61,078 bases of DNA from positions 124,919 to 185,996 of the forward strand of contig LDWW01000005.1 of the NCBI GenBank assembly GCA_001045525.1, written 5' to 3'. Position numbers and translations under genes: made by a program. This DNA is from Chitinispirillum alkaliphilum (GTDB taxonomy: Bacteria; Fibrobacterota; Chitinivibrionia; Chitinivibrionales; Chitinispirillaceae). The notes beneath the pieces were generated by a model. It did not search any database. It was not told the DNA's origin and was given only the letters and a program-made list of their open reading frames with translations. Shown here piece by piece: positions 1 to 61,078 of this stretch. Every line of letters starts with the position of its first letter. Within the stretch, counting starts at the first letter, position 1.

Positions 1-483
1 TCGCTCACGTACAATAAGCTGATTTATATCTCTTATGGCCCCCAAAACCTCAAGCAGATGTTTTTCCCTGTTTTCTGCAATCTTTCTTTTGGTGATATCG
101 TGCCCTATACCCATTACAGCGTAAGGTTTGTTATCTTTATACAGTATCGAGCTCTCCACCTCGAGCCAGAACAACGATCCGTCCTTTCGTTTCATCAGGT
201 ACTCGAAGTTTAAATTTTCAGCTTCTTTATTTACAGTTTTGTTAAAATTTGAAATGATTCTCTGTGTTTCTTCGGCTGAAGCCGGAAAATCAATGATGTG
301 TTTACCTGTGATTTCATCTCTGCTATAACCGGTAAGGGAAAGAGCAGCATCGTTTACCTCTATTATATGACCGTCAAGGTCGATAACGTAAACAATAAAC
401 AGGCTTCTGTTGTAAATGGCATCGAAACGGTGAGCACGTTGGAGTATTTCCTCTGAGCAGGGGTTTTTGTGGGAATCAGTCAT
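1..483 (-). CDS. PAS-domain sensor protein, N-terminal part (cut by window edge)
   Basis: Reading leftward from an ATG at 483, 161 codons stay open to base 1, so the gene is cut by the window edge and its C-terminus is unseen. Residues of roughly 15-130 form a PAS/PAC sensory domain: a core ending in VNDAALSLTGYSRDE, a KRKDGSLFWLEV strand pair, and a PAC ending GIGHDITKRK. The stretch that follows (LLEVLGAIRDINQLIVRER) resembles the linker leading to a second sensory domain or histidine-kinase module. No signal peptide is present, so a cytoplasmic signal input domain is likely. It may be a histidine kinase, cyclase or phosphodiesterase; which one cannot be decided here. Confidence 0.8.
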   Translation of the reverse strand, partial: MTDSHKNPCSEEILQRAHRFDAIYNRSLFIVYVIDLDGHIIEVNDAALSLTGYSRDEITGKHIIDFPASAEETQRIISNFNKTVNKEAENLNFEYLMKRKDGSLFWLEVESSILYKDNKPYAVMGIGHDITKRKIAENREKHLLEVLGAIRDINQLIVRER

Positions 484-874
484 TGAAAACCTGCTGATTG
501 TTGATTTCAGATCATCAAACTCTGCACTTTAAGATAAGTAGAGCAATGAATATGCCCGCATGCCGGCCCCCCCTACCCAGGCAATTTTGTGAGTGCAGAG
601 CCAAAAGGTGGCAAATATACCAGTCACAGAGATGCGAAAACCTGCTCCCCAGCCTTGGAGAAGCTATCCATTTTCCACACGGGATGCCCTTAACCCCGTG
701 ATGAATGTGCTCCATGATTTTTTTCCGGCAGCCCCGTTAGGGGCGAAATGTTTGTAGAAACCCAAAGTCCCCTTGGGGATTTATGGGCCGGTCCAATTCA
801 ACAGAAGCTGTTAAACGGGCATGAAAATTGCACAAACAAATATCTGAAGGGGAGAGATTATTAAAGGAGGTTGT
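484..874. other. non-coding gap with two short perfect hairpins
   Basis: This is the divergent spacer between the PAS gene and the DUF1540 gene. It contains two compact palindromes, GCCCC-GTTA-GGGGC at 731-744 and TCCCC-TT-GGGGA at 768-779, separated by a GAAATGTTTGTAGAAACCC stretch. The arrangement resembles short interspersed repeats I recall from Bacteroidetes/Chlorobi-type genomes; that is memory, not a search. Open frames crossing it have no family features and look like chance. Confidence 0.5.
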
Positions 875-1177
875 ATGGAGAAAGAAAACATGCCCAAGAT
901 AAACAAATGTGACGCCACACAGTGTGTATATAACGAAAACGGCAAATGCATAACCTATGCAATTACCGTTGGCAGTGAAAAACCTTGCTGCGACACATTC
1001 ATGGCTCCACAGGGAAATATTTCCAAAGGAGGAATCAAGGGTATTCTCGCAGCGGTTGGTGCCTGTCACATGAATGACTGCAAATTCAACCAAAACCTTG
1101 AATGCTCAGCATCGGAGATCAATGTCACAGTCCCCTCACAGGGATGTCCCGACTGCAGCACATATAAAAAACTCTAA
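875..1177 (+). CDS. tandem DUF1540 cysteine-rich small protein
   Basis: A 100-residue cytoplasmic protein preceded by a strong ribosome binding site, AAAGGAGG, with a spacer of about five bases. Two copies of the same cysteine pattern are visible: KCDATQCVYNENGKC...CCDTF in the first half, and ACHMNDCKFNQNLEC...CPDCSTY in the second. This is the signature of the DUF1540 family, thought to bind metal through its cysteines; its function is unknown. Single-domain members are more common, so the two-domain layout is mildly unusual. The gene stands alone, with a hairpin about 110 bases downstream that could end its transcript. Confidence 0.85.
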   Translation: MEKENMPKINKCDATQCVYNENGKCITYAITVGSEKPCCDTFMAPQGNISKGGIKGILAAVGACHMNDCKFNQNLECSASEINVTVPSQGCPDCSTYKKL

Positions 1178-1284
1178 GCATTGCTTTTTACCCATTGATT
1201 CATCTGGCAGGACAAACACATACTCTCTCCCCCCCCTGCCTCTCTTTATACAATTATTCCCACAGTTCTCTTCAAGGAGAAAAC

Positions 1285-1315
1285 GGGGGATGGCTTCCTT
1301 AGCCCATCCCCCTTT
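1285..1315. terminator. hairpin between convergent genes
   Basis: A perfect nine-pair stem, GGGGGATGG at 1285-1293 with CCATCCCCC at 1304-1312, closes a ten-base loop and is followed by TTT. It lies between the converging DUF1540 and beta-helix genes and could terminate the plus-strand transcript. A smaller stem, TTCTC/GAGAA, sits just before it. The T-run is short, so efficiency is uncertain. Confidence 0.55.
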
Positions 1316-1346
1316 ATGCATGAAAACTATGGATCCGTTCCTCCTC

Positions 1347-3191
1347 TCAGCGCAACAGAAGAAATTGTTTTGTTTCAACATGCGTTCCGGTTTTAAGTCT
1401 CGCTATATAGAAACGGTTTGCCCAGTTGCTATCATTAAACCACTCTACGGTTCCGCTTGGCCCGCCATTACCAAGCGATATAGTCTCCACCAACCTCCCT
1501 CTGATATCATAAATTGTAAGAACCGCATTCCGGGGATCTATTCCGTTATAGTTTATACGCACTCCACTGTTGAGGGAGGAAAAGGAAAGATGAGACGGTG
1601 AATTATCCAAACCTCCAGTAAGATTTCTTATCCCCACAACTGGTGTATGTTCAAATGCCCCGATATCGGGTGCATCTCCGGTATAGCCCAGACTTACTCC
1701 TGTATTGTTTGACCAGGTAAGATTTTTATCCACCGTAATCCGATTCGTTTCATAGTCTACAGCTATAATTCTGGCTCTTTCGATATCCCCTTCAAGCTGA
1801 ATAATATCCCCCTCTATCACCCCGAATCCATTGCTGAAATATCCCGCATCTTCAACTTCAAACTTATACCCCGAACCACCGGGACTAACGATTCGTGTCA
1901 AAAAGGTGCCGCTATTTATACACGGACTCTGCTCCAGGAGAGAAAAGTCGGGTAGATCCGTTGTTTGAGGAAAGTATGGGTCGGTGATGTTTACAAACAA
2001 AGGGTCACCCTGTTCATTCCAGTTGTTTGCAATTGTTTGCCTTTCTTCATCCACATAGTAAAACACGATTCCGCCAAATTTGTTTCCATAGAAGATATTG
2101 TTTTTTATCGACACGTCTGTGATATCCATTCCTCTGTGAGTTGCGAGCTGCAAGCCTGCCTGTTTCCAGCTTTCGACTCCTGACAGCTGACTGTGACCGT
2201 TTTTGAAGAAGACGTTGTGATAGATGTAGTTGAAACTTGCATCATGGTTTCTGTTTCCGAATGTAGCAAGTGACAACCCGGGTCCATCGCAGTTGTAAAA
2301 CATGTTTCGGCGAATTATATTGTTGGGTGTTCGAATGGATACTCCCGAAGAAGTGTTTTGATCCGGAGGGACACCTGAGAATGCAAACCTGTTCCCTTCA
2401 ATTATGTTCCATCTTACATTTGACGCATTGTCTTCCAGAATTATATGACGGTTACCGCAAAGTGAGTCAGTTTCGGTTCTTGAACAGCTCATCCAGTTAT
2501 CGTTATGGAAATGGTTGTTTCTTATTACATTATAACTGCTGCTTACAGTCAGGATATGGTGCCCGCCGTGAAAGAGAAGATTGTTTTCTATAAGGTTGAA
2601 ATGACTTTTATCTGTGGTGTCGTTAATTGAACCGATATTCATGACCCCGCCCCAGTCGTTGTCTTCAGTTGAATAGCCTAATTTGCCTATTACGCAGTTT
2701 TTTATTCTGTTGTACTGGGAGTTATGTCGCACAACCACACCTGTGGGCCATAAAGAACGGTTTTTGGCATTGGTAAAATTACCGTTCAGTATCCAGACAT
2801 GAGTACAGGTGTCAAGTCGGACAAAATAGTCAACATCCTCGATATCTATTCCACTGATCGTAATGTATGATCTGCCTCTCATGTGAATGGCACTGTAGAC
2901 ATTGGCAAGCACGACCCTTTCGTCATTGTAGTTGGTAAAGGTTATTCGGTTCTGAGAAGTGCCGCAACTGATGGGTGTAATTGACTCTTCATACCTTCCC
3001 GCCCTGATAAAGACCGTGTCCCCGGGTGTAACTGTTTTGTTTGCCTTTCTGATGGTTTCCCATGCAGTGGATTTTGATAGCCCGTCTGAAGAATCATCTC
3101 CATTTGCACCGTCAACATAATAGCGGTTACCCCAGCTCATAAAAACAGCGAATACCAAAAATAAAGATACCATACAGCCCTGCTTTCCCAT
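1347..3191 (-). CDS. secreted right-handed beta-helix protein with C-terminal sorting-like tail
   Basis: About 614 residues. I chose ATG 3191 because GGAGGG lies five bases upstream; an upstream in-frame TTG has no such site. An N-terminal hydrophobic signal peptide is followed by YYVDGANGDDSSDG, the usual opening of Pel/PL-type parallel beta-helix proteins, then many short N-rich coils (for example NIIRRNMFYNCDG, NYIYHNVFFKNG). The last ~80 residues hold a beta-sandwich tail (VLTIYDIRGRLVETISLG, then FYIARLKTG) like the Por-secretion/T9SS type A sorting domain. Likely exported and surface-bound, acting on or binding polysaccharide; lyase activity cannot be claimed because no catalytic residues are recognised. 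Confidence 0.8.
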   Translation of the reverse strand: MGKQGCMVSLFLVFAVFMSWGNRYYVDGANGDDSSDGLSKSTAWETIRKANKTVTPGDTVFIRAGRYEESITPISCGTSQNRITFTNYNDERVVLANVYSAIHMRGRSYITISGIDIEDVDYFVRLDTCTHVWILNGNFTNAKNRSLWPTGVVVRHNSQYNRIKNCVIGKLGYSTEDNDWGGVMNIGSINDTTDKSHFNLIENNLLFHGGHHILTVSSSYNVIRNNHFHNDNWMSCSRTETDSLCGNRHIILEDNASNVRWNIIEGNRFAFSGVPPDQNTSSGVSIRTPNNIIRRNMFYNCDGPGLSLATFGNRNHDASFNYIYHNVFFKNGHSQLSGVESWKQAGLQLATHRGMDITDVSIKNNIFYGNKFGGIVFYYVDEERQTIANNWNEQGDPLFVNITDPYFPQTTDLPDFSLLEQSPCINSGTFLTRIVSPGGSGYKFEVEDAGYFSNGFGVIEGDIIQLEGDIERARIIAVDYETNRITVDKNLTWSNNTGVSLGYTGDAPDIGAFEHTPVVGIRNLTGGLDNSPSHLSFSSLNSGVRINYNGIDPRNAVLTIYDIRGRLVETISLGNGGPSGTVEWFNDSNWANRFYIARLKTGTHVETKQFLLLR

Positions 3192-3684
3192 GATCCCTCC
3201 TCTCAAAAGTTATTTTGACATATAGTAACAAATCCCTGTGAGATGTCATAGGGTTTGATATGTTCGGTCATTATGAAATGTGAGCCTTATGGAATCTTTT
3301 CTTAGTGGGCGAGGCTTGTTTATACTTTATTAACTGAGCAATATAAAGACCATATTGCCAGTTTGGTACTCATTGTTCATTGCAGATAATACTGGCAACT
3401 TATACGGAGTAAATGGATACACCTTTCTGAGTCATGGATTGGCAAAGAGTAAGACTCGGGTATTCAAGTGATAAAAATTACAGGATAAGTTTTTGATGAA
3501 GATGGTTTGGGGATTGGGTGGTGTTATTTTCAAAATATCTATTCGGTAATGATTTCAACCGGGACAATAGTACTCATTTTTATGGTCTATAGACAATCTC
3601 AGCATTCCCACTCAGATCATCTTAATTATTCACCCTGCAACCTTTTCACGCTTTCCTCAAAAACAAACATGCGCAGAGTTATCT
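3192..3684. other. non-coding gap with an 8-bp inverted repeat
   Basis: Spacer between the comM 3' end and the beta-helix start, both on the minus strand. It should hold the beta-helix promoter. A perfect inverted repeat, TTGCCAGT at 3355-3362 and ACTGGCAA at 3391-3398, has a 28-base loop and could be a paired regulator site. No gene is supported here. Confidence 0.4.
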
Positions 3685-5226
3685 TTACTCTCCAAGCCAA
3701 AGTTTTCTGTCCAGACTCCTGTACTGGATCGCTTCTGCCAGGTGATGAGACTGAATATGCCCGGAGCAGTCAAGATCGGCCGCGGTTCTTGATACTTTGA
3801 GTATCCTGTCATATGCTCTTGCGGAAAACCCGAGTTTCTCGATCGCATTTTTAAGCATGGAAAGGCAGGTGTCATCCAATGTGCAGTATTTTCTGATATG
3901 CCGGGACTCCATGTGTGCGTTACAGAAAACATTCTTGCACTTGGCAAATCGTTTGGTTTGAATCTCCCTTGCCCTTGCAACGTTCTCTCTCATGGATGCA
4001 GAATCCAGTCCCTGCTTTTTGGTACAGAGTTCCTCATATGAGAGTGCAGGAACTTCCCCGTGGATGTCGATACGGTCAAGAAGCGGGCCGGAAATTCTGG
4101 ACATGTAGCGCTGGATTTGTGTTGATGAGCAGGTGCACCTGTGGCGGTGATCTGTATAGTACCCGCAAGGGCAGGGGTTCAGTGCCACAGCAAGCATAAA
4201 CCTTGCAGGGTAGGAAAGTGACATTGCAGCTCTTGAAATAGTGACTTTTCCATCCTCAAGGGGCTGGCGGAGATTTTCCAGTACGTTTTTGTTGAACTCC
4301 GGAAGCTCGTCAAGAAAAAGAACCCCATGATGGCTCAGGCTTACTTCCCCGGGTCTTGGGTAAGATCCTCCACCGGTGAGTCCGGCATCGCTTATGGTGT
4401 GGTGAGGTGAGCGGTATGGCCGGATTGCAAGCAGTGGGGTTGAGCTGTCAAGAAGGCCGGCTACAGAATGGATCTTGGTTGTCTCGAGCGCTTCGTCGAG
4501 TGAGAGGTCGGGTAGAATTGTGGGAAGTCTTCTGGCGAGCATGGTTTTTCCTGAACCCGGGGGCCCGATCATCAGAATGTTGTGTCCCCCAGCCGCAGCC
4601 ACAAGCAACGCTCTTTTTATATGTTCCTGCCCCTTTACATCCCTGAAATCGACTTCGTAGTGCTGGGATTGATTAAAAAGGGAATTTATATCGATGCTGA
4701 AAGGTTTGCTCTGATCTGTTTCGCCCAGAAATTCAAGTGCCTGTGACAGGTTGTCAACCGGGTATATATTCACACCTTTTGCCACAGCCGCTTCCAGAGC
4801 ATTTTCCCTGGGTACGATCATTCCTTTCATCCCCATTTTCCGGGCTTCAATTGCCATTGAGAGCATCCCCTTAACCCTCTTAACCGACCCGTCAAGAGAG
4901 AGCTCTCCGACAATGACATACTGCGTGAGGTTTTCAAAGCTTACCTGTTTTGATGCAATCAGTAAACCTATGGCTATAGGCAGATCAAAGGCAGAACCCT
5001 CTTTCTTAACATCTGCGGGTGCCATGTTTATGGTGACTTTTCTACAGGGAAACTCAAAGCCGCAGTTTTTGATTGCAGACAGGACCCGCTCCCGTGATTC
5101 TCTTACCGCTCCGTCGGGAAGTCCTACAATGGTGAAACCAGGGAGCATTTCGGTTATATCCGCTTCAATTTCCACCCCGAAGGCATCGATTCCCAGAACA
5201 GCCATGGAACGGAGTTTGGCAAGCAT
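3685..5226 (-). CDS. comM: YifB/ComM family AAA+ ATPase (Mg-chelatase-like)
   Basis: 513 residues, the usual length for YifB/ComM. An N-terminal Lon-protease-like domain (GLPDGAVRESRERV, MAPADVKKEGSAFDLPIA) precedes the AAA+ module with Walker A GPPGSGKT at 221-228, Walker B LFLDELPEF, and a C-terminal Mg-chelatase subdomain including a four-cysteine cluster (NPCPCGYYTDHRHRCTC). ComM is known as a hexameric branch-migration helicase that helps integrate DNA during natural transformation. All expected motifs are intact. No other competence gene is in the window. A decayed partial copy of residues ~88-120 lies just upstream of the gene, at 5447-5525. Confidence 0.93.
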   Translation of the reverse strand: MLAKLRSMAVLGIDAFGVEIEADITEMLPGFTIVGLPDGAVRESRERVLSAIKNCGFEFPCRKVTINMAPADVKKEGSAFDLPIAIGLLIASKQVSFENLTQYVIVGELSLDGSVKRVKGMLSMAIEARKMGMKGMIVPRENALEAAVAKGVNIYPVDNLSQALEFLGETDQSKPFSIDINSLFNQSQHYEVDFRDVKGQEHIKRALLVAAAGGHNILMIGPPGSGKTMLARRLPTILPDLSLDEALETTKIHSVAGLLDSSTPLLAIRPYRSPHHTISDAGLTGGGSYPRPGEVSLSHHGVLFLDELPEFNKNVLENLRQPLEDGKVTISRAAMSLSYPARFMLAVALNPCPCGYYTDHRHRCTCSSTQIQRYMSRISGPLLDRIDIHGEVPALSYEELCTKKQGLDSASMRENVARAREIQTKRFAKCKNVFCNAHMESRHIRKYCTLDDTCLSMLKNAIEKLGFSARAYDRILKVSRTAADLDCSGHIQSHHLAEAIQYRSLDRKLWLGE

Positions 5227-5783
5227 AGGTCAAAACCCTTTTGTTGAAGGTTTGAGGTACGCTGAAAATTTTGGTTTTGGGATTATTTATGACGGAAAGT
5301 TTTGGGATATGAATGTATAAGGAAATTAGTTTGGAATATGGTAGAATACAATAGTTTTTTTGATCGGGTTGTCGGGCTGATTGAGGTCTGGCTGTTCATC
5401 CTTTATTTGTGATTTTGAGATTCCACAAACTCTCCTGTCCTGATTTTTACCGATACGCCGAGAGAGAGCTGTCCGACACAGTGTGAGGTTTTCAAAGCAC
5501 ACCTGTTTTGATGCAATCAGCAAATGAGCGGGTCTGGAAAAAAGGACGGTTATTAAAATACAGGGCGGAAATTTCAGATCAGCCATTTGAGCACTTTTTG
5601 AGCGCGGGATTTTTGTGAACTATTATGTTTTATGCTAAAACACCCTGTTTATAAGGATAATACTTACTATAGTAGACATTCAGAGAGGTAAAAAATTATA
5701 ATTATCAACTATAGCCCTGCAAATCAGTAATTTGAGACGGGCTTTAAGCCAGAGATGAAAGATTTCGCTCAAAAGAGAGAAAA
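5227..5783. other. gap holding a comM fragment and the upstream region of the phosphatase gene
   Basis: Apart from the comM-derived fragment at 5447-5525, nothing coding is seen. A ten-base perfect palindrome, TACTATAGTA, lies at 5665-5674 about 110 bases before the next gene and may belong to its control region. The sequence just before ATG 5784 (AAAGAGAGAAAA) supplies a weak ribosome binding site. Confidence 0.4.
5447..5525 (-). pseudogene. decayed duplicate of a comM segment
   Basis: The bases match part of the intact comM at about 4880-4966. Both copies share blocks such as GAGAGAGCT-TCCGACA, GTGAGGTTTTCAAAGC and CACC/TACC-TGTTTTGATGCAATCAG, with roughly 13 bases missing from the copy plus scattered substitutions. 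In translation it retains LIASKQV-FENLT, matching the intact protein. An 86-codon frame that contains it (5326-5586) has no other recognisable content. It is best explained as a short duplication left upstream of its source, not as a gene. Confidence 0.8.
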
Positions 5784-7010
5784 ATGAACAACTTTGATCT
5801 GAAAACCGATTTCGAAATTGCGCGCAACATTCAATCTGCCATGGTTCCCAAAACACTTCCCGCGGTGAATGGGCTTGAAATGGAGTCCCTTTATTTCCCT
5901 TCCCAATCACTCAGAGGGGATCTTTTTGACATAATTAAATTTTCTGACAACAATATTGCATTCCTCATGTTTGACATCTCAGGCCATGGGGTCTCATCTG
6001 TTCTTCTTTCATCGATGGTGAGGGTGTTCTTCTCAAATCATCTAAGGGAGTCTGTCACCCCATCAACGGTGCTGAGCAGGGTTAACAGAGACATTCTGGC
6101 TTCAGTAAGATCAAATTTCTTTGTGACCGCCTTTGTGGGTTACCTTGATCTGCATGATTATCGTTTCACCTACTGCAGCGCGGGGCATGTGTGTCCCCTC
6201 ATCTACCGCAAACAAGAGGGAAAGGTCACTTCACTTCAAACTCAGAATGCCGCTGTGGGATTATTTGACAATGTTATTTACGAGGACCAGAGCATGGTTC
6301 TGAATTTCGGAGACTGGTTGTTGATGTTCACCGATGGAATCTACGATATATACAGCCAGAAAAAGACAAAGGCAAGAAAAATGGTGGAAGAGGAGTTTCT
6401 GACTTTCGCTTCTTCCAAAACATCTTCAAGGTATATTGATCTTCTGACTGCACGCTGCTCAAGGATGCAGAAAAGCGGACGAAGTGATAACGATGATGAT
6501 GTGGCTGCAGTTGTGCTCAGTATCCAGTCGGAAAAGAAACGCTGCAATCAGCTTAAAGAGCTGGGCTTCTCGGGAAATGATCCTGTGTATCTTCAGGTTG
6601 TGAGGTATTTTGAGGAGATGGAAAAAGCCACTTCCGCAGTTCTGAGTGCCATGGATGACGCGGGGTATTCTGATGATTGTATAAGAAAGATGAAAGTGGT
6701 GATAATGGAGCTTCTGGCCAATGGAATAATTCACGGAAACAAAAGGGACTTTTCCAAAAAGGTTGTGATGGGGCACTTTGTGGATCCCGATAAAGTTACC
6801 GTTTCGATCCTCGATGAAGGGGATGGGTTTGATCCGGATGAAATTCCCGATCCAACACTGCCGGAGAACATTATTAAGGATGGTGGCCGGGGATTGTATA
6901 TCTGCAGAAACTATGCTGATAATCTGGAGTTCAGCGAAAAGGGAAACAGGGTCACTTTTGTAAAAATGCACCATCTGAGAAAGCAGGAGTTCAAGTGTAT
7001 ATCGGAATAG
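5784..7010 (+). CDS. PP2C-type phosphatase fused to RsbW-like anti-sigma kinase domain
   Basis: 408 residues in two domains. Residues ~10-235 are a SpoIIE/RsbU-type PP2C serine phosphatase with metal-site motifs GDLFD (45-49), DISGHG (64-69), FTDGIYD and DDDVAAVVL. Residues ~265-400 are a GHKL ATPase with the N-box (VVIMELLANGIIHGNK) and the glycine box (DEGDGFDP, GGRGLYI). Family knowledge: such fusions can dephosphorylate an anti-anti-sigma (STAS) protein and rephosphorylate it or bind a sigma factor. No sensor, STAS or sigma gene is adjacent, so input and partner are unknown. The stop overlaps the next start by 16 bases, suggesting translational coupling. Confidence 0.88.
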   Translation: MNNFDLKTDFEIARNIQSAMVPKTLPAVNGLEMESLYFPSQSLRGDLFDIIKFSDNNIAFLMFDISGHGVSSVLLSSMVRVFFSNHLRESVTPSTVLSRVNRDILASVRSNFFVTAFVGYLDLHDYRFTYCSAGHVCPLIYRKQEGKVTSLQTQNAAVGLFDNVIYEDQSMVLNFGDWLLMFTDGIYDIYSQKKTKARKMVEEEFLTFASSKTSSRYIDLLTARCSRMQKSGRSDNDDDVAAVVLSIQSEKKRCNQLKELGFSGNDPVYLQVVRYFEEMEKATSAVLSAMDDAGYSDDCIRKMKVVIMELLANGIIHGNKRDFSKKVVMGHFVDPDKVTVSILDEGDGFDPDEIPDPTLPENIIKDGGRGLYICRNYADNLEFSEKGNRVTFVKMHHLRKQEFKCISE

Positions 7011-7582
7011 CGGGGTACACCGGCAGCGGCAAATCGCTGTGTTCCCAAATCCTCTGTGCCCGGAAGTGCGAAATAATCGATGGCGACAGAGAGGGAAAGT
7101 TTATTATGCAGAATGATCCTGATATAAGGAAGGATCTGATTGAATCCTTTGGCTCGGGATCGGTTTGTGATGATCAGGTGCAGTTTCACTTTATCTCTTC
7201 ACTGGTGTTCAGGGAAAGTGAAAAACTTAAAACCCTCAACAGTATCGTTCACCCCAAGCTGATCGCCCATCTTAAGAAACGATTGCTCTGTTCTGAGATG
7301 GAAATGCGGATTCTTGATGCCGCGCTGATTCCAATGTGGAAAATTGAAAACTGGTTTGATATGCTTCTTTGGATAGATGCTCCTTTTGACACAAGGCTTG
7401 AGCGTCTGAAAAAAAAACACCCCGATAAAAGTGAAACAGAGCTGAAGCAGAGAATGATCATACAGCAAAATCTGTTTTCTGCTCCGGATGATCCGCGCTG
7501 GACCCGCGTGGAAAACCAGGAAGGAATTGAAAAACTGAGAAGTAGTCTCGCGGGGATTGTTTCTGTTCTGGGGAGTAAATAA
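6995..7582 (+). CDS. coaE: dephospho-CoA kinase-like P-loop kinase (divergent)
   Basis: 195 residues starting at GTG 6995, with AGGAG about seven bases upstream inside the previous gene. Walker A is GYTGSGKS (residues 7-14), shorter in glycine than the usual CoaE form; IIDGD replaces the common VIDAD; HPKL and the C-terminal R-L-K-K lid follow the family order. CoaE phosphorylates the ribose 3'-hydroxyl of dephospho-CoA, the last step of coenzyme A synthesis. Length fits (about 200). The divergence of the substrate-side motif (AALIPMWKIENWFD where PLLFE is usual) leaves room for a related nucleoside or nucleotide kinase. It is coupled to the phosphatase gene by overlap. Confidence 0.72.
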   Translation: MYIGIAGYTGSGKSLCSQILCARKCEIIDGDREGKFIMQNDPDIRKDLIESFGSGSVCDDQVQFHFISSLVFRESEKLKTLNSIVHPKLIAHLKKRLLCSEMEMRILDAALIPMWKIENWFDMLLWIDAPFDTRLERLKKKHPDKSETELKQRMIIQQNLFSAPDDPRWTRVENQEGIEKLRSSLAGIVSVLGSK

Positions 7583-7584
7583 CA

Positions 7585-8643
7585 ATGAAACATTTCGGTT
7601 CACTCCAAAATGCCAAATGGATAGTTGCCTGTGCACTTCTTTTGAATCTGTTCTGCGGGACTAAAGAGACGCCTCCTGTTGATCAATTCATCGCTGGCGG
7701 GGACACCTTGGGTTTAGACCACATGGCGTATCTAACACCTGATAAATCCAGTGAGTGTGAGATCGTTGCTTTTGCGGCATTGAGACATATTCTTGCCGGT
7801 AAAAATGAAAATGATTCTCTGGCTACCCTCTTTTCCGCCGATTTTCACCGTCAACTCAGGCTTCACACTCACTTTGAGTGGAGTGAATCAGCCGCACACA
7901 CCCTTCTTGGCGCAGCTCTGTGGCTTAATTCCAGATTAGATCCCTCCACACCGGCCAGGGATTTGGTTTCAGAAATTGACTCTCTTTTCAACGCTAAGGT
8001 ATTTGATTCTGAGGGACAGAACGTTTCGTTTTCTTTTGCCGAAGCAGATATCTCAGGGGATACTCTGAGTGTGGATGATATAGGTCAAATGTCACGATTA
8101 TACTCTGCCATCCTGGGTATGGATCTCTCTGCAGCCCGCATATTGGCTGAGTTTACCTATGACTCAGATAGTGGGGAAAAAGCAGTTTCATTCGATGAGG
8201 AACAGGTCAGCCGCCTGATACTTGACCGCTCTTTTGAAGAAACACTGCAACCACCCAAACCTAAAGACCAGAGTCGCTCTTCAGGGGTAGAGAGGGCTGA
8301 AAAAACAGAATCCAGATTGCAGGATGACTCCCAAAGAGCATTAATGTTCAGAACCCAGAACTCAATACGGGATTCTATTGCCTCACATCTGCCCAATCTG
8401 GTTGTGCTCTATCAGCAGCATATCAGACGCAGTGACAGCCGTGACGGAACGGTATGGGTGAATTTCAGTGTCAACTCCAAAGGAAGCACAGAATCGGTAA
8501 ACATAAGCAGATCAGATATTGAAGATGAGGATTTTCTCACCCCTCTTAGGGAGTATCTTCAAACCATAAAATTCAAGGCAGTACCCGACACAATAGGCTT
8601 AATGACTTTCGAATTCCCTCTGGAGTTCAAAGCAGATTTATAG
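7585..8643 (+). CDS. lipoprotein with AgmX/TonB-like C-terminal domain
   Basis: 352 residues. GGGGAG lies about eight bases before the ATG and the gap to coaE is two bases. A signal peptide ends in the lipobox LNLFC-G, predicting a lipid-anchored periplasmic protein. The middle is acidic and helical without a family I recognise. The last ~85 residues (LYQQHIRRSDSRDGTVWVNFSVNSKG and on) follow the pattern of the AgmX/PglI and TonB C-terminal domain: X-G-x-V-x-V-x-F-x-V-x-x-x-G. This fold often mediates envelope protein contacts. It lies just before the sugar transferase and Wzi genes, so a role in envelope glycan assembly is possible but unproven. Confidence 0.7.
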   Translation: MKHFGSLQNAKWIVACALLLNLFCGTKETPPVDQFIAGGDTLGLDHMAYLTPDKSSECEIVAFAALRHILAGKNENDSLATLFSADFHRQLRLHTHFEWSESAAHTLLGAALWLNSRLDPSTPARDLVSEIDSLFNAKVFDSEGQNVSFSFAEADISGDTLSVDDIGQMSRLYSAILGMDLSAARILAEFTYDSDSGEKAVSFDEEQVSRLILDRSFEETLQPPKPKDQSRSSGVERAEKTESRLQDDSQRALMFRTQNSIRDSIASHLPNLVVLYQQHIRRSDSRDGTVWVNFSVNSKGSTESVNISRSDIEDEDFLTPLREYLQTIKFKAVPDTIGLMTFEFPLEFKADL

Positions 8644-8656
8644 AGAAGGTTCCAAG

Positions 8657-10033
8657 ATGCTTAAAGAGCATTCCTCTTTTGTTAAACAGACAATAGCAGG
8701 CGTTGACTGTCTGCTGATTTTAGCATCATTTCTTATAAGCTACTCCTATGTGGGGTTAAACCGAAGCCTTTCCCCGCTTAGCAGCTACTGGTTAATGGTG
8801 TTTGGTTTCACCTTTTTCTATCTTTATTTCGCCTGGACCCGTTCGCTGTTTTCAGTTCTTCAGTTTAACTGGATGCACAATCTTTTCCCCAAAACGGTGA
8901 TGATTTTCATCTCCTGTGGTTTCCTTGGAGCTTCTATTTTATATTTGATTCCGGAGAGCAGAAACAGCCGTTATCTGTATGTGACATTTTCGGTGGTTTC
9001 ATTTATGGTTATCACCGCAGAGAAGCTGCTTATAAAACAGGGCATAGCTTTTGCTCGGAGGAAGAATAAAAACACCTCCCCTGTTATAGTTCTGGGAAGG
9101 GGCAGAGGTGCTGCTCAGCTTTGTCACGAAATCGAAACCCATAAGGAGTGGGGCCTTAGAATTGTCCGGAAAATTGATCTGAGCATCTCTGCAAGCGAGT
9201 TTGAGGATGTATTAAGAAACAGCTATGTGGAGGAGGTGTTTTTCTGTGTCCCGCGAAGGCTCACAAGAGAGGGCATAACAATAGATCCTCTGCTTGAGAT
9301 CTGTGAGGAGATGGGCAGGCCTGCAAGGGTTTTTCTTAATATCTCTGGTGCGGCACCTTTCGCTCGTTGGGAATATCAGAACTTTATGGATCGCTCGACT
9401 CTGATTTCTGCAACCGTTGAACTCGATCCTGACCAGCTGATATTTAAGCGCGTATTCGATATAATCGGATCCCTGTTCGGTGTTTTATTGCTCCTGGCTT
9501 TGTACCCTTTTCTGGCGATCGCAATAAAGATCACTTCAAGGGGACCTGTCTTTTTCAGGCAGATAAGGGTCGGCAAACATGGGAAACGATTTGTAATCTA
9601 TAAATTCCGCTCCATGTATACAGATGCCGAAAAAAGGAAAAAGGATTTACTCGAACTGAATCAGTGTGATGGGGCAATTTTCAAACTCAAAGATGATCCA
9701 AGGATTACTCCTGTAGGTGTTTTGATCCGAAAATTCAGTTTAGATGAACTGCCGCAGTTTATAAATGTTCTCAGAGGGGAAATGTCACTGGTGGGTACCA
9801 GACCACCGACTCCCGACGAGGTGAAAAAATATCAGAAATGGCACCACAGGAGGATAAGCATTCGACCGGGAATAACAGGACTGTGGCAGGTGAGCGGAAG
9901 AAACAAAATAACAGATTTTGATGAGATCGTGAAGCTTGATCTCAAATACATTGACAACTGGAGCATTTGGCTTGATGTTAAAATCATATTTAAGACCATT
10001 CTTGTGTTGTTTGAGAGAGACAGTGCCTTTTGA
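8657..10033 (+). CDS. polyprenyl-phosphate sugar-1-phosphate transferase (WcaJ/WbaP-like)
   Basis: 458 residues. Four or five N-terminal membrane segments are followed by a Rossmann-like CoA-binding domain (VIVLGRGRGAAQL) and the C-terminal catalytic bacterial sugar transferase domain from about residue 260: KRVFDIIGS, one re-entrant helix, YKFRSMYTDA, LDELPQFINVLRGEMSLVGTRP, then RPGITGLWQVSGR. This enzyme class starts surface-glycan synthesis by moving a sugar phosphate (often glucose, galactose or a derivative) from its UDP form to undecaprenyl phosphate at the inner membrane. No other such transferase lies in the window, so it may prime the glycan locus at 49.7-60.6 kb. A GAGAAGG site precedes the ATG. 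Confidence 0.92.
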   Translation: MLKEHSSFVKQTIAGVDCLLILASFLISYSYVGLNRSLSPLSSYWLMVFGFTFFYLYFAWTRSLFSVLQFNWMHNLFPKTVMIFISCGFLGASILYLIPESRNSRYLYVTFSVVSFMVITAEKLLIKQGIAFARRKNKNTSPVIVLGRGRGAAQLCHEIETHKEWGLRIVRKIDLSISASEFEDVLRNSYVEEVFFCVPRRLTREGITIDPLLEICEEMGRPARVFLNISGAAPFARWEYQNFMDRSTLISATVELDPDQLIFKRVFDIIGSLFGVLLLLALYPFLAIAIKITSRGPVFFRQIRVGKHGKRFVIYKFRSMYTDAEKRKKDLLELNQCDGAIFKLKDDPRITPVGVLIRKFSLDELPQFINVLRGEMSLVGTRPPTPDEVKKYQKWHHRRISIRPGITGLWQVSGRNKITDFDEIVKLDLKYIDNWSIWLDVKIIFKTILVLFERDSAF

Positions 10034-11606
10034 TTCAAACTGTTACCATACCGCAGCAGAGTCTGTCCATACCCAAAAGCTTTCTAACCCCTTAAGACTA
10101 TGCTGTCTCTTGTTAACCTTCTTATCTTTTTCCCTCACAGCCGTACCTATCGATAACTGGAGAATTCCCTATTACCGGGTATCCAGTGAAATGGGCCTGG
10201 CTCACACATCTCCAAGTGCAATGTTTTGGGATCACATCTCTTACGGCGAACTGTTTGATCCGCTGATATGGCCAAACAGGCCACAGGAACCAACTCACTA
10301 CTGGAGTGTAGAACCTGCTCTGACAGCCGGAACCCGAAGCTCTGAAGATGGCGATGTGCAGCTTGCTTTCGGCAATTTTAAATTCGTAAATGATATCAGA
10401 TTTGGGAATCTTTTCATGAGGCAGACTCTGGACGTTGACTCCAGATACGCTGATGACAATTTGTACCCGGCTCACACAGGTCGCTTTGCACAGGGAAGAA
10501 TCGAAGAGGCCTATATTCAGTACGAGTATTCAAACGGATTTCTAAGGTTGGGAAGAATAAAAAGAAACTGGGGACCTTTCCCGGACAGAAGCATGGTCCT
10601 CTCTTCAAACCCCTACTCCTATGATGCTTTTGAATGGCAGTTGTTTTCATCATTTTTTGAGTTCAGGCATCTATTTGCCGCATTTCCTTACGACAGATCT
10701 TATCAGGATGGGGGGTGGGAAGGTATAGCCGGTGGGAAAACAAACAGATATTTTGCAGCTCATTCCCTCAATTTCATGCTTGGAAAATGGGTCACTCTGG
10801 GATTAACAGAAACGGTGGTATTTGCCAGAGAAAGTGGTGTGCCCGACTTTGCCTATATCAATCCTGTTTCGGTTTATACTGTAATCAATACAAATAAAGA
10901 GAGTGAAGCTAATCTGATGCTTGGGTTTCAGTGGTCTGTGAGGCCTGGTACAGAGAATATCGAATGGCGGGGGCAGCTTGCTGTTGATGACTTTCAGATT
11001 GACAACGCTGAGAGAACCGGGGTTGAGAGTGATAACGAACCAAACCACTGGGGAATACAGACCGCGTTGTATTTCAGGGATCTTCTGCCACTCCAAACTC
11101 CTCACCTCCTCAAGGCTGAATACACCAAAGCTTCACAATGGTTATACACTGTGGATGATATGAATACCAGAAAGGGTGAGAGATACACTTACCTTGGCCG
11201 CAGTCTTGGCTATCCCGATAACGATTTCGAAAAAGCTGCCGTGCAGTTTGCGGTTATAGGACAAAACTACTGGACTGCCGCTGTGGAGGCTTCGTATTCC
11301 AGAAAGGGTGAGAGGAATCTGTTCAGCAAATGGAAAGATTCTGAATTGGATCATATAGCCAGAGGTCTGCCATTCAATTATCAGGATTCAAATTTTCCAT
11401 CCGGAGAACATGTGGAGAAAACAATCGGGTTCTCAACAGAGATATCCGCCTATTTCAGAAACCTGGCGAACTGTAAACTCACTTTAAATAACAGATGGAT
11501 TAAAAACAGAAATAATAATCCTACCGCCCGTTACGAATATGTTCCCCGAATTCATTTTGAAGTATCCATGCACTACAGTGACTGGTATTATCCTTTTAAA
11601 AGGTAA
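10023..11606 (+). CDS. Wzi-like capsule-associated outer-membrane protein
   Basis: I take GTG 10023 as start: it overlaps the sugar transferase stop by 11 bases, has a GAGAGAG stretch upstream, and gives a 527-residue protein with a signal peptide (hydrophobic LCCLLLTFLSFSLTA). ATGs at 9936 or 9975 are possible but would precede the signal oddly. The body is rich in alternating aromatic strands typical of a beta-barrel, and LRLGRIKRNWGPFPD followed by LSSNPYSYDAFEW matches the Wzi/'capsule assembly protein' family pattern. Wzi helps hold capsule polysaccharide on the outer membrane. Its coupling to the initiating transferase supports a surface-glycan role. Confidence 0.8.
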   Translation: MPFDSNCYHTAAESVHTQKLSNPLRLCCLLLTFLSFSLTAVPIDNWRIPYYRVSSEMGLAHTSPSAMFWDHISYGELFDPLIWPNRPQEPTHYWSVEPALTAGTRSSEDGDVQLAFGNFKFVNDIRFGNLFMRQTLDVDSRYADDNLYPAHTGRFAQGRIEEAYIQYEYSNGFLRLGRIKRNWGPFPDRSMVLSSNPYSYDAFEWQLFSSFFEFRHLFAAFPYDRSYQDGGWEGIAGGKTNRYFAAHSLNFMLGKWVTLGLTETVVFARESGVPDFAYINPVSVYTVINTNKESEANLMLGFQWSVRPGTENIEWRGQLAVDDFQIDNAERTGVESDNEPNHWGIQTALYFRDLLPLQTPHLLKAEYTKASQWLYTVDDMNTRKGERYTYLGRSLGYPDNDFEKAAVQFAVIGQNYWTAAVEASYSRKGERNLFSKWKDSELDHIARGLPFNYQDSNFPSGEHVEKTIGFSTEISAYFRNLANCKLTLNNRWIKNRNNNPTARYEYVPRIHFEVSMHYSDWYYPFKR

Positions 11607-11615
11607 ATCAAAAAA

Positions 11616-12344
11616 ATGATGGAAGAGAATGTGCCGGAAAAACCTCCAATCCCTGTTCCTGAGAGTGCCGGGAAAGTTCATGAATATATCCTGGAGGAGT
11701 TGAAAAAGTTACTCCATCTGCAGGTCTCTGATTGCCTTAACACAGAATTCAGGTCAGGTTTTTCACGGATTCTTGATCTCTTCGAAGAGTACCAGTGCCT
11801 GATAATCGATGAATATGGTTCAGCCATGAGTTGCGCCAGGGGGTGCAGCTGGTGCTGTAATCACTGGGTTGAAGATGTTAACTCCTTTGAGGCAGAAATC
11901 ATCGCTGATTACATCAGGAAAAATCATCCCGCTCAAATTAGCCAAATTGTGAAGCAATGTAAAAATGACCTCATTCTGCTTGAAAATCTCGATGATATAG
12001 TGTCACAAAAAGTTCCTGAGAACGGGCTTGATGATGGCAACGACAGTGTGTTTATTCTGCTCTCATCATTTTATCAGCTGAAAAGACCCTGCCCCCTTTT
12101 GGACGCAAATGGCGGCTGCAGTATATATCCGGTTCGCCCGCTTACCTGCAGAGTGTATATGAGTTTTTCTTCTTCGAAAAATTGTCACCCCACAAATATC
12201 AATCAGGAGGATATCCCTACCTACATCATGGATCTGCGGGAGGAAGCCAATGAGCTTGTAGACAAACTTCATTTCAGATTTCAAAAATATGAAGATGATA
12301 CAGGTTTAAGATCCCTTCTTGTAAAATATTTGGGGGATCTGTAA
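11616..12344 (+). CDS. YkgJ-family cysteine-cluster protein
   Basis: 242 residues, no signal peptide. The cysteine cluster is CARGCSWCC near residue 70-78, then CPLL...GGCSIYPVRPLTCR around 150-172 and a later KNCHP. This spacing marks the YkgJ/UPF0153 zinc- or iron-binding family of unknown function. The N-terminal ~50 residues are an extra helical extension. It begins ten bases after the Wzi-like gene, so it could be last in that run, and it ends 11 bases before a converging gene with no clear terminator between. Confidence 0.85.
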   Translation: MMEENVPEKPPIPVPESAGKVHEYILEELKKLLHLQVSDCLNTEFRSGFSRILDLFEEYQCLIIDEYGSAMSCARGCSWCCNHWVEDVNSFEAEIIADYIRKNHPAQISQIVKQCKNDLILLENLDDIVSQKVPENGLDDGNDSVFILLSSFYQLKRPCPLLDANGGCSIYPVRPLTCRVYMSFSSSKNCHPTNINQEDIPTYIMDLREEANELVDKLHFRFQKYEDDTGLRSLLVKYLGDL

Positions 12345-12355
12345 TCTTAAGATCA

Positions 12356-13822
12356 TTATTCCTGCTCATCTTCTTCAAGTTCCTCCAAAACCGCCTTGAA
12401 ATACCTCTCTGGTGGCACACTCATAATCTCCGAAAACCCTTTACTGAATTGTTCCGGTGTTGAAAAGCCGCATCTCTCAGCAACCTCATCAAGGGTGATT
12501 TCAGGTGTGCGCATTTGTTTTTTTGCAGCACTGATCCTTGTAAATAACAGGAGCCGCTCAAAGGTTGTTTCCATATCGCTTTGAAGAGAGGATTTGATCT
12601 CTTCGGGAGTAAGGGAGCAGAGTTTTGAAACTTTCTGAAGTGTGAGGTGTGGCTCAGAATGATGGGTTTCAATTGCAGACAGCACTAAGCTCGTTGTCGG
12701 GGAGGGATGCCTCTGTTCTTCGCTTTCATATTTTCGGTTCAGGCTGCTTTGGTGAATGCTATAAATCACGATAAATGATGCAATCCCAACCGATATTATC
12801 CCAAACAGGATCATTACCAGTTTAAGCGGGAACATCCCCTGGCGTAAAACGATAGTGCCCCAGCCAGCGGGGCTGTACCGGTTATAGTATTGTGATCCGC
12901 TCCAGGAGTAAAAATCGTAACCCTCCATTCCTTCATCCCTGTTTACAACAGATACGTTTAAACCAAAACGTTCCGGGGGAAATTCATAATCTGACAATAC
13001 GGTAAAAGGAATAGCCGCCTCGATCAGGTACCCATTTTCCGTTAGAGCATAACGCCATTTCATCTCTTCGCGTATTCTGTAGCGAATACTGTCGGATGGT
13101 TTAAATGCACCTGATTTCAGATCGACCCCCAAGGCGTAACTTCTGCTCAGTGGTCCAAAGCGGATACTTCGGTGATTGATTCCTGCAAAATGTGAACGGG
13201 TTTTGTGCATATCGATATGCAGCTCAACAAAATCTCTGGGGGTTACAGAGGAGTCACTCACGGTTATGGCGAAGTAGAGAGTCGAGGAGCTCCACAGGAG
13301 TCTGAACTGGGCTTTAGAGCCAATATTTTCAACGGCCGCCCTGTTCCACATTTCCTCAAGTTCACCATCTATTACAATTGAATCCGGTTCAATGATTTCT
13401 CTGCAAATGTAGATTTGATCTGAGGGCTTTTGCTGAGATCGGTGCAGAACCCAGCGGTGTCCGAGTGGGGGAGAAACAATACTGGTGCCGTTTTTGTGGT
13501 AAAGTATGTAGCCGAATTGGAAATGAAGCTGATCATGGTCGGGAAGATTTGGATCCAAAGCAACGCGGTGTTTATAGGGGGGGTGGTGAAGAGTAACAAG
13601 GGTATCGGTCTGATTTCCGGAATGAAACAGGAAAAGAGTCACAGAATCAACCTCACAGAGTGGTTCTATCTGATACAATACTGTATCTGCATCGATGACG
13701 GATAGATAGGGCGGTGAAACAATTCTCGCACTATCTGCGGTACGGTTCTGTCCAAAAAGAGCTGCACTAACTGCTAAAAGGAAGCTTATTGCTATTGCGG
13801 TTAGTTTTCCTGCTTTTTCCAT
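12356..13822 (-). CDS. membrane-anchored AraC-type regulator with periplasmic CBM9-like sensor
   Basis: 488 residues from ATG 13822; longer frames start inside the divergent spacer and the opposite gene. Order: signal anchor (residues 1-25), a beta-rich extracytoplasmic region, a CBM9/DOMON-like carbohydrate-binding domain (IVIDGELEEMWNRA, LYFAITVSDSSV, FVELHIDMHKTRS), one membrane helix near 332-355 (LKLVMILFGIISVGIASFIV), then a cytoplasmic AraC/HTH_18 DNA-binding domain at the C-terminus (ITLDEVAERCGFSTPEQFSKGFSEIMSVPPERY). Inference: a one-component receptor that senses a sugar in the periplasm and controls genes directly. It is divergent from the PAS gene at 13920. Confidence 0.82.
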   Translation of the reverse strand: MEKAGKLTAIAISFLLAVSAALFGQNRTADSARIVSPPYLSVIDADTVLYQIEPLCEVDSVTLFLFHSGNQTDTLVTLHHPPYKHRVALDPNLPDHDQLHFQFGYILYHKNGTSIVSPPLGHRWVLHRSQQKPSDQIYICREIIEPDSIVIDGELEEMWNRAAVENIGSKAQFRLLWSSSTLYFAITVSDSSVTPRDFVELHIDMHKTRSHFAGINHRSIRFGPLSRSYALGVDLKSGAFKPSDSIRYRIREEMKWRYALTENGYLIEAAIPFTVLSDYEFPPERFGLNVSVVNRDEGMEGYDFYSWSGSQYYNRYSPAGWGTIVLRQGMFPLKLVMILFGIISVGIASFIVIYSIHQSSLNRKYESEEQRHPSPTTSLVLSAIETHHSEPHLTLQKVSKLCSLTPEEIKSSLQSDMETTFERLLLFTRISAAKKQMRTPEITLDEVAERCGFSTPEQFSKGFSEIMSVPPERYFKAVLEELEEDEQE

Positions 13823-13919
13823 GTGATTAAAGCCTTGAAAAATATTAGTAGGGAGTATAAAATTAAAAATAACTATAATTTTCTCTATGCAGTAAAAAAC
13901 ATCCATTGAAAGAGGAAAA

Positions 13920-14693
13920 ATGGAGGGAATACGACACGGGGTCGAATCGACAAACATCGGTATATTAAGTACTGATCCTGAGTTAACTCAACCAATGTTA
14001 AACATATTTTCAGATAATGATTCTGAAAAGCATACAGTTGCACTCTTTTCTGATTCCGAATCTGTTGTGACACATTTTCTTACCGATGGGCTTGATTATT
14101 TACTTTCAGATTTAAGAGCTGATTATGACAGGGTAGTTGCACTGAATGAGGAAATCCTCTCTAAAAACCCCATCACCACCTGTATCGCTTTGGTGGATGG
14201 GTATGAGGAGAAGTATGCAGAATTGGTAGATCTTGGAATTCATGAGATTGTACCTGTTCAGGAAGTTGACAGCGAGAGATTGCTCTGGCGAATGGAAATT
14301 GCCCGCAGGAGGCATAATAAAATCTTCAGCATTACAACTGATAATGATTTTTTCAGCAAAATGCTGGATCTTTCAATTGATGTAGTTCTGGTAATTTCAA
14401 TCGAAGGGGTCATTTTATACAACAGTCCCAATATCAGGCGGATTCTTGGGTATGATCCCAATGAAACGGTGGGGAAAAGCGTGTTTGACTTTTTCCACTC
14501 TGAAGATATGGGTCAGAATGCAGCTCTCTTTGAACAAATTCTGAAATCAAATGAAGTTGATCCAGTATACGGAAAGGGTCGGGTTAGATCAAATGATGGA
14601 GAATTTCTGACATTGAAATTTTCAGGGAGAAATATGTTAAGCGACCCTGATATCAGAGGGATAATCGTCAACTATCATATAGAAAATGGATAA
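13920..14693 (+). CDS. receiver-like plus PAS domain protein
   Basis: 257 residues. The first ~120 residues resemble a receiver (CheY-like) fold: IGILSTDPEL at the start, a possible acidic site in LLSDLRADYDR, and IHEIVPVQEVDSERLLWRMEIA near the end. The usual acidic pair and conserved lysine are not clear, so phosphorylation is doubtful. Residues ~140-255 form a PAS domain (FFSKMLDLSIDVVLVISIEG, NSPNIRRILGYDPNETVGKS). No output domain follows. Seventy-three bases separate it from the HD-GYP gene, which could be its effector partner. GAGG lies just before the ATG. Confidence 0.72.
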   Translation: MEGIRHGVESTNIGILSTDPELTQPMLNIFSDNDSEKHTVALFSDSESVVTHFLTDGLDYLLSDLRADYDRVVALNEEILSKNPITTCIALVDGYEEKYAELVDLGIHEIVPVQEVDSERLLWRMEIARRRHNKIFSITTDNDFFSKMLDLSIDVVLVISIEGVILYNSPNIRRILGYDPNETVGKSVFDFFHSEDMGQNAALFEQILKSNEVDPVYGKGRVRSNDGEFLTLKFSGRNMLSDPDIRGIIVNYHIENG

Positions 14694-14766
14694 TTGACTC
14701 CTGTCTATGCCAATGTAAGCGGATAACTGGAAATGGATCGGCATTTTAACCGGGAGATTTTTTAAG

Positions 14767-15948
14767 GTGGTTCTATACAAAATAGATGAAGTTGAAACCG
14801 GGATGATTCTTGGTGAAGGCGTGTATGATGAAAATGGACGCCTGCTTTTGTCAGAAGGGTTTGAAATCAAACCCGCTCACATCAACATGCTCAGACAGCG
14901 CGGGTATAAGCAGGTGCTCATTGCTGTAAAAGGAACTGAAGGGGTCAGGCCGGAGAGGGTGGTAACAGATCAGGTTAAAAACGAACTTGCATCAACTGTA
15001 TGCGATTCAGAAAGAAAACTTAAGCAGATTTTCAAGCCTGAACGTTACTCAAAAGAGAGAATTATTGACATAGTAAAGAAAGACAAGCCGGTAATTAATC
15101 AGATCCTCAGGAAAAAAGATCTTCTCACTGTTGTAGGCAAGTGTATCGAAGACATAATCAATGAGCCATGGACCGCAGTGAATCTTGCAAAAATGGAGGG
15201 TGAGAACAAATCGGTTTTCGACCATTCGCTTAATGTGTTGATTCTGTCTCTCTGTATCGGACACAGATACAGACTTGACAAGGAAGAGCTGTTTCAGCTT
15301 GGCCTGGGAGCCATAAACTATGATATAGGGATGCTCACCGTACCGGAAAAAATTATCCATAAAGATGGACCACTTAACGAAGAAGAACAAAAGGTGCTCC
15401 AGCAGCATACCCTGTATGGCTATACTATGCTTTCAGACAACTCCGCTATACCTCCCACCAGTGCAATGGTGGCTCTGTCTCATCATGAGAATCAGGATGG
15501 TTCAGGTTTTCCAAGAGGAATAAAGGGAGAAAACCGGCCCCCGGTAAAAACGCTGAAAAACGGAGGCCTCATCCATCGTTTCGCCGAAATTGTAGCGGTT
15601 GCCGATGCGTTTGAAATGTTTTGCTTTGGGAGAAAACACTACAGCGAAGGTTTGGGGGTGGAGGGGGCAATAAAAAAGCTGCTCTCTTTAAGGGGGGATA
15701 TCCTTAACAGCGATATCGTAAATAAAATAATTGCAATCACTCCTGTGTACCCGCAGGGGGTTAGGATCCGTGTGACTGGTGCTCCGCTTGAAAATCTGAT
15801 CGGAAGCACGGGGGTCGTTTCAAAAACAAATCCGGGAGATCTGGCACATCCCCAGGTAATTATTTATGAAAACGCAAAAGGGGTTCATATAAAGCCGATC
15901 CCGATCGATCTTCGCAAATATAAAACGATAAAAGTTGAAGTTATCTGA
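14767..15948 (+). CDS. HD-GYP domain protein with altered metal site
   Basis: 393 residues from GTG 14767, with GGGAG about ten bases upstream. The N-terminal ~130 residues are a DUF3391-like or unassigned region; the HD-GYP domain spans ~145-340. The first conserved His is H153, and H214, HH 239-240 and DGSG 244-247 are present. The HD pair itself reads YD (185-186) in INYDIGM where HDIGK is usual, and GYP reads GFP. HD-GYP enzymes hydrolyse cyclic di-GMP; loss of the metal-binding His suggests little or no activity, perhaps a binding or scaffold role. It ends eight bases into the tail of the converging flavoprotein gene. Confidence 0.82.
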   Translation: MVLYKIDEVETGMILGEGVYDENGRLLLSEGFEIKPAHINMLRQRGYKQVLIAVKGTEGVRPERVVTDQVKNELASTVCDSERKLKQIFKPERYSKERIIDIVKKDKPVINQILRKKDLLTVVGKCIEDIINEPWTAVNLAKMEGENKSVFDHSLNVLILSLCIGHRYRLDKEELFQLGLGAINYDIGMLTVPEKIIHKDGPLNEEEQKVLQQHTLYGYTMLSDNSAIPPTSAMVALSHHENQDGSGFPRGIKGENRPPVKTLKNGGLIHRFAEIVAVADAFEMFCFGRKHYSEGLGVEGAIKKLLSLRGDILNSDIVNKIIAITPVYPQGVRIRVTGAPLENLIGSTGVVSKTNPGDLAHPQVIIYENAKGVHIKPIPIDLRKYKTIKVEVI

Positions 15949-17116
15949 AAAGTATAGCGCTGTGTTTGAAAAAACGGGGCATGAGCCTCACTAACACTGC
16001 AATTAGCGCAATGGCCGGTATAGAGAATGGTTTTGATCTGTCTGGTGCAGAGTTGATTATCTTTGAAGAATCCTGAAGCACTTTTATTATCTGTGTATCT
16101 GAAGAATCCATTATTATTTCTCTGAGCAGAAGGAACAGTTTCTGTTGTTTTCGCTGTTTTTTACGCCAGGATCTGGAATATGCGCTGAGTTTTTCGGTCT
16201 CACCTTTACTACAGTTCAGTAACGACTCGATTGCCATCTCTGCAGCTTCAAGAGTGTTCATGATACCCCCGGCTGTAAGCGGATTACACTGTCTGGCAGA
16301 ATCACCAACAACAAGGACGTTACCTATTGTAAGGCGCCTGGGGCTCTCAAGAATGGGTATGGAACCGGTGATCATATCACCATAGCGAATGCCGGGAAAT
16401 CTTTTCTGAAGAAAGCTGTGAACCAGGTCTGAAACCCTGGTCCCATCGGGTAACCGGTTGTATAGTGCGCCTCCGACAAGGAGGTGATCTTTCTCTTTTG
16501 GGAAAACCCAGATATAGCCCGGGTGTAGTGTGTCTCTGCCGGCGAAAAAATGGAGATGCCCGTCATTGTAGGATTTACTTTCCAGTTTATACTCGATAGT
16601 ACTGGCACAATCTTTAAGTCCCAGAACTCTGGTAATTCCTGCCAGTCGGCCGATAGTACTTTCAGGCCCATCTGCACCGATAATGAAATCACCTTCAATA
16701 TGTTCCCCGGAATCAGATATCACACCTTTACAAAGAGTGCCGTTTGCTGCAATCAGCCCGGTTATAGTGGTGTTTAGTTTCAATTCTGCCCCGGCGGCAA
16801 TCGCTTTGTCTGCAAGGGATGATTCCAGTCTGCAGCGGTGAAGTATTACACCGGCATCGGGAATTTCACGGCTAATCACATAGTCGTCATTTATATGAGC
16901 GGTGAGCCCTGTAATGTCACGGGCGATCCAGTTTTCATCAACCTGAAGAAAGCGCGACAGTTCCATTCTGTTACCGGTTGCTTCACCGCATCTTATGGGA
17001 TGACCGATCTTAGAACGTCTGTCAACGATACAAACGTTTTTTCCTGCCCCGGCAAGTTTACTTCCCATGTACAGGCCAGCCAGACTCGCTCCGACAATAA
17101 CATTATCATATTTCAT
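15941..17116 (-). CDS. geranylgeranyl-reductase-family FAD oxidoreductase
   Basis: 391 residues from ATG 17116, which shares a base with the ferredoxin stop (TGATG); a GTG one codon upstream is also possible. FAD-binding motif VIVGASLAGLYMGSKLA at the N-terminus, then IGHPIRCGEATG, the second FAD motif FIIGADGPESTIGR, and VLVVGDSARQCNPLTAGGIMNTLEAA. This order marks the geranylgeranyl reductase / digeranylglycerophospholipid reductase family, which reduces isoprenoid double bonds, though members also act on other lipids and on quinone side chains. The coupled ferredoxin is a plausible electron donor. The substrate is unknown. Confidence 0.85.
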   Translation of the reverse strand: MKYDNVIVGASLAGLYMGSKLAGAGKNVCIVDRRSKIGHPIRCGEATGNRMELSRFLQVDENWIARDITGLTAHINDDYVISREIPDAGVILHRCRLESSLADKAIAAGAELKLNTTITGLIAANGTLCKGVISDSGEHIEGDFIIGADGPESTIGRLAGITRVLGLKDCASTIEYKLESKSYNDGHLHFFAGRDTLHPGYIWVFPKEKDHLLVGGALYNRLPDGTRVSDLVHSFLQKRFPGIRYGDMITGSIPILESPRRLTIGNVLVVGDSARQCNPLTAGGIMNTLEAAEMAIESLLNCSKGETEKLSAYSRSWRKKQRKQQKLFLLLREIIMDSSDTQIIKVLQDSSKIINSAPDRSKPFSIPAIALIAVLVRLMPRFFKHSAILFR

Positions 17117-17313
17117 CACTTTTTGTCCGAAGTTTCATTGGATATGCAGATCGCATTTACAGGACAGAAAAACCTGCATTTCGAACAGTTGATACACTTG
17201 GGAGTTATTTGACTGAAATCATCACTTATCACTATAGCCATTGCGGGGCAGACTGATGAGCAGCCCCCGCAAAAAGTGCATACTGTCTGATCGATTATTA
17301 GTTTTCCTGACAT
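17116..17313 (-). CDS. 2[4Fe-4S] ferredoxin
   Basis: 65 residues with two CxxCxxCxxxCP clusters: CTFCGGCSSVCP and CINCSKCRFFCP. This is the classic bacterial-type ferredoxin that can hold two [4Fe-4S] clusters and carry low-potential electrons in the cytoplasm. Its stop codon overlaps the start of the flavoprotein gene, indicating translational coupling and a likely donor-acceptor pair. Confidence 0.93.
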   Translation of the reverse strand: MSGKLIIDQTVCTFCGGCSSVCPAMAIVISDDFSQITPKCINCSKCRFFCPVNAICISNETSDKK

Positions 17314-17423
17314 GATTCTTAACGACTCTTCCGGTTGGCAATAAAAAATTTGACTTTTAAAATAGCTAAGCGGATAATCCGGGTGCTATATAAAAATCAC
17401 CTTTTTACAATGTAATCCCCTGA

Positions 17424-18416
17424 CTATTGGTTTTGAGGTAAAATCAGGTAATCCCATTCCTCTGCACTGACTTTTCCAAGCTCTGAGAAGAGTTTTTCCG
17501 CCTTTTTTGCATCATTCAGTGTGATCCTGATTTCCAGACCTTTTTTCTCGAATCCGGGGGAGGGAGTAAACTGGACATTGGATGGCATCGGGTTAATTTG
17601 TTTCACTCTGCTCTTCCAGCTCTGTTCCATGGAAGAGAATATTGGAAATCTCCTTTGGTAAAGAACCGCTCTTAGTTTTTGAACCTTTTGAGGTGCATTT
17701 ATAACCTGATCAGTCAACAGTGTTTCTATCTGCTCGGATCGAAGTATCTCTTCGATGGAGCGGTTCTCCCTGCAGGAAAGTTCGGGCAGCCATTGAAGAA
17801 GTTCCCGCTGATTCTGACGGGTAAAGGGAAGGGAGGTGAAGAGATGCTTGATGCTTGTTTTTTGATCCTGGGGGAGAGAGGAAAAATCCTGCGCGAGGGA
17901 AGAGTCCAGATGGCCATCGCGGATAAGTCCGATCACAGACTGCTCCATTTGGATCAAAAGTTCACATTCATAACGTTCCCTGGATGAGATTCCAGCTGTT
18001 TGGGTCAGCATAAGGTAGTCAGATTCCGGGCGGTTATTTTTAAGCCATTTTGTGATATTGATTTTTTCTTCAAGTGTGCGGGGCCTGGAGCTGTTGAAAA
18101 GTATTCTCAAAAAAGCACCTTCTTCTTTGCTAACTTCTGCGCAAAGGCAGGTACAATGAGTCTCTGAGCTCTCAAGGAGTTTCTGATATCGTTTTACCCC
18201 ATCTATAATTTGGTAATCCCCTTCAGACCGTGTCAGGACGATGATAGGGAAGTGGAGGTTGGCAGTGGCGCTATTGGCTGAATCAGGAGAGTAGAACAGG
18301 TCCTCTGGAAGATGAATCCTGTTCAGTTGCACTTTTCGCATTATAAGCTCCGGGATACAGTTTATCTGATCCGAAGGTCTCTTTGCCTGCGATTGCGCTG
18401 TACTTTTTGTAGTCAT
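17424..18416 (-). CDS. ParB-like N-terminal domain protein
   Basis: 330 residues if started at ATG 18416 (AGAGGA eight bases upstream); a second good start is ATG 18341 with CGGAG seven bases upstream. Residues ~26-110 carry the ParB/Sulfiredoxin-like pattern: VQLNRIHLPED, FPIIVLTRSEG, then IIDGVKRYQKLLE. The remaining region is helical, with a possible DNA-binding part and a C-terminal small beta domain. No ParA or parS-like site lies nearby, so chromosome segregation is not implied. With the first start, the gene overlaps the upstream glycosyltransferase gene by 134 bases in another frame. Confidence 0.7.
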   Translation of the reverse strand: MTTKSTAQSQAKRPSDQINCIPELIMRKVQLNRIHLPEDLFYSPDSANSATANLHFPIIVLTRSEGDYQIIDGVKRYQKLLESSETHCTCLCAEVSKEEGAFLRILFNSSRPRTLEEKINITKWLKNNRPESDYLMLTQTAGISSRERYECELLIQMEQSVIGLIRDGHLDSSLAQDFSSLPQDQKTSIKHLFTSLPFTRQNQRELLQWLPELSCRENRSIEEILRSEQIETLLTDQVINAPQKVQKLRAVLYQRRFPIFSSMEQSWKSRVKQINPMPSNVQFTPSPGFEKKGLEIRITLNDAKKAEKLFSELGKVSAEEWDYLILPQNQ

Positions 18417-19194
18417 TCAAATTTCCTCTTTTTAGTGCTCCGTTGGCGATAATGGCGGCTTTTTTCTGTAATGCCTGCACGGCCCTTTGGCGCTTTAGTT
18501 CATCAAGATTGTAAGAAGATAATATTTTCTCTATTGCATATACCCTGAATTTATCCTGGCAGGGTACCGAAGAGGAGAGTTGGTCAGGATGGCCCCCGTA
18601 TCGTATCAGGTGATTCTTTTGGACAAGACCGACCTTTTCGGCAATGGTTATCCTTAACCAAAGATCGTAATCTTCACAGGCCGGCAGAGTTTCATCAAAC
18701 CCTTTGTGTAAATCAAACAGTTCTCTTTTCAACAAAACCGAAGAGGGGGTAATGCTGCACCGTTCAAGGCTTTCAAAGAAAAGATCACCCTGTTTTTTTT
18801 CAAAGGCCCGTGGTGGATTAACCCGCCTTCCGTTTCGGATCCAAATTTCCCTGGACTGCAGAATGTTGATGGAAGGATTCTGGCTTAACCACTCCATCTG
18901 CTCTCTGAGCTTAGAGGGGAGCCACTGATCGTCTGAGTCCAGAAAAGCAATCCATTGACCGTTTGATATTTCAACCCCTCTGTTTCTGGCGCAGGATACT
19001 CCGCGGTTTTCACTGAGGGAGAGGGTCCTGAGATTGCTGAATGATGATATCGCATCAGCAGTCGAGTCGCTCGATCCGTCATCAACCACTATCAGCTCAA
19101 AATCACTGAAATCCTGAGTGAGAACCGACTTTATTGCTCGTCCAATAAAGCCCGATCTGTTATATACAGGAATTATTACGCTTATCCGTGGCAT
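18283..19194 (-). CDS. family 2 glycosyltransferase
   Basis: 303 residues from ATG 19194; a TTG five codons earlier is a weaker choice. It opens with the GT-A nucleotide-binding fold: ISVIIPVYNRSGFIGRAIKSVL, VVDDGSSD, NRGVSCARNRG, and the metal-binding DSDD in AFLDSDDQW, then ETLPACEDYDLWLR. This is a cytoplasmic GT2 inverting transferase of the kind that builds surface glycans; donor and acceptor cannot be told. The last ~40 residues (from about the GKETFGSDK segment) lie in the region shared out of frame with the ParB-like gene and look less conserved. Confidence 0.88.
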   Translation of the reverse strand: MPRISVIIPVYNRSGFIGRAIKSVLTQDFSDFELIVVDDGSSDSTADAISSFSNLRTLSLSENRGVSCARNRGVEISNGQWIAFLDSDDQWLPSKLREQMEWLSQNPSINILQSREIWIRNGRRVNPPRAFEKKQGDLFFESLERCSITPSSVLLKRELFDLHKGFDETLPACEDYDLWLRITIAEKVGLVQKNHLIRYGGHPDQLSSSVPCQDKFRVYAIEKILSSYNLDELKRQRAVQALQKKAAIIANGALKRGNLNDYKKYSAIAGKETFGSDKLYPGAYNAKSATEQDSSSRGPVLLS

Positions 19195-19309
19195 AGAATT
19201 AAAATACAAAAAGAGAAACGAAGGTATAAAGGGGTATGGGTATAATTATACATTCTGTAAATGCCTGGTTTCAGATCTGAATCCAGGCGTAAAGAGGTTA
19301 TAAATTTTA

Positions 19310-20176
19310 CTATCTTACCGGGCGGACCGCTCTGAACCCGGTGTATTTATCCCTGAAATCAGGTGCAGCATCACTACGGTGAAAGGAGCTGAGACTTCGC
19401 GGCATACTTCTCCAGGTCCCCCCTCTCATGATTCTTACCAGACCGGAATCGGGTCCGGTCGGATCAATCTCATTACTGATCGGGTATTTATCCCACCAAT
19501 CATTACACCACTCCCAGACATTTCCCACCATATCGTAAAGACCAAATTGGTTAGGTTTTTTTGATCCCACCGGATTGGGGCCGTAAAGTGGGTCACCCTT
19601 GCCTAAAACCCATGAATTAAAGTTCCAAACAGCATATCGGCTGATAATGTGTTCTTCGTCTGAATTTCCCCAGAAAAAAGTGGTTTGTGTTCCGCCCCTG
19701 CAGGCATATTCCCACTCTGCTTCAGTGGGCAAACGATACCCATTGCTATTGAGATCAATGGAAAGATCCACCAGATTCACTGCACTATAATTTCCCAGGG
19801 AATCAGTTTTGTACTCAACCTCAGAATATATGTAGACAGTATCGAGGTTGTCTCTTTTGCTGCGTTCATTACAGTAAAGAGCCGCATCAAACCATGTCAC
19901 ATTTTCAACCGGACGGTTAAGGTCGCCAGCAAACCGGGATGGATTTTTTCCCATGAGCTTTTGATAGTTGTACTGGGTTACAGGCACTGAATCCATCCAG
20001 AAATCATAGGTGAAGCTTACATTGAGGTATTGACCCGTGGAGTCATTTCCCATGATAAAATTTTCACTCTCAGCTGGAATTCTCACCATTCCTTCAGGTG
20101 TTTTGGTACTGCAGCCAATAAGAAATGTCAATGAAAAGAAAACTGTACAGAGCAGATTTTTAATTTTTTCACTCAC
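19310..20176 (-). CDS. SUMF1/FGE-fold lipoprotein lacking the catalytic cysteines
   Basis: 288 residues from GTG 20176, preceded by GAGGA at a good distance; the first in-frame TTG would add an odd basic extension. The signal peptide ends in a lipobox, FLIGC at residue 22. The rest is a full formylglycine-generating-enzyme/sulfatase-modifying-factor fold: MVRIPAESENFIMGN, PVTQYNYQKLMG, YRLPTEAEWEYACRGG, FGLYDMVGNVWEWCNDWW, MRGGTW, YTGFRAVR. In true FGE two cysteines follow the RGGS/T segment; here that stretch is SMPRSLSSFHRSD, so cysteine-dependent oxidation is not expected. Likely a surface binding or structural lipoprotein. Confidence 0.88.
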   Translation of the reverse strand: MSEKIKNLLCTVFFSLTFLIGCSTKTPEGMVRIPAESENFIMGNDSTGQYLNVSFTYDFWMDSVPVTQYNYQKLMGKNPSRFAGDLNRPVENVTWFDAALYCNERSKRDNLDTVYIYSEVEYKTDSLGNYSAVNLVDLSIDLNSNGYRLPTEAEWEYACRGGTQTTFFWGNSDEEHIISRYAVWNFNSWVLGKGDPLYGPNPVGSKKPNQFGLYDMVGNVWEWCNDWWDKYPISNEIDPTGPDSGLVRIMRGGTWRSMPRSLSSFHRSDAAPDFRDKYTGFRAVRPVR

Positions 20177-20248
20177 AATGGTCCTCGATTTTTGTTTTGA
20201 ATAACACCTCAAAGCTTCGTGCTCAAGGTGATGAAAAAAAAATAGTTG

Positions 20249-21931
20249 TCATGGAAGTTTCAGGTCTACCTGATACACTGTGTCCGGGTTTTCAAACCAT
20301 GCATTGTTTACCTCGTAAACGGGCATCCAGGCGTATGCAGTATTATCGGAATCAGATGCTCTAACGAGTAGGTTGAAGATTGTTGAGACTGTTTCGCCCG
20401 TTCTTCTCTGATAAACATCCCGGGGCATGTAGATGGTTCCATTTTGACCAGTTATGCCGGTGAGAAAAGGGGTATCTGAAACTGATGAATCCCTGACAGA
20501 AAAAAGCTCGATAACTGCCCCGGGAACAGGTGAACCGTATGAGTCTGTAACATTTAGTCTCATCTGTGGTATGGCAGTTTTTCTTACAAGCTCACGGTCA
20601 ATTGGTTTATTCTTATTGTAGTTAATGATATTTTGGCTCCATTTGCACCAGTTATCTACATCGTATGGCCAGGACATAATAGAAATATCTGAATTGTAGG
20701 AGGTGTTATTAACCGGGTTTTTGGATTCCAGTACAGTAACTGTGGCAAGAGTACTGACACCTCTCATGGCAGCAAAAAGAAACGCTGTTGCATCGACTGC
20801 ATAGCTGTGGAGGATATCCCCGTTGAATGTCCGGGTTGGGAACAGGCCCATTGTGTTGGTCGGGCTCCAGTAGGCAGCTCCCCTGTCTGTGAATCTGTCA
20901 ATGATAAGGCGATAGTCTACATTTGGCGGAGGTGCGATTATCTCTTCAGAGGTGTTGTTTGAGTATGTATAGAGTGAATCAATTTCAAAATAGATGTATC
21001 CATCGAAATCATCAGTAGAGTTGAATTTGTCATTGGCTTTTTTGAACAGGGTTCTTATGTGTTGTACGGTATTTTCAAGTCCCCCGTATGAAGAAACGGT
21101 TGAGTCCTCAACTCCCACAACGACGGAGAAATTCCATAATGGTTTGGGCCAGATTACATCAATTGGTTTCTGAATAGAGTCGGTTTCAAAAAGTACAACT
21201 GAAGTAGTGTCGTGACCACGGACGTTGTTCTGGGGCAGAAGTGCGAGATTTTTATCCAGGCTGGTTCTGTAATAGCTGTATTCTACGGTGTTGCTGTCAA
21301 GAGCAGCCCTGAGATTAATCGTTCCCAGTGATATGGTATCACTGTGGTCCTGCCGCACTGTGACCGGCAGGTAATTAACTGTATTTCCAAAGATAAATCC
21401 GATGTCAAAATGCCCCTGTGGAATATCGGTAAGCCTGAAACGGCCCACATTGTTGGGGCGGGTAATTTTTTCTGTGCCCGGTATGATAATGCTTATATCC
21501 TGAGGCTGTGTTGAGGGATCGGGAACAACTGTGCCGGTCAGGGTAAGGGTTGGCTTAAGGGTCAGATCAAAAGACTGGTTTTGTGAGGTAGAGTTTGTTT
21601 CCAGTCTTGATTCAACTGCAGCAACGTGCTGTTCCTGAAAATTGCTGAAAATAACATAGCGACCGGCTTCGGGAGAGAAAAATGAATAGAAACCGGTACT
21701 GTCGGTAAAAACACTCGTATCAGCGCTGCCTCTGTCTCCCTCTTCGGTGATAAGAACGCTTCTCAGTGTTACTGAAGCATTTTCCATTGATTTGCCATGC
21801 TGGTCAGTAACATTCCCCATAATCACAGGATTGCCTGTCTCGGTACTGCTCCCTCCTCCCGCCAGATCTAAAGAACATCCCTGCAGCACAATAACAGCAA
21901 AGTATATTAGAGAAGCGACAAACGTTCTCAT
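20249..21931 (-). CDS. large lipoprotein with carboxypeptidase-regulatory-like domains
   Basis: 560 residues. Signal peptide and lipobox LQGC-S at residues ~16-20, followed by the low-complexity linker GGGSSTETGNP. Residues ~35-110 form a carboxypeptidase regulatory-like / transthyretin-like beta-sandwich (GNVTDQHGKSMENASVTLRS, DSTGFYSFFSPEAGRYVI). A second, weaker beta domain follows to ~200. The C-terminal ~350 residues show no family I recognise; they include a near-C-terminal stretch, YGSPVPGAVIELFSVRD, that looks like another such sandwich. The ATG overlaps the stop of the regulator gene (ATGA), so both are made together. Confidence 0.78.
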   Translation of the reverse strand: MRTFVASLIYFAVIVLQGCSLDLAGGGSSTETGNPVIMGNVTDQHGKSMENASVTLRSVLITEEGDRGSADTSVFTDSTGFYSFFSPEAGRYVIFSNFQEQHVAAVESRLETNSTSQNQSFDLTLKPTLTLTGTVVPDPSTQPQDISIIIPGTEKITRPNNVGRFRLTDIPQGHFDIGFIFGNTVNYLPVTVRQDHSDTISLGTINLRAALDSNTVEYSYYRTSLDKNLALLPQNNVRGHDTTSVVLFETDSIQKPIDVIWPKPLWNFSVVVGVEDSTVSSYGGLENTVQHIRTLFKKANDKFNSTDDFDGYIYFEIDSLYTYSNNTSEEIIAPPPNVDYRLIIDRFTDRGAAYWSPTNTMGLFPTRTFNGDILHSYAVDATAFLFAAMRGVSTLATVTVLESKNPVNNTSYNSDISIMSWPYDVDNWCKWSQNIINYNKNKPIDRELVRKTAIPQMRLNVTDSYGSPVPGAVIELFSVRDSSVSDTPFLTGITGQNGTIYMPRDVYQRRTGETVSTIFNLLVRASDSDNTAYAWMPVYEVNNAWFENPDTVYQVDLKLP

Positions 21932-22794
21932 GTGTCATTTTCCTTTCTGTTTTCATCCGGAATTTTGGAGAGCGGGAAAAGATGAAAATTCAAAGCGTAC
22001 ACCCTGTCTGCCTCCTGATCCAGATTTACCAGTTGAACAATCTCTCTTCTGAACGCTTCAAGTCTCTCTGTAATGATTTTGTAGGTATTCTCCGAAAGGC
22101 CCAGTGTGAGACCTGAGAAATTGCGTTGGGAACGGGGAACCTGATCGAGAGCTTTGGATGCGAGATCCATATCTCTGAGATAATGTTTCTGAAGAGAGTG
22201 GCGTTTTATTTCATCGCCTGTCGATATTGCAGTATTGCTTACTTTCCATATTCCGTCTTCATCCGTATAGATCATTCCAAGCTTTTGAAGGAGCTGCACC
22301 GATTTTTTGGCTTTGGAGACGGTTATGGGAGGGTTTACCATTCCCGCAAGCCACTCATAATCATCTCTGAAATCATACATGTTTATGAGTGAGCGAATTA
22401 TCAGATGGTGTCTTTCGGAAAATACAAGGTACTGATCATCTCTGATGAGTTCGGGTTTTGAGTAGCGGGACACCTCTTTTCTCAGCAGAGAGAGGCGTGT
22501 AAAGTACAGATCACGGTCTTCGTGATTTTTTGCCTGATTGAAATGAACAAGAAGACGAAAGTAGTTGGCTTTTCTCTTAGTCAGTTTGATCGCCTTGCAT
22601 ACTTTCTGACTGCTCTGGGGAGAGAGATTTTTGCTTCCCTGAATCACCCGGTAGATAAAATCTTTGGTTTTGAACCCGCACATATCGGAGAACACACGAT
22701 AGGAAAACCGTGGATCGCAGTTTTTCTGGTAAGCAAACCACTCGGAAAGAAATTGCCGGTAATCTGTGTAGTTATATATTAAATCTGTATTCAT
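21928..22794 (-). CDS. TIGR02147/DUF4423-type regulator-like protein
   Basis: 288 residues from ATG 22794, with AGAGGA eight bases upstream. The opening YNYTDYRQFLSEWFAYQK and the following FSYRVFSDMCGFKTKDFIYRVIQG fit TIGR02147, a family I know as expanded in Fibrobacter succinogenes. It has a helix-turn-helix-like N-terminal part and a DUF4423 core (SVQLLQKLGMIYTDEDGIWKVSN, a winged-helix look; then SENTYKIITERLEAFRREIV). Role is unknown; DNA binding is probable. Its stop overlaps the lipoprotein start, and the 395-base spacer upstream holds five GTTGTC/GACAAC hexamers. Confidence 0.82.
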   Translation of the reverse strand: MNTDLIYNYTDYRQFLSEWFAYQKNCDPRFSYRVFSDMCGFKTKDFIYRVIQGSKNLSPQSSQKVCKAIKLTKRKANYFRLLVHFNQAKNHEDRDLYFTRLSLLRKEVSRYSKPELIRDDQYLVFSERHHLIIRSLINMYDFRDDYEWLAGMVNPPITVSKAKKSVQLLQKLGMIYTDEDGIWKVSNTAISTGDEIKRHSLQKHYLRDMDLASKALDQVPRSQRNFSGLTLGLSENTYKIITERLEAFRREIVQLVNLDQEADRVYALNFHLFPLSKIPDENRKENDT

Positions 22795-23189
22795 GATATA
22801 ATCCTCTGTCTTCCTACAATATAAGACAACCTCGGCATTATTTCCCACCTTTTTTTTCTGTTTCTTAAAATCCGGACAACGGTCAAAGGAGTTGTCTGAT
22901 TGTCTTTTAGTGAGCAGGAGTGGTTCAAATGTGATGATCGGTTAAATGTTGCATGTTAGGCAATGGGTGTTTCAGTGTTTGGGTTGTCTGAAAACAGGCA
23001 GAACGCGCATTAGGAAAAAAATATTGCCGTTTATATGTCATATTGACAATGGCTTATGGGGTGCTCGGGGGTTGTCCAAATTAAAAACAAAGCAAAAAAT
23101 CCAAATTTACGGTATAATTTAAAGTTAAGGGTGGGCCAGCCCCACTGATGCTGTTAACTCAAACACATACCTTTTAAAGGAGTACCACT
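22795..23189. promoter_or_regulatory. divergent control region with repeated GTTGTC/GACAAC hexamers
   Basis: The spacer between the regulator gene (minus) and the M6 protease gene (plus) holds five copies of one hexamer: GACAAC at 22825-22830 and 22875-22880, and GTTGTC at 22891-22896, 22983-22988 and 23071-23076. The second and third form an inverted pair with a ten-base gap. By base odds about 0.2 copies would be expected in such a length. A TATAAT at 23113-23118 sits some 70 bases before the protease ATG, without a convincing -35. The AAAGGAG site precedes ATG 23190. The arrangement suggests an operator cluster, possibly for the adjacent regulator. Confidence 0.5.
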
Positions 23190-26100
23190 ATGAAAACCTC
23201 TCCTCCATCCAGGCTCAGGAGGATCTCAGCTGTAACAATGATGTTACTGTTGGCTGTAATGTATCTCTACGCCAGACCCCATCTGGGTGAAGAGTTTGAA
23301 CTCAGACAACCTGATGGAAGTTTGGTTCCGGTACTCGTGTGGGGTGATGAGTACTATCAGGATGTAGAGTGTCCGGATGGTTTTACTCTTATCAGATGTT
23401 CCGAAACAGAGTGGATACACTACGCAGAAGTATCAGAAGACGGTACAGAGTATGTCCCCAGCGGAGTTATTTATCACGGAGATATGGCACCTGCTCCGGG
23501 GCGTGTTTCCAGACCAAGACAGAGGCACAAACGTATTGCAAGAGAGGAAATTACCCGAAGACAGCGGAAAAACCGGGAATCGATGGGGTATTACGAACAT
23601 CTGGAAGAGGCGGCTGGAGATGAATTCAGAATGTCCCCAATGTTTGATGATGAAGCTCAGCCTTCCAGTGATGTCAGGGAGGTGGTTGGGTTAACCATCC
23701 TGATTGACTTTCCCGACCAGAGATCAAATGTCACAAGAGCACAGGCAAATAATTTCCATAACCAGAGGGGCTATAACCTTGATAACAATAATGGCTCTGT
23801 TTACGACTACTGGCATGACGTTTCCGGCGGAAAGCTGAGTTATACAAATGTTGTCACTGATTATGTCAGAGTCAGCAGGAATAAAGGATACTACGATTCA
23901 GGTTCTGGCTATGGCAGAGTAACAGAATTTCTCACCGAAGCGCTGCAGATTCTCAATTCCAGAGGGTTCAACTTCCGCCAGTTATCAAGAACTTCACAAA
24001 ACAGGGTCGTGGCTTTGAATATTCTATATGCAGGCCAGCCGGAAGCTGGATGGGCAAACGGGCTTTGGCCGCATATGGGAACTTACAGGGGGAATTTTGT
24101 TTCTCATGATGGAGTGAGAATAGGGCGTTACCAGATGACAAATATTGGTAACAGACTCACTCAGGGTACTTTTAATCACGAAACAGGTCACCTCGTTATG
24201 GGATGGCCCGACCTTTACTCCTATGATGGTCACTCAAACGGGGTGGGAAATTGGTGTATAATGAACTTTATCGCCAGCAGCACAAATCCTCCACCTCCAA
24301 ACCCCTGGTTTGCCCATCAGGCTGGCTGGATCAATGCCCGTGATATCACCAATGCTTCCCGGGGTACGCAGTTTACTCACCAGGCTAATTCACTTGATGC
24401 ATTTTTCTATTTGGGTACAAACACAGGCAGCTCAAGAGAATTATACATAATAGAGTCAAGGCGCAGAGCCGGACGGAGTGCCAGTTTACCGGGATCTGGG
24501 CTTCTTATCTGGCATGTCCACCGGGACGGAAATAACACCAGAGATGTACCTGACCGTCCACCTCTTGTAGCCCTAATACAGGCTGATGGAAGAAGGGACT
24601 TGGAGGGAAGGCGCAACAGGGGTGATGCAGGTGATCCATTTTTTGAAGGGCATAACAATCGGTTTAACAGAACCTCAACACCCGCTTCAATATGGCACAA
24701 CAGGGTAGCATCTGGTCTTGACATAGGTAATATAAGTGAGAGAGCTGCTACCATGACCTTTACCATAGGTAACGAAATTATTACCACAAAATGCACCCTA
24801 ACTGTGCGGGCAACCAACGGATCAGTAAGAGCTAATCCCAACAAGACAGTATTTGACTTCGGTGAAAGTGTAGTACTGACTGCAAGTGCCAATGATGGAT
24901 ATGAGTTCAGTCACTGGAGCGGAGATGCTTCCGGAACTGAAAACCCTCTTACCCTCACCATGGACAGAAACAGAACTGTGCGTGCCAATTTTGTACAGGA
25001 TATAAGCAGTGGTAATGTCGTGAGCAGGGTAAACTGGAGCGCATACAAAGACGATTTCGGATCTGAAATCGATACCGGTTCCTCAATCCTGGTCAATGAT
25101 GTAGCTACTATGGGGTATACTGTAGTAAGACAGCCGGATGAAGACAGTTGGCCATGGGTGAAACTTATGGCAAGCTTTGACGATCCGCTGACCGGGATGG
25201 GAAGTGTAACAATAGAATACAGAAGCTCCGAAGGGCTTAATGTGAGTCTCGAGCAACCCCCTCTTAACATGAACGGTACTTCCTGGCAGAGCAGTTTGGA
25301 ACCAAGCAGCAACTGGAGAACTGTGAGATTGAGTCTTTCTGATTTCGCTCAGCCGCCCTATGTAACCAATGGCACAGATCTGAATCTTGATACTGTTTAC
25401 AGTTTCTCCTTCAATCCCAGTCCCCAGAATATAAATGCCACTACTGACGGACAGGTAGAGATAAGGCAGTTGATTTTCCATGGGGTTGATTGGGATCTTG
25501 ATGAGATGTATACACTTACTGTCAATGCCCAAAACGGCTCCGTGACCCGCTCGCCGAACAGAATCAACTACAGCCATAATGAAACGGTTACTCTTACAGC
25601 AAGTGCAGATGATGGATACCGGTTTTTAAGTTGGAGTGGTGATGCCTCAGGTGTTTCAGAGTCAATTGAAGTAACCATGGACAGAAACAGAACCATAACT
25701 GCAAATTTTGAACAAGATGTATTCGATGTGGATACAACCGGAGCGAGTGATAATCTGGTCGGGTTAATAAGCTGGACTACGGTTGCAGACGATCTGGGTT
25801 CTTCTGCTGATACGGGAAGTTCGATGGTAATCGAAGATGTGGTGAAAGCCGATCTGAATCGGATCGAACAACCTTCCGAAAATCAATGGCCATGGATAAA
25901 TATTACAGGTACATTGAATAATCAGTCACTTACAGATATAACTGCCATGAGAATCACCTACAGAAGTACTGAACCTCTTAAGGTCCACCTGGCTATGAGT
26001 GAGCTGGCTTCTGAAGGCCTCACCCATTACCATTCAATTGAAGCAACCGGTAACGAGTGGAATACGGTATATCTGGACCCATCAAGATTTCGTCAACCTG

Positions 26101-26513
26101 ACAGGGTCGAGGATAAGGAAGATCTGGACCTTTCCTCTGTGTTCTCAATACTCTTTGAAATTGACAGTGATGACTACTCAAACGATGTCAGTTCAACTAT
26201 TGAGATAAGTGATCTGGTTCTGTTTAATTTCGATTACGTAGGAACAATCGCTTCAACTCAAAACAGAGGGCTGATACAGATTACAGAACCAAGACTCACC
26301 CGCTCAGCGGTTTCTTTTACCGTAGCGGAAGGCCATAGCAGCATAACCCTGTATTCACTTGATGGTAGAAATCTGGCTACTCTCCATAACGGTTATCTCA
26401 ATGCCGGAACGCACACATTAAGACTGAACGGAGGAAATCTCTCAGCCGGAATCTATCTGGTAAAAATCAATACCGGAGATAAGGTTACGGTATACAGACA
26501 GATGGTAAGGTAA
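23190..26513 (+). CDS. secreted M6-family metalloprotease with InlB-type repeats and sorting-like tail
   Basis: 1107 residues, with AAAGGAG before the ATG and an N-terminal signal segment (VTMMLLLAVMYLYA). A propeptide-like part leads to the M6 peptidase domain, whose zinc site HETGH at 330-334 continues to G338 and D341 (HExxHxxxGxxD). From ~535 two near-repeats follow, each made of a divergent InlB B-repeat (NGSVRANPN, WSGDASG, MDRNRTVRANF) and a ~170-residue beta module (WPWVKL, then ITYRSTEP in the second copy). The C-terminal ~80 residues form a sorting-like tail (ITLYSLDGRNLATLHNG, GIYLVKINTG). Likely exported and cell-surface or extracellular, degrading protein. Confidence 0.9.
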   Translation: MKTSPPSRLRRISAVTMMLLLAVMYLYARPHLGEEFELRQPDGSLVPVLVWGDEYYQDVECPDGFTLIRCSETEWIHYAEVSEDGTEYVPSGVIYHGDMAPAPGRVSRPRQRHKRIAREEITRRQRKNRESMGYYEHLEEAAGDEFRMSPMFDDEAQPSSDVREVVGLTILIDFPDQRSNVTRAQANNFHNQRGYNLDNNNGSVYDYWHDVSGGKLSYTNVVTDYVRVSRNKGYYDSGSGYGRVTEFLTEALQILNSRGFNFRQLSRTSQNRVVALNILYAGQPEAGWANGLWPHMGTYRGNFVSHDGVRIGRYQMTNIGNRLTQGTFNHETGHLVMGWPDLYSYDGHSNGVGNWCIMNFIASSTNPPPPNPWFAHQAGWINARDITNASRGTQFTHQANSLDAFFYLGTNTGSSRELYIIESRRRAGRSASLPGSGLLIWHVHRDGNNTRDVPDRPPLVALIQADGRRDLEGRRNRGDAGDPFFEGHNNRFNRTSTPASIWHNRVASGLDIGNISERAATMTFTIGNEIITTKCTLTVRATNGSVRANPNKTVFDFGESVVLTASANDGYEFSHWSGDASGTENPLTLTMDRNRTVRANFVQDISSGNVVSRVNWSAYKDDFGSEIDTGSSILVNDVATMGYTVVRQPDEDSWPWVKLMASFDDPLTGMGSVTIEYRSSEGLNVSLEQPPLNMNGTSWQSSLEPSSNWRTVRLSLSDFAQPPYVTNGTDLNLDTVYSFSFNPSPQNINATTDGQVEIRQLIFHGVDWDLDEMYTLTVNAQNGSVTRSPNRINYSHNETVTLTASADDGYRFLSWSGDASGVSESIEVTMDRNRTITANFEQDVFDVDTTGASDNLVGLISWTTVADDLGSSADTGSSMVIEDVVKADLNRIEQPSENQWPWINITGTLNNQSLTDITAMRITYRSTEPLKVHLAMSELASEGLTHYHSIEATGNEWNTVYLDPSRFRQPDRVEDKEDLDLSSVFSILFEIDSDDYSNDVSSTIEISDLVLFNFDYVGTIASTQNRGLIQITEPRLTRSAVSFTVAEGHSSITLYSLDGRNLATLHNGYLNAGTHTLRLNGGNLSAGIYLVKINTGDKVTVYRQMVR

Positions 26514-26548
26514 GCAGATATCACACACATCAAATGTATTTGTTTAAG

Positions 26549-26587
26549 AAAAGGGTGTTGCCAGTAAGGCAGCGCCCTTTTTTCTGT
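26549..26587 (+). terminator. rho-independent terminator after the protease gene
   Basis: AAGGGTGTTGCC at 26551-26562 can pair with GGCAGCGCCCTT at 26568-26579, with G-T pairs inside, closing a short AGTAA loop and followed by a T-run into 26583. It starts ~35 bases after the protease stop. Confidence 0.85.
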
Positions 26588-27054
26588 ATACTGCGGCCCT
26601 TTTTTTCATCATATGGGGTTACTTTTAGTGTTCCCTTTCATCTCAACTTTGTTCTACTATTCTTCTACCCTCTTCACTGGCTTCCCGTTGCTATTGGATG
26701 ATACTTTCGGGTTGTTGCCTAATGTTTTACTTCGGCACCAGCAAAAGACAATCCGGATGGGAAAAGCATACGCTGTCTTATAGCTATAGGAATAAGAATA
26801 GTTTTGATCGGGAGGGAGCGGGTCTTCAGTTCGCTCACCCGATTGTAAGAAGCGTAGTCTTCAAAGCGTGCTGTAAGCGAGGGACCGATCCTGCATCCTG
26901 CGGACCCTCGGCAGCCATCCAAATCCATCGGTTATCTTTGGAACAATCCCGGTACTTTACTTCGCTGAAGCTCCAGCTGAGGGCTTCTGAATTTCCTCTG
27001 AAAGAGCATTTGGAAATGATAGAGTAAAAAAATTCGAATCCGAAGTCGAAAAGT
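26588..27054. other. non-coding gap without recognised features
   Basis: Between the protease terminator and the efflux operon. Open frames on both strands (for example 26698-27027 plus, 26719-26928 minus) overlap each other, have no family features and look unused. The segment 26820-27000 has a mixed, GC-richer composition than its flanks and may be an interspersed repeat or decayed gene; this could not be tested. Confidence 0.35.
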
Positions 27055-27081
27055 TTGACTTTCAATTCAAAGTGTTAGTAT
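27055..27081 (+). promoter_or_regulatory. candidate promoter and TetR operator of the efflux operon
   Basis: TTGACT at 27055-27060 resembles a -35 element and TAGTAT at 27076-27081 a -10, at a short 15-base spacing. The interval holds a near-perfect palindrome, ACTTTCAATTCAAAGT at 27058-27073 (seven of eight pairs), the size and place expected for an operator of the TetR-type repressor encoded next. A second partial palindrome, AAGTC/GACTT, overlaps it on the left. Confidence 0.5.
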
Positions 27082-27141
27082 TTTGGCTTTTTAGTGTCTC
27101 TATATCTGAATATCGGTAACAGCAAGGTGGAGTTGAATTCG

Positions 27142-27801
27142 ATGAATCCGAAATCTCAAAGAATACGTGCGGTGCACAACATGAAGCAAAATCTTATCTT
27201 GGATGCCGCACTTAAGATTATATCAAGGGATGGTTATCATAGTGCACGGCTTGAAGACATAGCCGATGAGGCTGGTTTCTCCAAGGCATCACTCTATCAC
27301 TATTTTCCCGACAGGGAAGCGCTTGTTTTGCAGCTGGTTTTAAGGGAGCAAAGGGATCTTATGGAGAGGTGCGAAGAGATACTACTGGAGGAAAAGGAGG
27401 ATTTTTGCGAAGGACTAAAAAGGTTGATTCGTCTGTTTTTTTCCACAATGATGAAGCATGCTCAGTTTCATAAGTCTTTTGGGGATTTGCTTGAGAGAAA
27501 GTTTTCAAATATGGCCGATATGGCAAGCAAACACACTGAGCTTTTTCAGGAAGTTATTCGAAATCATCAGGAAATATCAGCCTGTATTTTTCAGCTGGTA
27601 GACAGGGGGCTGGGTCAGGGGAAAATAGATTTACCTGAAAATCTTGATTCACAAAGGGTAGCTCTTTATATAAATTCTATTATTGAGGGGATTTTCAAAC
27701 AATCATGTCTCAGGGATATGAATAACATCGATATAGATGGGGAAACTGAAAGGCTTTTTCTTTTTCTCAGTCCATGGTTGAAGCAGAAAACGGAGATGTA
27801 A
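27142..27801 (+). CDS. TetR/AcrR-family repressor
   Basis: 219 residues from ATG 27142, chosen because GGTGGAG lies nine bases upstream; GTG 27094 has no such site. The N-terminal DNA-binding domain is typical: ILDAALKIISRDGYHSARLEDIADEAGFSKASLYHYFPDREALV, with the recognition helix in the FSKASLYHYF stretch. The C-terminal ligand-binding part is helical and variable, as in the family. It opens the operon with TolC, adaptor and RND pump genes (one-base gap to the next), so it most likely represses that pump until a substrate binds. Confidence 0.92.
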   Translation: MNPKSQRIRAVHNMKQNLILDAALKIISRDGYHSARLEDIADEAGFSKASLYHYFPDREALVLQLVLREQRDLMERCEEILLEEKEDFCEGLKRLIRLFFSTMMKHAQFHKSFGDLLERKFSNMADMASKHTELFQEVIRNHQEISACIFQLVDRGLGQGKIDLPENLDSQRVALYINSIIEGIFKQSCLRDMNNIDIDGETERLFLFLSPWLKQKTEM

Positions 27802-27802
27802 G

Positions 27803-29122
27803 ATGAAATTAAGTGTATCGAAAGTATTGATGTTGCTGAGTGGGATTTTCTTTTTGAGAAGTGGCCCGGCATATTCTGAAGTTTTGGAACTGGATCTGCA
27901 GCGTTGTATAGAGATGGCGCTTGGCTCAAATATTCAGCTCCAGATTTCAAAAGAGAAGATCAATGAGAGTGAGGCGGCACTTAAACAGGCCACAGCAGGG
28001 TACCTGCCAAAGATAAGCGCAAATGCAACCTATTCCCGTCTGGGTGAAGCTCCTACAATGGATATTTCTGGTATTATGCCTGGTGCCGGGTTGGTAGAGG
28101 TTGGGAGTCAGAATAACTATAACGTAGGGGTCAATGTCAATCAGCCTCTTTTTACCGGTGGCAGGATAAGGACAGGACATAGGATCGCTCTTCAGAACAA
28201 AAATGCAGCTCAATGCGAGAACCGTGCTGTTGAAAAAGATGTGGTTCGGGAAGTCACACAGGCATACTACACTGTGCTGGCATCAACTCGGAGCCTGGAA
28301 GCACTTGACAGTTCGATAGTGTTACTGGAGCAGCTTAAAAAGGATCTTGAAAATGCCGTTGAGGTGGGGATGCGCGGAGAGCATGAGCTGCTTCAGGCCG
28401 AAGTTCAGCTTTTAAACCAGCAACTCTCACGAAGGCAGGCTAAAACCGGGGTGTTGGCTGCGCAAAGAATGCTTGCAAACCTTATCGGTTTGCCCCTGGA
28501 CCAGTCTTATCGGCTCGATGATTACATTCCAGAACCGGAGCAATTCAGTATTCCATCCATTGAAGCTCTTGTGAAAAGTGCACATACCCGCTTACCCGAG
28601 GTGAAGGTGATGGAAAATCAGCTCTCTATTGTTGGACACCAGATAAGTTTGGCCAGAGCGGAATATATGCCCAGCCTTTTTGCAACCGCTGGGTTTGACG
28701 CCCAGACAACGGGCGTGGAGTCACTGGAGTGGCGTGATAACTGGATGGTTGCTCTGAGTCTGCAATGGAATATCTTTGACTGGGGAGCCGCTCGTCAGAA
28801 AAGGGCTCAGGCAGAATCACAGTATCGCCAGCTTGAACTTGGAATCCAGGAGTTCAAAAACGGATTGGAATTTATGGTCCGGAACAATTATCATGCGTTA
28901 AAAGACGCATATGAGGCAATCGAGATCAGTCGCAGAAGCGTTGAGCAGTCAAGAAGATCTTACGAAGTTACCTATGATCAATATCATCAGGGAATGGTTC
29001 CCAACAGTGAGCTTTTGAATGCTCAAAATTTACGTCTGCAGTCTGAGATCGCTTTCTACAGGGCGCTCAGTGAGTACCATTCAAAACGGGCAGATCTTGA
29101 ATATCTGATTAGTTTCGATTAA
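27803..29122 (+). CDS. TolC-family outer-membrane efflux channel
   Basis: 439 residues with an N-terminal signal peptide. The two-fold repeated outer-membrane-efflux architecture is visible: LDLQRCIEMALGSNIQLQISKEKINESEAALKQA in the first half, NYNVGVNVNQPLFTGGRI as a barrel segment, then a second long helical half ending VPNSELLNAQNLRLQSEIAFYRALSEYHSKRADLEYL. TolC trimers form the exit duct of tripartite pumps. It lies one base after the TetR gene and 25 bases before the adaptor. Confidence 0.93.
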   Translation: MKLSVSKVLMLLSGIFFLRSGPAYSEVLELDLQRCIEMALGSNIQLQISKEKINESEAALKQATAGYLPKISANATYSRLGEAPTMDISGIMPGAGLVEVGSQNNYNVGVNVNQPLFTGGRIRTGHRIALQNKNAAQCENRAVEKDVVREVTQAYYTVLASTRSLEALDSSIVLLEQLKKDLENAVEVGMRGEHELLQAEVQLLNQQLSRRQAKTGVLAAQRMLANLIGLPLDQSYRLDDYIPEPEQFSIPSIEALVKSAHTRLPEVKVMENQLSIVGHQISLARAEYMPSLFATAGFDAQTTGVESLEWRDNWMVALSLQWNIFDWGAARQKRAQAESQYRQLELGIQEFKNGLEFMVRNNYHALKDAYEAIEISRRSVEQSRRSYEVTYDQYHQGMVPNSELLNAQNLRLQSEIAFYRALSEYHSKRADLEYLISFD

Positions 29123-29147
29123 TTATCACACCGAAAGGAAATTTGTT

Positions 29148-30260
29148 ATGTACAGGAGAAGAAAAACTTCTCGATTGGTGGCAAAAGGGGTAGCCATGTC
29201 AGTGGTTCTTTCAGCCATGTTTTTGGCTGGTTGTGATTGGAACCGGGCTGAGGATGGAGAAGCTGGAAAAGAATTTGAAAAAATATCTCTTGCAGTGAGG
29301 GCTTCAGAAGCAGGAGAGAGGGATATCTCGAAAACCCTAAGCTTTTCCGGTAGTATCGATGCATTCAGGCGAGTTTCTGTTGCACCGGCATCACCGGGAC
29401 AGATCGAAAGGATATTTGTAGAAGAGGGGCAGAATGTCAGACAAGGGCAGATGCTGGTGAAAATGGATGACCGTCAGCTTCAGGCCGCAGCCGCTAATCT
29501 TCGTCAACTAAGAAATGATTACGAACGAATCAAAACGTTAAGGGAACGGGGCAGTACAACCCAGCAGGCGTATGACCAGATACGATCCGGTTACGAGGCG
29601 GCAAAAGCGAGTCACGATCTTTTGAAGAGTTCTGTGGAGATCAGGGCTCCCTATGCAGGTACAATTATTGGTAAACATTTCAATGACGGAGAGATCTACA
29701 CTGGTGCACCCGGAGCTGCTGGTTCTGCCGGTATAGTGGAGCTGGCTCAGCTTGGCAGGATGAAAATAGAGATCATGGTCCCTGAGCAGGATCTTGTGAG
29801 GCTCAAACCCGATCAGCAGGCTTATGTCCGCACAAGCGCATATCCCGACACGGTATTTCAGGGCAGGGTGCATACTGTTAATCCCGCTCTCAACAGAATG
29901 AGCAGAACTTCAAGGGTTACCATTGAGATTGACAACCCGGATCGACTCCTGATGCCGGGGATGTTTGCAAGAGTTGAAATTGTAACGGATGTTTTTGAAA
30001 ATGTCCTCTCCGTACCAGTCTCTTCTATTGTCAGAAGAAACGGAGAAGCACTGGTTTTCGTGGTTGATGACATGGGAGAAACCCCCTTTGATACCAAGCC
30101 TGAAAAAATTGCTGTGGAAACCGGAATAGTAACAGAGAGATACGCTGAAATAACAGGCGGACTTGATTCCGGTGCGTTTGTTTTAACAGAAAATAACGTC
30201 AGTCTAACAGAAACCACTGACATCAGGGTCGTATCTGTCGAGCGGATTATAAAGGAGTAA
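29148..30260 (+). CDS. RND efflux periplasmic adaptor lipoprotein
   Basis: 370 residues. The signal peptide ends in the lipobox MFLAGC-D at residue ~28, so it is lipid-anchored at the membrane. The order is the usual one for the AcrA/MexA (HlyD-like) family: a lipoyl/barrel half (ISVAPASPGQIERIFVEEGQNVRQGQMLVKMD), a helical hairpin, the other lipoyl half (VEIRAPYAGTIIGKHFNDGE), then beta-barrel and membrane-proximal domains (LLMPGMFARVEI, LSVPVSSIVRRNGEALVFVVD). It joins the RND pump at 30267 to the TolC channel at 27803. AAAGGA precedes the ATG. Confidence 0.92.
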   Translation: MYRRRKTSRLVAKGVAMSVVLSAMFLAGCDWNRAEDGEAGKEFEKISLAVRASEAGERDISKTLSFSGSIDAFRRVSVAPASPGQIERIFVEEGQNVRQGQMLVKMDDRQLQAAAANLRQLRNDYERIKTLRERGSTTQQAYDQIRSGYEAAKASHDLLKSSVEIRAPYAGTIIGKHFNDGEIYTGAPGAAGSAGIVELAQLGRMKIEIMVPEQDLVRLKPDQQAYVRTSAYPDTVFQGRVHTVNPALNRMSRTSRVTIEIDNPDRLLMPGMFARVEIVTDVFENVLSVPVSSIVRRNGEALVFVVDDMGETPFDTKPEKIAVETGIVTERYAEITGGLDSGAFVLTENNVSLTETTDIRVVSVERIIKE

Positions 30261-30266
30261 ATATAG

Positions 30267-33200
30267 ATGAATTTATCTAAGTTTTCGGTTACCAGGCGTG
30301 TAACCATAACGATGCTTATATGTATAATTATTCTTTTCGGATTAATATCTTTTGTAAGACTTGGTCTTGACATGATGCCGGAGCTGGAGTTTCCGGTGCT
30401 TACAGTATCTACTACCTATGACGGTGCTGCAGCAGAGGATGTGGAGCAGCTGATCACACGACCCATAGAGCAGGCAGTTTCAACAATCGGCGGGCTTGAA
30501 AACATCTACTCTACTTCTTCCGAAGGGCGTTCAACTGTATCTGTAGCTTTTGAATGGGGAACAAACCTCGATTTTGCAGGGCAGGATATACGTGAAAACA
30601 TAAGCCGGATAAGGCGTTTTTTGCCCGATGAAATAGATGATCCGATGGTAATGAAATTTGATATCTCTCAGATGCCCATTATGCTGCTTGGGGTGACGGG
30701 TATGAGTAATACCTCGGAGCTAAGGCAGTATCTTGAGAATACGGTCTCTCCCAGGCTTGAGCGTCTGGAGGGTATCGCCGGAGTACAGGTCGGGGGTGGT
30801 CTTAGAAGAGAGATAAATGTCTTTTTGGATAAGACACGAATGGATCAATACGGAATTGGAATCGATGCAGTGTCGGGGGCTATTTCTGCATCGAACATGA
30901 ATGTGTCAAGTGGGCATGTCACTGCAGGACATCAGGAATTTCTGGTCAGAACAATGGGGGAGTTTCAGGATATTGCCTCTATCGGAAACACCGTCATCAC
31001 AACCATAAACAATTCGCCCGTAAGAATCAACGATATTGGCCGTGTGGAGGATACCTTTGAGGAACGCCGCAACCGTATGCGGCTCAATGGTCGCGACGGG
31101 GTGGTGATGATGATCACCAAGCAGAGCCAGGCCAATACATTACAGGCGGTCAGCAGGATCAGAACCGAGCTGGAAGAGATGGGGTCAATCATGCCCTCTG
31201 ATATAGAGTTTATGACCATATTTGACCAGGGTGAAATTGTAGAGCAGGCAACGGGTAACACCGCTTTTTCGGTTTTTGTCGGGGGATTACTGGCAATATT
31301 CATGTTGTGGCTGTTTCTTAGAAACTGGCGGCCAACACTGGTTATCACGTTGGCAATTCCAATATCGGTTATAACTACTTTTATCGGTATGTATGCTTTG
31401 GGTTATACTCTAAATATCATCACTATTGGAGGTTTTGCCCTTGCGGTTGGTATGCTTGTTGACAATGCAGTTGTTGTCATTGAAAACATTTATCGTCATC
31501 TCGAAGAGGGCTCTCACAGAAACACCGCTTCTATTGAAGGTGCCTCAGAGGTTGCAATGGCCATAACCGCTTCCACCCTTACAACTGTGGCGGTTTTTAT
31601 TCCACTTGCACTTTCAGGTGGATTCGCAGGAAGAATTGCTCAGCCCCTTGCACTGACAATCTGTGCAGGACTTGCTGCATCATTGTTTGTGGCGGTTACA
31701 ATTATTCCTATGTTGGCTTCTGTGCTGTTTAAGAAAAGGCAGCAAAAAGGAAAAGAGTTTGAGGAAGCACATGGCGGAAAACTGTTTCACAGAATTCAGA
31801 GTCGGTATGAATCCGCTCTGAAGTGGGCTTTGGAGCAGTGGGTTTTGGTTATCGCAGTTGTGGCGATACTTTTTGCCGCAAGTGTATTTGGGGTAATGGA
31901 AATTGGCGGAGAATTCATGCCGGACAGTGATGATGGAATGGGACAGGTTTCCTTTAGTCTTCCAGTGGGTACAAACCTTGAGGAGACAAACCGATTGGCC
32001 ACTGCAATTGAAGAGAAATGTATGTCAATCCCTGAGATCAGTGAAGTTGCAACAATGATCGGTGGTATGAGAAGAAGTGGAGGACCAACTGATGTCAATG
32101 AAGGGCAGCTGTTTTTCAGGCTGGTTCCATTTGAGCAAAGAGACCGGTCTACAAGAGAAGTGGTAAATGAAATTCGTCAATCGATACCTGAGCTTCATGA
32201 CGTGGTGGTTGAGTTTCCTGCCATGAATATGATGGGAGGGGCTTCAAACCCCATAGAGGTCAAGCTTTTTGGTTCAGACCTCGCTCAGCTAAGGATGTAT
32301 GCAGATACTGTAAGGTCGATGCTGGGTTCAATTGAAGGTGTCTACGATGTAAATGTTTCCATGAGAGAGGGAAAACCTGAGATGCGCATAATCCCTGACA
32401 GGGATAAGGCTGCATTCATGGGCTTGAACATGCTTGATATTGGTATGGGTGTCCAAAACGCAAACATGGGTCGCGTTGTTTCAAGATACAGGGAAGGGGG
32501 AGAAGAGTTTGATATCAGAATCAGGCTTGACGAATCCGACCGTCAGACAAGGGAAAATATAAGCCGCATACCGCTGATCTCAAGAACCGGTGTTATTACA
32601 CCGGTAGCAAATGTAGGAGAAATTGTACTTGAGAGAGGGCCTATTTCTATAGACAGAGAAAACCGTGTGAGAAGAATATCTGTGACTGCTCAGGTTGAAG
32701 GGAGAAATGTGCAGGCGTATGCAGAGCAGGTACAGGAAAAGTTAAGACCTCTGGAAGCCGCATTGCCTTCCGGCTATTTCATTGAACTTGGTGGATCTTA
32801 CCAGGATATGAACGAAACTTTCTTCGATCTTGCTCTGGCTTTTATCGTTGCGGTGATCCTTATCTATATGGTTATGGCCGCTCAGTTTGAGAGCTTTTCT
32901 CAGCCGTTTATCGTTATGTTTACAGTACCGCTGGCTTTTATTGGTGTGGTATTTGGCTTGATGATTATGGGACATCCTCTTTCTGTCCCCGCGTTTATGG
33001 GAGTAATCATACTCTCCGGGGTGGTGGTTAATAACGGTATAGTAATGATAACCTATATCAATCAACTTCGGCACAGAGGATTGTCAAAGGGTGATGCTAT
33101 TGTCAGGGCTGCAGGGATAAGACTCAGGCCGATTCTTATTACTTCCCTTACAACTATTACAGGGGTGTTGCCAATGGCGTTCTCAAGGGCTCAGGGTTCA

Positions 33201-33362
33201 GAAATGCAGGGACCTATGGGAACGAGTGTGGCGTTTGGTCTCTTTGCTGCCACTTTTCTCACTCTGTTTGTTGTACCTGTCATCTACAGTGGTGTAGACA
33301 GAATTTCCGGTAGCATAACCAGAGCCCTCAAAAAAACAGTTCTGGGAAGTCATGATGCTTAG
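30267..33362 (+). CDS. RND (HAE1-type) inner-membrane efflux pump
   Basis: 1031 residues, the normal length. Twelve membrane segments in the RND plan: one at the N-terminus (TITMLICIIILFGLISF), a large periplasmic loop starting LDMMPELEFPVLTVSTTYDGAAAEDVEQLITRP, the TM2-6 bundle with GGFALAVGMLVDNAVVVIENIYRHLEEG, a second loop (NQLATAI-type region, MGQVSFSLPVGTNLEETN), and the TM8-12 bundle ending GTSVAFGLFAATFLTLFVVPVIY. The proton-relay acidic residue in the VDNAVVVIEN segment is kept. Pumps drugs, bile-type molecules or metabolites outward; substrate unknown. Six bases after the adaptor gene; KEG-type AAGGAG before ATG. Confidence 0.95.
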   Translation: MNLSKFSVTRRVTITMLICIIILFGLISFVRLGLDMMPELEFPVLTVSTTYDGAAAEDVEQLITRPIEQAVSTIGGLENIYSTSSEGRSTVSVAFEWGTNLDFAGQDIRENISRIRRFLPDEIDDPMVMKFDISQMPIMLLGVTGMSNTSELRQYLENTVSPRLERLEGIAGVQVGGGLRREINVFLDKTRMDQYGIGIDAVSGAISASNMNVSSGHVTAGHQEFLVRTMGEFQDIASIGNTVITTINNSPVRINDIGRVEDTFEERRNRMRLNGRDGVVMMITKQSQANTLQAVSRIRTELEEMGSIMPSDIEFMTIFDQGEIVEQATGNTAFSVFVGGLLAIFMLWLFLRNWRPTLVITLAIPISVITTFIGMYALGYTLNIITIGGFALAVGMLVDNAVVVIENIYRHLEEGSHRNTASIEGASEVAMAITASTLTTVAVFIPLALSGGFAGRIAQPLALTICAGLAASLFVAVTIIPMLASVLFKKRQQKGKEFEEAHGGKLFHRIQSRYESALKWALEQWVLVIAVVAILFAASVFGVMEIGGEFMPDSDDGMGQVSFSLPVGTNLEETNRLATAIEEKCMSIPEISEVATMIGGMRRSGGPTDVNEGQLFFRLVPFEQRDRSTREVVNEIRQSIPELHDVVVEFPAMNMMGGASNPIEVKLFGSDLAQLRMYADTVRSMLGSIEGVYDVNVSMREGKPEMRIIPDRDKAAFMGLNMLDIGMGVQNANMGRVVSRYREGGEEFDIRIRLDESDRQTRENISRIPLISRTGVITPVANVGEIVLERGPISIDRENRVRRISVTAQVEGRNVQAYAEQVQEKLRPLEAALPSGYFIELGGSYQDMNETFFDLALAFIVAVILIYMVMAAQFESFSQPFIVMFTVPLAFIGVVFGLMIMGHPLSVPAFMGVIILSGVVVNNGIVMITYINQLRHRGLSKGDAIVRAAGIRLRPILITSLTTITGVLPMAFSRAQGSEMQGPMGTSVAFGLFAATFLTLFVVPVIYSGVDRISGSITRALKKTVLGSHDA

Positions 33363-33393
33363 TTGGCTTGTCAAAAAAGTCAATGCGGAATAA

Positions 33394-33436
33394 AAAAATC
33401 AGGACTTCCGGATACAGGAAGTCCTGATTTTTATAT
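33394..33436. terminator. strong bidirectional terminator
   Basis: A perfect 16-pair stem, AAAAATCAGGACTTCC at 33394-33409 with GGAAGTCCTGATTTTT at 33417-33432, closes a seven-base loop. A/T-rich arms give U-runs on both strands, so it can end both the efflux operon and the converging gene at 33451. Confidence 0.95.
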
Positions 33437-33450
33437 AGGGTAATGATTTC

Positions 33451-33957
33451 CTAACTCTCTGCTGATACCTGCTGGTTTTGCTCACTTCGGTGACGATAAA
33501 TCTTAAGCAATCTGTAAATTTGTTCTACCGTAATGTCAAAATGTTGAATAAGTTTACATTCTTTGCCTTTCGGGTGTTTATATGTCAGATAATACAATGT
33601 GTTTTTCCCTGTACCAGAGGATTCAATGGTTTCATCTTTTATGTCAGCCCAATTGTAAAATTCAGTCGAGCTTGTTTCGATTCCTTCATTGCTTATAATG
33701 ATTTGAGGATTTCTGTCGTTAAGCTTTTTGTAAGAATTGTAAAATGCGAACGTGCCGCCAATCAATGCAATTAATCCAGCAATGAAATATGGATTATCTG
33801 TTAATACCATAATAAGCCCTGTAACAGCAAAGCATAAACTTACAAATACTTTAAGCTCCTTAATGGATTCCGAAAGGTAAATATCAGTTTCGTCCGGCGT
33901 TGCGAGTTCTTCCTCATACAAATCTTCTATGTCAAAATTATCTTGTAAATTTTCCAT
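33451..33957 (-). CDS. small membrane protein with PH-like cytoplasmic domain
   Basis: 168 residues. An acidic N-terminus is followed by two close membrane helices at about 36-78 (VFVSLCFAVTGLIMVLT and YFIAGLIALIGGTFAFYNS), then a ~85-residue beta-rich domain (IIISNEGIETSSTEFYNWADIKDETI) that resembles bacterial PH-like domains of the YcxB/STM3941 kind. Function unknown. It is flanked by a terminator on one side and an imperfect long inverted repeat on the other, and its AT-richness exceeds its neighbours, so it may have been acquired. The ribosome site is weak. Confidence 0.7.
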   Translation of the reverse strand: MENLQDNFDIEDLYEEELATPDETDIYLSESIKELKVFVSLCFAVTGLIMVLTDNPYFIAGLIALIGGTFAFYNSYKKLNDRNPQIIISNEGIETSSTEFYNWADIKDETIESSGTGKNTLYYLTYKHPKGKECKLIQHFDITVEQIYRLLKIYRHRSEQNQQVSAES

Positions 33958-33991
33958 TAATTTTCATTTCGTTATAATTGTATGTTGGTTT

Positions 33992-34099
33992 TGTACACTT
34001 TCAAAAGCATAAGTAATCATAGTTATGGCATTGTAAGAGAACGTACATACCCTGTATGAGTGATTAGTTGGTTTTTTTATGATGTTTCAAAAGTGTACA
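33992..34099. repeat. 108-base element bounded by imperfect inverted repeats
   Basis: The left end TGTACACTTTCAAAAGCATAA (33992-34012, shown in two parts: TGTACACTTT and CAAAAGCATAA) is mirrored by AAAGTGTACA at 34090-34099, with further pairing to TTATGATGTTTC inward. The ten outermost bases match perfectly. No gene fits inside. It may be a small non-autonomous mobile element or a pair of binding sites. Confidence 0.45.
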
Positions 34100-34129
34100 T
34101 TCTTGCGCTATGCCATACTGGTACCTTTC

Positions 34130-36169
34130 TCACTTGCTAAGCACCCTGACTAAATTGCCTGTTCTTGAAATTCTGCTTACCTCTTTACTCTGAGGGCCAT
34201 CGATTCGTAAAAAGTGGATTCCATTGGGAATATTCAAATTAAGAGTATACCTTGTTCCGCCCTCAGTAGATAGGCTGAAATTTTCTATCATACGTCCGCT
34301 TATAGAAAACAACCTGAAGTTGTGTGTCCCGTAATCAGGAGATTGGAAAGACAGTTGATTGCCTCCGGATAATCTATATCTTTTCACGGGCTTGAAAACA
34401 GAACCTGATTTGATTGAGCTCACGTCTCTGTATTCTCTTTTAAGAAGGGTTACTTCTCTAAGGGTAAAACTGCCTGAAATACCATCAGATACTGTGGCAA
34501 ATGAGATACTGTCAACTTCGCTTAAATTGAGAGCAGTTCCCTGTGTCACCCATTCAGGCTGACTGAAGTGGATCGGATTAAGGTAAACAGTCACAAGATC
34601 TTCCGAAGGTTGAATGAAATGCTCGTGTGAAGCACCTCCCTGGGCAAGCCCGTTTTGTTCCAACACTACCCTGATGGGCTCAGATGATTTATAGGTGATT
34701 TTTAAAAAAGAAAGGCTGTCTAATCCGATTTGGGGTATAGTAGTTAGAGCTCCCCAGGCATACTGACCTTCCCATGAATCACTGGATGTAATACTGTAGT
34801 GCCATTCCAATTCAGGTTCATCGAGATGTCTTCCAGATGAGTCGAGAGATGCCGTGGAACCCAAAGCGTCCAGTCGTAGGTTCCATTGTGCTTCATTGAC
34901 AAGATTGCCGCTCATTTCTTCAAGTGTAATACTGTCGGCGTAGTCGGGAGCCCACCAGTTTCCACTTATGTAGAGCATATTTAGCAGGGTGATTGATGCA
35001 GAATAGTACCCGTCAAAATTTGTACGCAGACGAGTCCAGCCACTATTTATAAAATGTTGATAAGTTGTACAGATTGTAGCTGCTGATATCAGAGGTGCAA
35101 CATACATTGCCCCCGCATCGCCATCTGTAGCTGGTATGCCATCGAGATAGTATCCGTGAGAAATTTTTCCCGGATCACCACCCGTTTGTTCATGAATGAA
35201 ATCAACAAGCTTGCCTACAACCTCTCTTGACTCAGGAGTGCCATAGTGACCATAATCCATTACAAGCCTCCAGGGGGTGCGGCAGGCGTTCTCCCAGTAT
35301 TCCCCGTCTTCGGGCCTTTCAAGAAAATTAGGATCCGCAGGACGAGGAGGGAAACCGACGATGAAATCGGGTAAAAATCCTGATTCAGTATGCCTTACTG
35401 TACGGGCGATTGTGTAAATATTGGAGGCAACAGTAAGCCAGGTGGGGTCGGAATCCACTTGGAAAAAGGCGCGCAGATGTCCCCCCATCCAGTCTGATGA
35501 GCGGGTGGCTGTGCGGTAGAGATCGTTCCCCGATCCGGGAGCCCATGAACCAAGCAGTATCCGGTTGTTGGTTCTGTCAATGTCGTGTTCCATAATCGCA
35601 CTGATTGTTTTTTTTGCTTCCTCCAGATAGTTGATTTCACCATCTGAGCCCCACTGTGAATGGGCGAGCAGAAGAGCATAGGCGATGTCAAAATCTCCAT
35701 CTGTTGCTGTAGTATAGCGCGGTTCAAAATATTCCACAGAATCACTGCCTACAATCTGCCAGGACATAAGATAAGGGCTGCTGCTTGAATAATGATCCCG
35801 CATCACCCGGTACATTCCATCGAAGTAGTATTTTGCCTCCGGATCCCCTAAGCCCTGATCATCCGAGCTCATCAGTGCAAAAATTAACATCCCAAACCCG
35901 TGGGCTTCGGAATGAGTGAGTGCGCTTTCATCGGTATTTGTGCCAGGTGCCCTGATATAATATCCATTATCTGTACTTCGTGCACGAAAAACAAACTGAT
36001 CTTTCCATTCCTGATAGTAGTAGTGAATGTGAGCGTTAAGTTCTTCCTGAGAATAGTTGCTGGGCTTAACAATATTGTATGACGTTTCCTGTTGCGGAAA
36101 TGGACGGTTTTGGGAGTGTAATTTCAGGGGTGAAACAATCAGTGACAGAAGTATAATAAATTTTACCAA
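34130..36169 (-). CDS. secreted glycoside hydrolase family 8 enzyme
   Basis: 679 residues from TTG 36169, with GGAGGA six bases upstream and a signal peptide (VKFIILLSLIVSPLKLHS). The catalytic domain spans ~30-400: general acid E88 in THSEAHGFGML, and base/acid region D157 in TTATDGDFDIAYALLLAH, the GH8 signatures, plus APGSGN and GDAGAMYVAPL segments. GH8 members cut beta-1,4 glucans, chitosan or xylan by inversion. After it comes a ~150-residue beta module (YAWGALTTIPQIG, ITYKSSEP, VTVYLNP) shared with the M6 protease, then a C-terminal sorting-like tail (LFSISGRMIENFSLS). A monocistronic gene by context. Confidence 0.9.
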   Translation of the reverse strand: MVKFIILLSLIVSPLKLHSQNRPFPQQETSYNIVKPSNYSQEELNAHIHYYYQEWKDQFVFRARSTDNGYYIRAPGTNTDESALTHSEAHGFGMLIFALMSSDDQGLGDPEAKYYFDGMYRVMRDHYSSSSPYLMSWQIVGSDSVEYFEPRYTTATDGDFDIAYALLLAHSQWGSDGEINYLEEAKKTISAIMEHDIDRTNNRILLGSWAPGSGNDLYRTATRSSDWMGGHLRAFFQVDSDPTWLTVASNIYTIARTVRHTESGFLPDFIVGFPPRPADPNFLERPEDGEYWENACRTPWRLVMDYGHYGTPESREVVGKLVDFIHEQTGGDPGKISHGYYLDGIPATDGDAGAMYVAPLISAATICTTYQHFINSGWTRLRTNFDGYYSASITLLNMLYISGNWWAPDYADSITLEEMSGNLVNEAQWNLRLDALGSTASLDSSGRHLDEPELEWHYSITSSDSWEGQYAWGALTTIPQIGLDSLSFLKITYKSSEPIRVVLEQNGLAQGGASHEHFIQPSEDLVTVYLNPIHFSQPEWVTQGTALNLSEVDSISFATVSDGISGSFTLREVTLLKREYRDVSSIKSGSVFKPVKRYRLSGGNQLSFQSPDYGTHNFRLFSISGRMIENFSLSTEGGTRYTLNLNIPNGIHFLRIDGPQSKEVSRISRTGNLVRVLSK

Positions 36170-36662
36170 GTCTATCCTCCATAGCTAAATTGATGTAATA
36201 CAATAAATTTAGCTTAAAACGAGTCAAAATGCATGAAATGTTTGGTTTCTGGAGAGCTGAGTTTAATTTTGGCGTCTGTCGTGGACGGCCGCAATTTACA
36301 CCGGCAGTATACTTTGCATCACCCTTAAGAGTACCCTATAGGGGGATTTCAAAACCTTGTTTTCGGTTTTTCCACTTCTGTTACTGCCACAATTATCGGT
36401 AAAATCAGCCACAAATGGTGACAAAATATAGGTGTGTTTGTTACATAATACACATATTGTCAAAGACAAAGAGTGCAAAACATAAGCATCTTTTTGATTT
36501 TTTTTGTGAAAATGAAGAATTTGAGTTGTGGCGTCAGGTCTCCGACAAATCTGGTGGGATTGAATAATATCTTTTCAAGTGTGTGTTGGGATGATAAGAG
36601 AGAAATCAGAAAGGGGTTTTTCTGGTTTTCTTTAGTATCGGTTTGAATAAGCGAAAAATTTT
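36170..36662. other. non-coding gap with a repeat-like segment
   Basis: Upstream region of the GH8 gene and downstream of the 36663 gene. At 36341-36390 the sequence GGGGGATTTC-CCTTGTTTTCGGTTTTTCCACTT resembles the direct repeat at the right end of the window (60620 and 61020 areas). No gene is supported. Confidence 0.45.
36341..36390. repeat. diverged relative of the 60.6/61.0 kb repeat
   Basis: GGGGGATTT, then CCTTGTTTTCGGTTTTTCCACTT and CTGCCACA follow the same order as the two right-edge copies, with gaps. The likeness is visible by eye; significance needs an alignment. Confidence 0.5.
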
Positions 36663-37715
36663 TTAGCTTTTATGACGAAGTACCACTTCTCTCCAAAGTC
36701 CTGTTTCAGTATCCTTGACAAGCTTTATCTGGGGTGTCTCGCCACCATCAAAAACCATAATTTCTCTTTCGTTCAGTACCGTTTTACCATGGAAAGTAAC
36801 TCCCAGATTCATGATCACTCTGTACTGGGTTATCAGGAATTCTTTCATTCTTTCGAAATCCTCCTTACTTTCGTTAAAAGTAAATAAAAGTGTGCCGATA
36901 CCCTCCTTTTTAAGAGATTCATAAATTTTCACAGGCATATGCTTAAGCTGACGGCGGTTGGAGAGGGTGTTTTTTACAAACACGGATCTCTTGTCAGTGA
37001 AAAGAAGATAGGAAAAAATCGCGCCCGGAAAAATATCCCTCAGTGGATCGAAAAGATTACATATTAGATCATCGCAGTTTACGTTTATTTTTTCAAGCTT
37101 GCTTTCAAGTACCAGTATGTGACGCGATCCCATATACCGGTAATCAAAAAAACCATCCAGTTCCTTTATGTTTTCATATCCGTATTTACCTTTACCAGAC
37201 CGTTTAAGAATGATCAGATTGGGGTACTTCTGAATCTTTAAGACGTAATTATCTGTATGTGCTACGATAAAATCATCCCGGTTTTGTGGATTAAAGCGTT
37301 GATCAAAAATTCCGCCTGTTTTCCCTTTCCTGTTCAGGTGTTTCAAGAAGTACTTGGTAACTCTTCTTGAAATCCTCTCTGCAAGTTCGCCCATGATATT
37401 GCCCTCTGCAGATTTATCAAATGCAAAAGGGGAGTTGAGAAGGTCAAATACGGTGAAAACAGGATAACTGCACTCATTTATTACGTACTCTACCAAAATT
37501 TTTTCAAACGGGTTACGATTGTCATTAATGGCATCATTGAGATTGTGCAGCTTGTACTCTCCGCTGATCCCGTGGTTGCGTTTGGTTGAGTAAATGGCTT
37601 CGCAATCCCCTGATGCAGAATGGGGTCCTGATGGAATCCATTTTACAGGTTGAAATTCTCTGAAAGGATCGGGATGCTGGCCCATAGATTTTGTGCAGTT
37701 TGTTTTAGCTGCCAT
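36663..37715 (-). CDS. unknown protein with PD-(D/E)XK nuclease-like motifs
   Basis: 350 residues, no signal peptide; the family is not one I recognise. In the middle there is a helix GNIMGELAERISRRVTKYFLKH with E110, then ELDGFFDYRYMGSRHILVLESK: D187/D191, a hydrophobic strand, and E204-S-K206. A leading helix acid, an Asp, and E-x-K after a hydrophobic strand is the layout of PD-(D/E)XK nucleases. The C-terminal ~130 residues look alpha/beta (FSYLLFTDKRSVFV, IGTLLFTFNESKEDFERM). Possible DNA-acting enzyme or inactive relative. It stands alone, 190 bases from the ABC operon. Confidence 0.6.
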   Translation of the reverse strand: MAAKTNCTKSMGQHPDPFREFQPVKWIPSGPHSASGDCEAIYSTKRNHGISGEYKLHNLNDAINDNRNPFEKILVEYVINECSYPVFTVFDLLNSPFAFDKSAEGNIMGELAERISRRVTKYFLKHLNRKGKTGGIFDQRFNPQNRDDFIVAHTDNYVLKIQKYPNLIILKRSGKGKYGYENIKELDGFFDYRYMGSRHILVLESKLEKINVNCDDLICNLFDPLRDIFPGAIFSYLLFTDKRSVFVKNTLSNRRQLKHMPVKIYESLKKEGIGTLLFTFNESKEDFERMKEFLITQYRVIMNLGVTFHGKTVLNEREIMVFDGGETPQIKLVKDTETGLWREVVLRHKS

Positions 37716-37905
37716 AAATTATCCACAAAAAACATTTGCAGTTATCACTATATATAAATATCCTATTATGTTGCGAATATTACCATAGTTTTTGTGCTGA
37801 TTATAAGATCGGTAGATTTCGCTGTGCATAATTCGCCTTTCAGGAAGTAATTTTTGTGGGTAAATTTGCAGATCAAAGACCTGACTCATGCAGCAATTAA
37901 GAAAA

Positions 37906-39195
37906 TCACTCATACCTCAGTGCATCGACCGGATCCATTCTTGATGCTTTTAAAGCAGGGTAGAGTCCGAAAAGGATTCCCACTGATGTAATGATCAGGA
38001 AAGTGTAGAACAGGTGCATCGGCAGAAGCACCGGTTCTATGGCCCCCTGTGTGGAGCTCATGATCTCTTCTTTAAAAAAGAGCGGACCAGTACCAAGCAA
38101 AACTCCGATCATTCCTCCGGTAAAGCTTAGTGTGGTTGTTTCCGCAATGAACTGAATGAAAATCTGAATGTTTTTGGCCCCCAGTGCTTTCCTTACCCCT
38201 ATCTCTCTTATCCTTTCTGATATACTTGAAAGCATAACATTCATGATACTCAGACCGCCTGTGAGGAGGGAGAAAACTGAAATTATTGACATCAGGACAC
38301 TAATATTGCCAAGCATGCTCTTTACATTGTCAACCCACTCGGCTGTTCTGTACTCAAAATCTTCAACCCCCCTGTGTCTGCTTTTGAGTACAGTGGCAAC
38401 CCTTCTTGCCTGTTGAGCTACATTGGTGGGATCTGACACATTTACCTGAAGTCTTCCGGGATTGGGGTCGAGTCCTGTGATGTACATCTGCATTGTTCTG
38501 AGAGGAATAAAAACAGCTCTTCTTAGATGCCAGGGGCGGTGACCGGCATGGATTGGTTCATAAATACCGACAATAGTAAATCTGTTGGATCGGAAGTCAA
38601 TTGTTTGTCCGATAAGCAAATCTTTACTATGTGTATGGCTGTGATCTGTGAAATTCTGGGCAATTTCCCAGGATATAACAGCATTCTTTGATCCGTCTCT
38701 GAAGTCCTCATCTGTAAGCCATCTGCCACTTCTGAGCTGAATCTGATCCTTCAGAAGTTCCAGTGTGTTCTGATCAAAACCTCTCATCATTATATTTTCG
38801 CTCTCTCCGGAGAGATGAATCAACCCCCATCTTGATATCTCCATATCCACATGTTTTACTTCCGGTGCATTTGCAAGGAGATACTCTCCGTCAGAAAGCC
38901 GCATTCCAGGGGAGCGTGAGGCTGAAATTCTGTTCTCTTCTGAGGTATCATTACTTTCCCAGAACCACACATTTCCAATCCAGTTTACCATCCGTTCATT
39001 CAGGTACACATCGATACCTCCTATGAGGGTAAGCATAGTGACCAGTGAAGCAACTCCAAGCATCACTCCAAGAATCGAAAGAAAGGAACGAAGCTTATGG
39101 TTTGACATTTCGACAAGTGCCGTTCTTGATCCAACAAAAACCGATTTCAGAAGTGAGAAAGTGAACCGGATCGGATTAAAAGATGAATGTGCCAT
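37906..39195 (-). CDS. MacB-type ABC transporter permease (second)
   Basis: 429 residues. N-terminal membrane helix (LRSFLSILGVMLGVASLVTMLT), a ~220-residue periplasmic MacB_PCD domain, and three C-terminal helices as FtsX domain with the coupling stretch ERIREIGVRKALGAKN. No ATPase in the same chain, so it depends on the ATPase at 40417. It begins one base after the stop of the first permease and ends the five-gene operon. The type VII ABC (MacB/LolCDE-like) systems use mechanical force to move lipoproteins, peptides or drugs rather than pumping through a membrane pore; two different permeases suggest a heterodimer. Confidence 0.9.
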   Translation of the reverse strand: MAHSSFNPIRFTFSLLKSVFVGSRTALVEMSNHKLRSFLSILGVMLGVASLVTMLTLIGGIDVYLNERMVNWIGNVWFWESNDTSEENRISASRSPGMRLSDGEYLLANAPEVKHVDMEISRWGLIHLSGESENIMMRGFDQNTLELLKDQIQLRSGRWLTDEDFRDGSKNAVISWEIAQNFTDHSHTHSKDLLIGQTIDFRSNRFTIVGIYEPIHAGHRPWHLRRAVFIPLRTMQMYITGLDPNPGRLQVNVSDPTNVAQQARRVATVLKSRHRGVEDFEYRTAEWVDNVKSMLGNISVLMSIISVFSLLTGGLSIMNVMLSSISERIREIGVRKALGAKNIQIFIQFIAETTTLSFTGGMIGVLLGTGPLFFKEEIMSSTQGAIEPVLLPMHLFYTFLIITSVGILFGLYPALKASRMDPVDALRYE

Positions 39196-39196
39196 A

Positions 39197-40420
39197 TCAG
39201 TACCTCAGCGCTTCCACAGGTTGCATTGAAGCAGCACGCAGGGCGGGGAACAATCCGCTGAGCAAACCCGTTAGTATAGTAAAGGTGACTGCGATCAGGT
39301 AGTCCGGAATTGTAAGCTGAGGCTGAATAGGAAAGAGATCTGCCGGAAGCATTGTGATTGAAGTTCCTGCGACTATTCCCAATATCCCGCCAAGAAAAGA
39401 AAAGGTAACCGCCTCGATAATAAACTGGGCAAAAAGATCCGCTTTTTTTGCGCCAAGGGCTTTACGTACGCCGATCTCTCTTATCCTGTCCCCTATTGTG
39501 GCAAACATAATATTCATTATGCTGATTCCTCCTACAAGAAGAGAAATGAATGCAATGCTGGTCAGAATAATTTTAAGACCACGGGAAGCAGAGCGCATCT
39601 CTTCGATCTTCACTTCGTTTGAAGTAATATCAAAATCGGCAACACCCCGGTGAATGGTTTTCAACTCCTGAGTGATTTCAATTATGGCCCGGGGAACTTT
39701 GTCAACGCTTGAAAGCTCTATGGCCGCTTCACTGATAGTGGCATCGGGTTTAGAAAAACGGTTCACATATGAGGAGTAGGGTATAAGAATCTGTCTTGCC
39801 CGCCACGAGAAATCATCATCTGTATGTATAATCCCAACAACCTCAAATGGGGTGCCCTCTATGTTGATTTTTCTACCCAGGGCACTCTGGTGACTTCCGA
39901 AGAGCCTTTGTGCAATCCGGCGTCCGATTATACAGACTGGTCTTCCACGATGGTGATCTGCGAGAGTGAACTCTGAGCCCAGCCCTGTCTGGTAATTGTA
40001 AACCCTGAAGTGGTCTGGGCTGATGGCTGTGACCCTTGACCAGAATCTTCTTCCCCTTGCATTAACCCGCATACGACTTTCTTGCTGGGGCAGAACGGAC
40101 CTGACATAGTCAAACCTCTTAGCCGCATATTCTACATTTTGAATTTTAAGGCCCGGAGAGCGTCCGAAACTGATACGCTCCTCAAGCGTAACCGGACTGC
40201 GCTGATTTACAGTTACTATGCTCAGCCCGCCTATTTCATTGAGATTGCTACGGATATTCTCTTCCATTGCTCTGATAAATGAGATGTTTACCAGTAAGCT
40301 GGTCACTCCGAGAAAAATACCCAGACTCGTTATAAATGAACGGGTTTTGTTTGAGCTCAGCTCAAGGAGGCTGAGTTTGAAATTGACAAAAACCAAGCTT
40401 CTGACTTTCGACAGGTTCAC
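39197..40420 (-). CDS. MacB-type ABC transporter permease (first)
   Basis: 407 residues from GTG 40420, whose bases overlap the ATPase stop (GTGA), so the two are translationally coupled. Same plan as its neighbour: N-terminal helix (FITSLGIFLGVTSLLV), periplasmic MacB_PCD domain, FtsX domain with DRIREIGVRKALGAKK and three C-terminal helices. It differs enough from the other permease to be a separate subunit. In LolCE-type transporters two such subunits form a heterodimer. Confidence 0.9.
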   Translation of the reverse strand: MNLSKVRSLVFVNFKLSLLELSSNKTRSFITSLGIFLGVTSLLVNISFIRAMEENIRSNLNEIGGLSIVTVNQRSPVTLEERISFGRSPGLKIQNVEYAAKRFDYVRSVLPQQESRMRVNARGRRFWSRVTAISPDHFRVYNYQTGLGSEFTLADHHRGRPVCIIGRRIAQRLFGSHQSALGRKINIEGTPFEVVGIIHTDDDFSWRARQILIPYSSYVNRFSKPDATISEAAIELSSVDKVPRAIIEITQELKTIHRGVADFDITSNEVKIEEMRSASRGLKIILTSIAFISLLVGGISIMNIMFATIGDRIREIGVRKALGAKKADLFAQFIIEAVTFSFLGGILGIVAGTSITMLPADLFPIQPQLTIPDYLIAVTFTILTGLLSGLFPALRAASMQPVEALRY

Positions 40421-41088
40421 CCTACAATTCTCCCGTCATCCAGTCTGATGGTTCTTTGGGCCTTGGCAGCTACTTCATCCTCATGTGTGATAACAAGGAT
40501 TGTATTGCCCTCGCTGTGGAGAGTAGAGAAGACGTTAAGGATTTCACCGGTGGTGTGAGAGTCAAGATTCCCGGTTGGCTCGTCGGCAAGAATAATGGAC
40601 GGCTTTTTTACCAGGGCCCTTGCAATGGCCGCTCTTTGTTTCTGTCCCCCGGAAAGTTCGTTGGGCTTGTGGTGCCTTCTGTCCCAGATATCGAGCATCT
40701 TAAGCACCCTTTCGATTCTGGGTTTACGCTCAGAGGCATTTACATTACCGTATATCAAAGGCAGTTCGACATTGAGGTAGAGATTGAGTTTAGGCAAAAG
40801 GTTGAAATTCTGAAACACAAAGCCTATCTCCGTGGATCGGATTTCAGCAAGCTGATTCTGGCTGAGGGTGGATATCTCTGTGCCTGTGATTCTGTACTCT
40901 CCTGATGATGGGATGTCAAGACAGCCAAGAATGTTGAGCAGAGTGGATTTGCCGGCGCCACTATGCCCCATGATTGCCACATAATCGCCCTGATTGACTT
41001 TGAAGTTGACGTTTTTAAGAACCGGTACTTCCTGTTTCCCAAGCCTGTAGCTTTTATTCAGGTTAATTGTTTCGATTACAGGAGTCAT
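40417..41088 (-). CDS. MacB/LolD-type ABC transporter ATPase
   Basis: 223 residues from ATG 41088; longer frames run into the adaptor gene and add nothing conserved. Walker A GHSGAGKST, Q-loop VFQNFNLLP, signature ELSGGQKQRAAIARALV, Walker B SIILADEPTGNLDS, and H-loop VITHE are all intact. Length and sequence fit the LolD/MacB nucleotide-binding subfamily. AAGGAG lies ~14 bases upstream, somewhat far. It follows the adaptor by seven bases and powers the two permeases next to it. Confidence 0.95.
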   Translation of the reverse strand: MTPVIETINLNKSYRLGKQEVPVLKNVNFKVNQGDYVAIMGHSGAGKSTLLNILGCLDIPSSGEYRITGTEISTLSQNQLAEIRSTEIGFVFQNFNLLPKLNLYLNVELPLIYGNVNASERKPRIERVLKMLDIWDRRHHKPNELSGGQKQRAAIARALVKKPSIILADEPTGNLDSHTTGEILNVFSTLHSEGNTILVITHEDEVAAKAQRTIRLDDGRIVG

Positions 41089-41095
41089 ATATCTA

Positions 41096-42211
41096 CTATC
41101 GTCTCCTTCTTCCTGCAGAGGGGTGAGCTCCCTGAGGACCTTCTCCATATCTGAAGTAAATTTTTTCCCCGCCACTGAGCCCGGATACAATCTCGTAGTT
41201 GCGGTAATCTGTGGATCCGGTCTGCACCTCGACTTCTTCGGTATAGGTATTGTCTTCGGTCTGCCTGCTGACAACCCGGACAAAACTTCTCTCACCGCTT
41301 TTTCTCACGAAGTGATATGGTACTGCCACTTCCACATCTTTTTCAAGGATAACAAATTCAACGTTGACATTTATTCCCGGGGCAATACCGGGGATAAGGG
41401 AGTCGATGGATGCCCTTACCTCAAAGCTGCCAAGCTCATCCATATCTCTTCTCTGCGCGCTCAGGGAGATAAATCGAATCGATCCATTTGTTTCTGTATT
41501 TTCAATAGCTTCGGGCCGTATAATTACATTCTGTCCCTGTCTGAGGTGTATGTAGTCAACTTCACCGATTGACGTTATGACTTCGAGCTGACTTATATCG
41601 GCAATAGTGCCGATGGCTGTTCCGCTTTGAAATCCGGAAACTGCGCTCACAGCAATTTCCCCCTCCTTTACAAGTAAACTGGTTACCACTCCATCGAGGG
41701 GTGATGTGACAACGGTTTTACTAAGCTGTTCATCGATATCTTTCAGTTCAAGGAGCTGTTGCTGGTAATTTATGGATGCCAGTTCATGGGCGATACGGAA
41801 ATCCTCTACATTGCGGTTTGAGACAGATCCTGTTTTTTGAAGCTGCTGAGCATTTTCGTAGTCCCGTCTGGCTTTTTGTCTGTCAAGATCAGCTCTTCTT
41901 ATGCTGAGCCGCAGTTTCTCCCTTTGGGTCCTCAGCCGTGAGGGATCAATTACGATGATTGTATCACCGCGGGAAACTTCCTGTCCCTCTTTGACAGCAA
42001 CCCTTTCGATCCTACCGCTTGCTTCACTCTGGAGGTCTACATTGACCACCGGCTGCACAAGCCCAGTCCTTGAGATTACATCCCTCAGGCTGGCCTCACC
42101 TGCTGTTGCAAAGTCTTCATAAAGACGTGAGTCGCTCTCATTGCCTGAGCAAGAAATCAGCAAGAACATAAATAATATTGCCGGAATCTTAAAAATCAGT
42201 AATTTTTTCAT
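41096..42211 (-). CDS. MacA-like periplasmic adaptor lipoprotein
   Basis: 371 residues with lipobox LFMFLLISC-S at about residue 21. HlyD/MacA family order: lipoyl half VDLQSEASGRIERVAVKEGQEVSRGDTIIVID, a long helical hairpin (RLRTQREKLRLSIRRADLDRQKARRDYENAQQL in part), lipoyl half VVTSPLDGVVTSLLVKEGE, then beta domains. In MacAB-TolC the adaptor links the inner-membrane permease to TolC. The start overlaps the TolC gene stop (ATGA). Its last ~45 residues are basic (SAGRRRR end) and vary in this family. Confidence 0.9.
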   Translation of the reverse strand: MKKLLIFKIPAILFMFLLISCSGNESDSRLYEDFATAGEASLRDVISRTGLVQPVVNVDLQSEASGRIERVAVKEGQEVSRGDTIIVIDPSRLRTQREKLRLSIRRADLDRQKARRDYENAQQLQKTGSVSNRNVEDFRIAHELASINYQQQLLELKDIDEQLSKTVVTSPLDGVVTSLLVKEGEIAVSAVSGFQSGTAIGTIADISQLEVITSIGEVDYIHLRQGQNVIIRPEAIENTETNGSIRFISLSAQRRDMDELGSFEVRASIDSLIPGIAPGINVNVEFVILEKDVEVAVPYHFVRKSGERSFVRVVSRQTEDNTYTEEVEVQTGSTDYRNYEIVSGLSGGEKIYFRYGEGPQGAHPSAGRRRR

Positions 42212-43587
42212 TTCAGATGTACTCCGAATTGTTCAAATAATTTGCCTGTTATTTCTTCAAATACGATTTGAAATCGTTTCATTTCTATTTTGGCCTGCAC
42301 TGCATCGATCTCTGCAGAGGCAAGTTCGTTTTGAGCATTTATCAGGGAAAGACGATCCTCTGTGCCAAGTTCGTATCCCTGTTTAACTGCCTCATACTGC
42401 TTTTGCGCAAGTTCAGCTGTCAAGTTAGCAAAATGAAGCTGTAATTTATCCTGTTGCCATTTATGTAAAAGCTCATCAAAGTAAAATTCTCTGTCAACCT
42501 CGTGCTGCTCTGTGCTGTACTCATTCATGGTCAAACTGAGCTCATGTTTTTTCTTCTCCGCCCTTGCTGAAGTGGCTGGAAGTGAGTAATTGAGGACAAA
42601 TTCAATTGAACCGGAATTACCCGGAAGCTCCTGGGGGAAAAATTCTGACCAGCGTTCCTCGTGAGTGTAACTGGCCCTGACATTTAGCTCAGGTAAAAGG
42701 GCATTTCTGCTCTGTTGAATACGAAGGGAAGTGAGCTGCTGCATTCTTTCCAGCACCTCTCCTTCGGGATCATACCGTCGTGCCAGTCTGAGAAATTCCT
42801 CGGGCTCAGGAATATCGGGAATGGTTACTTCGATTGAATCAGGCAATACAATCGAATCAATCTCAGTGCGTAAAACAGAAGCAAGCCTCAGAAGAGTGTT
42901 TCGTGTGCGGTTTTGTGAAGAAAGAAGATCTCTCTGTGCATTTACAACCTGAAGAGATGCGCTAAGGGTGTCAAGCTGGGAGGCCTCTCCTAAAGCGAAT
43001 CTTTGGCGCTCAGTAAAGAGATGTCGTTTGGCCTGCTCATATCGACGCTGACTAATTTTGTCAAGCTCCCTCTGCTCATAGACACTCCAGTAGAAGTTCC
43101 TGATATCAGATAGTGTTGAAAGTATTTGCTGCTCTCTTTGGGTAGATAGTATCTCATTGTTAAGTGAGGTGATTTGTATCTCCACATCAACCGGTGAATT
43201 ACTCCAGGCATTTCTCAAAAGGGGCTGTTCTATACCAGCGCTGAATTTAGTTGAGTTTGCCCTGAGTGAGCCGCCTCGCTGTGAGCCCAGATTCTGCTCT
43301 GCGGTACCGAAAAGAGTTCCGCCTCCGGGTATGCGCTGTGAAATCGTGCCTGTGGCTCTGCTTATCGAAAGTGAGTCATCAAGTACACTGTTTAGATTGA
43401 TTGAAAACTGTGGCAGCCTTGCGGAAGATACACTTAACATTGTAAGAGAATCCCTTTGGGATTCGAGCTGGTAAACTCTGATATCTGTATTCAGGGAAAG
43501 AGCCTTTAACACTACATCCCTTTCGGTTAATCCACCTGCAGAAAGAAATGTAAAGGCTGCCAGAATCAGTAGTGCTGAATAGATCAT
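42208..43587 (-). CDS. TolC-family outer-membrane channel
   Basis: 459 residues, signal peptide IYSALLILAAFTFLSAG. Repeated outer-membrane-efflux halves: LTERDVVLKALSLNTDIRVYQLESQRDSL, then the barrel pattern GGSLRANSTKFSAGIEQPLLRNAW, and a second helical half YEAVKQGYELGTEDRLSLINAQNELASAEIDAVQAKIEM. It is the first gene of the minus-strand export operon, so the pump is complete: channel, adaptor, ATPase and two permeases. Confidence 0.92.
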   Translation of the reverse strand: MIYSALLILAAFTFLSAGGLTERDVVLKALSLNTDIRVYQLESQRDSLTMLSVSSARLPQFSINLNSVLDDSLSISRATGTISQRIPGGGTLFGTAEQNLGSQRGGSLRANSTKFSAGIEQPLLRNAWSNSPVDVEIQITSLNNEILSTQREQQILSTLSDIRNFYWSVYEQRELDKISQRRYEQAKRHLFTERQRFALGEASQLDTLSASLQVVNAQRDLLSSQNRTRNTLLRLASVLRTEIDSIVLPDSIEVTIPDIPEPEEFLRLARRYDPEGEVLERMQQLTSLRIQQSRNALLPELNVRASYTHEERWSEFFPQELPGNSGSIEFVLNYSLPATSARAEKKKHELSLTMNEYSTEQHEVDREFYFDELLHKWQQDKLQLHFANLTAELAQKQYEAVKQGYELGTEDRLSLINAQNELASAEIDAVQAKIEMKRFQIVFEEITGKLFEQFGVHLK

Positions 43588-43723
43588 ATAACTGAACGCT
43601 TCTCTGTTAAGTTTGTATTAGTGGCAAAAAAAATGGATTAATAAGCGAAAAACAGCTTTCGGTCAATATGAGACAGAAGTTGAGAAGTGACCTGACCGAA
43701 CTGATGAGATTACATTCCGGACA

Positions 43724-43781
43724 GGCCGTTTATTGTTGCGCTTAAGACTAAAGAGCTCAACAATAACGGCCGCCCCTTTTT
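43724..43781. repeat. long hairpin between lpd and the Mac-type operon
   Basis: GGCCGTTTATTGTTG at 43724-43738 pairs with CAACAATAACGGCC at 43758-43771, one base bulged, with a 19-base loop. A T-run follows only on the plus strand, but both neighbouring genes lie on the minus strand, so it is not an ordinary terminator for lpd. It may be an interspersed repeat or a terminator of unannotated plus-strand transcription. Confidence 0.6.
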
Positions 43782-45174
43782 AAATATGTATGGCTGATCC
43801 GTTAGCCTGTTTTGCACACTCCATAACAGCTTCGGAAAGTGTTGGATGAGCATGAATCATATCGGTTACATCATGTGGTGTTAATCCTTTAGTCTTGGCA
43901 AGAAGAAGCTGATGGATCAGCTCTGTTGCCTGCGCACCAACGATATGCCCTCCAATAATCTCTTCGGTTTCAGGATCGAGAAGTATTTTCACCATCCCAT
44001 CAGGCTCCCCTATGGCAACGGCTTTACCCGTTCCACGATAAGGGAAGAGTGACTTTTTAAAGGAGATGTTTCTCTCAACAGCTTTCTCTTCTGTAAGTCC
44101 AAAGCCAGCCAGCTGCGGCTCACAGTATACCGCGCCAGGAACTGATAGAAAATCTACCTTTGAAATTTTTGACGGAATGCCCGCAATATGCTCAACAGCG
44201 ATCTCCCCCTCCTTTGAAGCCACATGGGCAAGAAGCGGAGTGGGGGTGAGATCCCCGATCGCGTAAATCGATTCAACACTGGTCTGGTAGTAGGGACCAG
44301 TTTTTACATACCCATATTCTGTTTCAATATTGAATTGTTCAAGCCCTAAGTTTTCAATATTCGGTACCCTGCCGGTAACAACCAATATCTTGTCCGCAGT
44401 AATTTCAGAAGTTTCACCCTTTTCGTTTTCAAGGGTCACTTCTGCACCTTCTGAAGATTTCCTCAGAGAAACTGCTTTTGTTGAGGTATGTATCTGGATC
44501 CCTCTTTTAGTGAATGATCGCTTTAAGACGTTTGTTATCTCCCTGTCTTCGAGGGGAAGAATCCTGTCCATCATCTCAACCAATACGACTTCTGAGCCGA
44601 ATGCGTTCAGAATATGGGCGAACTCACAACCGATCGCTCCTGCTCCGAGGATCAGTGTGCGGGGTGGAATTTTTTTCAGCATAAGTGCTTCGTTGGAGGA
44701 GAGTACAGTCTCCCCATCGAATTCAAACCCTTTAAGTTCTCTGGGTCTGGAACCTGTTGCAAGTATGATTGCACGGGCAGAAATCACTTTTTCCTCACCT
44801 ATAGAAATCTCATGTTCAGATTTAAGAGATCCTCTTCCGTTAATTACTTCAACGCCGTTTTTTTTGAGCAGATAGGCGATTCCTTTGGAGAGTGAATCTG
44901 CAGCTTTTCTGGAAGCCTTAAAAACCGATTCATAACTGAACCCGGTTTTGTCAACTGATATCCCCATCGCTTCGAGCCGCGGGGTGTTGCGGAATATTTC
45001 TGCCTGATGGATAATAGCCTTGGAGGGGATGCAGCCAATATTCAGGCAAACTCCACCCAGCTTATCTTCTTCAATGATAACGGTTTTTAAATTGAGCTGA
45101 GAAGCACGTATCGCTGCAACATATCCTCCGGGACCGGAACCTATCACAGCAACATCGTAATCATAATTAGTCAT
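43780..45174 (-). CDS. lpdA: dihydrolipoyl dehydrogenase
   Basis: 464 residues from ATG 45174 (GGGGA close upstream; the longer frame adds a non-conserved 18 residues). FAD motif VAVIGSGPGGYVAAIRAS, redox disulfide C43-C48 in GGVCLNIGCIPSK, NAD motif LILGAGAIGCEFAHILNAFG, AIGDLTPTPLLAHVASKEG, and the catalytic H-E dyad in HAHPTLSEA near the C-terminus. This E3 enzyme reoxidises dihydrolipoyl groups of 2-oxoacid dehydrogenases or the glycine cleavage system. No E1, E2 or gcv gene is close, so the complex it serves is elsewhere. The protein is complete. Confidence 0.95.
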   Translation of the reverse strand: MTNYDYDVAVIGSGPGGYVAAIRASQLNLKTVIIEEDKLGGVCLNIGCIPSKAIIHQAEIFRNTPRLEAMGISVDKTGFSYESVFKASRKAADSLSKGIAYLLKKNGVEVINGRGSLKSEHEISIGEEKVISARAIILATGSRPRELKGFEFDGETVLSSNEALMLKKIPPRTLILGAGAIGCEFAHILNAFGSEVVLVEMMDRILPLEDREITNVLKRSFTKRGIQIHTSTKAVSLRKSSEGAEVTLENEKGETSEITADKILVVTGRVPNIENLGLEQFNIETEYGYVKTGPYYQTSVESIYAIGDLTPTPLLAHVASKEGEIAVEHIAGIPSKISKVDFLSVPGAVYCEPQLAGFGLTEEKAVERNISFKKSLFPYRGTGKAVAIGEPDGMVKILLDPETEEIIGGHIVGAQATELIHQLLLAKTKGLTPHDVTDMIHAHPTLSEAVMECAKQANGSAIHI

Positions 45175-45329
45175 ACTATCCCCACAAACTGTAGTGAATT
45201 TGTCAAAATGATGGCAACCATTGCCCAAAATGTATCACTTAATTTCAATTATTATAAATTAATACATTATTCTCCACTGTTGAAGGGAAAAAGAAATTTG
45301 GGAGGTTTTTGACATGGGGGACAAAGTGG

Positions 45330-45358
45330 AAAACCCACCCGACTTCAGGGGGAGTTTT
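45330..45358 (-). terminator. possible terminator of rsmE
   Basis: On the minus strand AAAACTCCCCC and GGGTGGGTTTT can pair with two mismatches around a seven-base loop, ending in TTTT four bases past the rsmE stop region. The stem is imperfect, so the call is tentative. Confidence 0.4.
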
Positions 45359-45361
45359 GCT

Positions 45362-46072
45362 TTAAAACATTTTGCCCAGAAATGCGCACACCGCATGCTC
45401 CACTCTCATTATTCTGCTTCCCATACTTATTACACTGCATCCCTGCTTTTTCATCAGTTCTATCTCAAAAGGAATGAAGCCTCCTTCCGGGCCGATAATC
45501 AGTACCGCCGGAGATCGGAGCTTTGATGGTGCGGGGAGCGAGTCGTAGGGGTGGGCAATGTAGGCGGTTTTTGATTCTGCAATCCCGGGAAGTTCATCCT
45601 CGGCAAAAGGTCTGAATTGTCTTCTGATATGAATCTTGGGAACTGCAGTATCAACCGCTTGTTCAAGAGCCTTGTACATCAGAGAATTCAGGTGAGATTC
45701 CTGAAGTACGGGAGTTGACCAGTAGCTTTTATCAACTCTCCAGCTTTTGATTATGTACATCTCCTTGACACCCATAACAGTTGCTGCCTCAATGACTTTT
45801 TTAAGGCTTTTGGGTCTGGGGAGTGCTACAATCAGTGTGCATGGAAGAGCTGGCGGTGGATCATCGCTCAGCAATGTTTCCATATGGCATTCATTTTCTT
45901 CAAGGCAAATGACCCTGCCTCTTCCCAGTTTGCCATTCAGCTTGCCGACTTTCAGAATCGAATCTGTCTTTGCTTTAAGCACCTGGGTAATATGTTTTAG
46001 CCGGTAAGAGTCCCTGATAACTACTCTGCTTTCGCTGTAATAATCATCATTGAACAGAAGAATGTGGTTCAT
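45362..46072 (-). CDS. rsmE: 16S rRNA (uracil-1498-N3)-methyltransferase
   Basis: 236 residues, the usual length. An N-terminal PUA-like part (RDSYRLKHITQVLKAK, GRGRVICLEEN) is followed by the SPOUT methyltransferase fold: ALPRPKSLKKVIEAATVMGVKEMYII, then the knot region VLIIGPEGGFIPFEIELMKKQGCSVISMGSRIMRVEHAV, which fits the RsmE signature GPEGG and R-x-E/H-x-A. RsmE methylates U1498 of 16S rRNA in the decoding centre. The common ending reads RVETA; here it is RVEHA. Confidence 0.95.
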   Translation of the reverse strand: MNHILLFNDDYYSESRVVIRDSYRLKHITQVLKAKTDSILKVGKLNGKLGRGRVICLEENECHMETLLSDDPPPALPCTLIVALPRPKSLKKVIEAATVMGVKEMYIIKSWRVDKSYWSTPVLQESHLNSLMYKALEQAVDTAVPKIHIRRQFRPFAEDELPGIAESKTAYIAHPYDSLPAPSKLRSPAVLIIGPEGGFIPFEIELMKKQGCSVISMGSRIMRVEHAVCAFLGKMF

Positions 46073-46117
46073 TTTCTCTCACACCGGCAGAAAGGAAAAA
46101 GGCTGTTGAAAATAATT

Positions 46118-47890
46118 TCATTTGACGTGTATTATTCTTTTTACATATGATCCGGCTTCATTGCTGAATCGGGCAAACAGCGGCCCCCTGGAAAAGGGGC
46201 GGGGGAAAGTTATGCTGTTTGCGCCTGAAAATGGATCATATATTTTGGTGCCGAAAATTCTTCCCTGTGCATCGAAAAGAGAAACCGTTGTTTTCTGCCT
46301 GTCTGAATCATGGAAAAAGATTTGTAAATCCCGGGAGAGTTTGTAGGAAACATTGTTGTTGAAGGCGTAGTTCGCAGAACGGGTAGAAGATCTGATGGAC
46401 GATGAATTTGTGATCTTTATCAGCCTGATATTATCAAAAGTGATGTCTGCCGGTTCTGTTCCTAAATTGAATGCAAGGCGGGCACCGGAATGGTCCTCAG
46501 TGGCTGTGAACTGAAAACCAAAGGTTGACATCCTATCTGAAAGCATGACTCCCTCAGTGGAAGCAAAATTTGTGTAGGGTTCCTCAGACATACCGACTGA
46601 TGCGCTGATAGACACCGGCGCACTTGAACGTGCATCGAACAATACAATGTATTCTGAATTTTTTTCCAGATCTATTTCTCCCTGCGTAAGCTGAATCTGC
46701 CACGTTGCCTGAGGCTTCTTAGTTACCGTTATTACAAGTTCTTCATCCTGTATCTTAGAACTTGCTGAACCGGATTGATCCCATACTCCAAACACCCATG
46801 GTCTCATCCCCGAAGAAAAATCCCCATTGGTTACCAGATCAACTCCATCCACAACGTCTTCTTCAATGTTAAGAATGGATGTGTCTGAGGAGATTAACGC
46901 ATTTACAAGTGTGTCAATCCATTCTTCCCGGCTCGGGTCATATGCCCCGAAACCTGATCCAAACTCCCAGTAATGCCAGCTGAACCCATATCGTTCGAAA
47001 AGCCGTGCGCAATACTTTGTCCACAAATGCCTCGACTCTATATCTGCTCTGCTGTAAGCACCGAACTCCCCGATGTTTACAGGAATATTATGTTTTTCAC
47101 CAAAGGCATGAATTGTTTCAATATGATTTAAAATCTCGTTTTTCTGTATATAGGTGCCGCTCCAGGTGGTGCCAAGAAACCTGTCTGTATTTTCGACCCA
47201 GCTTGCACCCTGATGAGTGAATTGAAACGGGCTGTAATAGTGTACTGTGAGAATAAGATTGGGGTCTTCGGGGATTTCAAGAGAACTGAGTCCTTCGATT
47301 CCTCCCCACTCTGCTGTGCCGAGAAGAACGGTTCTGGTTGGATTTTTTTCACGGATGATTTGAAGGACTTCTGAAAAAAGCAGATTCCATCTCTGTGGGG
47401 TGAGATCATCGTGCGGTTCATTAAGCACTTCAAAATAGAGACTGTCCCCGTATTGGCTGTAGTGCTTTGAAATCTGCTCCCAGATAGCGACAAACCGATC
47501 TCTGTGGAACCCGGTGGCATCCTCGAAAAGCTCTTCATAGTGGTGTACATTGATAATTACACTCAGTCCTGTATCGAAAGCTCTCTCGATCACATGGTCT
47601 ATTCTTGAAAAGAAATCTTCACTTATTGTATAGGGTTCGCTCAGTTGTGTTCTCTGGGGCGCTGACCATCTGATGGGAACACGAATGCTTTGAAATCCCT
47701 TTTGAGATATCGAATCCAGATAATGGTCATGAAAAGATATACCCCACTGACCTTCACCGGGAGCTTCAAAAATATTTCCAAGGTTTATTCCCCGCCCAAG
47801 TTTCTGGTTCTGGACAAACGGGTCACTTGCTGCGCTGAGTGTGTAAACTGCAGTCACCATAAGTGTGAAAATGAAAGTTCTGAGAAACAT
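46118..47890 (-). CDS. secreted GH5 endoglucanase-type enzyme with carbohydrate-binding module and sorting-like tail
   Basis: 590 residues from ATG 47890 (AAGGAG ten bases upstream; an earlier TTG has no such site). Signal peptide FIFTLMVTAVYTLSAAS. The GH5 barrel covers ~25-350: RGINLGNIFEAP, SIRVPIRW, acid/base E158 in FEVLNEP, HYYSPF, nucleophile E275 in NIGEFGAY, and WHYWEFG. It fits cellulase/endoglucanase-like GH5, though mannan or xyloglucan action is possible. A CBM4/9-like sandwich (LVTNGDFSSGMRPWVFG, FDNIRLIKI) follows, then a C-terminal tail (VSLFDAQGRIFGTKIYD) like those of the M6 and GH8 proteins. Confidence 0.92.
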   Translation of the reverse strand: MFLRTFIFTLMVTAVYTLSAASDPFVQNQKLGRGINLGNIFEAPGEGQWGISFHDHYLDSISQKGFQSIRVPIRWSAPQRTQLSEPYTISEDFFSRIDHVIERAFDTGLSVIINVHHYEELFEDATGFHRDRFVAIWEQISKHYSQYGDSLYFEVLNEPHDDLTPQRWNLLFSEVLQIIREKNPTRTVLLGTAEWGGIEGLSSLEIPEDPNLILTVHYYSPFQFTHQGASWVENTDRFLGTTWSGTYIQKNEILNHIETIHAFGEKHNIPVNIGEFGAYSRADIESRHLWTKYCARLFERYGFSWHYWEFGSGFGAYDPSREEWIDTLVNALISSDTSILNIEEDVVDGVDLVTNGDFSSGMRPWVFGVWDQSGSASSKIQDEELVITVTKKPQATWQIQLTQGEIDLEKNSEYIVLFDARSSAPVSISASVGMSEEPYTNFASTEGVMLSDRMSTFGFQFTATEDHSGARLAFNLGTEPADITFDNIRLIKITNSSSIRSSTRSANYAFNNNVSYKLSRDLQIFFHDSDRQKTTVSLFDAQGRIFGTKIYDPFSGANSITFPRPFSRGPLFARFSNEAGSYVKRIIHVK

Positions 47891-48200
47891 ATGGCCTGAG
47901 CTCCTTATGATTTTGTTCTGACTCAAACTGATATGGTTGAAAAAAGCGGGTTGATGAAACGGAAAAAAAATTATTTGCTTGTGTGTAAAGATGTTTGAGT
48001 TTTCTGATTATCACTTCTCTAATATTATACAGTGCTAAGGCCCTTTTGAAAACCCCCTATTGGTTTAAGCGGGTTTTGGGCGGCTCTGCTGCAAAAAATT
48101 GGAGCTTTTTATATGCCCGGGCAGCAGTTCAACCGTTGAGTGGGCTACACTTACATCTCTTTTCTCCTGAAAACCCAGTGTTAACAGCATGCATAGATCA
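47891..48200. other. upstream region of the GH5 gene
   Basis: Apart from the candidate promoter at 48024-48052, nothing coding is seen. Frames on the plus strand that cross into the MFS gene are antisense shadows. The stretch 48040-48110 contains GC-rich palindromic pieces (AACCCCC, GGGTTTTGGG). Confidence 0.4.
48024..48052 (-). promoter_or_regulatory. candidate sigma70-type promoter of the GH5 gene
   Basis: On the minus strand TTTTCA (48052-48047) and TATAAT (48029-48024) are separated by 17 bases, close to consensus at the -10 and four of six at the -35. It points to the GH5 start ~135 bases away. Confidence 0.45.
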
Positions 48201-49445
48201 CTATTCGGCTGCAATCAGTGCTTCTTCTTCAGCAGAAACAATATCGCTGAGTTTTTCCTTTTTCTTTTCAGGTTCTTTTAGAAACAGAATCATGAAAATA
48301 AGGATAAAGACAGAAATAATCGCTGGCACGGCCCAAAATGCGGTGAAGTTTACTACATTTTCAGAAGACGTAAAAAGGTCAGTTATTCGCCCCGCTGCGG
48401 TGCCCCCCAAAAAGCCCCCTAAACCTACGGTCATTACTGAGAAGAACTGATGAACGCCGGTGCGCTCCTTTTCGGTACAGAATTTATCCAGTGTGATAAA
48501 TGTGGTAATGAATATAAGGGTATAGGCAAGCCCGTGGACACTAAGTCCTGTATAAACCAGCCATCTGACCTCTGTCAATGCGAATACACTGAAGCGAAAG
48601 ATCTCAAGAAGCACTCCAAAAATCATCACCCTCTTATAACCCAATCGATAGATCATAAACCCAAGCATTCCCATGGCAAAGATCTCCGGTATCTGCCCCA
48701 GGCTCATCGCGGGCATAATCTGCCTGTCGCTGAATCCAATATGGTTTAGAAATGGTGAGGTTCCTACAACGTAAAATTTGTCTACGAATGTGATAAACAT
48801 GGCTAAGATACAGAGACTTAGTATCTCAGGTCGCAGCATCATTCTGAAAGATTCTACAGGAAACAGTTTTTGTGCACATTTTTCAGTAGGCTGAGTTTTT
48901 GATTTAGGCAGAAAAAGAGAGTAGAGCGCCAGCACCAGCGATGAAGCAGCTGAAAGGATGATGATTTGACGGAGATTTGAGGAGTCTCTGAACCATGTAA
49001 AACTGAACCATGCTACGGCAATCCATCCGATCGTACCCCATACTCTTATATTGCCGAATTTCTCACGATCTTCAGGAGAGTGGTGGAAAGTGATGGCATT
49101 GGTGAGAGCTGCGGCGGGCATAACTATAAGGGTATAGGCGAAATATAGAATCAAAACGGGAAAAAAGGAGGTCTGCAGAGAAAAAGTGAACATAATTACA
49201 GCGCCAACCAAATGACACAATCCAAGCAGTCGTTCTGCTTTAAGGAATCTGTCAGCAATACAGGCAGCAAAGAGAGGGGAAATGATAGAGCTGAATGCAG
49301 ACATGCCCATAATCACTCCTGCCTGCGAGCCGCTGAACTCAAGGTATTGAAGGAGATAGAGGCTCATTATGGGATAAGTTGCCCCTGCGACAAAAAACTG
49401 AAGAAACATCAGAATACAGAGACGAATTTTTATCGATTTTTCCAT
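48201..49445 (-). CDS. NupG-like MFS transporter
   Basis: 414 residues from ATG 49445; AAGGG lies upstream at a loose distance, and a GTG three codons earlier is also possible. Twelve membrane segments. The N-terminus MFLQFFVAGATYPIMSLYLLQYLEFSG and the NIRVWGTIGWIAVAWF stretch follow the NupG nucleoside/H+ symporter family (related to LacY-like MFS). The C-terminus is a charged cytoplasmic tail (KEPEKKKEKLSDIVSAEEEAL). It imports a nucleoside or sugar-like compound; the substrate is unknown. Next to a GH5 gene, sugar uptake is a reasonable alternative. Confidence 0.85.
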   Translation of the reverse strand: MEKSIKIRLCILMFLQFFVAGATYPIMSLYLLQYLEFSGSQAGVIMGMSAFSSIISPLFAACIADRFLKAERLLGLCHLVGAVIMFTFSLQTSFFPVLILYFAYTLIVMPAAALTNAITFHHSPEDREKFGNIRVWGTIGWIAVAWFSFTWFRDSSNLRQIIILSAASSLVLALYSLFLPKSKTQPTEKCAQKLFPVESFRMMLRPEILSLCILAMFITFVDKFYVVGTSPFLNHIGFSDRQIMPAMSLGQIPEIFAMGMLGFMIYRLGYKRVMIFGVLLEIFRFSVFALTEVRWLVYTGLSVHGLAYTLIFITTFITLDKFCTEKERTGVHQFFSVMTVGLGGFLGGTAAGRITDLFTSSENVVNFTAFWAVPAIISVFILIFMILFLKEPEKKKEKLSDIVSAEEEALIAAE

Positions 49446-49557
49446 AAACCACACACACCCTTGCTGAAAATTCGCTTATGACTCAAGCTGTTTAAGAATC
49501 GGTTTTTTGTTGCCCGGGACCTTGCATACAAAAATGGCTCGGCTATTGCTTATACTT

Positions 49558-49590
49558 TGGCAGGACAGATCCTGACTGAAGGATCTGCCA
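49558..49590 (+). other. bulged hairpin before the glycan operon
   Basis: TGGCA and AGATCCT (49558-49562, 49567-49573) pair with AGGATCT and GCCA (49580-49590) across a six-base loop, leaving a four-base bulge. A TATAAT lies just after at 49605-49610 without a good -35. It may be a leader structure or terminate transcription from upstream. No JUMPstart/ops-like motif is seen. Confidence 0.4.
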
Positions 49591-49691
49591 GCACGGGATC
49601 AAAATATAATAAGTCCTGAATAGTTTGGGAAAACAATTTCAGCACCAGGAGAGAAAGTCTTTTTCAGAATGGGAATCACAAGAGAAAAATC

Positions 49692-50687
49692 ATGCTCAAA
49701 ACAGAAAATGAAAATGATTTCAAAGAAAATTTCTGTTCTGAAACGGCTGAGAAAAAATCTGTTAACAAGGCTCCAAATACTGAAATTAACCTGCTTGAAT
49801 ACATATGCCTGTTTTTACGCTATAAATGTCTGATTGTCGGAATCTGCTCTTTTGGTTTAATCACCGGATACATAACGGCAGTTATTAAGGGGCCTACCTA
49901 CATATCTGAGGCGGTCATAGTATCGCGGGAAAGAGAAGGAGCGCAGGGAGCGATGCAGAACCTCTCCTCATTTGGACCATTTGGTACCATGGTGGCCAGC
50001 CAGTTCAATATGGCCGAAAATCCCGGATTGGATAAAATGAAGCTGATCATCAACAGCAGAGTTTTCAACAGCGAACTTATAGAAAAATTTGATCTTTTGC
50101 CCGATCTTTACAGACAAAAATTCCCAAAAAAGCTTGAGGACTCATACATCCCGGAAACAAATCAATGGATGCCTGATTTTGAGAACCCAGACATGATGAG
50201 CATGGGGGATCTGTTAAGAGAAGAATTTCTGCATCTGGAAACAAAGACAAACGGTACTATGGAAATACAGGTGCGCAGCAAGGACTCTCTATTCTCCTCA
50301 AATCTGATGAACGCGTATTTGGTATACCTCAACAGCTACATACAGAAAAGTGTAGTGGAAGAGGCTGAGGGCAATGTCGAGTTCCTTAGAGCCAGGATGG
50401 CGGGGGTTGCAGACCCGCTTCTAAGGGATAAACTGCTTGAGCTTATTGCAACAGAGATGGAAAAATCGATGCTGGTAAGCAGAGAAGCTTTCAGAGTAAT
50501 CGATTCACAGTTTGACTATGTAATGCACAGGGAAAAATTGCTCTATCCGGTACTATTCGCAGGAATTGGTTTATTTCTCTCAATTTTTACACTCGTATCT
50601 TCTCACGCACTGTTTGGAGGAGATTTAAGCGAAACGGAAAAAAAACTTGTCGCTGATATAAAAAGGGAGATGCGAAAGCTGTTTTAA
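49692..50687 (+). CDS. Wzz-type polysaccharide chain-length regulator
   Basis: 331 residues. Two membrane helices, at about 45-65 (KCLIVGICSFGLITGYITAV) and ~285-305 (PVLFAGIGLFLSIFTLVS), enclose a periplasmic domain, the polysaccharide co-polymerase plan. PGPTYISEAVIV-type strand after helix 1 and GNVEFLRARMAGVADPLLRDKLLELIATEMEKSML near helix 2 match the Wzz family. It sets chain length with a Wzy polymerase. There is no tyrosine kinase part or separate Wzc in the operon. First gene of the operon 49692-60592. Confidence 0.88.
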   Translation: MLKTENENDFKENFCSETAEKKSVNKAPNTEINLLEYICLFLRYKCLIVGICSFGLITGYITAVIKGPTYISEAVIVSREREGAQGAMQNLSSFGPFGTMVASQFNMAENPGLDKMKLIINSRVFNSELIEKFDLLPDLYRQKFPKKLEDSYIPETNQWMPDFENPDMMSMGDLLREEFLHLETKTNGTMEIQVRSKDSLFSSNLMNAYLVYLNSYIQKSVVEEAEGNVEFLRARMAGVADPLLRDKLLELIATEMEKSMLVSREAFRVIDSQFDYVMHREKLLYPVLFAGIGLFLSIFTLVSSHALFGGDLSETEKKLVADIKREMRKLF

Positions 50688-50729
50688 TTCGCTTCAAAGA
50701 GATGAAAAACAGAGATCGGGGAAACACTT

Positions 50730-51710
50730 ATGAGCAAGAATTTTGCTATGACAGGTGTGGGGGGCTATGTAGCCGTTCGTCATCTGAGGGCCATACAAAA
50801 TACCGGAAACCGCCTTCTGGCAGCAGTTGACCCATGTGATTCTGTCGGCATCCTGGACCGGTTTTCTACAGAAGTGAGCTATTTCAGAGAGTTTGAGCGT
50901 TTCGACCGCCATATTGAAAAACTGCGCAGGGGCCCAAAAAGGGAAAGAATCGACTATGTGAGCATATGTTCACCAAACTACCTTCATGATGCCCATATAC
51001 GGTTTGCACTGAGAGTGGGCGCTCATGCAATCTGTGAAAAGCCCCTGGTACTAAATCCCTGGAATGTGGATATGCTCCAGGAGTTGGCTCAGGAACATGG
51101 GGCCAGAATTTATACCGTTCTGCAGCTCAGAGCACACCCCTCGATCCTTGCTCTTAAAAGGGCTGTTGAAAATTCAACCACAAAAAGGAAACATCAGGTC
51201 GAGCTGACGTATATAACAACTCGGGGCAAGTGGTATCTGATATCATGGAAAGGAAATGTCGAACAGTCCGGAGGGTTGGCAACAAACATAGGGATACACT
51301 TTTTTGATGTATTGATCTGGATTTTTGGTGAAGTTCAGTATCAGGAGGTGCATTACAGCTCCCCGTACAAAATGGCCGGATATCTTAATCTGAAAAATGC
51401 TGAGGTTAAGTGGTATTTGTCCATAGATCAAAATGACCTGGACATGTGTCCTGTGCAGCGTAAGGGTGCGACCTACAGATCGATTACTGTGGATGACTCA
51501 CAGCTTGAGTTCTCAAACGGATTTGAAGAACTCCACACTGTTGTTTACAAAGATATTCTCGCAGGACGGGGGTTTTCTCCTTGCGATGCAAGGGCCTCCA
51601 TAGAACTTACACACAACATAAGAAACTCTTTTCCCACAGGACTAAACTCAATCTCACATCCTTTTCTGGAAAGGGTACTGGATGATAGACAAATCAGTGT
51701 ACATTCATAG
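50730..51710 (+). CDS. wlbA: WlbA/WbpB-type UDP-sugar 3-oxidase
   Basis: 326 residues. Gfo/Idh/MocA fold: NAD motif TGVGGYVAVRHLRAIQ near the N-terminus, AVDPCDSVGILDRF, the strongly kept DYVSICSPNYLHDAHIRFALR, and the family EKP motif in ICEKPLVLNPWN. This run of motifs fits WlbA/WbpB, which oxidises C3 of UDP-GlcNAcA (UDP-N-acetyl-glucosaminuronate) as the first dedicated step toward 2,3-diacetamido uronic acids, with WlbC giving the amino group. Overlaps the acetyltransferase gene by 29 bases. Confidence 0.92.
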   Translation: MSKNFAMTGVGGYVAVRHLRAIQNTGNRLLAAVDPCDSVGILDRFSTEVSYFREFERFDRHIEKLRRGPKRERIDYVSICSPNYLHDAHIRFALRVGAHAICEKPLVLNPWNVDMLQELAQEHGARIYTVLQLRAHPSILALKRAVENSTTKRKHQVELTYITTRGKWYLISWKGNVEQSGGLATNIGIHFFDVLIWIFGEVQYQEVHYSSPYKMAGYLNLKNAEVKWYLSIDQNDLDMCPVQRKGATYRSITVDDSQLEFSNGFEELHTVVYKDILAGRGFSPCDARASIELTHNIRNSFPTGLNSISHPFLERVLDDRQISVHS

Positions 51711-52326
51711 CTCTGCCTGTGTTGATGAGCCCTGCACAATTGGTGATAACACCAAAATCTATCACTTCACACATATCATGGGTGGTGCAGAGATCGGGCG
51801 AAACTGTATCCTTGGTCAAAATGTGTTTATTGGGGCAGGTGTAAAAATCGGAAACAATGTCAAAATCCAGAACAATGTCTCACTGTATGCGGGAACGGTA
51901 GCGGAGGATGATGTGTTTCTGGGGCCCTCCTGTGTTTTTACGAATGTAATAAATCCGAGAAGTCAGATAGATCGCCGCAGCTGTTTTGAGGAAACCCTGA
52001 TCAGAAGGGGTGCCACCATTGGGGCGAATGCTACGGTTTTGTGCAGCAGAACTATTGGACAATACTCATTTATCGGTGCAGGAACGGTAGTCACAAAAGA
52101 TGTACCTGATTACGGTCTTGTAACGGGAAATCCCGCCGTGCACCGGGGATGGATGAGCAGACATGGCTACCGCCTGACAGAACCTGATGAAGAGGGTATG
52201 ATGATGTGTCCTGTATCCAAACTGAGGTACAGATTCTCTTCGGGAGATACTATTCGATGCATTGATCTTGGGGAAGAAGAAAAGTTACCAAAAGAGATGC
52301 GTGAATGCAATTTGCAAAACAGATGA
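51682..52326 (+). CDS. wlbB: WlbB/WbpD-type N-acetyltransferase
   Basis: 214 residues. A left-handed beta-helix made from hexapeptide repeats (IGDNTKIYHFTHIMGGAEIGRNCILGQNVFIGAGVKIGNNVKIQNN in overlapping turns) with GTVAEDDVFLGPSCVFTNVINPRS and VTGNPAVHRGWMSRHG at the end. This is the WlbB/WbpD family: it acetylates the 3-amino group of UDP-GlcNAc3NA to UDP-GlcNAc(3NAc)A using acetyl-CoA. The start lies in the wlbA gene, giving coupling; its end overlaps nothing but leads directly to the aminotransferase start 20 bases on. Confidence 0.92.
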   Translation: MIDKSVYIHSSACVDEPCTIGDNTKIYHFTHIMGGAEIGRNCILGQNVFIGAGVKIGNNVKIQNNVSLYAGTVAEDDVFLGPSCVFTNVINPRSQIDRRSCFEETLIRRGATIGANATVLCSRTIGQYSFIGAGTVVTKDVPDYGLVTGNPAVHRGWMSRHGYRLTEPDEEGMMMCPVSKLRYRFSSGDTIRCIDLGEEEKLPKEMRECNLQNR

Positions 52327-52345
52327 AATCTACAGGGGTGAGCTA

Positions 52346-53530
52346 ATGGTTTTCAATGACCTTAAGGCGCAGTACTTGAGTATCAAAAATGATGTTGACA
52401 GAAGAATGCAGGGCGTTCTGGATCACGGACAGTTCATTCTGGGGCCAGAGGTGGAGATGCTTGAAAACAGGCTGGCTGAGTATGTAAGAAGCCGACACTG
52501 TATAAGCTGCTCAAGTGGAACTGATGCGATACTTATGTCTTTGATGGCATATGAGATTGGTCCGGGGGATGCGGTTTTTACAACACCATTTTCATTTGTC
52601 TCCGCCGCGGAGATGATTTCTCTTCTGGGTGCAACGCCTGTGTTCGTAGACATCGATAAGTCCACTTTCAATATCGATCCGCACAAGCTGGCACGGGCGG
52701 TGGAGGATGTAAAAACGGGTGTAATCATGTCACCGAGGGACAAAAAGTATCTCACACCCCGTGGCGTTATCGCTGTGGATCTGTTTGGGTTACCAGCAGA
52801 CTACAAGATTATAAAAAAAATCGCACATGATAATTCCCTTTTTGTTATCGAAGATGGTGCTCAGAGTTTCGGGGCCTCCTATAGGGGTAAGCGAGCCTGC
52901 AGCCTGGCAGATATTGGAACCACAAGCTTTTTTCCTGCCAAGCCGCTCGGCTGTTATGGGGATGGGGGGGCAATTTTCACCGACGATCGCGAGATGGCAG
53001 AGAGGCTGAGATCGATCCGGACTCACGGTAAAGGTGAAAACAAGTATGAAAACGTAAGGCTTGGAATCAACGGAAGATTGGACACTATACAGGCTGCTGT
53101 TCTTCTGAGTAAACTTGAGGTGTTCGACAAAGAACTGATGCTTCGTCAACAGATCGCTCAAATTTACACCGAAACATTTAAAGATGTGTTTAAAACTCCT
53201 CAGGTACCCCGTGGATACACTTCAAGCTGGGCTCTATATTCGGTTATGTCTTCAAACAGGGATCTGCTTAGGAGTATCTGCGATGAGCTTGGAATTCCTG
53301 CCTCTGTTTATTACCCAAAACCCCTTAATCTTCAGAAGGCATTAAGTCATTCAGGGGCGGCTGGAGGAGCCATGCCGGTGAGCGAAAAATGTTGCCGTAA
53401 TGTCCTGAGCCTGCCTTTACACCCCTATATGAGTGAAGATGAAATTGAAAGAGTATTGTCACTGAAGGAGTGTTATTTAAAGCGGGTTGGCCCCTTTGAA
53501 TTACATGCCCACAGAGTAGGATGCATATGA
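52346..53530 (+). CDS. wlbC: WlbC/WbpE-type PLP aminotransferase
   Basis: 394 residues from ATG 52346, with AGGGG upstream; the longer frame would overlap wlbB needlessly. DegT/DnrJ/EryC1/StrS fold: FILGPEVEMLENRLAEYV, CSSGTDAILMSLM (cofactor phosphate site), VDIDKSTFNID, IEDGAQSFGA, and the PLP lysine in SFFPAKPLGCYGDGGAI. In the pathway it uses glutamate to aminate the C3 keto group made by WlbA. Its stop overlaps the next start (ATGA). Confidence 0.92.
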   Translation: MVFNDLKAQYLSIKNDVDRRMQGVLDHGQFILGPEVEMLENRLAEYVRSRHCISCSSGTDAILMSLMAYEIGPGDAVFTTPFSFVSAAEMISLLGATPVFVDIDKSTFNIDPHKLARAVEDVKTGVIMSPRDKKYLTPRGVIAVDLFGLPADYKIIKKIAHDNSLFVIEDGAQSFGASYRGKRACSLADIGTTSFFPAKPLGCYGDGGAIFTDDREMAERLRSIRTHGKGENKYENVRLGINGRLDTIQAAVLLSKLEVFDKELMLRQQIAQIYTETFKDVFKTPQVPRGYTSSWALYSVMSSNRDLLRSICDELGIPASVYYPKPLNLQKALSHSGAAGGAMPVSEKCCRNVLSLPLHPYMSEDEIERVLSLKECYLKRVGPFELHAHRVGCI

Positions 53531-54726
53531 AAATTCTTATCATTCCATCCTGGTATTCAGTGGAATCAGATTGTGTTAAGGGGATTTTTTTTGATGATCA
53601 GGCACGGGCGTTATTGGAACAGGGGAATAAAGTTGGCGTAATATGGGTCGAGGTTAAAAGCTTAAGAAAGTCATCATTTACCCATGTTTTTAGAAGTATT
53701 TCAAAAACGGAAGCTGCTTTGAAGATTAAGGGATCTATACCGGTTTACCGGTTATCGTCACCAAATCTTTTCCCCGGAATCACAAATGGTTTCTTAATGA
53801 CAGTGGTGATGCAGGGGAAAAGAATTTACAGAGAGTATTGTAGGGCCTGGGGGAAACCTGATATTATTCACGCCCACTCTGTGCTGTATGGTGGAGTACT
53901 CGGAGTTGAATTGGGAAAGATGGACAATGTGCCTGTGGTTTTGACTGAACATTCAACCTCTTTCGACCGGGGGGCTTTAAAGTCTAATGAACTGGAAATT
54001 GCAAATAAAACATTTCTCTCCTGTAGAAAACTGATTTCTGTAAGCAGGCATTTTGCAGAAAGATTGCAGGCCCGCTTTCCAGAGACCAGGGGAAAATGGT
54101 GCTGCATTCCAAATCTGGTGGATGAGGCTTTTTTCAAAACAGATCTGAAAGTGAAAAAGGATAAAAACCGATTCCGGATTATCAATGTTGGACTGATGAC
54201 AGAAAAGAAGGGTCAAAGAGACCTGATCTTGGCCTTTTTGAAGGTTGCAAAGCTGTACCCAAAATTACAGCTTGAACTCTGCGGCGATGGTCCTCAGAGA
54301 AAATGCCTTGAAATGCTGGTGATTGCAAACGGTGCACAGGATAAAATCAGCTTCACGGGAATGCTCAGCAGAAGAGAAATCGTAAAGAAAATGTCACAGA
54401 GCAATGTTTTAGTGGTGTCGAGTTATCATGAAACGTTCGGAGTAGTGGTGGCGGAGGCTCTTGCGTGTGGAATCCCTGTGATTGCGACGAAGAGCGGGGG
54501 ACCCGAGGAGATCGTTAGAAAAGAGGATGGGATACTGGTGTCTGCAGGTAATGTGGAAGAGTTAAGTTGTGCAATGGAGCGAATCTATAAAAACTACAGC
54601 GACTACAAACCTTCTGAAATCAGAGGGTCCTGCTTGTCAAGATATGGCAGTTCCTCTGTGATTGAAAAGATCGACAAGGCATATCAGGAGGCACTGGGAC
54701 CAGTATTCGGGGAGAATGATGGCTGA
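53527..54726 (+). CDS. family 4-like glycosyltransferase
   Basis: 399 residues from ATG 53527, in an ATGA overlap with wlbC; ATG 53521 is also in frame. GT-B fold: N-terminal MKILIIPSWYSVESD, HAHSVLYGG, the linker INVGLMTEKKGQRDLILAFLKVAK, LELCGDGPQRKCLE, and the donor-site ESYHETFGVVVAEALACGIPVIAT-type stretch (SSYHETFGVVVAEALACG). Retaining GT4 enzymes extend glycan chains on the undecaprenyl carrier. Donor unknown. Confidence 0.92.
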   Translation: MKILIIPSWYSVESDCVKGIFFDDQARALLEQGNKVGVIWVEVKSLRKSSFTHVFRSISKTEAALKIKGSIPVYRLSSPNLFPGITNGFLMTVVMQGKRIYREYCRAWGKPDIIHAHSVLYGGVLGVELGKMDNVPVVLTEHSTSFDRGALKSNELEIANKTFLSCRKLISVSRHFAERLQARFPETRGKWCCIPNLVDEAFFKTDLKVKKDKNRFRIINVGLMTEKKGQRDLILAFLKVAKLYPKLQLELCGDGPQRKCLEMLVIANGAQDKISFTGMLSRREIVKKMSQSNVLVVSSYHETFGVVVAEALACGIPVIATKSGGPEEIVRKEDGILVSAGNVEELSCAMERIYKNYSDYKPSEIRGSCLSRYGSSSVIEKIDKAYQEALGPVFGENDG

Positions 54727-56125
54727 GACCGGCAATGAAGAGCAGAATTCTTTCCTTTTCGCCTTGGGTCTGAGAAAAACCGGGAAAAACATTCTGCATA
54801 CGTTAAGCAGGCAGTTCATCAGTATAATTTTACAGTTTATAACTGTATCGATCATTGCCAGAACGCTTGGTCCGGAAGGTAACGGACAATACGTGATTGC
54901 TGTCCTTATACCTGCTATGCTTGTACAGTTTTTAGACCTGGGGTTAGCGCCATCAAATGTGTTCTATATCAGTCGTAAAATGGTCTCTCCCCTGAGTGTT
55001 TTACGATACAGCTTTAAGGTATGGATAATCGTTACCCTTGCGGGAGCAGGCATAGGGATTTTGGTTGTAAATTACATATCTGAGCTGTTGTTCCCCGGAT
55101 TTAAGGCTGATTATCTCATCGTCTCAGGGTTTCTGTTTCCTGTTATTCTGATGAAAAATTTTCTGGTGAGTATTCTTCAGGGTGTTCAGGATTTCAAACG
55201 GTTCAATATTGCTGAAATATTCAGACCACTGTCTGTTTTTTCGTTTATACTGGTGCTTTTTCTGACAGGAAAACTCACCGTAACCAGTGCTCTTGGGGTT
55301 GTGGTCATTGGGCATCTGATTTCTCTTTTGTTTTTATTCTGTCTGGTAATTCCAAAGTTATCTTATGGCAAAGATAGTGCACCAGCTGCTGATCTTCAAG
55401 GGAAAGGGCTGCTGAAATACGGTTTTAAGGTGCATGTCGGAAATCTGCTCTCCTTTGCCAATAACAAGGTGGCACTTGTAGTTGTGAATTTCTTTTTGAA
55501 TCCTGCTGCTGCGGGACTATATGCAGTATCCATTCAGATATCAGAAAAGATATGGATCATTTCTCACGCAGTTAGTGCGGTGATTCTTCCACGTCTTTCT
55601 GAACTTGGGTATGATGAAAGTGTTCGCAGAAATCTCACCCCCCTGATAGGAAGATGGGTTTTGCTTGTTACTTTTGTTGCAGCTCTTTTCGTCGCGGTGA
55701 CAATTTCATTTCTGATTCCTGTTGTGTTTGGGGATTCCTATATCCCATCTATAATTCCGCTGCTTTTGCTTTTGCCTGGGATTATAATTTCTGCTTTCTC
55801 AAGAATATTTTCAAACGATATCGCATCACGTGGAATTCCTCAATACAATACCTATACTGCCTTACTTGTTCTGATTACCAACTTTGTATTGAGTGTCGTA
55901 CTAATTCCAACATATGGAATTAACGGAGCTGCCATTTCGGCAACCCTGGCGTATTCGGCAGATTTGTTTATGCGGCTTGTCATCTATACCCGTGTGTCTA
56001 AGAACAGCTGGATCCAGCTGTTTTCTGTAGGTCAGACAGATCGGGCTATTTTACAGCTGATAGTAAGAAAGTTATCCCTGGGAGTGCTTTGGAAAAAATG
56101 TAACCCCGGAATCGATATAGTCTGA
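54719..56125 (+). CDS. Wzx-type oligosaccharide flippase
   Basis: 468 residues from ATG 54719 (ATG 54716 adjoining is equal; GGGGAG lies just before both). The start overlaps the previous stop by eight bases. About 12-14 membrane helices in the MATE/PST pattern: SRQFISIILQFITVSIIARTLGPEGNGQYVIAVL near the start and IISAFSRIFSNDIASRGIPQYNTYTALLVLITNFVLSVVLIPTYGINGAAIS near the end. Wzx flips undecaprenyl-linked repeat units across the inner membrane for Wzy. Confidence 0.9.
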   Translation: MAETGNEEQNSFLFALGLRKTGKNILHTLSRQFISIILQFITVSIIARTLGPEGNGQYVIAVLIPAMLVQFLDLGLAPSNVFYISRKMVSPLSVLRYSFKVWIIVTLAGAGIGILVVNYISELLFPGFKADYLIVSGFLFPVILMKNFLVSILQGVQDFKRFNIAEIFRPLSVFSFILVLFLTGKLTVTSALGVVVIGHLISLLFLFCLVIPKLSYGKDSAPAADLQGKGLLKYGFKVHVGNLLSFANNKVALVVVNFFLNPAAAGLYAVSIQISEKIWIISHAVSAVILPRLSELGYDESVRRNLTPLIGRWVLLVTFVAALFVAVTISFLIPVVFGDSYIPSIIPLLLLLPGIIISAFSRIFSNDIASRGIPQYNTYTALLVLITNFVLSVVLIPTYGINGAAISATLAYSADLFMRLVIYTRVSKNSWIQLFSVGQTDRAILQLIVRKLSLGVLWKKCNPGIDIV

Positions 56126-56136
56126 AGAGGTGTAAT

Positions 56137-57225
56137 TTGAAAATAGTAACAGTTATCGGAGCAAGACCCCAGTTCATAAAGGCCGCAGCAGTTTCCGGAA
56201 AGCTCAAAGAGGTAGGGATAAAAGAGAGGATAATCCATACCGGGCAACATTTTGACACCACAATGAGTGAGGTTTTTTTCAGAGAACTCCAGATTCCTGA
56301 TCCCGTCTACAATCTTGGAATCGCAGCGAAAAGGCATGGAGAGATGATTGCTGGTATGCTGGTGAAAATAGAGGAGATTCTTATTGAAGAGGCACCCCTG
56401 GCTGTGATGGTGTATGGGGATACAAATTCTACACTTGCAGGGGCTTTGGCAGCATGTAAACTCAACATTGATGTTATACATATTGAAGCCGGGCTGAGGA
56501 GCTATAAAAAAAGCATGCCAGAAGAGGTTAACAGAATTCTTACAGATCAGATGTCTGCATTGTTGCTTTGTCCTTCCATAAAAGCAAAGGAAAATCTTCA
56601 CAGTGAGGGAATAACGGAGAATGTGTATGTGTGCGGAGATGTGATGGGGGATCTGTTTTTCTCCTGTCTTGAAAGAGCAAAAAACAAACAGAGTGACATT
56701 TTGTGCTCTGCAGGAATAGGATCAGAACCTTTTTCTGTTCTTACCTGTCATAGAGACGGGGCGACTCACTCTCCTCAAATCATCAAAGACATCCTAAGCG
56801 CGGTAAATCAGTTGGGTGTAAAAGTGGTTTTTCCGGTTCATCCAAGGACAAAAAATCTGATCCGGGATAACGGTATAAAACTTCCGGAAAATGTCAAAGA
56901 GCTCAGTCCCCTGGGGTACCTGAATATGATCGCTCTTATGCACAGGGCTCAATTCATCATGACTGATTCAGGGGGTATGCAAAAGGAAGCGTATTGGATG
57001 GGAAAACCTTGCTTTACGCTGAGAGAAGAAACGGAGTGGGTTGAAACGGTTCAAAACGGGTGGAATGTGCTAACCGGAACTAATAGTGCCCGCATTCTAC
57101 AATCGGTTCAGAGCTATCAGAAGCCTCAATACAGACCGCCTCTTTATGGTCATGGTAGCGCAGGAACCGAGTGCGCTAAATTAATTGTGGAGTATCTGGA
57201 AAGAAACCCTGCTTTGCAAGGGTAA
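56137..57225 (+). CDS. UDP-sugar 2-epimerase (WbpI/WecB family)
   Basis: 362 residues from TTG 56137, with AGAGG six bases upstream. Non-hydrolysing UDP-GlcNAc 2-epimerase fold: VIGARPQFIKAAAVS, IIHTGQHFDTTMSEVFF, VYGDTNSTLAGALA, IEAGLRSYKKSMPEEVNRILTD, VLTCHRDGATHS, DSGGMQKEAYWMGKPCFTLREETEWVE. Together with WlbA/B/C this is best read as WbpI, which turns UDP-GlcNAc(3NAc)A into UDP-ManNAc(3NAc)A; a plain UDP-GlcNAc to UDP-ManNAc epimerase (WecB) is the alternative. The TTG start may lower its yield. Confidence 0.9.
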   Translation: MKIVTVIGARPQFIKAAAVSGKLKEVGIKERIIHTGQHFDTTMSEVFFRELQIPDPVYNLGIAAKRHGEMIAGMLVKIEEILIEEAPLAVMVYGDTNSTLAGALAACKLNIDVIHIEAGLRSYKKSMPEEVNRILTDQMSALLLCPSIKAKENLHSEGITENVYVCGDVMGDLFFSCLERAKNKQSDILCSAGIGSEPFSVLTCHRDGATHSPQIIKDILSAVNQLGVKVVFPVHPRTKNLIRDNGIKLPENVKELSPLGYLNMIALMHRAQFIMTDSGGMQKEAYWMGKPCFTLREETEWVETVQNGWNVLTGTNSARILQSVQSYQKPQYRPPLYGHGSAGTECAKLIVEYLERNPALQG

Positions 57226-57258
57226 AGTAAACCAAAGTTAAAAGCTATCGGAGTGAAT

Positions 57259-58407
57259 ATGGGAAAAAATATGATCTTTCATATTCCGGCAGTAATTGAT
57301 TCAAAGAAACCTTCCGGTCCAAATATCAGACCATTGAAAATGATTGCAGCTTTCCGAAAACTGGGGTACAACGTGCATTGTGTGATGGGAACACCAGGCC
57401 AGAGGCGAAAGAAAATAAAGAAGATCAGGCGAGAGATAAGAGAGGGTAAAAAGTATTCATTTCTGTATAGTGAGAGCTGGGATGCTCCTACACTCTTTAC
57501 CCACCGTTCATATCTTCCATCACTCTGCACCGATTTCGCCCTTTTCAGCTTATGCAGTAATGAGAACATTCCTGTAGGACTTTTTTACAGAGATGTGTAC
57601 TGGGCCGTTAAAGGGTATACTGAAGGATATAGCAGAAAGAGAAAACTGAAACAAAGGATACTGCGTTATTTCTATCTTTACGATATTTGGAATTATAACA
57701 GATATGTGGATATTCTTTATCTGCCTTCGCTGAAAATGAGAAATTATATTCCGGCAAAAATAACCTCTCGGTGTGAAAACCTTCCTCCCGGACTTAGTCT
57801 CAAAGTAAAAGAGAATACCACATGGAAGAGGTTTGAAAACACACCCCTGCGCCTTGTGTATGTAGGGGGGATAAATAAGATGTACGATATAACCCTTATG
57901 CTCAGGGCTGTTTCTCAGTGTCAGAATGTGACCCTTACCATCTGTTGCCGTGAAGAGGACTGGAAGAGATATGGCGGGAAATACCGTGACTATATGAATG
58001 AAAAAGTTCAGGTGGTGCATAAAAAGGGAGATGATCTCGAATCGGTATATAACAACAGTGATGTAGCATGTCTGTTGCAACCCCGGATATCACCTTTTAC
58101 ATTTGCGATGCCTCTGAAACTGTTTGAATATATGGAGTTTGATAAACCTGCAATCTGTTTTGAAGGTACAGAAATGGCAAGGCTGATTAACGGGTATAAA
58201 ACAGGTTGGAGTGTGTCATATGATGAGCAAAGCTTAGTCAGTCTGTTGTCAAAAATTGATCATAATGAAATACTCGGGAAAAAGATAAATATAAAAAGGG
58301 TAAAGTACCTCCACACCTGGAGCAGGCGGGCGGGCAAAGTAGCTGATGATCTTGATTTTGATAAAAAACTCACAGTCCCTAACCCTCCCGTTTTTAAAGT
58401 GCTATGA
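57259..58407 (+). CDS. GT-B glycosyltransferase-like protein
   Basis: 382 residues from ATG 57259 (CGGAG six bases upstream). N-terminal MIFHIPAVIDSKKPSGPNIRPLKMIAAFRKLGYNVHCV and C-terminal TPLRLVYVGGINKMYDITLMLRAV, LKLFEYMEFDKPAICFEGTEMARLI give a GT-B/GT4-like layout, but the usual E-x7-E motif is not clear (FAMPLKLFEYMEF). A glycan-building role is inferred from the operon. The stop overlaps the next start (ATGA). Confidence 0.78.
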   Translation: MGKNMIFHIPAVIDSKKPSGPNIRPLKMIAAFRKLGYNVHCVMGTPGQRRKKIKKIRREIREGKKYSFLYSESWDAPTLFTHRSYLPSLCTDFALFSLCSNENIPVGLFYRDVYWAVKGYTEGYSRKRKLKQRILRYFYLYDIWNYNRYVDILYLPSLKMRNYIPAKITSRCENLPPGLSLKVKENTTWKRFENTPLRLVYVGGINKMYDITLMLRAVSQCQNVTLTICCREEDWKRYGGKYRDYMNEKVQVVHKKGDDLESVYNNSDVACLLQPRISPFTFAMPLKLFEYMEFDKPAICFEGTEMARLINGYKTGWSVSYDEQSLVSLLSKIDHNEILGKKINIKRVKYLHTWSRRAGKVADDLDFDKKLTVPNPPVFKVL

Positions 58408-59384
58408 AGATCCTTTATTATGGAGAGTTCGATAAGTCTAATGGTCCGGGGTGTGTTGATCAGGCACTGCTCAACGAATTGGGAGAAAATGTCTGCCCGG
58501 TTATGCGGGACCAATCTTTTAAACTCCAAACACTGAGTGTATTATCGTCAAGTGATTGTGTGCATGTTTCTGGGGTTTCCTTAAAAGGTCTTATACTTTC
58601 CATAATAGGGAAGGCTTTAGGGAAACCCTCCTGCTGCACATTACATGGTGCAATATTTCAAGAGAGGAGGTTCAGACAGATACCAATATGGAAAAAATGG
58701 CTCGAAACTTTACATGTTTTGGTTTCGGACAGGGTCGTAGTGGTATCAGATAATCTGCTTTCGGTATTAAAAATCAAAAAAGAGAATGTGTCTAAATTCA
58801 GAGTGATTCCAAACGGATGTGAAATAAAAGGCCGGGCTCGGAGTAGGAATAAGAGAGAAAAATTCATTCTTTGTGCTGGTGGGGGGCGTCCCGAAAAAAA
58901 CATTCTATCTGTGTGTCAGGCTCTTTCTGAAAGTAAACCTGTGAGGGTGGTGGTTTATGGGGAAAATGGTACAGATACAAGCGCAATAAAAGCCTATCCC
59001 TTTGTAGAATATCTTGGCCCGATTAACAGGGCTTATGCATCAGAGCTTATGAGCAGAGCGAAAGTGTTTGTGCAAAACAGTATATATGAACCTTTTGGAA
59101 TTGCAGCACTTGAGGCTCTCACACATGGCTGCAAAGTTATTGTTTCAAACAAATGTGGTATACTGAATTATTTGCCGGAGGGGTCTGTTGAAATCTGTGA
59201 CCCCGATGATTGTCACATACTGAGTTTGATATTAACGAAAACACTTCATGAAAATTCACCCAGAAAGGTTCAATTTAAAAAAGAAATTTTTGCATGGAAA
59301 CATAGGGCTTCAGAGTATATGGGGTGCTGGAGTGAAATGTGTGATAAGCCCGGGTTACATAAATCGCTGGCTGAAAACAGATGA
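58404..59384 (+). CDS. family 4-like glycosyltransferase
   Basis: 326 residues, shorter than most GT4 enzymes. MKILYYGEFDKSNGPGCVDQALLNELG opens the acceptor domain; the donor domain has FILCAGGGRPEKNILSVCQAL, VEYLGPINRAYASELMSRAKVFVQNSIYEPFGIAALEALTHGCKVIVS, the GT4 E-x7-E stretch. Coupled to both neighbours by ATGA overlaps. Likely adds one sugar of the repeat unit. Confidence 0.9.
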   Translation: MKILYYGEFDKSNGPGCVDQALLNELGENVCPVMRDQSFKLQTLSVLSSSDCVHVSGVSLKGLILSIIGKALGKPSCCTLHGAIFQERRFRQIPIWKKWLETLHVLVSDRVVVVSDNLLSVLKIKKENVSKFRVIPNGCEIKGRARSRNKREKFILCAGGGRPEKNILSVCQALSESKPVRVVVYGENGTDTSAIKAYPFVEYLGPINRAYASELMSRAKVFVQNSIYEPFGIAALEALTHGCKVIVSNKCGILNYLPEGSVEICDPDDCHILSLILTKTLHENSPRKVQFKKEIFAWKHRASEYMGCWSEMCDKPGLHKSLAENR

Positions 59385-60592
59385 GAAAAGTGTATTTTGA
59401 TGATGTTTATCAGATTCATATATTGTTATACATTGTAATTTCTCTTACTTCACTTTTTTTGGTTTTAAAATTATGTGAACGTCTTGGGGTAGGTGAGAGG
59501 AAAACAGGTTATCTGATTGCTTCGTTTTTCTGTATCTATTCGCTTGTCCCGTTCTTTGATCTGTTGTTTGATTTTTTTCCCGTGCTGCCTGATTCCGGAA
59601 CCTATTCGGCTATTATCAGGGGAGAGGAATTTGAGTGGCTTCCAAGGGGATACGCTGGTTTCAGTCGCATAGTTACATTTACAGGTACAGCCATAATTGC
59701 AGCACGTAGCCCATTTGTGTTTATATCGTTACAGATTTTTCTCTATTTTGTTTCAGTCATACAGATCTGGAAAAGCTGGCTGTATGCCTCAGATGATACA
59801 AAGGTGAGTGGAAGTATTGCACGCATCTATTTTACTCTTGCATTTATGTACCCTGCTTCTTTACTGTACACTACAGTGCCCCTGAGAGAGAGTTTTTTCC
59901 TTTTTCTGTTTTCCTTGTTTTTACTTGGATATTTCAAAATCAGCCATAACAGGGGTGGTTTATGGTTACTTCTCACAGGATTGAGTGGCCTGATTATTTT
60001 AAGACCATCATTTGGAGCTATAGTGATTGCCCTTATGGGATTGAAATATGTAAAGGCAGATCTGGAAAGCATTTTGAAGCTATCGGTGTTAGGTACTTTG
60101 GCTTTAATTGCAAGTCTTCATTTTTTTGAACAGATTAATTATTCGATCTCTGTAGCATGGATCGATTACGTGAGGAATATGCGTTTTGAGGAGTATACAT
60201 CGGGGCTGACCTATGGAGGAGTGGCCTGGGGAGGAGTTACAGATGTGATATCCGATATTCCGGTATTAACAGCACAGTTTCTTTTCTCCCCTTTACCTAT
60301 TGTTTCTGAAGCCGATCCGTTCTCCATGAAAACAGCTTTGATTGATTGTGTTTTTATCATCGCTGTACTGTTAATTTTTCTGGTTTTCGGACTGAAACAG
60401 TTTAGGGGTTTGCTATTGTGGTTTGGATTTATGACTATACTTTTAATTGCTTCTGCAGTTTGGGAGTTTTATCTTACGGGTGCCGTACGCCATCGAATGC
60501 CGGTTGTAATGATGCTTCTTCCACCTGCATCTAAAGCGGTCTGTTCCTTTTTGCTGTTCTTCAGAGTTGCAAAAAGAGGTTGTTCTGTTTAA
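59381..60592 (+). CDS. Wzy-like polysaccharide polymerase
   Basis: 403 residues with about 10-12 membrane helices and no soluble domain. Between helices lies a hydrophilic segment with GEEFEWLPRGYAG and, later, RNMRFEEYTSGLTYGG; charged R residues in such loops are a trait of Wzy polymerases. The family is poorly conserved, so the call rests on topology and on its place with Wzz, Wzx and glycosyltransferases. Alternative: an EpsG-like or O-antigen acetylase-like membrane protein. Last gene of the operon. Confidence 0.72.
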   Translation: MRKVYFDDVYQIHILLYIVISLTSLFLVLKLCERLGVGERKTGYLIASFFCIYSLVPFFDLLFDFFPVLPDSGTYSAIIRGEEFEWLPRGYAGFSRIVTFTGTAIIAARSPFVFISLQIFLYFVSVIQIWKSWLYASDDTKVSGSIARIYFTLAFMYPASLLYTTVPLRESFFLFLFSLFLLGYFKISHNRGGLWLLLTGLSGLIILRPSFGAIVIALMGLKYVKADLESILKLSVLGTLALIASLHFFEQINYSISVAWIDYVRNMRFEEYTSGLTYGGVAWGGVTDVISDIPVLTAQFLFSPLPIVSEADPFSMKTALIDCVFIIAVLLIFLVFGLKQFRGLLLWFGFMTILLIASAVWEFYLTGAVRHRMPVVMMLLPPASKAVCSFLLFFRVAKRGCSV

Positions 60593-60612
60593 TATGTTAA
60601 AAGCCCCATAAT

Positions 60613-60671
60613 CTCACGGTGGGGGATTTTCGAATCTTGCTTCCGGTTTTTCTCTCGCTTTCCGCTCACAC
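60613..60671. repeat. direct repeat, copy 1
   Basis: The run ACGGTGGGGG...CTTGCTTCCGGTTTTTCTCTCGC and TTTCCGCTCACAC recurs at the window end with few changes. The match is strongest over 60637-60671 (32 of 35 bases). Confidence 0.8.
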
Positions 60672-61016
60672 AGCCTGTCCTGAGCTCCCAGTCGAAGGGA
60701 GCATCCCGATTTCCGAATCGGGATTGTCGAAGTGTTCTTAAAAAACATATTTAAAGTGAAAGAGATTGAGTAAGAGAATAAGAATATTCTGGGCGCATGC
60801 CGCGGACAGTTCGGCCAGGCTCACTGTAAACTTACCGGTTCTCCTCCAGGCTTCCCGATTGAAATCGGGATTCCTCCTCGGTGCCACGTTTGTAGGGCTG
60901 CGCGAAGACACTCCACCCTTTGAGGGCACTGGCACTTAAGAAAGTGCCACCTTCTGTCCCCCCTTGCGCGTTTTACCCTGCGGTATTTGCATTACCTTTT
61001 GTGAGTTTGTTATTGC

Positions 61017-61077
61017 TACGGTGTGGGGGGGTATAAGAAATTTTGTTTCCGGTTTTTCTCTCACTTTCCGCTCACAC
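61017..61077. repeat. direct repeat, copy 2
   Basis: Second copy of the unit at 60613: TTTCCGGTTTTTCTCTCAC then TTTCCGCTCACAC. Its right border lies at or beyond the window edge. Confidence 0.8.
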
Positions 61078-61078
61078 T

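Follow-up and report, generated by a model that had tools for sequence, protein, structure and literature searches.

Bacteroidota control their polysaccharide-utilization loci through local activators, namely SusR, HTCS and ECF sigma/anti-sigma systems. The TIGR02147 (Fsuc_second) proteins of the Fibrobacterota, relatives within the FCB group, resemble these activators in that a genome carries many paralogues, frequently next to genes encoding a surface lipoprotein and secreted enzymes, but they have a different protein fold and a different partner. Regulators with a Cro/CI-type (XRE) helix-turn-helix (HTH), such as HigA and C.AhdI, have an N-terminal multi-helix HTH that the predicted one of the TIGR02147 proteins weakly resembles and that would read short palindromic half-sites; the TIGR02147 proteins, unlike them, carry an extra C-terminal DUF4423 domain and have operators at activator distance.

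Neither the TIGR02147 nor the DUF4423 (PF14394) model has a function or a DNA target attached. In the literature searched, no paper names TIGR02147, and DUF4423 is mentioned a single time, in a Bdellovibrio proteome table (PMC12546842). The original prediction for this DNA had described the family as one with no known DNA target. The F. succinogenes genome paper left the transcriptional control of cellulases unanswered and found few regulators near cellulases (PMC3079729).

We analyzed a divergent promoter region within a stretch of 61,078 nucleotides from Chitinispirillum alkaliphilum (the window). Our results point to a palindromic family operator, the inner triplet of which follows the recognition helix of the adjacent regulator. 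The target of the family, the helix-to-triplet rule and the link to plant cell-wall enzymes appear to be new, whereas the type of operator is conventional.

A regulator-lipoprotein pair beside a secreted protease

The window regulator clearly belongs to the family, scoring 270.3 bits against TIGR02147 (cut-off 50) and 113.7 bits against DUF4423 (cut-off 30). In its AlphaFold2 model (mean pLDDT 88.6), helices 32-39 and 46-52, both with a pLDDT of about 98, fit an HTH, with K44 and D45 at the start of the second helix, the expected recognition helix (GFKTKDFIYRV). Foldseek matches of this model to HigA and C.AhdI were weak (E about 1), and a PDB search returned neither a significant whole-fold match nor a chain matching the regulator by sequence. 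The genome of 4.43 Mb holds eight TIGR02147 genes. A scan of genome contigs for close homologues gave no match, and the nearest genus relative has no orthologue of the window regulator (best identity 35%).

The lipoprotein gene overlapping the regulator gene (Table 1) has counterparts in most of the family: a codirectional open reading frame starts between -40 and +150 of the regulator in 109 of 119 members and overlaps it in 89 of those. A crude lipobox-like pattern recognized 27 of these partner genes, and a partner of similar kind is present in most members, a feature seen here that lies outside the curated TIGR02147/DUF4423 definition. The divergent protease scores 167.9 bits against TIGR03296 (cut-off 110.8), and its zinc motif (HExxH) is found in the translation.

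Table 1. Features of the module and of the divergent promoter region (window positions; L028 is the locus of the duplicate module on contig C18)
Feature	Position	Strand	Remarks
Partner lipoprotein, 560 aa	20249..21931	-	CarboxypepD_reg domain; start overlaps regulator stop by 4 bp
TIGR02147/DUF4423 regulator, 288 aa	21928..22794	-	N-terminal HTH, recognition helix GFKTKDFIYRVIQG; profile match and AlphaFold2 model
Putative regulator -10, TATATT	22818..22823	-	Within 12-base block kept in C18 (TACAATATAAGA, 22815-22826)
S1, GTTGTC	22825..22830	-	Adjoins regulator -10; 5/6 bases in C18 copy
S2, GTTGTC half-site	22875..22880	-	Regulator's own promoter; starts at -86 from ATG; kept in C18
S3, GTTGTC	22891..22896	+	Everted pair with S2; missing in C18 copy
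S4, GTTGTC half-site	22983..22988	+	Faces M6 protease, -207 from ATG; kept at L028:14053
S5, GTTGTC(C) half-site	23071..23076	+	Faces M6 protease, -119 from ATG; kept at L028:14141
Putative protease -10, TATAAT	23113..23118	+	26 bp from S5+16, outside family register
Secreted M6-family metalloprotease	23190..26513	+	Divergent; HETGH motif; T9SS-type C-terminal sorting domain; proposed target

Conservation of three hexamers in a diverged spacer

The 395-bp spacer between the regulator ATG (22794, minus strand) and the protease ATG (23190) holds all five GTTGTC/GACAAC hexamers that had been predicted there, S1 to S3 lying about 30-100 bp upstream of the regulator start codon. Across the entire window the hexamer occurs 25 times against 27.5 expected, so its enrichment is local only. 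Equal density elsewhere in the genome, which would have spoken against an operator, was not found: in a background of 564 kb, complemented by a pattern count over the whole genome, the spacer is the densest place with five copies, followed by one with four. The density in this background is 0.146 per 395 nt. The predicted chance expectation of 0.1-0.2 copies leaves out the choice among hexamers and positions. When all hexamers and positions were allowed, Markov simulations gave 0.2-0.5 comparable clusters (five copies in 252 nt, at least three G+C) per window, against one in the real window. This weakens the raw-count argument for an operator, and the count alone is no more than suggestive.

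It is conservation, not the hexamer count, that provides the strong evidence. A second regulator-lipoprotein-M6 protease module is present in the same genome on contig C18. The flanking coding DNA of the two modules is 94.8% and 89.9% identical, whereas BLAST between them left the central part of the spacer unmatched; the aligned spacer core is 45% identical outside the hexamers (124/274). S2, S4 and S5 (GTTGTCC) nevertheless stand intact at matching places in the C18 spacer, S2 with its flanks as GGACAACGG at -84, and S4 and S5 are 88 bp apart in both copies; the two modules are duplicates within one genome, and this conservation represents one comparison. Shuffles of the C18 core contained three or more hexamers at P of about 5e-5. 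The remaining long identical runs of the two spacers comprise the regulator -10 region, the ribosome-binding region of the protease and A/T-rich stretches.

A chance cluster of a common hexamer, kept in C18 by duplication alone, would agree with the simulated cluster frequency and with the absence of S1 and S3 from the conserved set. It fails to explain why three hexamers remained intact in so diverged a core, why S2 stands in the exact register of the family operator, and why the same hexamer accompanies the same helix in distant genomes (see below). This reading is largely refuted and in our judgement scarcely credible.

The duplicate also bears on individual sites. The predicted inverted pair exists as GACAAC-N10-GTTGTC (22875/22891), but it is not a conserved unit, given that its 22891 member is missing from C18; we therefore discarded the everted pair S2-S3 as a functional element. 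S1 is possibly accidental. The extended motif GTTGTCYRAA has 37 sites in the 4.43-Mb genome, four of which lie inside the two short spacers. Genome-wide it is rarer than a mirrored control pattern (102 sites), which may hint at avoidance of stray sites or may be a compositional effect. Over the complete modules (window 20249-26513 versus L028:11313-17602), the coding regions are 90-95% identical and the divergent promoter spacer is 45% identical, a difference that may reflect gene conversion of the coding regions or rapid promoter turnover.

A probable family operator at activator distance

For the family as a whole, we examined the DNA upstream of 125 TIGR02147 genes from this genome and from others in its taxonomic family. 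In an unbiased search for exact inverted repeats with arms of 6 and loops of 2-8, GTTCTC, GTACAC and GTTTTC came out as the commonest arms, and most top arms were of the form GTNNNC, including GTTTCC, GTTATC, GTATCC, GTTGTC and GTATAC. Perfect palindromes with such arms occur within 220 nt upstream of 37 of the 125 members, in contrast to 3 of 289 control genes (other genes from the same loci) and none of 125 shuffles; the members are related, so these counts are not independent events. A relaxed scan detected a GT..AC palindrome in 71 of the 125 members and none in the other 54. Most of these palindromes had a loop length of 4 or 5, and many began 80-90 nt ahead of the ATG. The family operator, as read from these scans, is a GTnnnC-N4/5-GnnnAC palindrome with fixed GT...AC and an inner triplet specific to each subgroup. 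GTTGTC is accordingly ruled out as a family-wide motif, since other subgroups use other triplets. The predicted enrichment of the hexamer near other family members holds for members that share the window's helix and not across the family, where a scan for GTTGTC alone would look negative because each subgroup has its own triplet.

The position of this palindrome relative to the promoter is equally regular. A TATAWT-like -10 hexamer follows the perfect palindrome after 41, 42, 51 or 52 bp in 27 of 34 members, compared with a mean of 6 and a maximum of 14 under permuted pairing. With these gaps, the operator centres fall near -61.5 or -71.5, two positions separated by a single helical turn. The same centres are common to CRP sites in class I activation; CRP is a protein unrelated to TIGR02147, and a class I mode for TIGR02147 is what we infer from this geometry.

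In the window, S2 stands at the family operator position and carries the triplet that the helix predicts, and its implied 16-bp site ends 41 bp before TATATT (40 bp in the C18 copy), on the helical face that also bears the -10. A palindromic second half (GnnnAC at N3-N6) was looked for at every window hexamer and found at none, and GTTGTCN4GACAAC has zero occurrences in the whole genome. With the second half-site missing, the operator in the window departs from the canonical palindrome and reads as a reduced form of the family operator in which one half is a clear match; cooperative binding of the S2, S4 and S5 half-sites could be one way to offset the missing half. On the protease side the register of the family is not kept: S5 lies at a gap of 26 instead of 41 or 51 bp. 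S5 is also ruled out as a -35 element, as the distance from TTGTCC to TATAAT is 35 bp, not 17.

This geometry bears on the direction of control. The hexamers could be the regulator's target and yet serve autorepression, with S1 abutting and S2 preceding the -10, and with repression extending to the protease. Autorepression is common in small one-component regulators, S1 adjoins TATATT, and the HTH resembles those of HigA and C.AhdI in the weak Foldseek matches. However, the C18 copy does not preserve S1, and 41-42 or 51-52 bp separate the -10 from the conserved site and the family operators, a distance characteristic of class I activation and too large for simple occlusion of RNA polymerase. 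We thus consider repression unlikely, and the regulator is probably an activator of both itself and the protease.

The recognition helix predicts the half-site

The inner triplet and the recognition helix of the neighbouring regulator vary together. Helices of the type SPSFLK are paired with GTACAC, SPNFLKQII with GTATAC, SPVFxKLV with GTATCC, N[KR]GFxYx with GTTATC or GTTACC, SAGFFTN with GTTTTC and KARDxxxRVM with GTTGTC. Helix similarity predicts half-site similarity even after C-terminal identity has been removed (partial Mantel r = 0.26; 0/2000 permutations as high). Members with a GFKx[KR]D helix, the window regulator included, carry GTTGT[C/T]. In the first set these are L077, L097 and L103 with GTTGTCTATAGACAAC and L080 with GTTGTTTAAAAACAAC, and a search of the phylum with an N-terminal alignment supplied more [KR]D-helix genes. 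Among these, Fibrobacter-like genes with GFKAKDFISRV carry CGTTGTT-N4-GACAACG, and nearly all Fibrobacter-like [KR]D members show the gap of 41 bp to the -10 that is also found at S2. Three genes of family f11 with GFKARDYLMRV have a single GTTGTCT half-site, like the window; this single-half pattern is shared with the window only by the GFKARD-helix members L216, L218, L240 and L263.

The rule was then applied to 21 held-out regulators, most of them belonging to other families in the phylum, which had been fetched after the rule was formed. Six of the seven [KR]D members had GTTGTY-N4/5-RACAAC, compared with none of the 14 other regulators (Fisher p = 1.3e-4). Three of the held-out regulators (L264-L266, f11) have the helix GFKTKDFLYRV, near-identical to that of the window, and two perfect GTTGTC-N5-GACAAC palindromes each. 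At L264, one palindrome lies about 80 bp before the gene of a divergent secreted protein (DUF7133-like), a layout as in the window.

The prediction that the spacer hexamers form a candidate operator is supported by the three hexamers kept in the diverged duplicate spacer, by the constant position of GTnnnC half-sites ahead of TIGR02147 genes, and by GTTGTC in members sharing the window's helix, held-out set included. GTTGTC is very probably the binding site of the adjacent TIGR02147 regulator itself, as judged from these sequence patterns. The N-terminal HTH would read GTTGTC via GFKTKDFIYRV. Protein at S2 would be placed like a class I activator, roughly 61 bp ahead of the point where regulator-lipoprotein transcription begins, and would control its own operon; at S4 and S5 it would act on the divergent protease. 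Throughout the family, a dimer would occupy GTnnnC-N4/5-GnnnAC, with the inner triplet dictated by the recognition helix. We regard this joint account, with S2, S4 and S5 as TIGR02147 half-sites, as highly likely.

Pectin-lyase genes as predicted targets in Fibrobacter-like genomes

GTTGTCN4GACAAC is common in genus f9/g29, which we take to be Fibrobacter-like. It occurs in 49 of 50 genomes with a [KR]D regulator and in 10 of 30 without (p = 1.5e-10, kinship within the genus uncorrected), whereas a backward control pattern was rare in both groups (8 and 2, respectively). Most matches in the phylum lie away from TIGR02147 genes, which rules out a location solely upstream of such genes and led to the pectin-lyase targets. 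Among 18 palindromes with GTTGT[CT] arms in 15 sampled loci, 16 lie between genes, in every case 53-101 bp ahead of one. Predicted targets include PL10 pectic acid lyases, PL1-type pectate lyases, family 11 rhamnogalacturonan lyases, a glucuronyl esterase, a GH45 and proteins with DUF6055/DUF4859, of which at least one is related to putative secreted metalloproteases.

These many distant palindromes could also be taken to mean that another regulator, global or sigma-associated, binds the hexamers and that the TIGR02147 gene is a mere neighbour. Against this stand the half-site triplet, which varies with the helix of the adjacent TIGR02147 gene, the GTTGT[CT] shared by [KR]D helices of several families, and the absence of the palindrome from most genomes without a [KR]D regulator; we therefore find a foreign regulator very improbable. 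Under the preferred assignment to TIGR02147, some proteins of the family probably activate the production of plant cell-wall-degrading enzymes. At L168-L190 and L241-L255, palindromes precede pectate lyase, pectic acid lyase, rhamnogalacturonan lyase, glucuronyl esterase and DUF6055 genes, and these sites form a probable pectin regulon of the GFKAKD-helix regulator, as predicted from sequence.

By analogy with the Bacteroidota, the Fibrobacterota would use TIGR02147-lipoprotein pairs in place of SusR, HTCS or ECF systems. More tentatively, and at somewhat less than even odds, we suggest a signal response spanning the phylum, in which dozens of TIGR02147-lipoprotein paralogues, each addressing a private GTnnnC palindrome by its helix code, might induce secreted hydrolases (the M6 protease here, pectin lyases in Fibrobacter) while the lipoprotein reports the substrate. 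If true, this system would correspond to what SusR, HTCS and ECF systems do in Bacteroidota. Independently of this suggestion, the operator analysis supplies a predicted DNA target, a rule of recognition and a promoter geometry for a regulator family that can reach about 60 members in a genome and for which no function is reported. The question of cellulase control becomes testable. The operator of one TIGR02147 subgroup precedes pectate lyase and rhamnogalacturonan lyase genes, and regulons of the remaining subgroups can be predicted across whole genomes from the half-site rule.

Two repeat structures were additionally observed. The end of the window (60622-61077) matches the end of contig C55 in several overlapping pieces (73-82% identity) as well as L028:8133-8243, and is a repeated element. 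Upstream of the TIGR02147 gene on C55, L030:1-487 contains a short-repeat array of CACTGC/CCCACTGCACC units with eight copies of CACTGC.
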